From positions 17,620,121 to 17,684,120 of the forward strand of contig CM039506.1 of assembly GCA_022432975.1 (NCBI GenBank): a stretch of DNA of 64,000 bases. The letters are read 5' to 3'. The notes under the pieces were generated by a model that worked only from the letters and a program-made list of their open reading frames with translations, did no database searches and was not told where the DNA came from. The position numbers were made by a program, and so were the translations under genes. The DNA comes from Begonia masoniana. Its lineage: Eukaryota; Streptophyta; Magnoliopsida; Cucurbitales; Begoniaceae. Position 1 is the first letter of the stretch; the number at the start of each line of letters is the position of its first letter. Positions 1-64,000 of this stretch are shown one piece after another.

Positions 1-1437
1 CCCTAACCGAAGGGGGCCCATCCAGCGGTCGGACTACCCCGTGCGGTTAGAGGAGGGGGGTACACGCTTACAACACGTACAGCCGTGCCTGAGCCCCACC
101 TTGCGTGACCAGATAACAGATTACATTCATTAATTACAGTACATGAGATGTGGTATCGGCCAGACCCTTAATTCGGCCCGCACAATAGATCAAGAGCCCC
201 CAATTTCTGGGCCACATAGTTTTCAGAAAACATCGTGCAGTGCAGAAATTCGTTTTCATGCCAAGTTAAAATACGTGATGCATGGACAGTTCAATATAAA
301 GTAAACAAACAAGCATGCGTACCATCAAGACTGTAAATGAAATAACCTACAAAACGTTTAAACTTAGCTACCCAACCAAAGCAGTTAAAACAATCAATCC
401 TCCAAGATCCTCGACGCTAAATCGAAGTACGGTGTAGGCCAATCGGCCAGAGTAAGTCACGAGAACTTACCTTGAGCGCACTGAACCTCAAGCTTCAGTC
501 CACGGGAGTCGTTCACCTAAACCAATTTAGAATCATCGACGTTAAAACGAATTTAAGCTTCTAACGTCCAAATTGATAAAAACCTTAACTAAAGAAATTT
601 CCTAATATTTCAACTTAACTTATCGAGCCGTTTAATCCATAAATCTACGCTCGATTCCCCGAAATCCAATTTACGAGTTTTTCGAAAACCCGAGATTTCT
701 CAATTTTTAACATTTTCACAAATTGATTTATTTTCGTCCAATAACGTCGAATACGTCCAATATATACTTAATCACGGCTAATCTATTAATTACGAACCCT
801 AATTCGCATTTTTTACGAAACCCTAACGGAAACCCTAACGTGAAATCGGTTCGAAAATTGAAAACTAAAGCTATAGAATCATAGATTCATACCTAGGATA
901 GCGATTGGAGGAAGAATCACGAAGAACGGAGGAAGAACGGAGAAGAACGGAGGTCGGAATCGTCGAGAATCGTCGACGGGAAGAGAGGGGTTTCTCTCTG
1001 GTTTTTGCGCGGGCAGAGGAGAAGTGAGGAGAAGAAGAGGTGATTTGTTATTTTATAAAAATTGGTTTGCAAATTAGCTATTTTGCCCTTAGCACATATT
1101 TCTATTTTATTTCGTCCTTCGGTTCGTCAATCGTCCAACTATTCGGGTTTACCAAATCTCCTTATTTCACCAATACGTCCAACTTATTATTTGGGATTTA
1201 ATAAAACTGTCCGTTCGTAATTTAGACCTTGTTTGCTATTTTTACTAAAACGTCCTTTAAATTTACGATAGAGGTAATTACTCGGAATATAGCGTTATTA
1301 TTCCGAAAATTCTCTAAAATTCCTGAAAATTCCTATTATTCGTTAGGATTGTAATGACGTTTTCTTTTCGTAAAACGGACCTAATTTGACATATTTACCA
1401 AAAATGCCACATACATAATAAAATATGAATATTCAAA
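1..1437 (-). mobile_element. LTR fragment, family A-related, reverse orientation
   Basis: This is part of a long LTR read on the minus strand, cut by the window edge. It aligns over most of its length with 58400-59863: same order of 'cagccgtgcctgagcc', the 'ggtgtaggccaatcggccagagtaagtcacgagaactta' region (in pieces), an AAACCCTAA-rich stretch and AT-rich 3' sequence. On the minus strand a consensus splice donor CAAG|GTAAGT lies at 470, followed by CCTACACCGTA at 428-438, the same module seen in other LTRs here. The LTR terminus expected near 1437 is not clean, so this end is probably truncated. Confidence 0.6.
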
Positions 1438-1660
1438 ATCCGTACAAGCTGGATATTACATCTTCTATTGGGCAATGATAATTGAGTCATGCAGGGTACA
1501 CGTGATAGATCGGAAGATGTGTACCCTATCAGCCGATGCATGCAAATCCATGCAGCCTGAGTAGAATGACGTCAAGTGATCTGAGGGCATTTCTTCTCTG
1601 CCCGATTATGTCATGGAACTGATAACCGAGCATAGTCGCTTCGAGAAATAAAAAAAAAAG
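1438..1660. other. Unassigned spacer with an inverted repeat
   Basis: No coding signal. A short inverted repeat is visible around 1493-1532 (CAGGGTACAC and GTGTACCCT). It separates the reverse LTR fragment on the left from forward family A sequence on the right. Confidence 0.4.
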
Positions 1661-2095
1661 AATTAATACTAATAATGAACAAGGTGCAGAAAGTAAGAAT
1701 TAAATGATTAAGAAAGTCATGAATTGTGTCTCGGCCCTACTGGGGTCGTTACACAAGTCCTTAGTGTCATAAAATTGAAGAAGCCTTGAGGGCTTAATGT
1801 GGTCAAGTGCGTGTTGATAGTACGAGGTTAGCAAAGTTAAGAGTTGAATGAACTTAGATCGAGGGTCTAGGTGAAGGAGGTTAAGCTGAAGTTGGTGGAT
1901 GTATGAACGATTGAGTTATGAAGTGCGTAGTTAGAAGGATTTAAAGCTTTAGAGTTGTAGGAAAATGTCCGAAGGGTGTGTAAGGCCATAGAGGTGTCGA
2001 GATTAATGTTGAGAGCTTAATGATGTAGGTAATGTGGGAGTGAGTAATTTGAGGATTAATCAAGTAACAATTTTGAGGACAAAATTTCAATTAAT
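1661..2095 (+). mobile_element. 3' end of an internal region, family A-like
   Basis: Non-coding sequence ending in TTTTGAGGACAAAATTTC at about 2071-2089, the motif that precedes the polypurine tract in the other elements of this window (for example 7788-7810 and 61318-61338). Here it runs straight into the middle of an LTR at about 2095; no polypurine tract or LTR start follows. It reads as the tail of another family A copy joined to the next LTR by a deletion. Confidence 0.5.
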
Positions 2096-4480
2096 GAAAA
2101 TCACAGAACATCCTCTCTGGCGATTTTTCCCCCTCCTACTGATTCTCCACGTTCCGGCCGATCCTCCTTCGATCAATGGCGATATCTTTACGTTTCCTTC
2201 TCCGAACAACATCCTAGGTATGAACCTATAGTTTTAGAGTTTTAGTTCTCGATTTCTAAACGTTTGAACGATTAGGGTTTCATGTAAAAATAGTTGGATT
2301 TTGTTACTAATGGTTAGTTATTGTGGTATTTGCGATTATTGGTTGAAATATTAGATGTATTCGGTGTTTAGGTTGAAAACTAGGTAAATGGAGCTTGGAA
2401 AACTCCATTAATGGAGGTTTGCTATTTGTGAGCGTAAACTGCTCGATGAAATGCCCGAGAGAGGTTTATGAGAATAGGAAATTTCCTTTAGTTAGGAGTT
2501 TTGTTCGTTTTCAAAATTTCACGGTTTAGGTCCAGTTTTAACAAAGAGTATTATTGATTGGCCTAGTGGACGAGGCTCACGGATGGCACCCGGATTGCTA
2601 AGGACAACAGGTAAATTCTCGTGACTTACTGTGGCCGATTGGCCTACACCATACGTCGGAATTGTTGTTGAGGATTGTTGGTGCAATGTATGTTTATATG
2701 TTTTGGTTGGGTAGTTAGGTTTAGTTGTTTTTTTATAGGTTATGCTTGTACTGTTTGATGGTATACACGTTGCTTGTTTACTTTATGCGTTATTCGTCAT
2801 GCATCATTGTTTTGTAAAGATCATGAAAAAGGAATTTATGCATCGGTTTCATGAAAAGAAAATGTCATGTAAGGGCAAGTAAAGTATCACAGTAAACAAC
2901 CATGGCATGGGGTTATCGAGGATGAGGTTCAGACCTGGCGTTCCATGGTGAGCGGGTTTTACTCCCTTCAGATGGTGTGGACTGTTTAACCGCTTGACGT
3001 GCCCTATCCATCTGTCGAGCGTTTTTTATAACGATAGACTGACACGTACTGATAAATGAAATGATATGGACGACTTTCATGAAAACTGCATATACATGTT
3101 CATGCACAGCATTTACGTAGAACTTGCTGAGACTTTTATCTCATAGGTGTCCTTATGGTGTCGGTGACTACGAGCAGGGTGAGGACGATGTCCCTCCACC
3201 TGACAAGCCTGCAGTTTGATGGAGGATGCTCGTGGGAGCGTGCTGGCGTATTCGATGCTAATATGACCTGTGGGAGCTAGAGGTTAAATGTTTTGGGGTT
3301 TTGGGATTTATACAGGCTGATGGTGAAAGAATAGAATGAACTATTTAGAACACATTTTAGGGTGTTTGATGTCTGGATATTGTAGATATAAAATTGATGA
3401 ACTGGAAGATGATTTTTTGATGTTTAATGTTTTTGGAAGTTCGGGGTAAATGATGTGTAGATATAGGGGAAAGATTATGAAGGCAGCTCTCTGGACAAAA
3501 TCCAGAGAGCTAGCCGATCGATCGCCAGAAAGGGGCGATCGATCGGGTAATGTATGGTTTAGAGTCGGGATTTTATATGTTTGCAGATAAGTGTTCATTA
3601 AGAAAGTCATCATCCAAAGTCCGTGGACGATAAAGTCCAGTTAAGTTTTTTGGCAGAAGAAAGTCATCATCCAAAGTTAGGGGCGAGTCCAAAGCTAGAG
3701 ACAATGAAGTCAGCGTGGACTGTGGATGATAAAGTCACGTGGTCTGTGGACGTTAAGTTTAAGTAAGTCTATGGATATTAGTCTGTGGACGATGAGTTTA
3801 TGTAGCCTGTGGACAATGAAGTCACGTGGACTGGGGATGATAAAATCATGTGGTCTGTGGACGATAAAGTTCAGTTAAGTGTTTCTATAAAAAGGTCATT
3901 GACCAAGTCCAAAGTATTCTGTCTTCTGTCTCCGTCGTCCACGTTGCCTTCTGTTTTCAGTCGTCCACACTGCCTACAGTTTCAGTCGTCCACACTGACT
4001 ACTGTTTTCAGTCGTCCACACTGACTATTGTTTCAAACGTCCACGCCTTCTTAGGTTTTGTCGTCCATACCTTCTAAGATTTTAGTCGTCCAAACCCGAT
4101 AGAGAGAATTAGCTATCTCCTCCACTGTTTAAATTGATGAAACCCGAGAAGAAAAATACTGTTTCTTCTATGAAACCCGAGAGGAAAAACTTAATTCTCT
4201 GCCTGTCCTTATTGTTTTAGTATTGACTCCTAAGTTTAAAATTTTACTGAGGTTTCCGCAATTAGATAAACTTCCGTTGAATAAAGTAATTAGTTTTTAA
4301 ATGTTGGTAGACATGGATTTAATGTCTGAGTCTATTCTCTCACGATTGATGAACGAATGAAAAGGGAAATGAAGTGATAAATGAAAATGAAGATTGTATA
4401 AGAATGGACTAGGTAATAGGCAAGTTTAAATTTTACGAGATTTTTAGGAATAGTACAATGGTAAATTAAGGGTCGTTACA
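2096..4480 (+). mobile_element. 5' LTR of family A element (5'-truncated)
   Basis: Aligns with the 3' LTR at 8096-11280 apart from the solo LTR nested there, and lacks about 270 bp at its start (the counterpart of 7823-8095). It ends GGTCGTTACA and is followed directly by a primer-binding site. Inside are a donor-like site at 2611, the CCTACACCAT segment at 2643-2652 and its partner at 3155-3164 (here damaged, GTGTCGG instead of GTGTAGG). A GATCGATC palindrome cluster lies near 3513-3547 and a run of GTGGACGA then TCGTCCAC repeats at 3620-4090. Confidence 0.8.
3620..4090. repeat. Degenerate GTGGACGA / TCGTCCAC repeat clusters
   Basis: The left half repeats short motifs of the type GTGGACGATAAAGTC; the right half repeats their complement CAGTCGTCCACACTG. 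The two halves can fold on each other. The same arrangement recurs at 10440-10905 in the 3' LTR, so it is a family property. Confidence 0.7.
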
Positions 4481-4496
4481 GTTATGGTATCAGAGT
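4481..4496 (+). other. Primer-binding site, initiator tRNA-Met type
   Basis: TATGGTATCAGAGTT follows the LTR end by about three bases. TGGTATCAGAG is the complement of the 3' end of plant initiator tRNA-Met, the usual primer of plant chromoviruses. Confidence 0.8.
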
Positions 4497-4637
4497 TCCC
4501 AGATTTTAAAATCGGTTCTGTGGATTGCTCGACTGTGCAAGCCACTACACGGATATGCTTCTCCAACTTTAAGTACGTTATATGCTTTTTTTTGTTTTGA
4601 TTTCTTAGGATTTTGTGTTATTGTATAGGTGATCAAA

Positions 4638-5182
4638 ATGGTGCGTAAAGGAAACAATAGAGACTTGAGAGATGATATGATAGACCAGTTACGAGAATTT
4701 ATTGCCCAACAAGCTCAACATCTAAACCGACAGGCAATCCATATAGATAGACAATCTCGCCAGCTTGAAGCATTGTTAAACTGGGAGGGCCTTAGAACCC
4801 AAGTGGTGGTTGCTCCTAGTAACCACGGTATAGATAGGTTCCTCATAGAATTTCAACCGCACCCAGTAGAGAAAAAGCAACAAAGAGGTGTTAAAAGGCC
4901 GTACGAGGGAAGGAATGACTATGGTAAAGGAAAACAGGCACAAAGAACTTCCCAAAAACCTTGGTGTCCTGGTTGTCAGAAGAATCATTATAGTGTGTGT
5001 AGGTTGGGTGCGACCAATGCTTTAGATGTGGGGAGGCAGGCCACTACGCCCATAATTGTCCAAGAACGGCTACCAATCGGGAGAGAGTCACACCGAGGAT
5101 AATTGCCCCGATCGAAAACAAGGAAACTGCACATCCATCAGCTGTTTCAGGTAATGTTTTATCTTCTCTGTTAGAGAAGTGA
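4638..5182 (+). pseudogene. Family A mini-gag, frameshifted
   Basis: Starts at the ATG after a probable leader-intron acceptor (TATAG, 4624-4628). The N-terminus is polar with a heptad-like stretch (DQLREFIAQQAQHLNRQ). No capsid core follows: the sequence goes directly to a basic linker and cysteine-rich region (CPGCQKNHYSVC). Near 5012 the frame breaks; one frame over, the nucleocapsid knuckle CFRCGEAGHYAHNC is intact, followed by RIIAPIEN and a stop at 5180-5182 where a protease would begin. The copy at 54357-54983 has the same organisation, including a stop at the same place. It therefore looks like a small Gag derivative lacking capsid and pol, amplified as such, and later broken in this copy. 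Confidence 0.7.
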
Positions 5183-7822
5183 AGAACAATAGAGTAAAAA
5201 GGGGTAGTTGGAGTGATGATTTAATGACCATATGTGTACGATAGATAAAAGTAGGCTTGAGAATAGAGAGGTAAGAGAATGGTATAAGATGGGTAGGAAG
5301 GGTTCCTTAGAGAACCTCGACGAGAAGGCAATAGATTAGATCCAGGACAATATAGGTCTTGTAGAAAGAGAGTTACGCGTTAATAGGGCTAATCTGACTT
5401 CACCACAGGAAGTTGTACACTTGGAATTGAGTTGACATTAGAAGGATGCGACTTACGAGATATAAGATCTAAATAGATAGAAACTGGATCTTAGTTGACA
5501 AACTCTTATGATTTTAGAATATGATCAATCAAGGAGAAATTTGAGAGATGTCCGTTAGTATGTATGAATAAAAAGGAAATGGTAGTAGAAATTTGAATAT
5601 CCTAGATCTGTGAGAAGTTGGGAGTGTCTCGACAAATGTAGCCTTCAAAAGTTTAGTTTAAGTAAATTGTTGAGAGAGAATGTAAAGTGTTAATCTCTTT
5701 GGCAAAGGGGCGATGGATCGAATACAACGTTGTAGATGAAAGATCAAAGTGATTTCAAGGGAATATTCGTATCAACCAATATCAACGAAGAATATAAGGG
5801 AATTTACTCGGAGTTGAAAGGTTAACAAATCTCGAGACAATAAAGAATCGAGGTTATACAAAAGGTAATACTCGAGTAACAAAAATTGGCCGGTCTCTGG
5901 GAGAGAATGGTCATCTGAGAAGATTAGTCGGTAACGAACGATTGCCCATTTCGCGAAAAAATTTTGATCAACGTACCATAAAAAGGAGACTTAGAGAAGT
6001 TAAGAGTGATCAATGATTAGTAGACACGTCAGACGTTTGAGTATTGTTTGATTAGAGGTTATGAAGAAGAAGCAGGAGAGCTACAAAGAACTTAGGAACC
6101 CAAACGCAATAACTACTAAAGAAAAAGTTTAGCACTCTAAATTGGAAGCCGTGTTTCGGGTTTAAGACAACTAGTATGACTATAGAAGGGATGACGATTC
6201 AACTAGAGTGAGTCTCTAGTTGGTATGGCTTAAGTTGAAGGCCATGGATGTGAGGTATACCACCGGGATAGAAGTAGGAACATGAATGTTTGAAGAACTA
6301 GGAAGACTAGTCTTAATGAAGAGATGCTTTAAATTATTGGAAAAATAAAGAGGTAAGATTTGAGAATTTGAGAAGATTGGATTAAAGGTGTGAACTTATC
6401 TACAACAAGTTTGCAAACAAAAGACTGTTGGGTGAATCGTTGCACGGGAGCCAAGTAGTATATTAGAACCCGACTAGGAGGAACGAAGGAGAGTAAACTA
6501 TTTAGAGACTTCGAAGAAATTCTTGTGCGATATTAAAGATAGGTGCCGGAGATTGTTAGGTTAAATGAAGGATTAAAATTTGAAGTTTAGCCCAATGTTT
6601 TTTTGCGCCCAACGATTTGGGGAATTTGTGGATTATCAGATGGGGAGAATAGAAAATTTCACATAAGCCATCTAAGTAGACTTAGAAGTGGGGCTAAGTT
6701 AGAAAAGTTCTAAAGGTTTGACTCGTATTCAACAAGTCGAGAACGATGGATACACAAATGACTTAAAGTGACAAGTAATAGTTTAGAGCGTATCAATGGT
6801 GAAACTTAGGGAATCGACTACACTCAGAGTTTATAAAGATGGAGTAAGACAAACGAAGTGTAAGGTAGATTTTATGAGAATCCAGTTAAGGATATGACGA
6901 GGGAGCTCGTCATTTTAGCTTAGAATGAAATGTGATGTTTATAAGGTCTTATTTATAAAGGAGTCAAGACCTTAAGGGAGTAGCGACTTTAACTCCTAGT
7001 TGGACTCGTTGAGACCATGAGGTAATTTCGATAAGCTAGCTTGTGAAATATAGAGATCAGAGTTTTAATTGGGAAATCCGCATACGTGATCAAAGTCGAT
7101 GAGGTGCCCAGGGAAGTATACAACCTGGATACTGTCGATAAAATAGTTATGAGAGATCATTACTAGAGATGATGTAGTAATTGAGTTGGCATGCGTTCCG
7201 ACTTTGGACTGAGTCGATGAAATTGTGGAGAAATTTGGGTCACAGCCCAGGAGTTGGAAGAAATTTTTAGAAGGTATTCGATCTAGCTGATGTTAAGAAG
7301 CTTAGATATAGGTACGATCTAAAGGAATAGCTAAAGAAAGACTTCCATGGAAGAAACTTTGAAGTTTGCTTCATTAGGAAATCGAGGACTTGAATTAGGC
7401 TTTAATCGGGGAAGCCCGAATATAAGGTCAAGTCAAAAGAGCAAGGAAGTTTAACTTATGGGTGGTTAGGTGGAAGCTGATGCATGTGTAAATTATTTAC
7501 GTGCATATAAACCCAGTTGGGTTATCTAAATTGGGGACTTAGGAGTTGTTAGCATGCGAGGTATAACCAACGACATGATTAGTCAGATCAAATGCAGTGG
7601 ATGTGATCAAGAGGTTAATGTTGCACCATTAAATCTTAGGAATTTTGGATCAAAGTTCTCATAGGGGAAATTCAATTATTTTGAGAAGTGGACAAAAGAC
7701 ACTCGAAAGAAACAGAGTATCTGTACATCGAAGTATGAGGCCGTAAAGCATAAGACATTAATATCAAGGACTATAAGCTAAGTCAAATTTTGAGGACAAA
7801 ATTTTAATTAAGGTGAATGGAA
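5183..7822 (+). mobile_element. Non-coding internal region of family A element
   Basis: About 2.6 kb without a recognisable protease, reverse transcriptase or integrase in any frame; no YxDD-type or zinc-finger motifs found by eye. The start is homologous to 54984-55400. It ends with TTTTGAGGACAAAATTTT and a weak polypurine tract (AAGGTGAATGGAA) before the 3' LTR. This fits a non-autonomous element; a very decayed pol cannot be excluded. Confidence 0.6.
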
Positions 7823-9179
7823 TGTAACACCCGGCTTTACTGGACTTTAGAAATTCCTCTATGTGATGGCAATTGCGTAAATATAAGAAATTTAGCTCGT
7901 TTTACGAACGAAGAGTTTTATTAAAGCTCCAGAAGTAAATCAGAATTATTGTTGAAATAAGGATATTTGGAGTAACTGAATCGATGATTAGATAATGAAA
8001 TAAAAGATTATTAAGCTTAAAGGGTGAAATAGTAATTTTGCATGTCAAAATCCATTAAAATAACACAACCCCTCTTTCTTCCTCCCAGCACTTAACGAAA
8101 AATCACAGAACACCCTCTCTGGCGATTTTTCTTCCCCTCCTATGATTCTCCACGTTCCGGCCGATCCTTTTTCTATCAACGACGATTTCTTCACGTTTCC
8201 TTCTCTGAACAACATCCTAGGTACGAACCTATAGTTTTAGAGTCTTAGTTCTCGATTTCTAGACGTTTGAACGATTAGAGTTTCGTGAGATTTTCGTAAA
8301 AATAGTTGGGTTTTGTTAGTAATGGTTAGTTATTGTGGTATTTGCGATTGTTGGATGAAATATTAGATGTATTCAGTGTTTAGGTTGAAAACTGGGTAAA
8401 TGGAGCTTGGAAAACTCCATTAATGGAGGTTTGCTATTTGTAAGCGTAAACTGCTCGATGAAATGCCCGAGAGAGGTTTATGAGAATTTTAGGAAATTTC
8501 CTTTAGTTAGGAGTTTTGTTCGTTTTCAAAATTTCACGGTTTAGGTCCAGTTTTAACAAAGAGTATTGTTGATTGGCCTAGGTGGACGAGGCTCACAGAC
8601 GGCACCCGGATTGCTAAGGATGACAGGTAAGTTCTCGTGACTTACTGTGGCCGATTGGCCTACACCATTCGTCGGAATTGTTGTTGAGGATTGTTGGTGC
8701 AATGTATGTTTATATGTTTTGGTTGGGTAGTTAGGTTTAATTGTTTTTTTATAGGTTATGCTTGTACTGTTTGATGGTATACACGTTGCTTGTTTACTTT
8801 ATGCGTTATTCATCATGCATCATTGTTTTGTAAAGATCATGAAAAAGGAATTTATGCATCGATTTCATGAAAAGAAAATGCATGTAAGGGCAAGTAAAAT
8901 ATCACAATAAACAACCATGACATGAGATTATCGGGGATGAGGTTCAGATCTGGCGTTCCATGGTGAGCGGGTTTTCCTCCCTTCAGATGGTGTGGGCTAT
9001 TAAACCGCTTGACATGCCCTATCAATCTGTCGAGCATTTTTGATAACCATAGACTGACACGTACTGATAAATGAAATGATATGGACGGCTTTCATGAAAA
9101 CTGCATATACATGTTCATGCACAGCATTTACGTAGAACTTGCTGAGATTTTTATCTCATAGGTGTCCTTATGGTGTAGG

Positions 9180-10008
9180 TGTAACGCCCCGAGTTTTCTG
9201 AACCCGGTTCGCTACATAAAGCTCGATCATGACTTCGTCCGATGGGAAGTGGATCAATTTTCCCAAAGTATAAATCCTCTACTCAATTAAGGGGCGAATT
9301 AATTCCCTTAACAGCTTTACTGGTTCACATCTCACCTTAACATGATATGAAAACTCATTTTCATGGCATTTCAAAAATATGATGCATGACAAACTGAAAA
9401 CATACAACCATGCATAAACCCTACTGTTCTGTGATGTAGGCCCGAAGGCACACACAAGTTCTACTTACCTAGTCTCCTGGAAACGAACTCGGTTGCAAGC
9501 TACCTCGAGTATTAACAAACCTAAAATCATAGACAGGGCATACATTAAATTTCCTCTAATCTTCATTCTAAACCACCAGAAATCTAAGGGAAACTGTTTT
9601 GGGAACTCTAGTCACTGTGCATTCCCGATTTCAACTTAAACCGAAACTAACACTCGTTTACTGCATTCTCCAAAACCTAAATATCATCCCGCCCACCAAC
9701 GATAGATACAATGTAGCTAGAAATAGAAGCAAAACTCACCAAGTTCGGAAGAAATCGCTGGAGGAAGTCGAAGGGAGTCTCCTATCGCGCTCTGCAAGCC
9801 GAGGAGCTGAGAATGGGGAGGAAATAAAATCAACAGTGGCGGCTACTTCATTAATAGTTTCCTTAAATACGTTATCCACCTTTGAATTTCTAATTACCCT
9901 TATGCCCCTGCCTAGTCATCCACTAACCCTACATGTAATATTGCCATATGAATTGTGCCATTAGTTTAAAAGGAATAGAAAAACGGTTTGATAGAACCGG
10001 GTATTACA
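9180..10008 (-). mobile_element. Solo LTR, family B (short form)
   Basis: TGTAACGCCCCGAG...GGGTATTACA flanked by the 5-bp duplication GTAGG (9175-9179 and 10009-10013). The 5' LTR copy of the host element shows the site without the insertion (3155-3170). Its ends match the LTRs of the Tekay-like element at 32960-42114, but it is only 829 bp and lacks the central and acceptor-side portion. The donor side of the LTR intron module is present (9468 on the minus strand; GTTCTGTGATGTAGG at 9426-9440). Confidence 0.9.
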
Positions 10009-10439
10009 GTAGGTGACTACGAGCAAGATGAGGACGATGTCCCTCCACCTGATGAACCTGCAGTTTAATGGAGGATTCTCGTGGGAGCGTGCTGGCGTAG
10101 TCGATGCTAATATGTCCCGTGGGAGCTATAGGTTAAATGTTTTGAGATTTTCGAATTTATACGGGCTGATGGGTGAAAGAATAGAATGAACTATTTAGAA
10201 CATATTTTAGGGTGTTTGAAGTCTGGATAGTGTAGATATAAAATTGATGAACTGGAAGATGATTTTTTGATGTTTAATGTTTTTGGAAGTTCAGGGTAAA
10301 TGATGTGTAGATATAGGGGAAAGATTATGAAGGCAGCTTTCTGGACAAAATCCAGAGAGCTAGCCGATTGATCGCCAGGAAGGGGCGATCGATCGGGTAA
10401 TGCATGGTTTAGAGTCGAGATTTATATGTTTGCAGTTAA

Positions 10440-10905
10440 GTGTTTAGTAAGAAAGTCATCGTCCAAAGTCCATGGACGATAAAGTCCAGTTAAGTTTTTT
10501 GGCAGAAGAAAGTCATCGTCCAAAGTTAGGGGCAAGTCCAAAGCTGGAGACAATGAAGTCACGTGGACTATGGACGATAAAGTCACGTGGTCTGTGGACG
10601 TTAAGTTTAAGTAAGTCTATGGACGTTAGTCTGTGGACGATGAGTTTATGTAGCCCGTGGACAATGAAGTCACGTTGACTGGGGACGATAAAGTCACGTG
10701 GTCTGTGGACGATAAAGTTCACTTAAGTGTTTCAGTCGTCTACATTGCCTACAGTTTCGGTCGTCCACACTGACTACTTTTTTCAGTCGTCCACACTGCC
10801 TACAGTTTTAGTCGTCCACACTGACTATTGTTTCAAACGTCCACGCCTTCTTAGGTTTTGTCGTCCATGCCTCCTAAGGCTTTTGTCATCCAAACCCGAT
10901 AGAGA
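10440..10905. repeat. Degenerate GGACGA / TCGTCC repeat clusters
   Basis: Counterpart of 3620-4090 in the 3' LTR: forward GTGGACGA-type motifs to about 10710, then TCGTCCAC-type motifs to about 10895. Confidence 0.7.
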
Positions 10906-11280
10906 GAATTAGCTATCTCCTCCACTGTTTAAATTGATGAAACCCAAGAGGAAAAATACTGTTCCTTCGATGAAACCCGAGAGGAAAAACTTAATTCTCT
11001 GCCTGTCTTTATTGTTTTAGCATTGACTCCTAAGTTTAAAATTTTACTGAGGTTTTCGCAATTAGATAGACTTCCGTTGAATAAAGTAATTAGTCTTTAA
11101 ATGTTGGTAGACATGGATTTAATGTCTGAGTCTATTCTCTCACGATTGATGAACGAATGAAAAGGGAAATGAAGTGATAAACGAAAATGAAGATTGTATG
11201 AGAATGGACTAGGTAATAGGCAAGTTCAAATTTTACGAGATTTTTAGGAATAGTACAATGGTAAATTAAGGGTCGTTACA

Positions 11281-13470
11281 ATATTGCTTTGAAATGTTTC
11301 TGAGAATTTTAGATGACTTGGTTGAAAGTTTGGTCGGAGCAATAGAGATTCCAGTTGGAGATTAGGTAGCCGACATTGGAGGGAGGTGCAAAGCCGCGAC
11401 TCGAAAAGGGATGGGTTGTGACCCAGACCCTATTTTGGGGGCGATTCAAATATTGGTCTCAATCGTTCTTGGGTCGTTTTGATGGCTACTTTGGATCCAA
11501 AATGGGCTTCTAACTCAATCATTTTTAGATCGTTTTTTTTAAGCCTAAAATTTTTGGATTCGATATATAGAATTACAATTCTAAATGTGTGATAATGTTA
11601 TGGATAGGGAGCAAAACTTAGGAAACTTATTTGGACTTCTTTGTCACTGGACTTCAGTAGATTTTTCTTGGGATTTGGATATTAGTAGGCTCAGATTGGG
11701 GTAGAGATTTAATTTTATGTACAATATATTCTTATTAAATACTTACTTTTAGCAAATATATTTAAAGTTGAGCATGTTCATTCTTTTAAATTTCTTTTAT
11801 TTATATGTTGTGGAAATTGGTAATATGAGAGTTGTATGTGTCATGTCCTTGAGTTTTGAATTCCTAAATCTGATCAGGTTATTTTGTGGCTTGCGATCGC
11901 TGAGTATCGCCTTCTTTTTATTTCCTATGACATATTCTGCTTGGAAGACTGTGAGTGGCTCTATTTTCACTAAAATCTTGTACAATAGAAATTTATTTTA
12001 CTTATATACTATTCTATGCTAAATTATTTTTATCATTTGTTCTATTGTACGATTTCTAACTCTTATATATAAAATGTGTTATCAAATTGACGTGCTCACT
12101 ATTTAAATAAAATGTTGCATGTAAAATTTAATCCCTACTGAATTTAGTCGACTCTCCCTTTAATAATTTATTGAGAGAGATTTGGATTTGACTGACGTAG
12201 GATTGAGCTCGACGATATTTTATTTCTTATTTTATTTTTTCTAAAATGTTTCTTGGCAAAGCCTTATTTTCATCTTAGGTCATTTCATTCTTTTGAAACG
12301 TGTTATATCATTTTTATTTAAATTTGCACACTTTATTGGACATATATTATCATGATGTCATTAATGTCACTATTGGACCTTGTATTAGCCTATTGGTAAT
12401 TAAACTCTGTCTATTTAATAAATTCTAATAAGAGTTCCGCTGCTATTTGGTGAAACTTAAAGTTAAGGATCAGACAATCTAGTCTGTTTTGAGCTGAGTC
12501 ATTTTTCGTTCTATCTTGAGTTGCTTTTGGGGCGTGACAATAGTCACGTAATATCTTGATAGCAAGAAAACTCAATCTTAGAGTTGGGAAAGGAGAAGAA
12601 TTTGTTAAGTGTGACGGTAATTCTTTCTTAACAATCAAATAGAGTTATAATATTATATTTACATCTCATGTTAAAACCAATAAGAACTGAGCCCATAAAT
12701 TTATTAAACTTGTTTTAGACATTTCATCATTAAGTTACATAGTAAGATATTATTATAAATAATATCTAAAAACATATATGCACATATATTTACCTTCAAA
12801 GAACATCTTATCTCTATCTCTCTCAACAATGTCCATAAAAAAAATTAGTTATATTCACTAAAAAATATACATAATAATTTGGTTAGGAAATCAAATAGTG
12901 AGGATACTATTTTACGTACCATTTCTACTTTGATTTATTTATAGTGAATTTTTTTTTTCTCTCTACTTGTAATTTTTACGGTTAGAATTTTCGTGTAAGT
13001 CTCACTGTTTATTCGTTATTTTTATTTTTTGAGTTTGCGTATGTCACTAAGTGTGCTATTCAATGATTTGTTCAAGTGATCAAGGTTTTTAACTAAGGGG
13101 ACCATAACATGCATATTTTACCTTTGAACTTTACATTACAAATGATTTTATGTACTATATGAATTTTCATAATGTCAGTTTGAATACTATTACTTAATGA
13201 GGTATTAGGCTCATGTTTGAACTTAAAAACATAAACTACTGAGAACAATATGAACAAGTTAAATAAAAATCTGCTTCCAAATCCAGTTTTTAAAGTACAC
13301 ACATAGATACGACCGATTGACGGTGCCCAGAAGAATTGCTACCACTTTACCATGTCATTACAATTAGAAAGCCAAAAACTATGCTTTGTTACAACCACTA
13401 ACCAAACTTTGATCAGTTTCAAAAGCATTGCTAATGAACTTTGGTAACTCTATTCGGAGTGGAGATGGCT
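11281..13470. other. AT-rich intergenic DNA and PERK 3' flank
   Basis: No gene, RNA or transposon ends recognised. It starts directly after the family A 3' LTR. The right end, about 13300-13470, should include the 3' UTR of the kinase gene. Confidence 0.5.
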
Positions 13471-16113
13471 TCAAGGACTGTTTGGGCGGCTTCCTTTGAT
13501 GCTCATTTCTTGGGAGTCGCTGCTCGAAGACGACGGGTTGAGCCCGTATTCGCTCGTCATTCCATACTCGCTGCTCGTGTATTCATTGCTGTTCAATGCC
13601 ACCTTCTTGAACTTCTTCATGTTTGCGCTGTACGAGCCTCCATCATAATCTGATGTGCTTGAGCTGAAGTATGAACTCTGGCCTGGTTTCACCCCCTCGT
13701 TTAGATCTTCGAGCGAAACATCTCCTTCCAGTGCCCTCACAATCTGTTTCACGACTTGAAAATTACAATTACGCGACAGGTTTTGTCTAGATGAATTTGA
13801 AATGGCTAAATGTAGACAAACTTTCTTAGTCGTTTTTTTTCATGGAATTGAATTTTGTTCTGGCTTGTTAACCTGGCTCATTTTTGGGCGCCTCCTTGCA
13901 GAATGTCGGACGCAAGCACCAGCGCAGGCGACCATTCGTGCCATTTCGTGATGCATAAAGTTTTGTTCCAATCGCGGATCGACCAACTCGTGGAAGTCTC
14001 CATCAGTCATTGCCTGAGCACAAAAAGGCCTTGCCTGCACATGGAAGAATTCGAAAGAATCGAAATTTTTAATATTTTCAAGTATTTTCATTAGGGTAAG
14101 AAAGAAAATGATGAAGATAGGGAGCAGAAAAGAGAGAGCTCCAACCCAGTCTACTAAGCTGTCCTCCATGACACCAGTGAGGTCCACCGGGCGCCTTCCG
14201 GTTATGAGTTCTAAGAGCATAACACCGTATGAGAAAACATCGGATTTCTCAGTTAGCTTTCCGCTTGATGCATATTCAGGAGCCAAGTATCTGCATAATT
14301 TGAAGAACTAAATCAAGAAGAAGCTCCATTCTAATTTCATCAGATCAATTAGATGATATCAATCAATCAAGTTCAATTTCCTGGCATATCTCCATAGAGG
14401 TTCATACTTGCTTACCCGAAAGTCCCCATGACACGAGTCGATACGTGAGTGCTGTTGTCTTGATTTAGCTTCGCCAATCCGAAATCAGCCACCTGAAGAG
14501 CGTTAAAAAGTTATAGTTTTGGCTTCGATCTATTACAGGTATTGAAATTCTCGAGGGGTTGATCGGTAACACGGGTTGGATGTACCTTGGCTTCAAAACT
14601 GTAATCGATAAGAATATTTGCAGATTTTATGTCTCGATGAATGATGCGCGGGTGACCTGAACGTATAATATGAAACATATTAATGCATGTAAGAGAGGGA
14701 ATTAGAGAGATTCATCAAACATATGTATGATTACAGTCTTCATGCAGGTAGGCAAGGCCTTTAGCAGACCCTAAAGCAATCTTGACTCTAGTAGCCCAAT
14801 CCATTGGAGGGCGATCCTTCCCTGAAATAAGAATTCATCAAGAAAAACTTGGGGAAGTGTTCATATGAGAATAACAGTCTAGTTAGCTAGAAGATTATTC
14901 AATAATCAGAGCATACCGTGAAGGTGGAATTCAAGGTTATTATTGGGAACAAATTCATAGACCAACATCTTTCTTCCACCGGCAATGCAATACCCGACGA
15001 GGGAGACGAGGTGTCGATGATGAACGCGGCTAATAATCTCGACCTCAGCCTGGAATTCCCGCTCGCCTTGACCACTTCCCAACTTAAGACTCTTCACTGC
15101 AATTTCCTTTCCATTTGGAAGGACACCTTTGTGGACATAGCCAAAGCCACCTTGACCCAAGAGGTTAGCCACTGAGAACCCTCCTGTTGCAGACACTAGC
15201 TCATCGTAAGTGAAGGTGCTCTTGTTGAAGCCAAGTGCCACAGTTGGGTGCGGAGGAGGCAAGGGCGGTCCTTGTGAGCCCGAGCCTGAGAAATTGGAGC
15301 TTAATTCACTGCTTAGATGGGGCGGCGGAGGCGGTGCTGCGGGTGGTGTCCATTCTCCGAAAACAGCACCAGGTGGAGTTTTAAGATTGGGAATCTGATT
15401 TTGTCCATAACCATTGTAGTATTCACCTCCTGTGTTCATGAAAATAAATGTTGAAAGGAGAAGAAACTCTCTTATTTGATGGATTATTCCACTAAAACAA
15501 AGGTTTATTGATTGATTATAGTACCCTTTTTGCCCCGAGACTGATCTCTGTAATACATTTGATCTCTACGTTTCTTCTTCTTTCTGCAGTATGAGAGGAA
15601 GAACAAAGCCACGATGAGAAGCAATAAACCTGCCCCTGCAGCCACTCCTATTATGATAGGCAACTTTTGGGACGATGAACTATCACTTGAAGAAGAGCTG
15701 GATGTTGACGACCCCGAGAGAGATTTGTGTGGAGGGGGTGGCGATGCATTCTTCGACGATGATGTTGGCGGAGGTGGAGATGGTGGTGGAGGGGGTGATG
15801 GCGTGGATGTCCCTTGTGGCGATGACGGTTGAGGAGGGGACGGCGGTGTATTAGTTGAGCTCTTCGGAGGTGGTGGCGATGGTGATGGTGGTGGTGTCGA
15901 TGGGGTCGATGATTCGTTCGGAGGTGGAGGAGACTCAGATTCAGGTGGAGGTGGAGATAGTGAGGGAGGGGTTGTCTCCTCCGGAGGGGGAGAAAGATCT
16001 GGTGGAGGCGGTGACGCTTCCACCGGAGGTGGCGATAATTCAGGTGGAGGCTGCGGTGGGGAAGGAGAAGAATCTGAAGGCGGAGATGGTGGAGATTCTG
16101 GCGAAGAAGCCAT
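13471..16113 (-). CDS. Proline-rich extensin-like receptor kinase (PERK)
   Basis: Eight coding exons on the minus strand: 16113-15525, 15429-14917, 14821-14735, 14656-14586, 14492-14416, 14290-14146, 14034-13873, 13743-13471. All introns are GT-AG and phases join to an open frame of 638 residues. Residues 1-150 are a Pro/Ser-rich wall-facing region (SPPPP-type repeats) without an obvious signal peptide, as is usual in PERKs. A transmembrane helix lies at about 151-175 followed by KKKKRR. The kinase runs about 281-560: G-loop GQGGFGYV (288-295), ATP lysine K309, HRD 403-405 with DIKSAN, DFG 423-425, and APE-type LAPE 448-451. HRD with arginine marks an RD kinase. The Ser-rich tail with a [10 protein letters not shown] motif resembles Arabidopsis PERK4-7. 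Expected role: plasma-membrane sensor linked to the cell wall. No defect is visible; it is the only host gene here. Confidence 0.95.
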
Positions 16114-16535
16114 TTAAGGAGCTTCAGACCAGTAAAATCAACGTCCAAAAGTAGAGGACAAACCCCACCGCTCCTCCGAACGGAACAAACCAGACCACCC
16201 TAAAAAAAAACGACAGCGCCATTAAAGAATCAGACATTTCACAGAGAAACAAAGGTGAGCAGAAAAATTACCTGATGGAGAAGGATACGAGTATTCTCAA
16301 AGAAAGCCTGCAAAAGGGAGAATGCAGAAACTAATAATACCGTCGACCGTACAATTACTTCTAACACCAACGGATCAACTCTTCGTGTCCTACGAACAAG
16401 GGAAACTTTTGTTCAAGCTTCTATTTTTAAACAAACCCTTCTCTTTCTCCACCTATATTTTTGCTACACCTTTGAAACACAGAAATTAGCTGACCCTTCT
16501 CGTTTCAGTCTCGTAAAAGTCATATATATAGACGT
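16114..16535 (-). promoter_or_regulatory. PERK 5' UTR, probable UTR intron and TATA box
   Basis: Upstream of the start codon a probable 72-nt intron runs from donor CAG|GTAATT (16271) to acceptor TTTTTTTTTAG (16200). A second acceptor-like TTTTGCAG ends at 16308 (reverse reading). A TATA-like element CTATATATATG lies at 16531-16521 on the minus strand, so transcription may start near 16490-16500. Assignments are by motif only. Confidence 0.5.
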
Positions 16536-17204
16536 ACATTTGAGTATGACAAACAGCCTCAACCCCCCATCAGAGAAGCCAAAGCTTGGTTGCAGGTTGC
16601 ATTAGCAGTTGTCTTAGTTTCTTGCTTATACTTATTTTATGAGTACTTTCCGGGACTAGTACAATGTATCAGCAAAACGTCACTTTTGTTATAATTGAAA
16701 AATCCCGGAAAAAACTAAGGGAAATTACCAAAAACAACCACAAAGTATCGATTTTTTTCAATTCCAACCACGAAGTATTAATTTTAACAATTTAAACCAC
16801 GACGTATCGAAAAAGTGCCAAAAACGACCACGCCGGACGGACGCAAAAAACCGCCGTCCGTCCGGGTCACTGTTCATGTGAACAGTGCGGACGGACGGTA
16901 AAAATACCGTCCGTCCGGGTCACTGTTGACGTGAACAGTGACCTTTTTACGTTCGTTTTTCTCCGTTTTATAAATTAATTTTTAAAAAATACTAAACGAT
17001 ATTAGATTTAGTTAAAATTTTTATCACATATTCCCAAAGTTATGAGAAGATAATTGGAAAAGTTTCGTGATTTTACAATACTTATATGATTTATTATAAT
17101 TTGTTTACGTATGTTTTATAAAATAAATATCTAAAATTATAATAAATCGTACAAGTGTTAGCAAACCACGAAAATTTTAAATTTGTTTTTTCTCCGTTTT
17201 ATAA

Positions 17205-19442
17205 ATTAATTTTTAAAAAATAGTAAACGATATTGGATTTAGTTAAAATTTTTATCATATATTCACCACGTTATGAGAAGATAATCTGAAACATTTCGTG
17301 ATTTTCTAACACTTGTACGATTTATTATAATTTTAGTTATTTATTTTATAAAACATATGTAAAACAATTATAATAAATCATATAAGTATTTTAAAATCAC
17401 GAAACTTTTCCGATTATCTTCTCATATTGTTGGAAATATGTGATAAAAATTTTAACTAAATCCAATATCGTTTAGTATTTTTTAAAATTAATTTATAAAA
17501 CGGAGAAAAACGAACGTAAAAAGGTCACTGTTCACGTGAACAGTGACCCGGACGGACGGCGGTTTTTTGCGTCCGTCCGGCGTGGTCGTTTTTGGCACTT
17601 TTTCGATACGTCGTGGTTTAAATTGTTAAAAATAATACTTTGTGGTTGGAATTGAAAAAAACCGATACTTTGTGGTTGTTTTTGGTAATTTTCCTAAATT
17701 GAAATACCTCTGGTCGATCTCATACAATGGTGTATTTCAGAGAGAGACGCTTAGCTAAGAGGACCTCTCTATGTAGGTTTTTTTTGATATCTATATTCTT
17801 CCATCAAGAAAATAATAAAGAAACTAAGTGGGAAGTTTCTTTCGTCGAAACTATCAAAAAAACCTGACCAAATGTGTAATAAACTAGACTATCAATGGAA
17901 AAACCAGATTAAAAGACAGTTATTGTCAAACTGTCTGCAACAACTTCTCTATGGAAGATTAGATTTAGTGTTATATTTACCTCAAATTTCTTTAGAAGAA
18001 GATATAAGGGAGGTCAAGAAAATGATTATTGACCGTGAACAGTACCATTTAATTTGTTTTTTTTGCTGTTTTATAAATTAATTTTTAAAAATAGTAAACG
18101 ATATTGGATTTAGTTAAATTTTTATCATATATTCACCACGTTATGAGAAGATAATCTGAAACATTTCGTGATTTTCTAACACTTGTACGATTTATTATAA
18201 TTTTAGTTATTTATTTTATAAAACATATGTAAAACAATTATAATAAATCATATAAGTATTTTAAAATCACGAAACTTTTCCGATTATCTTCTCATAACGT
18301 TGGAAATATGTGATAAAAATTTTAACTAAATCCAATATCGTTTAGTATTTTTTTAAAATTAATTTATAAAACGGAGAAAAACGAACGTAAAAAGGTCACT
18401 GTTCACGTGAACAGTGACCCGGACGGACGGCGGTTTTTTGCGTCCGTCCGGCGTGGTCGTTTTTGGCACTTTTTCGATACGTCGTGGTTTAAATTGTTAA
18501 AAATAATACTTTGTGGTTGGAATTGAAAAAAACCGATACTTTGTGGTTGTTTTTGGTAATTTTCCTAAATTGAAATACCTCTGGTCGATCTCATACAATG
18601 GTGTATTTTCAGAGAGAGACGCTTAGCTAAGAGGACCTCTCTATGTAGGTTTTTTTTTATATCTATATTCTTCCATCAAGAAAATAAATAAAGAAATTAA
18701 GTGGGAAGTTTCTTTCGTCGAAACTATCAAAAAAACCTGACCAAATGTGTAATAAACTAGACTATCAATGGAAAAACCAGATTAAAAGACAGTTATTGTC
18801 AAACTGTCTGCAACAACTTCTCTATGGAAGATTAGATTTAGTGTTATATTTACCTCAAATTTCTTTAGAAGAAGATATAAGGGAGGTCAAAGAAAATGAT
18901 TATTGACCGTGAACAGTACCCATTTAATTTTTTTTTTTTTGCTGTTTTATAAATTAATTTTTAAAAAATAGTAAACGATATTGGATTTAGTTAACATTTT
19001 TATCACATATTCACCACGTTATGAGAAGATAATCTAAAACTTTCGTGATTTTCTAACACTTGTACGATTTATTATAATTTTAGTTATTTATTTTATAAAA
19101 CATACATAAAAACATTATAATAAATCATATAAGTATTTTAAAATCACGAAACTTTTCCGATTATCTTCTCATAACGTTGAAAATATGTGATAAAAATTTT
19201 AACTAAATCCAATATCATTTATTATTTTTTAAAATTTAATTTATAAAACGGAGAAAAACGAACGTAAAAAGGTCACTGTTCACGTGAACAGTGACCCGGA
19301 CAGACGGCGGTTTTTTGCGTCCGTCCGGTGTGGTCGTTTTTGGAACTTTTTCGATACGTCGTGGTTTAAATTGTTAAAAATAATACTTCGTGGTTGGAAT
19401 TGAAAAAAACCGATACTTTATGGTTGTTTTTGGTAATTTTCC
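17205..19442. repeat. 871-bp tandem repeat inside the Mutator-like element, about 2.5 copies
   Basis: The landmark GAAATACCTCTGG occurs at 17701 and 18572, spacing 871. Each unit joins about 490 bp of right-TIR sequence with about 370 bp of unrelated sequence (17696-18065; 18567-18925). The third copy ends at the element terminus after the TIR part. Confidence 0.85.
17872..18081 (+). other. Possible captured sequence with short open frame
   Basis: The non-TIR portion of the 871-bp unit contains an open stretch of 69 codons (including LLYGRLDLVLYLPQISLEED). The second copy (18743-18930) has an extra base in GGTCAAAGAAAATG that breaks the frame. I do not recognise the protein. It may be a host fragment captured by the element or just a chance frame. 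Confidence 0.3.
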
Positions 19443-19562
19443 AAAAACTAATAAGAAACACATATTTAAGTGAAATTTTTTAACCATTTAAAAATCATAA
19501 GTGGAAAAGAAAAACTTCACGGACAAAAATTGAAGTACAAAATAATTTTACAATTCAATTAT

Positions 19563-20277
19563 AATAAATAGGATAAAGATCAAATAAAATACTAAACTAT
19601 TAAGTATTTTTCAATTTAAATATTGAACAATTTTTTTCTTCAATTCGAAAATCGAACTATGAGATTTTTTCAATTCAAACACCGAATAATTTTTTTCGTC
19701 AATTCAAACATCAAACTATGCACTGTTAGTAAATCGAAATAGTATAAAAATATCTCAGGAAATGAAATCTCTAATTTAATGTTCGATTTATCCCAGGAAA
19801 TCAAACTAGTCTGAATTAGGTTATGCAAAGAATCTTAAACTTTTGGCTTTATAATTAACTGCCATTACTCTGCTCTTATTTGAATTCTCCATTTTTTGTG
19901 TTTCCTTGAAGTTGTTCATGTCTTCCAAACCAATCAAAAAAAGTAGAAGCCGGCTCAACCCCTATGGCTCATTTTTAACTTCAACTACATAACTATTTCC
20001 TCTTCGTTTAGTAGAATGCAAATAATAGCAGAGTAATTGCAGTCCATTACAAAGCCAAAAGTTTAAGATTCTTTGCATATCCTAATTCAGACTGGTTCGA
20101 TTTCTTGGGTAAATCGAACGATAAATTAGGGATTTCATTTTCTGGGTATTTTTAAACTGAGTTGATTTCCTAACAGTGCATAGTTTGATGTTTGAATTGG
20201 TGAAATTTTTTTTTCAGTGTTTGAATTGAAAAACACCTCATAATTTATTGTTTTATTTGATCTTTACCCTAATAAAT
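19563..20277. mobile_element. Foldback element with about 300-bp inverted arms
   Basis: The left arm begins near 19563 (AATAGGATAAAGATCAAATAAAA) and the right arm ends near 20277 with its complement. Matching blocks continue inward, including TGCAAAGAATCTTAAACTTTTGGCTTT (in part) and its inverse around 20055-20080. The central loop, about 19885-20020, has no clear coding content. Target duplication not resolved. Similar in shape to non-autonomous DNA elements; superfamily unknown. Confidence 0.65.
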
Positions 20278-20279
20278 AT

Positions 20280-21447
20280 TGTCACCACTTTGAGGTGGGC
20301 CAAACAAAAATGCCGGGTCGAATGACCAGAACCTCGGAGAGGACCCGATCATCTGGCCAAGGTTTGGTTCACAGCAGAAGACTTGAATACAAATCAAAAC
20401 CATAGGTCTCTATAGTAATTACAAATATAATAATATAATGAATAAAACAATAGGTCTGCAAGGTCTAAACATCAAAGTTCAAATCTTGTTAAATCTCAAA
20501 CGAGCCTAACTTAAGTTTTTATAAATTAATGCAATGCAATGAAAAAAGTATAAAACTCTCACTTTGACGATGATCACACTTCTTACATATAGGAGCAACA
20601 ACCTCAAGTACCGGCTCGTAGTCTACAAGCTGGTTCGAGCCTAAAAAAAAACTTATGAAACACCTTAGCGATGAAAATTCTTTAAATAAAAGACTATGCA
20701 GTCAACTAGAGCCCGAATCCACCATGGGTCGATCTGCCTTGGCAAAGGTTGACCTTGTTCCTCTTAGGTTTCCACCATAGGTCAATCGTCGACTCTAGCA
20801 GTCGATACTTCGGGACAGAAGTGGACATCTTGACCATAGGGTTGACCCTATTCCTCTCAAGTTTTGACAGGGGTCGATCGGGCTCAAAATTTGTTGACCC
20901 TTCAGGTGTTGACCTACCTCCCAAGAGGTCGACACCTGATCTACTTTATTTCTAGCAGGGTTTACCATTGCCCAGTAACTGTCGACCGCTGCAACAATTT
21001 CCATCAAAGCAAAATCGTGAAACTTGTCTCCTTTCGCAAACAAGAGATTCGAGTTTCCAAACTCGAATATGAACCAATAACAAACCCTAAATTTCAAACT
21101 TGAAAACGGAAGAGAGAAATCAACTTACCCTTGAACTTACTTCACACGATTCCTTTCGGAATTAATATTATAAAATAATATTTATATTTGATTAAAATTA
21201 TGTAAATTCTTATTAGATCAAACTACGAGCATTCAATAATTTACTCAAAGTAATTCCAATTTACCAAACTTTATTTGTTTAAATTTAACCATGCAATAAC
21301 TTCCAAATTTATTGATTTGACCAATTTACCAAAAAAAGGAACGTGGCCACGAAATGACAAAATGAGTCAACACATGACACGTTGACGGACAATAATGTAA
21401 AAAGTTGACACGTGAAATTTAATTATTAGAAAAATACTAGGTTTTAC
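20280..21447 (-). mobile_element. LTR of a minus-strand chromovirus remnant
   Basis: Starts TGTCACCACTTTG and extends to about 21447, where CTTCCTCCTCTCCTTAAA reads on the minus strand as a polypurine tract. Pol-derived sequence follows to the right. The region 20700-20960 is rich in GGTCGAT/GTCGAC motifs. The second LTR is not in the window, so the element is truncated. Confidence 0.6.
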
Positions 21448-21606
21448 TTCCTCCTCTCCTTAAAGGAATTTGGTCCACGAAATACAATACAATCTAAGGG
21501 GAGACCATCAAACAAGTGGGGATACTTTTGAATCATCTCAAACTCGATCTCCCAGATAGCTTCCCGCTCAATATGATCATTATGCAGCACACAAACCAAG
21601 AAAAAA
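21448..21606 (-). pseudogene. C-terminal pol fragment with chromodomain-like end
   Basis: On the minus strand the translation reads VCVLHNDHIEREAIWEIEFEM then IQKYPHLF, which matches the usual end of the chromodomain in plant chromovirus integrases (compare [18 protein letters not shown] in the intact element at 35237). Everything upstream of this has been replaced by the LTR starting at 21607. Confidence 0.6.
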
Positions 21607-22962
21607 TGTAACACCCAGAAATTTTCCTTAACGAACGTAGCCCTAGTTAGGGTGTATCATAAGGATTTAACATTTATCCTAGTGTTCTCCTAGGTTATTG
21701 AAGGGAAAGTGAATTGAAAGAGGAGTTGAGAGAAAACACTAGGTTAGAATAGTTAGATTTTGAGTGGTTGAAATAAATGGGAAGTTTTATTGGTTAAATG
21801 CAATGTGGAGGATGTTATGAGAGAAAGAAGGAAGGGGAAGTGACATTTACGTTGGTAAAGAAGAGAAAAGGGGAATGAGTGGTTAATTTATAAAATAAGA
21901 AAGTTTGGTGGAAAAAAATTAAAAGAAGGTAAAAGAAATATTAAGAAAAGAACTTAAATGATGATGTTTGAAAAGTCAAATTGTCAATTTCAAAAGGTGA
22001 GAACCACGTTGGAAACAAAATGAGAGAGAGTGAAGCTTTACTTTTCTACCTTGGAGAGAAAGAAAGGAAAAGTGAAAAAGTAGTGGAACCAACTCTCCCA
22101 CGTGACAACCACACACACTACCTTGGTAGATTTTTTGATCTTATCCATTAAAAAGATAGAAATGTGAGGAATAATTTTATGGAGAGAAAAACCTCATCAG
22201 AAGCAAAACCACGAAAACTCTTTTCCCATTTGCTGTAAACCTAATCCCACGAGAAGTTTTCTTCTTTTTCTCAAGAAATCAAAGGTAAGAAAAAGTTGGT
22301 TTTATTTTATGAGGTATATGGTTGAAAATTTATTGAAATATATATTGATTAGTGTTGAGTTGTGAGTGCTTGATGTATGGGGTTGTGATGCACGATTCTG
22401 GAGGGAGGGGATTTTATTCTTTTCCTGTTGTTTGAAGTTTGAATGAACTATTATGCATGACTATGAATAAAAGGAGATGATGAATAGTTACAAACGGTGG
22501 AATTGTAAGGCGTTCGGGTTTGTTGATCAATGTGGCCGATTCTGTGTTGGTGATTTTCGATTGGCCATGTTGATTGGTTATTAAGTTTGATTAATGCAAT
22601 GGATTTTAGACGTGTATAGGTTTACGGAATGAGGTGGAACGTCTAAATCCAATGAGAAACGAGTAAGTTATGACCGATTGAAATTTGGATAGTGAAAATG
22701 GATGAAATTCAGGATTTTGTATTTTGGATGTTTAGAGTTAGCTAGTTGTTGAGTAAATGATCCTTAGGTTTAGTTGTATGCTTACTAAGCTATTTTCTTC
22801 TTATATATATGTTAGGTTAGCGAGCGAGTATTTGGACTAAGCAAAGTAAGCAAGCCCGTACGGAGAATCCAGGTAAGTAGAGGTTGTTTGTGATTGTGCC
22901 CTCGGGCCTACACCATATAATGGTTGGGATTGCTTGATTGTTTGTTTGTTTGTGTTTTGTTT
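21607..22962 (+). mobile_element. LTR fragment, family D-related, forward
   Basis: Begins TGTAACACCCAGAAATTTTCC and resembles the start of the solo LTR at 45335. It contains CCAG|GTAAGT (donor at 22873) and GGGCCTACACCATATAA (22905-22920). It stops at 22962, where the reverse-oriented family D element begins; the remainder is absent. Confidence 0.7.
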
Positions 22963-23896
22963 TGTAACGCCCCGAACCCGCCCCGGCTCGGTGCGCTACG
23001 TTTGCAAACCGATCCCGCGTTTAAAATATAATTTAAAACTAATTTTAGTAAATTTTTACAACTCGTTTTCGGATTTTTCGAACCCTCGAAATTTATTGGA
23101 AAACGGACCCAAAATACGTTTAAAATACATCAAAGAAATGTCGGGTCAAAACATTTTAGAAATAGGAAAAATTTGAAAAAAAATGAAAAACAGGCTCAAA
23201 GGGCGCTGGGCGCGCGCTGGGCCCGCGCTGGGCGCGCGCTGCGCGCTGGGGCGCGCCTGTGCGCCCCACCGCGACCGCTCGTGGTCCGAGGCCCGACCGA
23301 TCGGGCCTCCTCGGGTTTTCTCGACCCAAAACACATAAAAACCTTCTATTTTGACCCCTTTTGACCTTTCCCTACTTTTCCTCATATTTCTCCACCCCGA
23401 ACACCTCCAAAATTCACGAAACTTTAACCATACCTCCCCGACACTCGAACCTTCAATTCTCGTAAAAATTTTAGAAAACCGACTTCAACCGAATATAAAT
23501 AAAATAGCGACCTTAAACCCGACGTCGTTTGTTTTAAAATCAATATGGACGGCATAACGCCTAAATCCTTTAAAACCAAAACCTGCAATATAAAACCCGA
23601 GAATATATAGTTTAAATCCTCAAAATACCACCACCATTACTCAACAACCCAACGACTCGAAATCTTTAAAAATTCATTACGAAAACCTTTATAAAAACAA
23701 CGTGCCGACACATATCAAATCTCCCAGTCACCAACTAGATATATCAAAAATACCAAAATAATAATCATCACTCACAACCCTCCGAAGACCATGATCGAGA
23801 CGCCCCGACAACTGCCTGCACCTGCATGCCCTGTACATCACCAACTGCGCTCCCATTCTAGCTTCCTTAGACCCTCACCTGTACTTTTGTCTACAC

Positions 23897-24687
23897 CTAC
23901 ACCACGGAACACAAAACATCAGCCTAATGCTTAGTAAGTAGGGAAATATGCATACAACAAACATAATGCAACACAACCCCTAACAGATGAAGTTTCTACT
24001 CGCTCAGTTGCTGTTCTTTCGTTTGCTACTCGTTGTTCATTCACAGAACCGAAGCTCATCACACATGCTAACATCGCACCTTAACGCGACTGGGCAACTC
24101 ACACAGAGTCCCTCGCAGGTGTCCAACTCACACAAAGTCCCTCGCAAGTGCCACCCTAACGCGACTGGGCAACTCACACAGAGTCCCTCGCAGGTGTCCA
24201 ACTCACACAGAGTCCCTCGCAAGTGCCACCCTAACGCGACTGGGCAACTCACACAGAGTCCCTCGCAGGTGTCCAACTCACACAGAGTCCCTCACAAGTG
24301 CCACCCTAACGCGACTTGGCAACTCACACAGAGTCCCTCACAGGTGTCACTCTAACGCGACTGGGCGACTCTACTACAGTCCTTCGCAGGTACCACCTTA
24401 ACGCGACGTGACAACTCCCATGGAGTTACCCGTAGGTGCTACCCTAACGCGACTAGGCAACTCCAACACAAACCATCTTACGACTCAACTCACACCATCC
24501 ATTACGGTTCAAGCTCACCATGCAAAACCCTGCTTAAAACTCGTTTGTCGTAGTTTGAAAACCGTGATGCATGTCACACAAAAACTCAACACAAATCCAA
24601 ACAAAACAACCAAACAAAGCAAACAACCAATTCCCTACCGTTCCATGGTGTAGGCCCGAAGGCAAACAACACACATCCGCTACTTAC
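23897..24687 (-). other. Putative LTR intron, family D
   Basis: Minus-strand donor ATCCAG|GTAAGTAGCGG at 24687; acceptor GTGGTGTAG ends at 23897. CCTACACCATGGAAC (24654-24640) can pair with GTTCCGTGGTGTAGG (23910-23896) with one G-U pair. The equivalent in the partner LTR is 30239-31029. Splicing is inferred from motifs only. Confidence 0.45.
24078..24420. repeat. Tandem array, about 75-bp unit (ACGCGACTGGGCAACTCACA type)
   Basis: Each unit contains two related halves (CAACTCACACAGAGTCCCTC then GCAGGTG or GCAAGTG). About four to five units, degenerating to the right. The homologous array in the partner LTR is at 30420-30700. It lies within the putative LTR intron. Confidence 0.8.
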
Positions 24688-25359
24688 CTGGATTCCTTGT
24701 GCGTGCTCGTAATTATATGCCCAGTTAGCCAAATCGTTCACTCGTCAATCTAACATAATAAAAGAGAAATCACTTAGCAATACACTAACCATAGGTTTTA
24801 ACCAACTTTTCAACCTAACATACAAAACCTAAAATTCCTAGATTTTCTATCGTCCAACCAAATTACTCGCTCGATTACCTAAATAACGAAAACGCAATTT
24901 AGAACTTTACTAATGAACTCAAAAGCAATTATTAACCTAAACTAACTAAAACTATCACACAATCCCTTCCTCAAAACACAAAACCCAAATTGTGCACCAT
25001 TTTGACTGTCAAACTTCAAACGGTCGTAACTCCCTCGTTTTTCAACGGATTTCGATGTGCCACCCCAATCTGTAAACCTCTACACGTCTACTATCCATTG
25101 AAACACTCAAATTATCCAAACAAACAACTTGGATCAACCGAAATAACCAAAACAGATTCGGCCAACTTTCTCCCAAAAACCGGTTTTCACACACTTAACT
25201 CCAATCTTCAATCTAACCCTAAAATCAACCTAAACCAATCCATCTAACAATTAAATCCTCAAATCTAGAAAGAAAACGAACCCCTAAACTCAATTTTTCG
25301 GAGTGCTCCCTTTAGGGTTTTCAAACCCTCACCAAAACCACTCAAAACCCTACTAAAAC

Positions 25360-25945
25360 TGTAACGACCGCCCAGCTGTACGTTGCTGGCACGTCATCCC
25401 GTTCTAGATCTCACCATACGCGGGGTCAAGTCGTGCAGGTCCCACCGATGGGCTAGCTGCCACGTGTGTCCCCTCAGGGCCGTCCACGTGTACTCACGAT
25501 CTTCCCTCTCCCTGCAGAGGGTTTTTGCCTTCTGCCCCACTCGAACCCAGTACCTCAGGGACTAGTACCTAGGCTACAAGTGAGGAGTACCACTTGAGTT
25601 AGTAGCGCTACGGCACCGGATCCCATCAGAACTCCGAAGTTAAACGTACTTCGGCGAGAGTAGTACCAGGTTGGGTGACCAACTGGGAAGTCCTCCTGTG
25701 CACTAGCTCAAGTGGTACTCCTCACTTGTAGCCTAGGTACTAGTCCCTGAGGTACTGGGTTTGAGTGAGGGAGAAGGCAAAAACCCTCTGCAGGGAGAGG
25801 GAAGATCGTGAGTACACGTGGACGGCCCTGAGGGGACACACGTGGCAGCTAGCCCATCGGTGGGACCTGCACGACTTGACCCCGCGTATGGTGAGATCTA
25901 GAACGGGGTGACGTGCCAGCAACGTACAGCTGGGCGGTCGTTACA
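25360..25945. mobile_element. Palindromic 5S/tRNA-like element with TG...CA ends
   Basis: The element begins TGTAACGACCGCCC and ends GGGCGGTCGTTACA, flanked by AAAAC (25355-25359 and 25946-25950). The sister LTR has the empty site with a single AAAAC (31694-31702 region). The left arm (25360-25603) and right arm (25703-25945) are inverted copies with about five differences in 244 bp. The 100-bp centre is 5S rRNA-like. On each arm, reading outward from the centre, there is a tRNA-like box A (TAGCTCAAGTGG at right) and a box B-like GGGTTYGAGTG. The 5S part shares changes with the Cassandra copies at 63129-63943. A 5-bp duplication and TG/CA ends imply retroviral-type integration. Confidence 0.85.
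25598..25712 (+). ncRNA. 5S rRNA-derived core of the palindromic element
   Basis: The order of 5S landmarks is kept: CACCGGATCCCATCAGAACT, CCGAAGTTAAACGTACTTCG (box A region), GCGAGAGTAGTACCAGG, TTGGGTGACC (intermediate element region) and GGGAAGTCCTC (box C region). The ends diverge from a real 5S gene and there is no T-run terminator after it. It is a transposon-borne relic, possibly with pol III promoter function. Confidence 0.8.
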
Positions 25946-26259
25946 AAAACACCAATAATCACTACCTATATGCATACTACATGAAACCCATTCAAAAGCA
26001 TACCTCAATCTTGGAGAAAAATGAAGAACAAGAGGAGGGAGAACTCCTTCCTTGCTAGCCCATCGGTGGGACCTGCACGACTTGACCCCGCGTATGGTGA
26101 GATCTAGAACGGGGTGACGTGCCAGCAACGTACAGCTGGGCGGTCGTTACAAAAACACCAATAATCACTACCTATATGCATACTACATGAAACCCATTCA
26201 AAAGCATACCTCAATCTTGGAGAAAAATGAAGAACAAGAGGAGGGAGAACTCCTTCCTT
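25848..26259. repeat. 206-bp tandem duplication across the palindrome edge
   Basis: 25848-26053 is repeated at 26054-26259. The unit includes the last 98 bp of the palindromic element, its right target duplication and 108 bp of LTR sequence. It therefore arose after the insertion. Confidence 0.9.
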
Positions 26260-26812
26260 GCTGCTGCAAAAGTCGTGGAAAAAGGGTGAAGAAGAAGACA
26301 ACCCTTTTTTCCCCTTTTTATTTCTTTAATTTTTTTATAAAATTACCATTAAGCCCACCCTTGTCTTCCTTTGATTTTCCACGTGGAAGACACCAATAAT
26401 GACCATCTTTAATCACTTTCTCCCATTTCCATTTCTATTGGTTAATGACTTTGACTTTTCTACAAAATTCCTATTGGTTAAATTTGCACACACTTAACTT
26501 TTCAAACCCTTTTCTTTATGCATTTAATAACCTTGTACACTTACATTTAAACCCTCATTTCCTCACTCCTTAGCAACCAACGTAACCCATCCTTTTTCAT
26601 TCACTTTTGACTACATTGTGATTGGTTGAAAGAAGTGGACTTTTCAACTCAAAATTATCCACCAATCTCATTTGAGTTTGACTTGTCAAACTCTCCACTT
26701 CTCATTTCTCTTCTAATACACTTCAATGGGCAATCCTAATCTCGAATACCTAAACCCTCATGCTTGACCTAAACTAGGCTACATACGCTCTGGGAAAATT
26801 TCGGGTGTTACA

Positions 26813-28154
26813 ATCCCCCCTCCTTACAAAAATTTTATCCTCAAAATTTGTGGTACCTTAATAATCCTTCAACTTACTCTCTCTAAACTATCATCCTATC
26901 TTTGCACGTTCGAACTTTACATCTTATAGCTCGACTACATATACATACTACCAATGATGACTAAATTTAAGCACTCATCATTTCTACTCATGACTCCTCT
27001 GTCGTGAATTAATTTCTCATTTCATACTTCCCTATCTCTGAAATATTTGCATAAATTACTTGACCCTCCAAGGCTAACGCTACCTCCATAGCACAAAACT
27101 AAGAACATAATAAACAATCATCGTACTCTAACTCCTAAATTTCAATTTTCTTCTACTCTAACATTTCATTCCTAATTTATCGCTCCCTAACATCTCACAC
27201 CTAATTACCTCAAACAATCACGATATGTCAGTGGTCATTCAAATACCATTCTCCAACTCCCGGTCATCATCAAACGCTATCAACGTTTTACATCTACGTT
27301 ATCTCGATCCTCTCTCTCTTCGTCCCACAACCTAACCTTAACTTGTATAAAATTTTCAAATTTTATCCCATGTCTAAGTTTCCATATCTACGCCTTCATA
27401 ACTCTCTCTCAATTTCAACTTACTTCTAAGTTTACTTGTATGAACTCTCCTTCGTTCTTCATCCATATCTTTTAAATTCCTCAATCCGCTTCACACTAAT
27501 TGCATTTTCCTTCTATTCTATTCTCTTTTGACTTCAAGTTTCCTTTCTACTCAATTACCATCATTACTTACTTGTCACTTTCCTATCACTCTCATCTCTT
27601 ATCATTTCCCCAAAATCATAACACAACACAACTCTCACATCATTGAACTTAATCACTAAACTTAATCTATCTAACCAATACTTCAGTCATCACCAAACAC
27701 TCACGATTTATTTACGTCTAAACTAACTCTTTCATACTATTAACCCAATATTTTAAATGGCGTACCACCCCTTTAATTTCAACTCCAAAATTTTATATTA
27801 AAACTTCCATCACTCTTCGTTAAGAATGAACTAATCTCTTTTTTTTTTTTTCATCCAACATTCAGTAGCTAACCTAGCAACTCTTAACTTACATTCTAAC
27901 TTACATTCATTACTACTCGAGTTCTAGCTTACATTCTATTCTTAAGCTTCTCCACTCTTAAACGTATTAATTCCTTCCTAAGCTATCCATAAAATCAATG
28001 GTTTCGATCTCGTTACGTAAGAGTCAAATCTCCGAACCTTTCTAACTTAACCTTATCATTAACAAATGGTTTCACTACTTTTTTTTCCTAAGACGGTACC
28101 CAATTCTCTAAAGATCAACTATCTTTATTCAACTTATTTTACCTTTTGGCTGGT
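26813..28154 (-). mobile_element. Non-coding 3' internal region of family D
   Basis: On the minus strand this lies between the gag stop and the LTR. It ends with TTTTGAGGATAAAATTTTTG, then AAGGAGGGGGGAT as polypurine tract. No protease, reverse transcriptase or integrase motif is visible. Strongly pyrimidine-rich on the plus strand. Confidence 0.7.
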
Positions 28155-29183
28155 TCATGTAGCTGGTCCTTTCTTTGCTACGGGGCAGTCTGTAGCTATA
28201 TGACCGGGTTGATTACACTTAAAGCATCTAGTAGCTTGGGGCGTCGGACAATCTCTAGAGATGTGGCCAGCTTCGAAACAATTGTAGCACTTCCCTGAAT
28301 ACTGTCCACACTTCTCCGGATGGACTTTCAGGCATTTGGGACATTGGGGGTATCCTCGCTTCTTCAATTGTTTTGGCTTCTTTCCTTTTCTCTGTTCATT
28401 CAAAAGTTCTCCCGGCCTTTTCATCCCCTGAAGCTGTGAAGAAGATCCATCACCGTCCATCTGAGTTGTAATTCCCGTGAATACTTGACCCAGAACTTCT
28501 GCCGGTCTAATCACTTTACCAGCAGCTTCCTCTACCTCTATGGCCTTGGCCACCACTCGAGAAAATGGTATTCCTTCCACTCCGAATGTCTTTACCAGCA
28601 CCTCAATTTCTGGCCTCAAGCCCTGCACAAATTGAAATATTTTGTCGTCTTCTCGACTAACTAGGTGGTTGGCAAATCGGGACAACGATTCAAACTGCTG
28701 AATATACTCCCCAACCGATCCTGTTTGCTTTAATGCCATGAATTCTTTACGCTTAGCAGCTTGGACTTTCTTGTTGTAATACTTGTCGAAAAACAACTCC
28801 TTGAACTCTTCCCATGTCATAACATGAATATCTGTGGTAGCCTTCATCGTCTCCCACCAGCTTTGGGCATCGGTAGAAAGGTGGAATGTTGCACACTTCA
28901 CCTTATTTGTTTCCTCTACCTCAGCGACATTAAACATATTCTCGATGGTGCATATCCAACTCTCGGCAGTTATCGGATCTGTCAAACGGCCTTCAAATGC
29001 CGGAGGCTTCAATCCCCGAAATCTCTCTCCGCTAGAACTTATTCCCCGATTTATCATAACCCCAAACATTTCAGCTTGCCTCCCAACCATCTCTGCAAGC
29101 TGCCTTACTGACTCCTCCAATGGGTTTCTAAGTGGTTCCGGTTCATTTCTAGGTCGTTCGGGTTGTCTTGGGTTCCTCGGCAT
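28155..29183 (-). CDS. Intact Gag of a gag-only LTR element (family D)
   Basis: 342 codons uninterrupted, ATG at 29183 just after a leader-intron acceptor (TTGTACAG at 29196). Residues about 55-225 match the plant Ty3/gypsy capsid domain ([51 protein letters not shown]). A basic linker follows, then two CCHC knuckles: CYNCFEAGHISRDC (C299, C302, H307, C312) and CFKCNQPGHIATDC (C320, C323, H328, C333). The frame stops right after the second knuckle and no pol follows. This is the layout of TR-GAG type non-autonomous elements. Gag would form particles and package RNA; enzymes must come in trans, perhaps from an element like the one at 35237. Confidence 0.9.
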   Translation of the reverse strand: MPRNPRQPERPRNEPEPLRNPLEESVRQLAEMVGRQAEMFGVMINRGISSSGERFRGLKPPAFEGRLTDPITAESWICTIENMFNVAEVEETNKVKCATFHLSTDAQSWWETMKATTDIHVMTWEEFKELFFDKYYNKKVQAAKRKEFMALKQTGSVGEYIQQFESLSRFANHLVSREDDKIFQFVQGLRPEIEVLVKTFGVEGIPFSRVVAKAIEVEEAAGKVIRPAEVLGQVFTGITTQMDGDGSSSQLQGMKRPGELLNEQRKGKKPKQLKKRGYPQCPKCLKVHPEKCGQYSGKCYNCFEAGHISRDCPTPQATRCFKCNQPGHIATDCPVAKKGPAT

Positions 29184-29195
29184 TTAGTTCTAAAC

Positions 29196-29258
29196 CTGTA
29201 CAAGATTAAAACAATCTAATCTTAGTTATAAACTAACTAAAGTTAAAGAAATACTTAC
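29196..29258 (-). other. Putative leader intron between PBS and gag, family D
   Basis: Minus strand: donor CGACT|GTAAGTAT at 29258, acceptor TCTTGTACAG ending at 29196, 12 nt before the gag ATG. 63 nt is short but feasible for plants. Family A (54284-54347) and the Tekay-like element (39734-39793) have the same arrangement. Confidence 0.45.
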
Positions 29259-29326
29259 AGTCGGTGAAGCACATTGCATGGTGGCCGGCATTGTCGGGTA
29301 ATCCTTTGAACGAATCGACCATTTTT

Positions 29327-29338
29327 CTCTGATACCAT
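29327..29338 (-). other. Primer-binding site, initiator tRNA-Met type
   Basis: GATGGTATCAGAG on the minus strand, two bases inside the LTR end at 29341. Confidence 0.8.
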
Positions 29339-29340
29339 CT

Positions 29341-32300
29341 TGTAATGCCCCGAACCCGCCCCGGCTCGGTGCGCTACGTTTGCAAACCGATCCCGCGTTT
29401 AAAATATCATTTAAAACTAATTTTAGTAAATTTTTACAACTTGTTTTCGGGTTTTTCGAACCCTCAAAATTTATTGGAAAACGGGCCCAAAATACGTTTA
29501 AAATACGTCAAAGAAATGTGGGCCAAAACATTTTAGAAATAGGGAAAATTTGAAAAAAAATGAAAAACGGGCTCAAAGGGGTGCTGGGCGCGCGCGCCTG
29601 TGCGCCCCACCGCGACCGTTCGCAGTCCGAAGCCCGACCGATCGGGCCTCCTCGGGTTTTCTCGACCCAAAACGCATAAAAACCTTCTATTTTGACCCCT
29701 TTTGACCTTTCCCCACTTTTCCTCATATTTCTCCACCCCGAACACCTCCAAAATTCACGAAACTTTAACCATACCTCCCCGACACTCGAACCTTCAATTC
29801 CCGTAAAAATTTTAGAAAACCGACTTCAACCAAATATAAATAAAAATAGCGAACTTAAACCCGACGTCGTTTGTTTTAAAATCAATATGGACGGCATAAC
29901 GCCTAAATCCTTTAAAACCAAAACCTGCAATATAAAACCCGAGAATATATAGTTTAAATCCTCAAAATACCACCACCATTACTCAACAACCCAACGACTC
30001 GAAATCTTTAAAAATTCATTACGAAAACCTTTATAAAAACCACGTGCCGACACGTATCAAATCTCCCAGTCACCAACTAGATATATCAAAAATACCAAAA
30101 TAATAATCATCACTCACAACCCTCCGAAGACCATGATCGAGACGCCCCGACAACTGCCTGCACCGGCATGCCCTGCACATCACCAACTGCGCTCCCATCC
30201 TAGCTTCCTTAGGCCCTCACCTGTACTTTCGTCTACACCTACACCACGGAACACAAAACATCAGCCTAATGCTTAGTAAGTAGGGAAATATGCATAAAAC
30301 AAACATAATGCAACACAACCCCTAACAGATGAGGTTTCTACTCGCTCAGTTGCTGTTCTTTCGTTTGCTACTCGTTGTTCATTCACAGAACCGAAGCTCA
30401 TCACACATGCTAACATCGCACCTTAACGCGACTGGGCAACTCACACAGAGTCCCTCGCAGGTGTCCAACTCACACAAAGTCCCTCGCAAGTGCCACCCTA
30501 ACGCGACTGGGCAACTCACACAGAGTCCCTCGCAGGTGTCCAACTCACACAGAGTCCTTCGCAAGTGTCACCCTAATGCGACTAGGCAACTCACACAGAG
30601 TCCCTCGCAGGTGTCCAACTCACACAGAGTCCCTCGCAAGTGCAAACCCTAACGCGACTGCAACTCACACAGAGTCCCTCGCAGGTGTCACTCTAACGCG
30701 ACTGGGCGACTCTACTACAGTCCCTCGTAGGTACAACCTTAACGCGACGTGACAACTCCCATGGAGTTACCCGCAGGTGCTACCCTAACGCGACTAGGCG
30801 ACTCCAACACAAACCATCTTACGACTCAACTCACACCATCCATTACGGTTCAAGCTTACCATGCAAAACCATGCTTAAAACTCGTTTGTCGTAGTTTGAA
30901 AACCGTGATGCATGTCACACAAAAAACTCAACACAAAACCAAACAAAACAATCAAACAAAGCAAACAACCAATTCCCTACCGTTCCATGGTGTAGGCCCA
31001 AAGGCAAACCACACACATCCGCTACTTACCTGGATTCCTTGTGCGTGCTCGTAATTATATGCCCAGTTAGCCAAATCGTTCACTCGTTAATCTAACATAA
31101 TAAAAGAGAAATCACTTAGCAATACACTAACCATAGGTTTTAACCAACTTTTCAACCTAACATACAAAACTCAAAATTCCTAGATTTTCTATCGTCCAAC
31201 CAAATTACTCGCTCGATTACCTAAATAACGAAATCGCAACTTAGAACTTTACTAATGAACTCAAAAGCAATTCTTAACCTAAACTAACTAAAACTATCAC
31301 ACAATCCCTTCCTCAAAACACAAAACCCGAATTGTGCACCATTTTGACCGTCAAACTTCAAACGGTCGTAACTCCCTCGTTTTTCAACGGATTTCGACGT
31401 GCCACCCCAATCTGTAAACCTCTACACGTCTACTATCCATTGAAACACTCAAATCAACAAAACAAACAACTTGGCTCAACCGAAATAACCAAAACAGATT
31501 CGGCCAGCTTTCTCCCCAAAACCGGTTTTCACACACTTAACTCCAATCTTCAATCTAACCCTAAAATCAACCTAAACCAATCCATCTAACAATTAAATCC
31601 TCAAATCTAGAAAGAAAACCAACCCCTAAACTCAATTTTTCGGAGTGCTCCCTTTAGGGTTTCCAAACCCTCACCAAAACCACTCAAAACCCCACTAAAA
31701 CACCAATAATCACTACCTATATGCATACTACATGAAACCCATTCAAAAGCATACCTCAATCTTGGAGAAAAGTGAAGAACAAGAGGAGGGAGAACTCCCT
31801 CCTTGCTGCTGCAAAAGTCTTGGAAAAAGGGTGAAGAAGAAGACAACCCTTTTTTCCCCTTTTTATTTCTTTAATTTTTTTGTAAAATTACCATTAAGCC
31901 CACCCTTGTCTTCCTTTGATTTCCCACGTGGAAGACACCAATAATGACCATCTTCAACCACTTTCTCCCATTTCCATTTCTATTGGTTAATGACTTTGAC
32001 TTTTCTACAAAATTCCTATTGGTTAAATTTGCACACACTTAACTTTTCAAACCCTTTTCTTTATGCATTTAATAACCTTGTACACTTACATTTAAACCCT
32101 CATTTCCTCACTCCTTAGCAACCAACGTAACCCATCCTTTTTCATTCACTTTTGACTACATTGTGATTGGTTGAAAGAAGTGGACTTTTCAACTCAAAAT
32201 TATCCACCAATCTCATTTGAGTTTGACTTGTCAAACTCTCCACTTCTCATTTCTCTTCTAATACACTTCAATGGGCAATCCTAATCTCGAATACCTAAAC

Positions 32301-32357
32301 CCTCATGCTTGACCTAAACTAGGCTACATACGCTCTGGGAAAATTTCGGGTGTTACA
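29341..32357 (-). mobile_element. Family D 5' LTR (minus strand)
   Basis: 3017 bp, from TGTAACACCCGAAATTTTCC (32357) to GGGGCATTACA (29341). It lacks the palindromic element and the GC block is shorter (29578-29612). Putative intron 30239-31029; tandem array 30420-30700. Confidence 0.85.
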
Positions 32358-32600
32358 ATCCACCCTCCTTACAAAAATTTTGTCCTCAAAATTTGTGGTA
32401 CCTTAATAATCCTTCAACTTACTCTCTCTAAACTATCATCCTATCTTTGCACGTTCGAACTTTACATCTTATAGCTCGACTACATATACATACTACCAAT
32501 GATGACTAAATTTAAGCACTCATCATTTCTACTCATGACTCCTCTGTCGTGAATTAATTTCTCATTTCATACTTCCCTATCTCTGAAATATTCGCATAAA
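32358..32600 (-). mobile_element. Second partial internal region of family D
   Basis: Nearly identical to 26813-27055 (polypurine tract, TTTTGAGGACAAAATTTT and on). So the order is LTR-internal-LTR-internal, as expected after unequal recombination between LTRs. It breaks off near 32600 into family A LTR sequence. Confidence 0.8.
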
Positions 32601-32690
32601 GTAATTAGTCTTTAAAGGTTACAGATATGGATTTAATACCGAGTCTATTCTCTCACGATTGATGAATGAATGAAAAAGGAAATGATTGGA
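32601..32690 (+). mobile_element. Family A LTR fragment, left part
   Basis: AAAGTAATTAGTCTTTAAAGG and on to GAATGAATGAAAAAGGAAATG match 11085-11165. The LTR is interrupted by the Athila-type element and resumes at 54064. Confidence 0.8.
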
Positions 32691-32959
32691 TGATAACTCT
32701 AAATTTAGAGTTATTTTATACTATCTTTATTTAATTTAACTTGTATGATTTGAGTGAATTTTAGAAAAAATTGGGGGAATTTACTATAATTGCTACATGA
32801 TCAGCCTCATGATTAAATTTAAATATATTTCATGCATATTTTATATTAAAAGCAGATTTTCAACATTAATTCGAATTTTATATTTTGAATGCATAGTAAT
32901 TAGCGGGAAAATGTAAAAATGGGATATCGGTGTTTTAATAGAAAATCAATGAAGATTAC

Positions 32960-35201
32960 TGTAACGCCCCGAGTTATCTGAACCCGGTTCGCTACTCATT
33001 ACTTGACCATGACTAAGAAATTTCAAATAAATTTAAAACTTCATTCGACATACAAAATTTGACGTTTACTAAACGTTCAAAACATTTGAAAACTTTGCAG
33101 CGGAAAAATTATTTAAAACTACAATGGGGTTAAACCAGCGGTGAAAATATTGTTGGAAAGATTAATGGAAATATTTCAAGTGTCCGGTCAAAAGAATTAA
33201 GATTTTAAGTGATAGACTACTCAAGGAATTACAAGAGTCGAATTCATCTGCCGACGACAAAGTCAACAGAAGAAGCAGAAGTAGAAAACCAAAGGCTTCT
33301 GCCGATGACGTCTACACGACTTCACCCACAACTTCATCTGCCGATGAAGTCGTGAGAGCTTCATACACCACTTCATCTGCCGATGAAGTCAACATAACTT
33401 CATCTGCCGATGAAGTCAGCGCAATTTCATCTCTCAATAGATAAACACACGACATCTTCCGATAACAACAATATGACTCCTTCCGATAGAATTAAAACAT
33501 ACACTACATCTTCCGATTCACTAAACGACAAACAGATTACTCTACATCTTCCGATTCACTAAACGACAAACAGATTACTCTACATCTTCCGATTCGCTAA
33601 ACGACAAACCCCCTTAACTCTCTCAGACTACACCTGCCGACACGTGCTTCTCACACGACTCCTTAAGGCATTTGCCGATAGACTTTCATCTTCCGACAGA
33701 CTGACACACCACATCTACCGATAGACTTCTTTCTTCCGATAGACATCAACACGATTTCCTTCCACAGAACGCAATAAACCTCTACACATATCCACTGATA
33801 CAAAAATTATTCAATTCCTACCAATGGACTAAACAACCTGTCTATAACCCGAGAAAACTTCGACTATCTAACAGACTTAAAACATTTTACCAAAAAAATC
33901 CATTCATAACACTCCAAGTCATTGTATTGATCAAAATCAGTAAAAACATGAAAATCAGAAATTCTCGAAAACAAAGTCAAATAGCTGTAATCTCATTTAC
34001 TAAAAAAAACTTCATATACTCGATTAAATCATTATCCACTAAACCTCCACATCTGTAGACAACCTGCTAAACCGCCCCATCAGTTACCATGCCGAAGCCT
34101 GAATGCACTCCTCCAACGTCCACTATTCCTCAACACGATCAGGAGACACACCTGCTAACACTTCTTCACCTACATCACAAAACTCATCTATTAGCCTAAT
34201 GCTAAGTAAGTAAAGCAGTATATGAATGAAGTAAAATGCTGAACTTAAACTCCTAAATATGCAGTTTCTATTTTTCTCATCTCAGTGGCATACGCATTCG
34301 TTCATAACATGATCTGATCCCATAGTTCCCTTGGGAGTGGGATCAATTCTCCCAATGTCTACATCCTCCTACTTAATTAAGGGGCAGATGAATTCCCTTA
34401 ACACTTGATCTGATCCCATGGTTCCCTTGGGAGTGGGATCAATTCTCCCAATGTCTAAATCCCTTCATAAGTTAAGGGGTGGATTAGTTCCCTTAATAGC
34501 TTGTCTGTCGCATACAGTTCATACCTTACCATTCCTTACATGAAATTCATTTTCGTAACTTTTAACAAAACATGATGCATGGACAATAGAAACATTCAAG
34601 CATACATAAACCTACTGTTTTGTGATGTAGGCCCGAAGGCACAAGCAATACTTTACTTACCTGGCTCCTGGAAATCTGTCTGGTTGCTAGCTACTTCGGA
34701 GGTCTGTTCACCTAAGTTCATACAGAATATAAATCAAGGCTTCACTAAACCTTTCAAAATATCAAACAGCGGTTCGAGAAATCTAGTTAGAAACTCTACT
34801 ACCCGAGCATTCCTACTTATCGCTAAAACCCGAATCTACACTCAATCTCAGCATCCTCAAAATCCTCACATTGCAATCCTCCAGGCATTTCACCACTATA
34901 CCACAAGAGAAATAAGGAAAAGAAACTTACCTAAGTCGAAGGAGAACCGAGCGAGGAGAATCGCCTAGAGAGCTCGGCTGCTTGAGCTGAAAGTTTCCGA
35001 AGAGAAGAGTATGAGAGGGGGAGTGGCGGCTACAGTGCAATAAACCCAACCCTTATCCTTAAATACGTTACCCAACTTTTGAACATTGTAAATTACTCTA
35101 ATACCCTTAACAAGTTGTTCAATAACCTTATTTAATTCATTACCTAGTCAAGTGTATTACTTTAATAATAAAAGGCTGGTTCGATAGAACCAGGTGCTAC
35201 A
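32960..35201 (-). mobile_element. Tekay-like element, 3' LTR (minus strand)
   Basis: 2242 bp, TGTAGCACCTGG...GGGCGTTACA on the minus strand. By eye I count about six substitutions and a few short indels against the other LTR, so the insertion is young. Contains GCCGATGAAGTC-type short repeats (33240-33620), a doubled block of about 90 bp (34314-34500) and a putative intron (34170-34660) whose ends carry CCTACATCACAAAAC and its perfect complement. Confidence 0.95.
34170..34660 (-). other. Putative LTR intron, Tekay-like element
   Basis: Minus strand: donor GCCAG|GTAAGTAAAG at 34660; branchpoint-like CTTAGCATTAGGC; acceptor TTTTGTGATGTAG ending at 34170. CCTACATCACAAAAC (34631-34617) pairs perfectly with GTTTTGTGATGTAGG (34183-34169). 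Repeated at 41084-41574 in the other LTR. Confidence 0.45.
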
Positions 35202-35220
35202 ATCTACCCTCCATAAAAGA
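35202..35220 (-). other. Polypurine tract of the Tekay-like element
   Basis: TTTTATGGAGGGTAGAT on the minus strand directly before the LTR; just upstream is TTTTGAGGACAAAATT. Confidence 0.75.
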
Positions 35221-35236
35221 ATTTTGTCCTCAAAAT

Positions 35237-38200
35237 TCAGTACCTGAATAACTCTGGATGTTGGTCTAACATGTCTTGCTGGCGCTCCCATGTTGCTTCC
35301 TCTGTATTCTGATTGTGCCACAAGACTTTTACCAATGGTACCTCCTTGTTGCGTAATACCTTTACTGCAAAATCTAAAATCTTTACTGGCTTTTCTTCAT
35401 AGGTAAGTGTAGGTTGAATTTCAATGCTTTGCTGTTCGACAACTTGAGCTGGATCCCGCACACACTTCTTTAACATAGAGACATGAAACACGTTATGTAT
35501 TCCTCCCATAGAGGCTGGTAGCTGTAACTGATAAGCTGTTTTCCCGATCTTCTTCAGAATTGGGAACGGTCCAATAAATCTAGGATTTAGTTTGCCCCTC
35601 TTTCCAAACCTCACAACTCCTTTGAATGGTGATATCTTAAGAAAAACTTCATCCTCTACTTCAAATTCCAGTTCTCTTCTCCTCTTGTCTGCATAGCTTT
35701 TCTGTCGGCTTTGAGCTGTCAAAATTCTCTGTCGGATGAGGGCAATCTTCTCCACTGTTTGCTGCACGATATCAGGACCTAGTAGTTGTGCTTCACCAAC
35801 TTCATCCCAGTACAACGGTGATCTGCATTTTCGTCCATATAATGCCTCATACGGTGCCATTCCTATTGTCGCCTGAAAACTGTTGTTGTAAGAGAACTCT
35901 ACCAATGGTAAATACTTACTCCAAGATCCTTGAAAATCTAATATGCACGCTCGGAGCATATCCTCTAAGGTCTGAATAGTTCTCTCGGATTGTCCATCTG
36001 TTTGAGGGTGAAAGGCTGTGCTAAAGTTAAGTTGCGTTCCCATAGCCTTATGCAAACTTTTCCAAAACTTAGATGTAAATCTAGAGTCTCGGTCTGAAAC
36101 TATAGTGCTTGGAACTCCATGTAATCTAATGATCTCTTGCACATACAACTCAGCAAGTTGATCCATCGAATATGTTATCTTTATCGGCAGAAAATGGGTG
36201 GATTTGGTCAAACGGTCAACTATTACCCAAATCGCATCATGTCCTTTTGTTGTTCTAGGCAATCCTGTAACAAAATCCATTGCCACTTGATCCCACTTCC
36301 ATTCCGGAACCGGTAGGGGTTGTAATGTTCCTGCAGGTCTTTGATGTTCAGCCTTAATCTGTTGGCAGACCAAACATGACTCCACATGCTTCGCCACACA
36401 TCTTTTCATACCTGGCCACCAAAAATGCTGCTTGAGATCTCTGTACATCTTGGTACTTCCAGGGTGGACAGAGAACCTGGAAGAGTGTGCCTCAGAAAGA
36501 ATTTCCTTTCTAAGTTCGGTATCAGCTGGAACAAACCATCTATTCCTAAACTTAAGGACCCCATCGGTAGAATGGTTAAAATCTGACTTGTCCGTAGAAT
36601 CCATATTTGACTTGTACTTGCTACACTCGTCATCAGTTATCTGAGCTTCCTTTATTTTCTCTAGAATGGTAGGCTTTAAAGTTATGGCTGAAAGTATGGC
36701 TGTCACATCAGTTACTGCTTCTAGATTAAACTTTTGGAATTCTGACTCTAGAGTTAATGGCATACTGAAATTCATAGGTGGGGTTGATGTTGTTACTCTA
36801 CTCAAGGCATCCGCCACAACATTTGCCTTACCAGGGTGGTACTTAATCTCAAGGTCATAGTCTTTTACAAATTCCAACCATCTACGTTGCCTCATGTTTA
36901 GTTCCTTCTGTGTGAAAATGTACTTCAGGCTCTTATGGTCGGAAAATATTTCACAAGATTGTCCATACAAATAATGTCTCCAAATTTTAAGTGCAAATAC
37001 CACAGCAGCTAATTCTAAGTCATGTGTAGGGTAATTCTTCTCATGAGTTTTCAACTGTCTGGAAGCATAGGCTATCACTTTTCCTTCTTGCATCAAGACA
37101 CAGCCAAGACCAATCTTGGATGCATCACAATAAATACTAAATTTACCATTCTCAGCAGGAAGGGTCAGGATTGGAGTATTGGTCAGTTTCTGTTTCAAGG
37201 CTTGGAAACTATGCTCACATTCATCGGTCCATAAGTACTTCACATTTTTCCTTGTTAACTTAGTAAGAGGTGTAGCAATCTTTGAAAATCCTTCAATGAA
37301 CTTTCTATAATACCCTGCAAGTCCAAGAAAACTTCTAATATCAGTAGCATTCTTCGGTTGGGGCCATTCCTTAACTGCTTGAACCTTGGCTGGATCGACT
37401 GATATTCCATCTCCAGAGATCACATGACCCAGAAAGTGAACTCTATCCAACCAAAACTCACACTTGGAGAACTTAGCATAAAGCTGGTGCTGCCTAAGTA
37501 CTCCTAACACCAAATTCAAGTGCCTAGCATGATCCTCCTTAGTTCTAGAATAGATCAGAATGTCGTCTATGAATACAATAACAAACTTGTCCAAATACTC
37601 GTGAAACACCCTATTCATAAGGTCCATGAATGCTGCTGGTGCATTTGTCAAACCAAAAGACATAACCAAAAACTCATAATGCCCATACCTTGTGCGAAAG
37701 GCAGTCTTTGGGATATCTTCAGATTTAACCTTCAACTGATAATAACCAGACCTTAAGTCAATCTTAGAGAAAACTCTTGCACCATTGAGCTGGTCAAATA
37801 AATCATCAATCCTAGGCAGGGGATACTTGTTTTTGATGGTCAGCTTGTTTAATTCTCTATAGTCTATGCACATACGCATCGATCCATCTTTCTTCTTGAC
37901 AAAGAGGACAGGTGCACCCCACGGTGAGAAGCTAGGGCGTATGAATCCCTTCTCCAACAAGTCCTCCAACTGTTTCTTTAACTCCTTAAGTTCTGTTGGT
38001 GCTAGTCTATATGGATTTTTAGACACAGGTTCTGCTCCAGGGTAGACATCTACAACAAACTCAATTTCTCTATCCGGTGGCAAACCGGGAAGGTCATCCA
38101 GAAACACTTCTGGGAAGTCTTGGACAGCAAGGATATTTTGAGGAGTTGCCTTACCTACAAGTTGTGTATCTAGAACACATGCCAAGAAGCACAAGTACTC

Positions 38201-39721
38201 CTTGCATGGTGAAGGTCTAAAATTTAAAGAAGTCATAACAGACATTTCCTTACTCTTCTCTGAAGCTTGGAAGGTATGTTTCAAACCACCAGGGGGTTGG
38301 AAACTAACTATCCCAGTCCTACAATCAATTATGGCGTGGTGTTTAAACAACCAATCCATTCCTAAGATTACATCAAATCCCATTATATCCATAACAATTA
38401 AATCAGCAGATAGATTTTTGTCCCCTACTAATACCATGCAATCATGCAACACTTGGTTGGAATATAAATGTTCACCAGAGGGTAAAGCAACATTGAATGC
38501 ATGCCTAGAAGGTGTGGATTGTACTTCTAATTTATCAGCAAAAGCAGACGCAACAAAAGAATGGGTTGCTCCTGAATCTAGCAAGGTAAAAGCAGGCATA
38601 GAATTAACCAATATAGTACCTGACACAACAGCGGGCTGGTCCTCTTCGCCCGACTCCATCATGGAAAATATTCTCGGTTTTATCTTAGCAGGGCCACTCT
38701 TCAACGTTGGGCAGTCTCTGATGACGTGGCCAGTCTTATTACAGTTGAAACATCGAAGGACCCTGGGCTTCGGGCAATCCTTAAACGAATGCCCAAACTC
38801 CTCACAGTTATAACACTTACCAGTCCCAAACTTACACTCGCCCGGGTGGCTCTTCATACATTTCATGCACTGAGGAAACTTCTTGGTGTCCGGTACCTTC
38901 TTTCCAGAACCTTGGCCACTCTGACCATCAGCGGGTCTCTTTATTCCCCTCTGTTGGTGGGGCTGGAAGAACTTTCGCGGGGCTTCCTTTGGTCCAGCAC
39001 ACTTCATTTCAGCTTCTTCTGCCTCCAATGCAGTAGACACTACTTCGCTGAATGACAAGCCTTTAATGCCTGAGTACTTCACTCCTCTGTAAATCTCTGG
39101 CTTTAGACCTTGCAGGTATTGAAACACTTTATCCTCATTTCTATGAACAAGGTATCCAGCAAACCTTGACAGAGACTCGAATTGCCTATTGTACTCTGCC
39201 ACAGACCCAGTCTGCTTCAAGCTCAAAAACTCAGCCTTCTTTGCGTTCTGGACAGTGGTGCTAAAATATTTCTCATAGAAGACTTCCTTGAATTGCGACC
39301 AGGACAGGGTTGCAATATCGGTGGTGATCTCCAGCGACTCCCACCAAAGTTGTGCATCCCCTGCTAGATGAAACGTTGCCAAAATGACTTTCTCCCCTTC
39401 TCCAACATTGGCACACCTGAACATGCTCTCTATCTTTCGAAGCCATTCCTCAGCAACAATCGGGTTAGATGACTTTCCATCAAATGTGGGCGGTTGTAGC
39501 CTACGAAATCTATCCCCTGAATGCTCATTGACGTGACCTGAATTGGCACTTCCTTGGGTTTCCCGACTCAATAACACACCTAACTGGTCAGATTGCTGTC
39601 GCACAATATCTGTCTGCTGACGCATCAACTCCGTCAGCTGTCTAATTACACTTGAATCTTCTTCATTCCTCAAGTTTGGCATCTCCCTAGGTACTCTTGG
39701 TCTCCCTGGTCGTCTAGCCAT
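35237..39721 (-). CDS. Intact Gag-Pol polyprotein, Tekay/Del-like chromovirus
   Basis: A single open frame of 1494 codons from ATG 39721. An upstream in-frame ATG at 39763 lies inside a probable 60-nt leader intron (39734-39793), so I prefer the later one. Domains in order: capsid about 70-230; CCHC knuckles 303-316 and 324-337; aspartic protease DSGATHSF at 382; reverse transcriptase about 560-760 with [12 protein letters not shown] and catalytic FIDD (D719, D720); RNase H with D866, E903, D928; integrase zinc finger H1079, H1086, C1116, C1119; integrase catalytic D1149, D1210, E1246; GPF motif about 1384; chromodomain-like end about 1440-1494. All expected catalytic residues are present. 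Long LTRs, tRNA-Met primer site and the chromodomain suit the Tekay clade. It encodes what is needed for copying and integration, and could serve gag-only relatives nearby. Confidence 0.95.
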
Positions 39722-39861
39722 TTGTCTAAGGTTCTGCACAAAATTATCTATACTCATAAACATCTTATAACTGAAGCTAACATAAACACTTACAGTTGTT
39801 GGAGTACTTTCATGCGACGGTTGGCACTGATGAGTAATCTTTTGAACGGTTTAACTGAATG

Positions 39862-39873
39862 TCTCTGATACCA
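39862..39873 (-). other. Primer-binding site, initiator tRNA-Met type
   Basis: TATGGTATCAGAGA on the minus strand, next to the 5' LTR end at 39877. Confidence 0.85.
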
Positions 39874-39876
39874 TAC

Positions 39877-42114
39877 TGTAACGCCCCGAGTTATCTGAAC
39901 CCGGTTCGCTACTCATTACTTGACCATGACTAAGAAATTTCAAATAAATTTAAAACTTCATTCGACATACAAAATTTGACGTTTACTAAACGTTCAAAAC
40001 ATTTGAAAACTTTGCAGCGGAAAAATTATTTAAAACTACAATGGGGTTAAACCAGCGGTGAAAATATTGTTGGAAAGATTAATGGAAATATTTCAAGTGT
40101 CCGGTCAAAAGAATTAAGGTTTTAAGTGATAGACTACTCAAGGAATTACAAAAGTCGAATTCATCTGCCGACGACAAAGTCAACAGAAGAAGCAGAAGTA
40201 GAAAACCAAAGGCTTCTGCCGATGACGTCTACACGACTTCACCCACAACTTCATCTGCCGACGAAGTCGTGAGAGCTTCATACACCACTTCATCTGCCGA
40301 TGAAGTCAACATAACTTCATCTGCCGATGAAGTCAGCGCAATTTCATCTCTCAATAGATAAACACACGACATCTTCCGATAACAACAATATGACTCCTTC
40401 CGATAGAATTAAAACATACACTACATCTTCCGATTCACTAAACGACAAACAGATTACTCTACATCTTCTGATTCACTAAACGACAAACAGATTACTCTAC
40501 ATCTTCCGATTCGCTAAACGACAACCCCCCTTAACTCTCTCAGACTACACCTGCCGACACGTGCTTCTCACACGACTCCTTAAGGCATTTGCCGATAGAC
40601 TTTCATCTTCCGACAGACTGACACACCACATCTACCGATAGACTTCTTTCTTCCGATAGACATCAACACGATTTCCTTCCACAGAACGCAATAAACCTCT
40701 ACACATATCCACTGATACAAAAATTATTCAATTCCTACCAATGGACTAAACAACCTGTCTATAACCCGAGAAAACTTCGACTATCTAACAGACTTAAAAC
40801 ATTTTACCAAAAAATCCATTCATAACACTCCAAGTCATTGTATTGATCAAAATCAGTAAAAACATGAAAATCAGAAATTCTCGAAAACAAAGTCAAATAG
40901 CTGTAATCTCATTTACTAAAAAACTTCATATACTCGATTAAATCATTATCCACTAAACCTCCACATCTGTAGACAACATGCTAAACCGCCCCATCAGTTA
41001 CCATGCCGAAGCCTGAATGCACTCCTCCAACGTCCACTATTCCTCAACACGATCAGGAGACACACCTGCTAACACTTCTTCACCTACATCACAAAACTCA
41101 TCTATTAGCCTAATGCTAAGTAAGTAAAGCAGTATATGAATGAAGTAAAATGCTGAACTTAAACTCCTAAATATGCAGTTTCTATTTTTCTCATCTCAGT
41201 GGCATACGCATTCGTTCATAACATGATCTGATCCCATAGTTCCCTTGGGAGTGGGATCAATTCTCCCAATGTCTACATCCTCCTACTTAATTAAGGGGCA
41301 GATGAATTCCCTTAACACTTGATCTGATCCCATGGTTCCCTTGGGAGTGGGATCAATTCTCCCAATGTCTAAATCCCTTCATAAGTTAAGGGGTGGATTA
41401 GTTCCCTTAATAGCTTGTCTGTCGCATACAGTTCATACCTTACCATTCCTTACATGAAATTCATTTTCGTAACTTTTAACAAAACATGATGCATGGACAA
41501 TAGAAACATTCAAGCATACATAAACCTACTGTTTTGTGATGTAGGCCCGAAGGCACAAGCAATACTTTACTTACCTGGCTCCTGGAAATCTGTCTGGTTG
41601 CTAGCTACTTCGGAGGTCTGTTCACCTAAGTTCATACAGAATATAAATCAAGGCTTCACTAAACCTTTCAAAATATCAAACAGCGGTTCGAGAAATCTAG
41701 TTAGAAACTCTACTACCCGAGCATTCCTACTTATCGCTAAAACCCGAATCTACACTCAATCTCAGCATCCTCAAAATCCTCACATTGCAATCCTCCAGGC
41801 ATTTCACCACTATACCACAAGAGAAATAAGGAAAAGAAACTTACCTAAGTCGAAGGAGAACCGAGCGAGGAGAATCGCCTAGAGAGCTCGGCTGCTTGAG
41901 CTGAAAGTTTCCGAAGAGAAGAGTATGAGAGGGGAGTGGCGGCTACAGTGCAATAAACCCAACCCTTATCCTTAAATACGTTACCCAACTTTTGAACATT
42001 GTAAATTACTCTAATACCCTTAACAAGTTGTTCAATAACCTTATTTAATTCATTACCTAGTCAAGTGTATTACTTTAATAATAAAAGGCTGGTTCGATAG
42101 AACCAGGTGCTACA
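39877..42114 (-). mobile_element. Tekay-like element, 5' LTR (minus strand)
   Basis: 2238 bp. The complete element 32960-42114 (9155 bp) is flanked by ATTAC at 32955-32959 and 42115-42119, an exact 5-bp duplication. Putative intron 41084-41574. The 129-codon open frames at 34579 and 41493 are identical LTR sequence and not genes. Confidence 0.95.
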
Positions 42115-43464
42115 ATTACCAAAATCTGGAAGAAAAAGAAAATAAAGCAATTGTAACCATTAATGAAGGACGACTGAGCAGAATCTGGACGATTGGGAGT
42201 GTGGACGACAGAGAAAATAGACAACAACTGCGGACGATAAAAGACAAATGCAAATGGACGATAAAAGCAAGTGGACGATGCTGAAGTGGCAGTCTAAAAA
42301 GGGCAGAAACTAAAAGACAAAAAAGCGTGGACGACTGTGAGAAATGGACGATGGAAAAAGTGGCAGAAACTAAAAGATAAAAAAGCGCTAAAAGACAAAG
42401 AAGTGTGGGCGACTGCGAAGCGTGGACGACTGAGAAGCGTGGACGACTGGAAACCGCTAAAAGACAAAGAAGCATGGACGATGGAAAGCGTGAAAGATGG
42501 AAGGCGTGGACGACTGAGAAGCGTAGATGACTAAAGAAAGAGAAAATCAAAAAGATTCTGTCATAATAATGAGCCATTGATCAAGGGAATTCTGGAGGAG
42601 AGAGAACGAGAAAAGAGGGATTTAATTCCCTCAAGGAGAGAGGATATTTATACACATCTTTTACACTACTACAGAGGAGAGCTCGGAGTCGGCGGCAGAA
42701 ACATTTTACAGATTCTTCTTCTTTTCTTCTTCTTTTTATTTTTTTTATTTTTATTTTGCTTTATTATTATGACTTTAGGCTAGAACTTTTATTTTGGTTA
42801 GAAGAGAAAGTACTCTTTACATGTTTTTATTCTGATCTATGAATGCTTAGTATTTTTCACTAAATAATTGCTCATGGTTTTTATTGCATAAATTAAATTG
42901 TGACGATAGGCAGATTTAAATTCACATGTTCCTATTATATCGACAAGTAAATAGGAATTTACGATGCATGAGTAATTAAATAAATTAAAATTGTTGCAAA
43001 GTAGCTAATATTAATTTATTTTACGTTAAGAATGGGTTGACAAGAAAATCCAGATTAAGTTTTTGTCTTTTCAAAAATCGAAAAGAAAATTCTGAAATGA
43101 ATTTACATAGGCAATTCGACAGAAACCTATAAATATTTTTATTCTTGCTGTTCAAGATTAATGCTGTAACATCAGTAATAATTGCATGTAAAGAGGAAAT
43201 CAACCATAACCAAGCCTTTTCTCATATTTACCTTTTTAATTCATTTTCATATTTAGTCTTATTCAATTTTGAGTAATTTTAGTTCATCATTTATTACCTT
43301 ATTTTATTCTCATTTATTTAATTTCAATATTTTCACTTTTATTTATAAAAATTTATAGCAAGATTAAATTGATTAAAAATATCCTCGTGGGATCGACTTT
43401 TACTTACTTTATTACTTCGTTAGCGACACGTGCACTTGCGTTAGGGTGTAGAAAATCACTAACA

Positions 43465-43490
43465 AATTTTTGCCGCCGTTGCCGGGGATA
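43465..43490 (+). other. Athila-type primer-binding site
   Basis: TTGCCGCCGTTGCCGGGGAT follows the LTR end. The related TGGCGCCGTTGCCGGGG is the usual primer-site region of Athila/Tat elements. Confidence 0.75.
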
Positions 43491-43564
43491 TTTCTTAATT
43501 ATTTTATTTTGCTATAATTTTTTATATTTGTTTTTGTTTATTTTTTTTAAGGTACGTTTTATGC

Positions 43565-45330
43565 TTGACGATTGAAGAAGCAAATATAGATAACCAGGAA
43601 GGAAGAAGAATCATGCTGAATCGAATAATCGATGATAGAGACAAACCTATTCAAGACTTCGCCATTCCCACGCTCGACGATCTGAATCCCGGTATTGTGA
43701 AACCAGAATTATATGCCACCCGATTAGAGCTTAAACTGGTCATGTTTCAGATGCTCCAAACCATTGGACAATTTAGTGGAATGGTCATAGACAATCCTCA
43801 TCGTCATCTCAAGGCATTTGGAGAAGTGAGCGACTCGTTTCATTTTCCTGGAGTTTCAGTTGAGGTATTAAGGCTAAATCTTTTCCCGTATTCTTTAATA
43901 GACCGAGCACGAGATTGGTTGGATAGCATCCCATCAAATACTATCACTACATGGGGAGAGTTAGCCAAGTAGTTTATCATGAAATACCATCCGCTAGTGA
44001 GGAACGCGAGGATGAGGAACGAAATCATAAGTTTTCAGCAGCGAGATGACGAGTCACTTTACGAGACTTGGGACAGGTTCAAATAATTATTGAGGTAATA
44101 CCCCAACCATGGGATACCACACTGGATTCAGTTGGAAACGTTTTACAATGGATTAAATGGACAGACAAGATCTATCATTGATGCTGCAGCAAACGGGACA
44201 CTTCTCTCTAAATCTTTTAATGAAGCTTATGATTTGCTGGAGAGGATGGCAGTGAACAGCTATCAGTGGCCTTCAGACAGAACTCGCCTTCAGACAGAAC
44301 TCACGCTACAAGGCAAGCACCTGGAATTTACGATCTAGATGAGGTGTCAGCCTTGAATACAAAGATTGCTACGCTGGAGAATGCTATCAAATTGATGAAC
44401 ACACCATCCAAGCCAATAACCAGATAAGTTTCTTGCATCTTTTATGGAGAAAACTACGATGAAAATTCATATCCTACTAATCCAGAATCTGCAAATTATG
44501 CTGGATACAATATGAACAACAATCCATATTCGCAGACGTACAATCCTAGCGGGAAACAACATCTAGAGTTTCAATGGAATTCGCAGTAGCAGAATGCTAC
44601 AACATCAACCAGACCAGCTAAAAATTACACTCAAGGCTTCTCACAGCCAACTCATACTTCGATACATCAAGAGCAATCAGACAGCTTTGCCAGAGAATCT
44701 GCTGCTAAGACAGATGTGATCCTGCAGAACTTGGCTGCATCAATAAAAAAATATGGAGACACATATGGGGCAGCTGACTCAATCTTTAAGCGCAAGGACT
44801 GCAGTGCAATTATCAAGCGATACAGAAATACCGCAAAGATCAGAAAAGGAGCATTGTAAAGCCATAGTATTGAGGAATGAATGGGAACCTGAGATTCCAG
44901 AAAAACAACAGAAAGCAGAGAATTTAAAGAAACAAGATGAGTTGGTTGAACAAGAAGAATTGAGAGAACCAGAAAAGAGCAACCCAGAAAATGATGTTGT
45001 AGCAACACCGCAGTAACAACAAGGTGAATTGAGAATCCAGAAGCCATCTCCACCATTCCCTCAAAGACTACAGAAGCACAAAGAAAAAGAAATTTTTGGG
45101 AGAAAGGATAAGATTCTTGGCTGTGGCGAAGACGTGAATGAGCAGCAGATTACTTTTAATGTATTGAAAGCTATGAAGTGCCCTTATGATGAAGAAGACT
45201 GTTTTAGTATATCAGAAAGAATAAAACCAGAAGAAACAAAGCAGAATTCTCGGAGCCACAGAAAACAGTTTGAAACATCAATGAGGACTGAATATAAACT
45301 AGAAGCTTTCAAGCCATCTGTTGAAGACGC
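43565..45330 (+). pseudogene. Athila-type gag and protease remnant
   Basis: Gag similarity begins with PTLDDLNPGIVKPELYA and includes QFSGMVIDNPHRHLKAF, LNLFPYSLIDRARDWLDSI and TTWGELAK, then an in-frame stop at 43972. It continues as RNEIISFQQRDDESLYETWDRF (with stops near 44085) and ETFYNGLNGQTRSIIDAAANG. Further on, PFPQRLQKHKEKE is followed closely by ITFNVLKAMKCPYDEEDCFS, the beginning and end of the usual protease region, so the protease core is deleted. Several stops make it non-functional. No ATG in context supports a clear start. Confidence 0.85.
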
Positions 45331-45334
45331 ACCT

Positions 45335-48195
45335 TGTAACACCCAGAAAATTTTGACTACGTGTTTAGACCTAAGGTATGAGAGTGCTTTGTTAGTGAGG
45401 TATGAGAGTGCTTTGTGAGGGGTTTAGAATGGGATAGGATGAGAAGAGAAAAGAGAAAATAAAGTGGATTCAAACCAAAGGGTTTGAAAAGTCAAACAAC
45501 CAATAGGATTTTTTTTTATGCATTAATGGTATGAAAAATAATAAATAAAGTGAATGAAAAGTGGAGAGAAGTATGGCATAAAAACGTTGGAAGACAATGG
45601 TGAAAAGGGAGGGTTTAAAGTGAAATTTTAGAGATTTGGGTGGTAAAAACAAAAAGGTGAAAAAGTTAATTGTTCAAATTGATAAAATTGTAAAGATTTG
45701 GAGTCATCTTCCTCCTCTTGTCTTCCCTCCCACGAACCAGCAACCCTAGAGCCTCCTCTCCATCTTCTCAAGTTCTTCAAGGGATTTCAAGGTAAAATAA
45801 TGTGGGTTTTCAATTGTATACATTAAGGGTTGGTTTGTTGAGGTTTTTAGGGTGTTTGGTGAGAGTTTGCATAGGGTTTGGAAACCCTAATTGGTGAAGT
45901 CCGAAAATTGAGTGTAGAGGTTAGATTTATTCCCTATTTTGATGTTTTGGTTGTTGGATGACTTAGTTTAAGTAGATTTGAGGGTTAGATTGAAGATTGG
46001 TGAAGTGTTCCACAAAAATGGTTGAAGAACACCTATATACCCGATTCTGTTGGCTGAATTTTGAATTGGCTAATGTGTTTGTTTGGTTATTTTGGGTGTT
46101 TCAATGGATAGTAGACGTGTAGAGGTTTCTGAAATGGGGTGGCACGTCAAAATCCGTTGAAAAACGAGAGAGTTACGACCGTTTGAAGTTGGACGGTCAA
46201 TTTTTGGTGTAAAATCGGGTTTGGAGTTAAGTTGTGAGTTTAGGTTGAAATGTGTGATTAGTTTAGTTAGAAAAATCCTTATAATTTATTTAGGTTGTTA
46301 CTAAGTGCATTTCTATTATTGTTAGGTGATCGAACATTTGGTTTTGTTGGACGAAGTGAACGAGGAAGTATCGAGCAGCATCCAGGTAAGTAGTGGAGTG
46401 CGTGTTTGTTGCCTTCGGGCCTACACCATAGAACGGTAGGGATTGTTGATTGTTGATATGTTTTGCTTTGTGTCATGTATCGTGTGTCACGCATCATGGT
46501 TTTCTAAACTACGAAATTACGTGTTTTGCATCCTTGAGCGGTAAGAATGAAATGAAAGATAAGAAAAGATTTGCAACGTAGTCGTGAGTATGAATTCCTC
46601 GACCTATTCGTGCTTGAAGTGCACAATAGGGTTTGTGCTCGAAGTGCACTCGTGCTTGAAGTGCACGATGAGGATTCTACGATCGATTGGGGGATTCTAA
46701 TGTACGTAATGAGTCGTGAGTATGAATTTCTCGACCTCAACCTGTTCGTGCTTGAAGTGCACAATGGGGTTGGTGCTTGAAGTGCACCCGTGCTTGAAGT
46801 GCACAATGAGGTTCGTGCTTGAAGTGCACACGTGCTTGAAGTGCGCGATGAGGATTCTACGATCGATTAGAGGAGATTCGGTTGGCCGTCTTGGACTGTG
46901 TTGGGACGTGTGCCTCCGGTCTAGCTCCGTGGATCAAGGCGTGGCCGTCCTGGACTGTGTGGGGGCGTGTGCCTACTTGATTCACCTGAAAGTGAAAGAT
47001 AAATGCAACCGAAATGAAAAGAAAGCAACAGAGTGTGTAGAAACTGCATGTTAGGGTTGAGTCGAGCATTTAGTGTGTGGTTGTGCATTATTTCCCTACT
47101 TGCTAAGCATTAGGCTTACGTTTTGTGTTCTATGGTGTAGGTGACGAGTTTTATACAGGTGAGGTTGATGAGACAGCTCAGGATTAGGCCGCAGTCGGAG
47201 GAGTACGGAGTCCGCCGGTGCAGGCTGTTGTCGGGGCGTCTGGACCACTGTTCGTCGGGTAGTGTGGGAGGAGAACATTTTGTTAGATGGTTGTTTTAGT
47301 ATTTGTAATGTTTTGTGTGTTGGAAGTAAGGTAGAACAAATGGTGAACGGTTGGTTATAAACGTTTTAGTTCCAGTTGTATAGTTTTGTTGTAAATGATT
47401 TTATTTTGCGCGTCGTTTTGGTTGAAACTATTTTCGTAATGGTTGTGAGTGTTTGGGGTTTAAAATAGTATATTTTTGGTTGTAAATTTTCAGGTTTTGG
47501 TTTAAAGAAATTTAGGCGTTACGCCGCCCGTTTTGGTTTTAAAATAACTATCGTTGGGTTATGTTTGCTATTTTTGTATTTCTCCGTTTGAAGTCGGATT
47601 TCCAAGATTTTTATAGGCTTTGAAGGTTTAGGTGTCGGGAAGGTATGTTTAAATTTTCGGAATTTTTGGAGGTGTTTTGGTCGTAGAAAAATGAAGGAAG
47701 TGAGGGAAGGTCGAAAAGCCGGGAAAAAGTCTAGTTTTTGGGCGTTTTGGGGGTCAAAAACCCGAGGGGTTGGCGAGTGCTCGCCATGGGAGGCGAGTAA
47801 TCGCCTCTGGGGCGATTTTGGGCGAGCAGGGCAGAGAGGGTGGCGAGTATTCGCCACCCGGAGGCGAGTATTCGCCTCCGAAACACGACCAGCACGCAAG
47901 GGCGCGCGCCAGGGGGCGCGTGGGCGCGTGGCGCGCACGCGGCGCCCAGCAGCGCCCCTTCCCAATTTTTTTTTAAAATTTGTTTTTAACCTTCAATTTT
48001 CCAAACCATTTTAACCCGACATTTTTCCAACATATTTCTAAGGATTTTAGACATGCTTTCCAAGAAAAATTGAGGGTTCGGAAAACCCGAAAACCGAGCC
48101 GAGAATTTTATTAAATTACTTTTAAACGTCGTTTTAATCACGGGAATTGTTTGCAACGTAACGCGCCGGGCCCGGGGCGGGTTCGGGGCGTTACA
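45335..48195 (+). mobile_element. Solo LTR, family D-related, in Athila internal region
   Basis: TGTAACACCCAG...GGGGCGTTACA, 2861 bp, flanked by CACCT (45330-45334 and 48196-48200). It splits the Athila codons for APTLELK. It contains a run of GTGCTTGAAGTGCAC repeats (46600-46860), two GGCCGTCYTGGACTGTGT copies (46880-46975) and a GC-rich block (47895-47958). Confidence 0.95.
46386..47140 (+). other. Putative LTR intron, family D solo LTR
   Basis: Donor ATCCAG|GTAAGTAG at 46386, branchpoint-like TTGCTAAGCATTAGGC, acceptor CTATGGTGTAG ending at 47140. CCTACACCATAGAAC (46420-46434) pairs perfectly with GTTCTATGGTGTAGG (47127-47141). Clearest single example of the module. Confidence 0.45.
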
Positions 48196-48200
48196 CACCT

Positions 48201-48350
48201 ACACTGGAGCTTAAGCATCTGCCATCTCATCTAAAACATCAAGTGACCATAGCATATCATCCACAAAGCATAGTAATGTGAAGCATAGGAAAGTCAGGCC
48301 GAGGACTTAAAACATCAAGCGCTTATTGGGAGGCAACCCAAATTTTTTAT
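48201..48350 (+). pseudogene. Athila reverse-transcriptase stub and tail motif
   Basis: Removing the solo LTR joins DAP and TLELKHLPSHLKHQ, the usual lead-in to the Athila reverse transcriptase. The catalytic domains are missing: the sequence soon reaches AAGCGCTTATTGGGAGGCAACCC (in part, 48317-48340), a motif that follows pol in Athila/Tat elements. A deletion removed nearly all of pol. Confidence 0.7.
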
Positions 48351-49587
48351 ATCCTTTTGTATTGTTTTTATTTATTTTTTGTTCTTTGTTTGTTTTTGTT
48401 TTTTTTTCTAAAAAATAAACTCAGGTCTGCACAAATCAGGGAAGAAGAAGTTGATGAAGAGGAAGCAACATGAAACCCTCCATCTAATGGAACGACAAAT
48501 AAAATTCCAAGGAAGTACTGACCCCTTAGTTTTGTTTTGTGTTATTTAAATTTTGAACTTTATTTTGTTCGACAGTGGGGACAATGTCGAGTTTAAGTTT
48601 GGGGGTAGGGATGTACTAGTTTTTTTTTTCCAACGTCCTAATGTGTTGAAAACTTGCACTAACATACCTTAGGAACATTTTACTAAGGTTCATTCCCATG
48701 AATATAATTTTCTCTAAGAACACAAGAACTCCCTTTTAGTTTGTTTAGGGATATCATCCTCATTGAATTTTACAGTTATATTTAGATGAGAACAATTCAA
48801 TGCTTACCAAAAAAAATTAGAGATAAAGGTTTCTTCTAACACAAGAACTCCCTTTCAGTTTGTTTAGGGATATCATCCTCATTGAATTTCACAGTTATAT
48901 TTAGATGAGAACGATTCAATGCTTACCGAAAAAAATTAGAGATAAAGGTTTCTTCTAAAAAAATATACATAATAAATAATAAGTTTGGGGGTTATTGAAA
49001 AAAAAGGAATAAATGTAATTTCCTAATCTACTTTCAATTTCGCGTGAACCTTTTGGATACTCGATGGGTAGAAATAAATTAGAAGAACTTTGGGAGGAAC
49101 TCCGTTGCATATTTATTGGTTATACTCCTCTATTTTATATGAGTATATATATCTTGAGATGACATTATTGAGTAACCGGAGGACTTTATCACCAATGTTG
49201 TCAATCGCGTAAAAAGGTAGTGTGACTTATAGATAAAGTCAATATAAAAATTATTATTAAATATCCCCCTCACTTATTTTTTTTTAAAAAAAACCTTTAA
49301 AAACTAATTAACTAAGGAAAAACCTTGAAGAGTTAGCAATCTAATATTTCTGTGAAATTTAGTTTTCATGATTGAACTTAGCAAATTGAAGAGGAGTTTG
49401 AGCACACACACACTTTGAGATATTATTTAATTGGGAATGAGTCTATGTTATTTGTTCCTAATTGTGCTAGAGGAAGTTTTCATCATGTTACAAGTTTCAA
49501 ACTATATTGATGTACCTTTGAAATCCCTTGATTTTGATTTTATTTGCATCACTCGAGGACGAGTAATGGTTTAAGTTTGGAGGTATT
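48351..49587 (+). mobile_element. Athila 3' non-coding region
   Basis: AT-rich; contains AAGTTTGGGGGTAGGGATG (48595-48615), a direct duplication of about 124 bp (48717-48840 and 48841-48960) and, before the 3' LTR, AAGTTTGGAGG as polypurine tract. Confidence 0.6.
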
Positions 49588-49616
49588 TGATAACTCTAAA
49601 TTTAGAGTTATTTTAT

Positions 49617-50191
49617 GGTGTAGATGATCTTGAGCAATGTGAGAATGTTGTTCTTCCATCAGAGGAACGAGTCAATTGAAGAAGAATGCCTTGGGAGTGT
49701 GCTGTGCAGTCGGTGCTAACTTTGACCCGTGGGAGTAATAGGTTAAGTATTTTAGTAGTTTGGGGTTGTGTCGGGCTGAAGGGATTATAGTATATGAATT
49801 GTATAGAACTCATTTTAGGGTGTTTGGTATCTGGATAGTGTAAGTACTGATGTTGATGAAATGGTAAATGGGTTTGATGTTTTTAATGTTTCTGGAAATT
49901 TGGTGTAACGATGCCTATTCCCAGCAAGATATTGTCCGCTTTGGGGATTGGGCCGTAGCCCAATATCCTCCCCTCACGGCTTTGTTTGGCGAGAACTTCC
50001 CGGAAGGTCACCCAACCTGGAATTGCTCTCGCCGAAGCACTTTTAACTACGGAGTTCTTATGGGATCCGTTGCCAATTGTGCTCCAAAACGCGTCTTGCT
50101 ATGTTGGGAGGGTCTCTTTACATATGTTTCATTTCCACATACTTCCCCAAGCGATGTGGGATTGTGACGACCCCTTTTTACGACCCGTCAT
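49617..50191 (+). mobile_element. Captured segment: family A LTR piece plus Cassandra LTR
   Basis: About 575 bp nearly identical to 62842-63416: the end of a family A LTR section (GGTGTAGATGATCTTGAGC) followed by a Cassandra LTR from 49904. Both edges are inside other sequences. It replaces roughly 840 bp of the Athila LTR. Short shared sequence TTTTAT is present at the left edge. Confidence 0.85.
49990..50094 (-). ncRNA. 5S rRNA-like module in captured Cassandra LTR
   Basis: The minus strand reads GGATCCCATAAGAACTCCG, then AAGTGCTTCGGCGAGAG, CCAGGTTGGGTGACC and GGGAAGTTCTC, in 5S gene order. Relic of a Cassandra-type element. Confidence 0.8.
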
Positions 50192-50261
50192 CTTCTTCTT
50201 CTTCTTCTTTTTATTTTTTTTATTTTTATTTTGCTTTATTATTATGATTTTAGGCTAGAAC

Positions 50262-53054
50262 TATAACGCCCCGAATTATATAAACTCGGTTTGTTACTCA
50301 TAAATCCGAACATAATTAAGAACTTTTGGACAAACTTTAAATTTCACACATCTGCCGGTCGCATTCACCAAAAACACTTCTACCGCTCAGGCCACGTGAT
50401 ATCCGCGTGACTTCATTAACTCGGCAAACGACGTCTACCACTCACAAATGTCACTTCTAACCGATCACAAAACGACAACATCCTCAACTCACATCTACCG
50501 ATAGAACAAACTACGTCTTCCGATCGCTAAACGACAAAAAGACTTCTTCTCACATCTTCCGATCACTAAACGACAAAAATCTTTTATTCACACACACCGT
50601 TCACAAAACGACAAAGCGACTCCTGCTCACATCTTCGATAGATTGAAAACTCTCTACATCCACCGATAGACAACATCTACCGGCAAACAGTAACACTCAA
50701 CACTCTACCGATAGACAACATCTACCGATAGACAACATCTACCGATAGACAACATCTACCGATAGACAACATCTACCGATAGACAACATCTACCGATAGA
50801 CAACATCTACCGATAGACAACATCTACCGATAGACAACATCTACCGATAGACAACATCTACCGATAGACAACATCTACCGATAGACAACATCTACCGATA
50901 GACAACATCTACCGATAGACAACATCTACCGATAGACAACATCTACCGATAGACAACATCTACCGATAGACAACATCTACCGATAGACAACATCTACCGA
51001 TAGACAACATCTACCGATAGACAACATCTACCGATAGACAACATCTACCGATAGACAACATCTACCGATAGACAACATCTACCGATAGACAACATCTACC
51101 GATAGACAACATCTACCGATAGACAACATCTACCGATAGACAACATCTACCGATAGACAACATCTACCGATAGACAACATCTACCGATAGACAACATCTA
51201 CCGCACATCTGCCGGTCGCATTCACCAAAACACTTCTACGCTCAGGCCACGTGATATCCGCGTGACTTCATTAACTCGGCAGACGACGTCTACCACTCAC
51301 AAATGGACGAAATCTACTATTCACTTCTACCGATCACAAACAGACAACATCCTCAACTAATCTACCGATAGAACCAAACTGCGTCTTCGATGCGCTAAAC
51401 GACAAAAAGACTTCTTCTCACATCTTCCGATCACTAAACGACAAAAATCTTTTATTCACACAAAGTCTTTTCCGCTAGCATCTTCCGCAGATTGAACTCT
51501 CTACATCCACCGATAGGCCCACATCTACAGGCAACAGTAACACCCAACTTCTACGATACGACAACATCTACCGATAGACCAAAAACACACTCCATCCACC
51601 GATAGACAACATCTACCGGTGAACAGTAACACTCAAATTCTACCGATAAACAACATCTACCGATATACCATAATCATCCTAAACAAAGAACAACTCCGTC
51701 TACTGAAAGAACTTGTACATTTCACTGAAACCATTCTAAACAGCTTAAATCCATTCATAACTCCATATTTAATAAAACCACTAGTAAAACCAACAGAGTA
51801 TCATTATAAAAAAAATCTCAAAATGTATTCCAAAACATTAAAAACTACTACTGTCGTATAGAAACTCAACATTCTAAAATTGAATCATTGTCAACTAAAC
51901 CTTCACACCTACTGACATCAGTTAAACCGCCTCATCAGTTTGCCAGGTCGAGGCATGAACGTGCTCCCCCAACCAGCCTAGTCCTCAATATGCTCAGAAA
52001 ACACACCTTCTGTCACTTCTTCACCTACATCACAAAATTCATCTATTAGCCTAATGCTAAATAAGTGAGGCACAATGAAATGAAATGAAATGCTGAAACA
52101 TAAATCCTAATCATGCAGTCTCTACTTTCACACACTTCAGTCGCATTTACATTCATTCACTGATCTGATCCCTCAGTTCCATTGGGAATTGGATCAGTTT
52201 TCCCAAAGTCATACATCCTCTTCATAAATTAAGGGGCGGATTAGTTCCCTTAATAGCTGATCTGATCCTAAAATTCCATTGGAAAGTGGATCAATCTTCC
52301 CAAAGTTATAAATCCCTTCATAAGTTAAGGGGCGGATTAGTTCTCTTAATAGTTTATCTGTTACAATCTGCTCATTTCTTACCATGCCATTTCGTGCAAA
52401 TTCATTTTACGCATACTTTCAAAATATGATGCATGACATACAGACACATTTCAAGCATACATAATCCTACTGTTTTGTGATGTAGGCCCGAAGGCACATG
52501 CATACTTCACTTACCTGGTTTTTTGGAAATCGCTCAGTTGTAAGCTACTTTAGAAGCTCGCTCACCTAAAGCCATAACAGTACATTAATCAAACTTTCAC
52601 TAAACTTCACCAAGAATCAATCAAAAGTTTGAGGAAACTAGTTTGAAACCCTGCTACCCGTGCATTCCCATTTATCACCAAAACCCGAACCAACTCTCAA
52701 TTACAGCATCCTCGAAATTTCTCACATCAAACTCTCTCAGTTACCTAACTGCTAAAACACAAGAAAAACGAGGGAAACCTTACCTAGGTTGAAAGAGAAT
52801 CGGGCAAGAGAATCGCCTAGAGGGTTCTGCTGGAGAGTTGAAGGCCGAAAGAGGAATGATAAACAGAATAGTGGCGGCTATAGTGCATTAAACCCAAAAC
52901 CTCTCTCCTTAAATACGTTATCCACTTTTAAATTTCCAATTACCCTTATGCCCTTGCCTAGTTATCCCTTAACCCTACTTTTATTATTGTCATTTAAAGT
53001 GTGCCATTAATTTAAAAAGAATTGAGAACTGGTTCGATGAAACCGGGTGTTACA
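50262..53054 (-). mobile_element. Solo LTR, family B, in Athila 3' LTR
   Basis: 2793 bp flanked by AGAAC (50257-50261 and 53055-53059). The unoccupied site is seen in the 5' LTR at 42775-42800. The first base pair of the end is altered (TATAACGCC in place of TGTAACGCC). Putative intron 52025-52514 with CCTACATCACAAAA and its complement. It is longer than the Tekay-like LTRs because of the array at 50703-51203. Confidence 0.92.
50703..51203. repeat. 17-bp tandem array, about 29 copies
   Basis: Unit CATCTACCGATAGACAA, perfectly repeated over about 500 bp. Single or degenerate copies lie on both sides (50640-50700, 51540-51665) and in the Tekay-like LTRs. A duplication of its flanks follows (51204-51460 resembles 50346-50600). 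Confidence 0.95.
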
Positions 53055-54063
53055 AGAACTTTTATTTTGGTTAGAAGAGAAAGTACTCTTTACATGTTTT
53101 TATTCTGATCTATGAATGCTTAGTATTTTTCACTAAATAATTGTTCATGGTTTTTATTGCATAAATTAAATTGTGTCGATAGGCAGATTTAAATTCACAT
53201 GTTCCTATTATATCGACAGGTAAATAGGAATTTACGATGCATGAGTAATTAAATAAATTAAAATTGTTGTAAAGTAGCTAACATTAATTTATTTGGCATT
53301 AAGAATGGGTTTACAAGAAAATTCAGATTAAGTTTTTATCTTTTCAAAAATCAAAAAGAAAATTCTGAAATGAATTTATCTAGGCAATTCGACAGAACCC
53401 TAGAAATATATGAATTCTTGTTGTTCTGTGACTAATACTGTAGCATTGTTAATGCATTTTTGCTTGGAACAATCTTTCGTGATATTCCTTGTCTAATTCA
53501 ATTCATATCGACAGATAGTTTGATGTTTCATGTTTATATTATATCGACGGGTAAATATAAATGTTAAGATGCACGATTGATTAATCGGATTAATATGTTA
53601 CAAAGTAGTTAACGTTAATTCAATTGGCATTAAGAATGGGGTTTATAGAAATTCAATGTTAGTTACCTTCTTCCAAAGTCGAGAGAAATTCTAAATTTAA
53701 TTTACATAGGTAATTCGACAGAAACCTATAAATATTTTTATTCTTGTTGTTCAAGATTAATGTTGTAACATCAGTAATAATTGCATGTAAAGAGGAAATC
53801 AACCCTAACCAAGCCTTTTCCCATATTTACCTTTTTAATTCATTTTCATTTTTAGTCTTATTCAATTTTGAGTAATTTTAGTTCATCATTTATTACCTTA
53901 TTTTATTCTCATTTATTTAATTTCAATATTTTCACCTTTATTTATAGAAATTTATAGCAAGATTAAATTGATTAAAAATATTCTCATGGGATCGACTTTT
54001 ACTTATTTTATTACTTCGTTAGCGACACGTGCACTTGCGTTAGGGTGTAGAAAATCACTAACA

Positions 54064-54196
54064 ATGGACAAATGAAAATGAAAATTGTGTGAAAATAGAC
54101 GAAGATAATAGGCAAGTCCAAATATATGGAAAAGAAAAGTTCAAATTTTACGAGATTTTTAGGAATAGTACAAGGGTAAATTAAGGGTCGTCACAG
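54064..54196 (+). mobile_element. Family A LTR fragment, right part
   Basis: Continues the LTR interrupted at 32690 and ends GGGTCGTCACA at 54196, followed by GTTATGGTATCAGAG (primer-binding site, 54197-54211). Confidence 0.8.
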
Positions 54197-54283
54197 TTAT
54201 GGTATCAGAGGCCCCGAGTTTTAAAAACGGTTCTGTAGACTGCTCGACTGCGCAAGCCACTACACGGACATGCTTCTTCAACT

Positions 54284-54347
54284 GTAAGTACATTTTTAAG
54301 TTTTTCTTGCTTTTATTTCTTAGAGTTATTGCCTTTAATGTTTATAG
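54284..54347 (+). other. Putative leader intron between PBS and mini-gag, family A
   Basis: Donor CAACT|GTAAGTAC at 54284, acceptor TTTATAG ending at 54347, nine bases before the mini-gag ATG. The copy at 4569-4628 has lost the donor GT (TTAAGTAC). Confidence 0.4.
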
Positions 54348-54356
54348 GTTTATAAA

Positions 54357-54983
54357 ATGGTGCGTCGAGGTAATGATAGAGATGACAGAGATGACACCAT
54401 AGACCAACTAAGGGAGTTCATTGCCCAACAAGCTCAACATCTTGACCGACAAGCTCAGAATATAAATAGGTAATCTCATCAATTAGAGACTTTGATAAAT
54501 CGAGTGAATCTCGTTAGCCGACTCATGGATTTGATGGAGCAACAATAGAAGCATATAGGGTTTTTGCTAAACTGAGAGGACCCTAGAACCCAAGAGGTGG
54601 TTGCTCCCAATAACCAAGGTGTGGAGAGGTTCCTCAGAGGGTTTCAACCACACCCCGTAGAGCATAGGCAACAACCAATGAGGGGAATAAAGAGGATGAG
54701 TGAGAAAGAAATTGAACGAAGTCGACAAAGGCGCGTACAAGAACCTCAACATAAGCCTCGATGCCCAAGGTGTAAGAAGAAACATTATGGTGTGTGTAGA
54801 ATGGGTACGGACCGATGCTATAGATCCAGGGATGGAGGCCACTATGCCCTAAATTGTCCAAGGACGGCTACTGACCAGAAGAAAAAAGTTACAACAAGGA
54901 TAATTGCCCCGATCGAAGACGAGGGAATTGCCCAACCATCGGTTGTTTCAGGTGGAATTTTATCTCCCCAGTTAATGGAGTGA
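54357..54983 (+). pseudogene. Family A mini-gag, second copy
   Basis: Same architecture as 4638-5182: MVRRGNDRDDRDD start, DQLREFIAQQAQHLDRQ, no capsid core, VAPNNQGVERFLRGFQPHPV, basic linker, CPRCKKKHYGVC, a knuckle with one cysteine replaced (CYRSRDGGHYALNC), RIIAPIEDEG, then stop at the same place. Three in-frame stops in the N-terminal third (around 54470-54575). The shared deletion and shared stop in two copies show this was the form that spread. Confidence 0.75.
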
Positions 54984-55403
54984 AGAACAATAGAATAGAA
55001 AGGGTAGTTGGAGTGACGGTATAATGACAATACGTGTATGATAGATAAAAGTGGGCTTGAAATTAGGAGTAGATTTGAAACTAGGGAAGTTAGAAAATAT
55101 TAAGATGTGAGTAAGAAGGATTATTAGGTGAACCTCGATGAGAAGATTGTGGGTTAAATATAGGGCGATATAGACCTTATAGAACGAGAGTTATGCATTA
55201 ATAGGATTAGTCTGGCTTAACCAGAAGAATGGTGCACTTAGAATTGTTACCGTTAGAGGGATATAAGCTATAGGATGTAAGATTTAAATGGATAGGAATA
55301 TACCCGAGTTGACAAACCTTTGGGACTTTAGAATATGACGCTTCAGAGAGAAATTTGTAGCTTAGATATAAACCGTATCGAGGGATGCTCTAGATTGTCA
55401 AGG
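54984..55403 (+). mobile_element. Family A internal region, truncated
   Basis: Aligns with 5183-5620 (TGAAGAACAATAGA, AGATAAAAGTGGGCTTGA). No coding content. Stops where the 24-bp array begins. Confidence 0.6.
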
Positions 55404-57056
55404 TATAATTAGAAACTTTCTAAAACTATAATTAAGAAACTTTCTAAAACTATAATTAAGAAACTTTCTAAAACTATAATTAAGAAACTTTCTAAAACTA
55501 TAATTAAGAAACTTTCTAAAACTATAATTAAGAAACTTTCTAAAACTATAATTAAGAAACTTTCTAAAACTATAATTAAGAAACTTTCTAAAACTATAAT
55601 TAAGAAACTTTCTAAAACTATAATTAAGAAACTTTCTAAAACTATAATTAAGAAACTTTCTAAAACTATAATTAAGAAACTTTCTAAAACTATAATTAAG
55701 AAACTTTCTAAAACTATAATTAAGAAACTTTCTAAAACTATAATTAAGAAACTTTCTAAAACTATAATTAAGAAACTTTCTAAAACTATAATTAAGAAAC
55801 TTTCTAAAACTATAATTAAGAAACTTTCTAAAACTATAATTAAGAAACTTTCTAAAACTATAATTAAGAAACTTTCTAAAACTATAATTAAGAAACTTTC
55901 TAAAACAATACTTAGGAAAACTTTCTAAAACTATAATTAAGAAACTTTCTAAAACTATAATTAAGAAACTTTCTAAAACTATAATTAAGAAACTTTCTAA
56001 AACTATAATTAAGAAACTTTCTAAAACAATACTTAGGAAAACTTTCTAAAACTATAATTAAGAAACTTTCTAAAACTATAATTAAGAAACTTTCTAAAAC
56101 TATAATTAAGAAACTTTCTAAAACTATAATTAAGAAACTTTCTAAAACTATAATTAAGAAACTTTCTAAAACTATAATTAAGAAACTTTCTAAAACTATA
56201 ATTAAGAAACTTTCTAAAACTATAATTAAGAAACTTTCTAAAACTATAATTAAGAAACTTTCTAAAACTATAATTAAGAAACTTTCTAAAACTATAATTA
56301 AGAAACTTTCTAAAACTATAATTAAGAAACTTTCTAAAACTATAATTAAGAAACTTTCTAAAACTATAATTAAGAAACTTTCTAAAACTATAATTAAGAA
56401 ACTTTCTAAAACTATAATTAAGAAACTTTCTAAAACTATAATTAAGAAACTTTCTAAAACTATAATTAAGAAACTTTCTAAAACTATAATTAAGAAACTT
56501 TCTAAAACTATAATTAAGAAACTTTCTAAAACTATAATTAAGAAACTTTCTAAAACTATAATTAAGAAACTTTCTAAAACTATAATTAAGAAACTTTCTA
56601 AAACTATAATTAAGAAACTTTCTAAAACTATAATTAAGAAACTTTCTAAAACTATAATTAAGAAACTTTCTAAAACTATAATTAAGAAACTTTCTAAAAC
56701 TATAATTAAGAAACTTTCTAAAACTATAATTAAGAAACTTTCTAAAACTATAATTAAGAAACTTTCTAAAACTATAATTAAGAAACTTTCTAAAACTATA
56801 ATTAAGAAACTTTCTAAAACAATACTTAGGAAAACTTTCTAAAACTATAATTAAGAAACTTTCTAAAACTATAATTAAGAAACTTTCTAAAACAATACTT
56901 AGGAAAACTTTACTTAGGAAAACTTTCTAAATCTATGATTAGGAAAGCTTTCTAAAACTATAATTAAGAAACTTTCTAAAACTATAATTAAGTAACTTTC
57001 TAACAATTATAATTAAGAAACTTTCTAAAACTATCTTTAAGAAACTTTCTAAAATT
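55404..57056. repeat. 24-bp minisatellite, about 68 copies with a 25-bp variant
   Basis: The consensus unit joins ACTATAATTAAG and AAACTTTCTAAA. Over 1.4 kb the units are almost identical. A variant with ACAATACTTAGGAAAACTTT occurs near 55905, 56024, 56819 and 56893. Units decay from 56920 to 57056. The homogeneity points to recent expansion; true copy number could be mis-assembled. Confidence 0.95.
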
Positions 57057-57480
57057 ACGCGATCCAACCCACTATAGAAACCTTTGAGAAGTAGTCCAAT
57101 AATCTTTCAACGTGTGCTTGATCCTCCATTTATGCTTCACCTTGAAGAATGTCATAATGTAAGGGGATGCTGAATTGAAGATGTTGATTTCCGTAAAACA
57201 TGTTTCTCCATGAAGAACTACAATATTTTGACATTGATGTTTGTCTTTGGACTTGAGCTTGGTCGCACCTTGATTCTCATTAGGCCTCTTTTGTTAGGTG
57301 GATTATTGTTCTTGACATTGGGCTTGGACCTATCTTGGTTCGTATCACATTGTTTGTAAAATCGTTTAAGCAAATCTTAAAGTCAATTGGAAAATAATCA
57401 AAGGAAAGAGAAAAACAATTAAAAGAAAACATAATTAAAAGTTAAAAGCAATTGGTAGAGAACAAAGGGCAGAAGGGACA
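57057..57480. other. Unassigned sequence
   Basis: No gene, transposon end or repeat recognised between the minisatellite and the reverse LTR. Confidence 0.4.
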
Positions 57481-59863
57481 ATCGTCCCTTGAAAATTACA
57501 GGGGCGATCGATCGCCCAAAACAGGTGATTGATCGCCTATTAACAAAAACTGAGGGGCGATCGATCGCCCCATTCCAGGCGATCGATCGCCCTTCGGCAA
57601 TCACATTTTGCCCAGCGATCGCCTCCACCAGGCGATCGCTCAGCACACGCCCTGGAATTTCTTCCAGGGCGTGACCAAAAGGGGGGCGATCGATCTCCCT
57701 CCCAGGTGATCGATCGCCAAGCTCCCTGGATTTTTTTTCCAGGGAGTTCGCCTCCCTCTTTCCTTTCTTTCATTCCTTTCCCCTGCATTATACGCCTAAC
57801 ACACACTTCACAATTTCCTCAACACAATTTTACCTACATCACAACCATACAATTTCAACATAAACTCGCTCGTACATCTCCCATAACCTCACTCAAACCG
57901 ACTCAAAACACATTTAAAACATAACCCGATTTTATAAAAACAAACCGCGTGGATCCATTTAAAAACTTAAAGTTTCCCCCTGTTTTAAATCACCAAGCAG
58001 TTTATAAAATAAGTTTCCAAAACGTTTAAAAACATCAAAACATAAACCTACCAACTAATCAGATCTCAAACATCCTAAAATGTTCTAACTATACAATTAT
58101 TCTTTCTAGTTTACCATCAGCCCAAAACATTCCAATACCCTCAAAACACATACGTACATCCCAACGTGTCAGGTTAAGCATCAACTACGCCAGCACACCC
58201 CTGCGAGCCATCCTCCGTCAACTGCATCACTCCTCGGGTGGAGGGATCTCGTCCTCACCTATGTCAAGATCACCTACACCATACAGACAATCTATGAGCT
58301 AAAAGCTCAGCAAGTTTCGTAAATGCTAATGCATGCTGTGCGTATGAGTTCGTAAATCATGCAACATTTTCTTATCTTTACATAGGTTGTCATCGAGATC
58401 TTAACACGCTAAATGGAGAGGGCACATCCTGCGGTTGGACAACCCTTTCCACCTAGCGGAGGGGCGTACATGCTTGCAACACGCACAGCCATGCCTGAGC
58501 CCTACCTCGCATGACCATAAACATACATGGATTCATATTAGATGTGGTACTGTGACCGACCTTTCTCAGCCTTCACAATAGGTCAATAGCCCCCTTTCAA
58601 GCCACATCGCCATTTTCTTTAAAACATAGTGCAGAAATTCATTTTCTATGCATAATTTAAAACCATGATGCATGGACAATTACGTGCTTAAAGTAAACAT
58701 ACAACATACGTACCATCGAGACAATAAAAACAATTAAAAGCATATCCTATAAAAGAATTAATCCTAACTACCCAACCAAAATATTTAAACAATCAAGACT
58801 CCGATGATCCTCGACGCGACTTCGATATACGGTGTAGGCCTATCGGCCAGAGTAAGTCACGAGAACTTATCTCGTGCGCGTTGAACTTCTAGCTCCGTCC
58901 ACGAGCGTCGTTTACCTAAGGCAGATTCACAATATTTTTTGTTAAAACGAGTCTAAACCAATAAACATCTAAACCTACGAAACTCTTAACTAAAGAAATT
59001 TCCAAAAACTCTAATTTAACTCATCGAGGCATTTTTTTATCGAGCGATTCACGCTCGACACCTCAAAACCTTCATTAACGGAGTTTTCCAAACCTCGAAA
59101 CTTCAACAAACCTTAATATTCCACTATGGATAGACCAACCTTCGTCCAATATGCCCAATATGTCCATTATATTCATAACTACGGTAACCCTATCGATTTC
59201 CAACCCTAAATTACGTTTTTCATAAAACCCTAAACGAAAACCCTAACGTTAAACAACCCAAAAACTACGAATAAACTTTCCAAAACATAGAACTTTACCT
59301 AGAATCAAGTTTGGGGAAGAAAACGTGAAGAACAGAGGTCAACCGGGGGAAGAATGGACGTCAGAGAGGAGAGAACCGTGAGAGGCGATGAGAAAATCGC
59401 CTGGAGAAAACTTCACAGAGAGCTTTGCGTGAAAATAGTGAAGGAAGAAGAAAGAGTTATGTTATTAATTAAAATTTTACTTAGCAAATTACCATTTTGC
59501 CCTTTTTTGATTTTCTATTTGTTTCGTCCTTTGTTTCGTTAATTAACCGACGATTCGGTTTCTCAAAATTTTCTTATTTCGCCAATAACTCCAACTTATT
59601 ATCAGGGCTTTATTAAAACTGTCCGTTCGTAATTCGGACCCCGTTTACTATTTTTACCAAAGTATCCTTTATATTACGATAAATGTAATTCTCGTAAAAT
59701 TAGCGTTAAACTCCTAAAATTCCCAAAATTTTCTTAAAATCCTTATTAATTATTAGGATCGTAATAACTCTTTCTTTTCATGAAACCGACCTAATTTGAC
59801 ATAATTACAAAAATACCATTATTCACATATATTACAAAAAATCCCGTAAATTCGGGTGTTACA
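57481..59863 (-). mobile_element. LTR, family A-related, reverse orientation
   Basis: The minus-strand start is TGTAACACCCGAATTTACGGG region at 59863. The left end (LTR 3' end) is not resolved; similarity is secure to about 57490. Contains a dense GGCGATCGATCGCC cluster (57500-57720) and the LTR intron module: partner segments at 58828-58838 and 58273-58283 (one G-U pair), but the donor GT is mutated to AT at 58870. Confidence 0.65.
57500..57720. repeat. Cluster of GGCGATCGATCGCC palindromes
   Basis: At least eight copies of CGATCGATCGCC or close variants in 220 bp. The family A LTRs carry two copies in the equivalent place (3513-3547, 10363-10397). Confidence 0.8.
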
Positions 59864-61352
59864 TGATGCATATGAAGGAATTCCTGCTCTTAGTAGCTAT
59901 TGTCGTAGGGTTTATATTCCTAGAAGATTCACTTAATTATGAGTTGGGTATTTAGAAGTCCAATTTGAATTAAGAAGCTATTCATGTGGATAAAGTTAAT
60001 TAAGGAAGAGTTGATGAAGCCAAGGATCTTGGAGTGTGTCGTATGACTTAGTTTAGAAATTTATAAACCATACCTTAACGGTCACTTGGTTACATACGAC
60101 TCAAAGACATGGAAATAATATTAGACATTAGTTCTAGGCTTTAAGGAATTAATGAAAAGTCAATAAAAATTATGTATAGAGTTATATTCATTGATTGGGT
60201 TTGACCGTTTCTGTAGAAAATAGACATTATTTTGGAAAAATGTAAGAACTTATAACCCAGATGACATAAGGCGACTGGTATATAGTGAGAATATTGAAGG
60301 TCTTATGATTGAAATAATATTGGGATGTTTACAATAATAATGTTGGTAATGCGTGTGGGTGACAAATCTTAGAATATAACTAATTAGCTCAACATTGGAG
60401 ATTTAGGATAAAAAAAAAAAAATTGACTACTTAAGTATTCAGTGTTGCCCAATTGAAATCTTGAGGAGCATAGTCAATCAATGAGAATCTTACTATAAAA
60501 ATGATTGTGGTTAATCAGATTTAGGGGTGCTATGCCTGGTGGGGCAATCATTTAAGATATTGAGGATATTACATTAACGACTTTGGGATTAGAATAACTT
60601 AATTCAAAGAAACATGGAAACATAGTTAAATTAGATGGTATAAAGGGAGAATTGAGATTTAGTTAAGTAAACCAAAGTCAAGAAATTTATGAGCGATAAT
60701 GTGTTGAAAGGATAGTTTAGAAGAGTTCAATTTCAAGACATAAGAAGTGGATGATACTTGATGGAAGTAGTTAGAGTTATCAAAGTTTCGAGGATATTTT
60801 ATTCTGACAATATAGTTGAATCAAAATGATGTTGAGGACTTTAGATATGGCAGTCGATATGGAAAAGAGTCAAGTCGAGATATGTTGGAAAAGTGGGTGA
60901 ATGAGAATGTAAAGAATAGTGAATAGACTAGTATGAGAAGAATGATAGATAGAAAGAATATAGTGTATAGGCATAAGTAGAAAATTTATAAGATGAATAA
61001 AATGTTATAAAGACAAATGATGGAGTAAGTGGGGTTGAAAAATATTTTGAGGAATAATTAGGATTTATATTGTGAACTAAGGAGAATATAAGATTTATGA
61101 AAAGAGCAGGTAAATTGGAAATAAAAAATATAAGAGAAAACCACAGAAATGAGTGGTATATATATAAGAATCGATGAGAAATATGATGAAGAGGATTGGA
61201 TGACAAGAAAACATCATTGGAAAAGGTTTTAAGGTGAAACCTCAACATAGAGAAAATAACATGGAAGAAACCACTGTGATATACTAAGTCGATGTCTAGA
61301 ATTATTCGGTACGTAAATTTTGAGGATAAAATTTTTATTAAGGAGGGTGGAA
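59864..61352 (+). mobile_element. Internal 3' region of a family A-like element
   Basis: AT-rich, no intact frame. Ends with TTTTGAGGATAAAATTTTTA and polypurine tract AAGGAGGGTGGAA before the LTR at 61353. Any pol remains are too decayed to assign. Confidence 0.55.
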
Positions 61353-61854
61353 TGTAACACCCAGAACTTTGGTACTCCTTGTCCTATTAATAATAATCGA
61401 TGGATTGATTTAAACGATAGACAAATTAGTGAAATAAGAGGAGGATTAATAGAAAAATACAATAAAGGGCAATATGGTAATCTAAGTGTTAAAATGTTAA
61501 TAAAAACCTAAGTATTTCTCTCTCTCCCTCATTTCCCTCTGCTTTCACAAAAGAAAAGCTCCAGAGAGATTTCTGGCGATTTTTATCGCCTCTACTCCAT
61601 TCTTCACGATTCGGCCGATTTTCTCCTCCAATCATCGATTCTCCTTTGCATTTTCTTCTCCAACCAACAACCTAGGTAAAGTTCTATGGTTTAGGACGTT
61701 AGGTTTCATTGTTTTAGAATTGTTAACGGTTAGTGGTTCACTGAATTATGTTAGAAATGGTTAAGGTTGCCGTACTTGCGCCTCTAAAGAATGTTGTGGA
61801 TTGGTTTTGGTGAACAAGCTCACGGACAGCACTCGGATTTGCTTAGGACCCAAG

Positions 61855-62848
61855 GTAAGTCTTCATGACTTTTTTGGCCGATTTGGCCTACACCATAAGA
61901 GAGTTTATTGATCAAGGAAATTGATGATGCATGTAGATTGTTAGGTATATGGTTTATGGTTATGTGGTTAGGTAGATTAGGTTACGCAATTAGTTGTTAA
62001 TAGATAGTTCTGTCTAGATAGTCATGTTATGTTTATGATTATGTTAAATCGAGGATATGTATTGTTCATGCATTCTGTTTTTATGAAAGCATAGAAAATG
62101 AATTTATGCATACGTTTTTATGTAAGAAAGATAATGAATGAAATGAAAGAAAATACCTAAGTGTAATATGTGGGTGGAAAAGGAGTATGGCCGTCCCGTA
62201 AGGTTTGGACCAATAGGTGTGCCTACTTTATTTTCTTAAAGAGCGAGTATGGCCGTCCTGTAAGGTTTAGACCAATAGGTGTGCCTACTTTATTTTCTTA
62301 AAGAGTGAGTATGGTCGTCCCGTAAGGTTTAGACCAATACGGGTGCCTACTTTATTTTCTTAAAGAGCGAGTATGGCCGTCCCGTATGGTTTGGACCAAT
62401 AGGTGTGCCTACTTTATTTTCTTAAAGAACGAGTATGGCCGTCCCGTAAGGTTTGAACCAATAGGTGTGCCTACTTTATTTTCTTAAAGAAGGAGTATCG
62501 TCGTCCCGTAAGATTTGGACCAATAGGTGTGCCTACTTTATTTTCTTAAAGAAGGAGTATCGTCGTCCCGTAAGATTTGGACCAATAGGTGTGCCTACTT
62601 TATTTTCTTAAAGAACGAGTATGGCCGTCCCGTAAGGTTTGGACCAATAGGTGTGCCTACTTTATTTTCTTAAAGAACGAGTATGGCCGTCCCGTAAGGT
62701 TTGGACCACAAGGTGTGCCTACTCCCTCTACCATTGATCACAGATAATTAAAGACAGAAAGAAACAGCATGATTTTTATGAATAGCACATACATTTTCAT
62801 TTATGAAGCTTACTGAGCCTTAGCTCATAGAATGTTTTTATGGTGTAG
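61855..62848 (+). other. Putative LTR intron, family A-like
   Basis: CTACACCATAA (61888-61898) pairs with TTATGGTGTAG (62838-62848), 11 bp. The 62-bp array lies between them. Confidence 0.4.
62183..62732. repeat. 62-bp tandem array, about nine copies
   Basis: Unit starts GAGTATGGCCGTCCCGTAAG and ends in CTACTTTATTTTCTTAAAGA. Copies start at 62183, 62245, 62307 and so on to 62679. Two units share TATCGTCGTCCCGTAAGATT, suggesting stepwise duplication. Confidence 0.95.
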
Positions 62849-63213
62849 ATGATCTTGAGCAATGTGCGAATGTTGTTCTTCCATCAGAGGAACGAGTCAA
62901 TTGAAGAAGAATGCCTTGGGAGTGTGCTGTGCAGTCGGTGCTAACTTTGACCCGTGGGAGTAATAGGTTAAGTATTTTAGTAGTTTTGGGTTGTGTCGAG
63001 CTGAAGGGATTATAGTATATGAATTGTATAGAACTCATTTTAGGGTGTTTGGTATCTGGATAGTGTAAGTACTGATGTTGATGAAATGGTAAATGGGTTT
63101 GATGTTTTTAATGTTTCTGGAAGTTTGGTGTAACGACCCCTATTCCCAGCAAGATATTGTCCGCTCTGGGGATTGGGTCACAGCCCAATATCCTCCCCTC
63201 ACGGCTTTGTTTG

Positions 63214-63312
63214 GCGAGAACTTCCCGGAAGGTCACCCAACCTGGAATTGCTCTCGCCGAAGCACTTTTAACTTCGGAGTTCTTATGGGATTGGTTGCCA
63301 ATTGTGCTCCAA
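63214..63312 (-). ncRNA. 5S rRNA-like module, Cassandra LTR 1
   Basis: Minus strand: AACTCCGAAGTTAAAAGTGC, TTCGGCGAGAG, CCAGGTTGGGTGACC, GGGAAGTTCTC. Corresponds to the box A, intermediate and box C regions of plant 5S genes with some changes. Confidence 0.85.
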
Positions 63313-63660
63313 AACGCGTCTTGCTATATTGTGAGAGTCTCTTTACATATGTCTCATTTCCACATACTTCCCCAAGCGATGTGGGATTGTGACGACCCCT
63401 TTTTACGACCCGTCACCTTCCGGTTCACCCGCGCGGACGTACCGCCATCTGGGTTCCGGTTCGTGCAGCCATCGTACCATACTTACACATCCGGGTCATC
63501 ACAATCACCCCCCCTTGGGGGCCCAACGTCTTTGTTGGCCACATTTCCGGTTGGGTACAGGCTCTGATACCATTTGTAACGACCCTATTCCCAGCAAGAT
63601 ATCGTCCGCTCTGGGGATTGGGCCGCAGCCCAATATCCTCCCCTCACGGCTTTGTTTGGC

Positions 63661-63754
63661 GAGAACTTCCGGAAGGTCACCCAACCTGGAATTGCTCTCG
63701 CCGAAGCACTTTTAACTTTGGAGTTCTTATGAGATCCGTTGCCAATTGTGCTTA
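63661..63754 (-). ncRNA. 5S rRNA-like module, Cassandra LTR 2
   Basis: As in LTR 1 but with more changes (AACTCCAAAGTTAAAAGTGC; GACCTTCCGGAAGTTCTC). Confidence 0.8.
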
Positions 63755-63943
63755 AAAATGCGTCTTGCTATGTTAGGAGGGTCTCTTTACATATGTTTCA
63801 TTTCCACATACTTCCCCAAGCGATGTGGAATTGTGACGACCCATTTTTACGACCCGTCACCTTCTGATTTGCCCGCGCGGACATACCGCCATCCGGGTTC
63901 CGGTTCGTGTAGCTATCGTACCATACTTACACATCCGGGTCAT

Positions 63944-64000
63944 GGGCCACAGCCCAATATCCTCCCCTCACGGCTTTGTTTGGCGAGAACTTCTCGGAAG
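63944..64000 (-). mobile_element. Third, partial Cassandra LTR
   Basis: After GGGTCAT (63937-63943), where LTR 2 should end with CACAATCA, the sequence jumps to GGGCCACAGCCCAATATCC, the interior of another Cassandra LTR, and continues past the window edge. Confidence 0.8.

Follow-up and report, generated by a model that had tools for sequence, protein, structure and literature searches.

Excerpts from Kojima 2024 (PMC10886601) place in the TRIMp3 group Cassandra and Ajax, with 5S sequence in the LTR, and Helenus, with tRNA-like sequence in the LTR, and they give both Helenus and Ajax a PBS and a PPT. Cassandra is the only TRIM family with 5S in the excerpts from Gao 2016 (PMC4717578), whereas those from PMC6934838 and PMC5445492 report that a hairpin or palindrome by the LTR end is suspected of acting in the priming of GalEa. 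Regarding palindromic units, no description was found in titles, abstract openings and excerpts of open-licence literature, including excerpts from the papers just cited and from PMC7215508 and PMC10853983. Here we describe a palindrome of 586 bases which is one copy of a large family of plant mobile elements, and this family has apparently not been described so far.

The palindrome lies in the window, by which we mean the whole stretch of 64,000 nucleotides that was analysed. The first-pass annotation had described a 586-bp unit with TG...CA ends, an AAAAC duplication, an empty site in the sister LTR, 244-bp arms and a 5S-like centre, and all of this was confirmed from the sequence (Table 1), as were the box A and box B forms facing outward on both arms, the left arm mirroring the right. 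There are 5 mismatches over the 244 nt of the arms, which are separated by a centre of 98 nt. Folded as RNA, the unit reaches -576 kcal/mol, against -219 +/- 6.5 in 100 shuffles, that is, around 55 standard deviations lower. A tandem duplication of 206 bp, which repeats the final 98 bp of the element together with flank, was absent from that annotation. The host of the insertion is an LTR element (22964-32606) with LTRs of about 3.3 kb, whose LTR segments are 1.2-2.7% diverged and whose frame at 28155-29183 (minus strand) has gag domains only. Elsewhere in the window there is a tandemly duplicated unit of around 0.9 kb with imperfect inverted repeats (16718-19446), and there are tandem arrays at 55404-57054 (24-bp unit), 50698-51203 (17-bp unit) and 62183-62723 (62-bp unit).

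Table 1. The palindromic copy and its insertion site; positions are those of the window.
Feature	Position	Strand	Remark
Whole palindromic unit, TGTAACGACC...GGTCGTTACA, TG...CA ends	25360-25945	.	586 bp; solo unit, without spacer, one 5-bp duplication
Left arm, 244 nt	25360-25603	+	
Right arm, 244 nt	25702-25945	+	239/244 complementary to left arm
5S-like core, 98 nt, loop of the palindrome	25604-25701	+	
Rfam 5S_rRNA match	25592-25708	+	59.5 bits, cut-off 38; first 12 nt inside left arm
Box A form TAGCTCAAGTGG, right arm, facing outward	25704-25715	+	
Box B form GGGTTTGAGTG, right arm	25757-25767	+	
Box A form TAACTCAAGTGG, left arm, facing outward	25590-25601	-	
Box B form GGGTTCGAGTG, left arm	25538-25548	-	
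A5 run (read inward, T5)	25779-25783	+	present in many relatives; mirror T5 at 25522-25526
Target-site duplication AAAAC, left	25355-25359	.	
Target-site duplication AAAAC, right	25946-25950	.	
Empty site, single AAAAC, in sister LTR	about 31697-31701	.	joined flanks of the element align there
Exact 206-bp tandem duplication, copy 1	25848-26053	.	across right end of the element
Exact 206-bp tandem duplication, copy 2	26054-26259	.	

A search of the genome (795 Mb, in which the window is C5:17620121-17684120) gave at least 177 matches, counted on both strands and with 40 of the 2165 candidate places scored; the places are fewer than 177, because a palindromic unit mostly matches on both strands. 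From this search 39 loci were fetched, the first 20 of which were chosen for their clustered units and hence are not a random sample; the clusters consist of two to five units, 13-20 bp apart. The junction between units, searched as CGTTACA-N(10-24)-TGTAACG, occurs at 457 places genome-wide and the reversed pattern, which served as a control, at 153, therefore the raw number is an overestimate. Among the first 50 junction matches listed, 45 were one palindromic spacer of 15-19 bases joining two units and 5 were other sequences. The loci of those 45 places form a second set of 39 (L048-L086), picked with the junction as sole criterion and ignoring the arms, where the delimited units are mostly 200-490 bp long and carry no 5S. 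Units within one insertion are often unlike in length and centre. Whether the unit is repeated in the genome had been left conditional in the first reading of this DNA; it is repeated, at many loci and with many different 5-bp duplications. A single-copy accident is excluded by the multiple genomic matches, and an assembly artefact as the sole cause by the many loci, the lengths and the differing duplications. Exact-pattern scans of virus and prokaryote contig collections gave 0 matches each, which is a weak test for a plant element.

Regarding the insertion sites, perfect 5-bp duplications flank 18 of the 26 5S-family insertions with TGT/ACA at both outer ends (from 39 loci), a count that comprises fewer independent insertions since L014/L037/L038 and L042/L043 share flanks. 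In the junction-picked set (39 loci, 21 delimited) the duplication is perfect in 12 of 17 insertions with such ends, and in two further ones 4 of the 5 positions are alike. Several insertions that fail the duplication test have TTTTT or AAAAA as flank, i.e. a spacer half. Usually a whole multi-unit array is bounded by one single 5-bp duplication. With these counts, the family has the TG...CA ends and the 4-6-bp duplication of a TRIM. SINEs typically have a LINE-type 3' tail and variable duplications and are not known to have TG...CA ends, and the present units, with their TG...CA ends and 5-bp duplications, do not belong among them.

In 25 of the 27 junctions caught by the pattern in the unit-search loci the spacer is AAAAAGGCGCCTTTTT or a near variant of it. 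Spacers are palindromic and 13-20 bp long, and both sides are mirror images, with symmetric variants such as ATAAAAGGCGCCTTTTAT, GAAAAAGGCGCCTTTTTC and AAAAAGACGTCTTTTT; one-sided changes fall mostly in the middle four positions and resemble CpG decay, and the A and T runs vary in length. By eye, neither a TGG-start PBS nor a purine tract adjoining TGT was seen in the listed spacers, where pyrimidines adjoin TGT. This palindromic spacer, which is invisible from the window copy alone, looks like the key part of the element, and solo units such as the window copy are probably dead ends because they lack it.

The lone spacer hairpin folds at -1.1 kcal/mol and 112 of 200 shuffles fold equally well, whereas the spacer duplex of two molecules reaches -22.1 kcal/mol. 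When the RNA of one arm is folded, a leader hairpin forms and the spacer hairpin is absent, the 3' end pairing with an internal GAAGGC. Because the lone hairpin is weak, the pairing of two molecules strong and the spacer hairpin missing from the arm fold, these models favour priming between two RNAs over priming from the own hairpin. This would also account for the units of seemingly different parents that we found within one insertion in L009 (unit 0), L073 and L081; since some insertions mix parents in this way, a cycle with a single RNA would not be sufficient by itself.

A 5S flanks the spacer on either side in 19 junctions; after removal of L045 and L046, where one 5S is that of Cassandra, the remaining 17 comprise 10 divergent (-,+), 7 in the same orientation and no convergent ones (+,-), which is the pattern that a turn of the antisense cDNA strand at the spacer would give. 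Half-spacers without their other half run into or inside box A in L048, L051, L054, L058 and L068, into the 5S core in L010 and L011, and in other cases into arm sequence. A unit with a half-spacer is fused to LTR-like ends at their first bases in L032, L035 and L036, and after three extra bases in L030; the best LTR-segment matches of the 5-kb neighbours of these four loci are to LTR regions of the window (73-91%), and two of the fused ends resemble the host LTR end TGTAACGCCCCGAACCC. We infer that these joints are template switches or cDNA end-joining within shared particles. The label Ty3 used below is based on Pfam matches of two window frames.

Regarding the promoter boxes, the loop is located at box A and is no longer than 11 nt in 13 palindromes, 9 of which, whichever way they are read, have a box A starting no more than 2 nt from the centre. 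Where the loop is at least 83 nt long and contains no 5S, box A lies 0-6 nt from the shorter-arm joint in 8 of 11 units. Exact boxes are present in some subfamilies, such as TAGCTCAAGTGG and GGTTCGAATCC in L064; the box B of the 5S family is imperfect. The arms had been interpreted as tRNA-like promoters, and a box search upholds this for part of the units: 27 of 47 (one counted twice, and some without the region) beat all 20 shuffles, but 20 do not. ARAGORN called no tRNA gene in the units and Rfam no tRNA either, therefore the boxes are promoter-like and not tRNA genes. In units whose arms are at least 90% alike, 62 arms in all, 1 has a run of four or more T when read outward and 47 have one when read inward; the respective numbers are 0 and 91 among the 92 arms of the 46 5S-family units, a tally weakened by being largely one shared A5 around 76 nt from the centre in related arms that are not independent. 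Several units score against Rfam microRNA families, all under the cut-offs of those families (the palindromic unit L084:1180-1435 has 133 bits against MIR8622, whose cut-off is 197), and such elements may be behind some annotated microRNA precursors.

The first-pass annotation had connected the element with Cassandra, through changes shared by the 5S cores and an end equal to the Cassandra LTR 3' end. However, the core of the window copy is nearer to the 5S rDNA of the same genome (87 of 104 columns alike) than to three local Cassandra copies (78-79), and of its 24 diagnostic sites 13 agree with the rDNA and 6 with Cassandra; six further cores show the same pattern. As for the shared changes, CCAGG is common to the core and Cassandra and is not in the rDNA, but TTCGGCGAGAG is present in the 5S rDNA of this genome as well. 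The end GGTCGTTACA is not specific to Cassandra, since it also occurs at 1744, 4471 and 11271, the last two lying inside the ends of a pair of repeats. The Cassandra copies of the window resemble only the 5S block (84 nt, 83-86%), the arms showing no match to them, and an origin from Cassandra was therefore rejected; regarding the Cassandra LTR with its Met PBS, no PBS was seen by eye in the spacers.

The window unit has a match of around 95% along both arms in the left unit of L084, where the 5S core is absent, which makes the 5S look like a loop cassette. Sequence comparison thus supports the view that the 5S core is an optional cassette from 5S rDNA or rRNA. Of the proposed combination of three pol III modules, the tRNA-like boxes hold in part of the units, but the 5S module is optional: among the 39 junction-picked loci, 3 (L068, L073 and L076) contain it between arms with box A and 36 lack it.

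Cassandra itself is present in the window, always on the minus strand, as a tandem array (63129-63980), with what we take to be a Met-type PBS, and as a further LTR (49904-50195). Palindromic units lie between or beside Cassandra LTRs in L016, L028, L045 and L046, and in the sequences fetched for the junction-picked loci (2.3-7.3 kb), 7 of 39 contain a Cassandra-type 5S match. At L053:3450-4375 two inverted Cassandra LTRs meet at a hairpin of the internal domain, with their 5S copies divergent, and from this pair fold-back may affect Cassandra too.

The arms were compared in the 5S family only, where removing the partial units left 46 full ones, and dropping L038 and keeping one per locus left 32, the window copy included; L014/L037 and L042/L043, which share flanks, may be single insertions. 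Arm divergence is 0.0255 within copies, and between copies it is 0.0604 for arms of the same side and 0.0603 across sides, therefore left and right arms are not separate lineages. In all 32 units the two arms differ less than the between-copy median, but only in 16 do they differ less than the unit does from its nearest copy. The element seems to rebuild one half from the other half at each jump. Variants present in at least two copies were found in both arms of one copy 214 times versus 51 expected, which would also follow if the arms were kept alike after insertion, by gene conversion between them or by selection on an RNA hairpin, and the G-U pairing still possible at 3 of the 5 arm mismatches of the window copy points the same way. 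We nevertheless regard homogenisation after insertion as quite improbable. Sibling units of one insertion (17 pairs) have arms differing by a mean of 0.028, about as much as arms within units (0.024). Furthermore, L042 and L043, likely copies of one locus, are 0.9% apart while their arms are 2.6-3.5% apart, and copies of a locus that keep diverged arms argue against ongoing conversion there. Later gene conversion was rejected on these two divergences, and copying of the arms during transposition appears to fit the sequences better.

The re-copied arms also bear on the case of an ordinary TRIM, in which the unit would be the LTR and the spacer the whole internal region, a host tRNA fragment would prime, and the palindrome would be an old accident kept by LTR-LTR copying. 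Such copying would not hold two arms inside one LTR alike, and re-copying in the 5S family is unexpected under it. The ends, the duplications and the occurrence of multi-unit arrays and solo units are those of TRIMs, but the mirror-image sides of the spacers, their lack, by eye, of a PBS or a purine tract at TGT, and the unlikeness of units sharing an insertion make this explanation unlikely. A TRIM with a PBS was rejected on the listed spacers; as for direct, near-identical LTRs, palindromic units make direct and inverted indistinct and lengths often differ within an insertion. Very improbable, in our opinion, is a DNA transposon with very long terminal inverted repeats, of a foldback or MITE-like, possibly Ginger-like, kind. 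It would explain the long inverted arms, the TGT...ACA ends and the 5-bp duplications, but units are fused through half-spacers to LTR-like ends, one duplication is common to a whole multi-unit array, and the asymmetry of T-runs and the central box A indicate RNA.

We consider it likely, then, on the sequences of this one genome, that a pol III element is mobilised by Ty3-type enzymes via snap-back reverse transcription. The complete element would be a non-autonomous retroelement of at least two palindromic TG...CA units with a short palindromic spacer of the AAAAAGGCGCCTTTTT type between them. Its central tRNA-like pol III promoter would transcribe one arm outward, giving an RNA of one arm plus spacer, because this strand has few T-runs before the spacer T5 is reached. 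With a captured 5S segment in the loop, as in the 5S subfamily, the RNA could begin a little earlier, within the opposite arm. The 3' oligo-U would then anneal to a spacer A5, either within the same hairpin or, with greater stability, on a second RNA, and would prime reverse transcription. The first DNA letters would be TGTAACG, the integration end, therefore neither a tRNA primer nor a PBS would be required. In the next step, which has support, the 3' end of the cDNA, beside box A at the RNA 5' end, would snap back and prime the second strand, so that the second arm would be a fresh copy of the first. The ends and duplications of the product are observed, and the enzyme inserting it with a 5-bp duplication would be a Ty3-type integrase acting in trans. 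That reverse transcription folded back and so produced two identical ends competent for integration had been suggested for the single window copy, and at family level this is well supported by the multiple copies, the varied 5-bp duplications, the re-copied arms of the 5S family and box A at centres and joints.

If shown, this cycle would set the family apart as a class of its own. It seems to us evenly balanced whether it is a distinct class of retroelements without tRNA primer, PBS, PPT or strand transfer, in which a single arm RNA made by pol III, priming through its palindromic 3' end on itself or on a partner and snapping back at its 5' end, would regenerate a complete palindromic DNA ready for integrase in Ty3 particles and could take up other small-RNA genes such as 5S in the loop. 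If true, this would add a third route, beside SINEs and TRIMs, by which small pol III RNAs turn into genomic parasites, and the replication plan would be very simple for an element that an LTR-type integrase inserts. The priming of small LTR elements without PBS becomes directly testable with a short RNA. Moreover, such hairpins could feed double-stranded and small interfering RNA, and such elements may confuse the annotation of 5S and microRNAs.

Compared with the known systems, the family is TRIMp3-like, as judged from sequence alone, in its ends, duplications and promoter type, the small-RNA-derived pol III promoter of the repeated unit being provided by the 5S and the tRNA-like boxes. As in the TRIMp3 elements of the excerpts cited, these are small elements with pol III promoter motifs in the repeated unit, presumed mobilisation in trans by LTR elements and 5-bp duplications (4 bp in animal Helenus); they differ in the palindromic unit, the promoter boxes standing back to back and the palindromic internal region of 13-20 bp, where no PBS or PPT was seen. 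Tf1-type self-primed LTR elements, fungal GalEa and bivalve TRIMs are likewise without recognisable tRNA PBS (PMC6934838, PMC5445492), and the sequence of our element would allow Tf1-type self-priming; however, those excerpts describe no palindromic LTR, and in our family it would be a pol III RNA whose 3' end supplies the priming palindrome. With tRNA-derived SINEs the family shares the arrangement of boxes A and B and, putatively, a short transcript of pol III size, whereas the TG...CA ends, the 5-bp duplications and the fusions with LTR-like ends set it apart. Finally, several units per insertion under one target-site duplication are also known from tandemly arrayed TRIMs (Gao 2016, PMC4717578; Kalendar 2020, PMC7215508). 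Those arrays, in the excerpts from these papers, are tandem LTR-internal-LTR, whereas the present ones include inversion, with the 5S cores divergent in 10 of the 10 inverted junctions.
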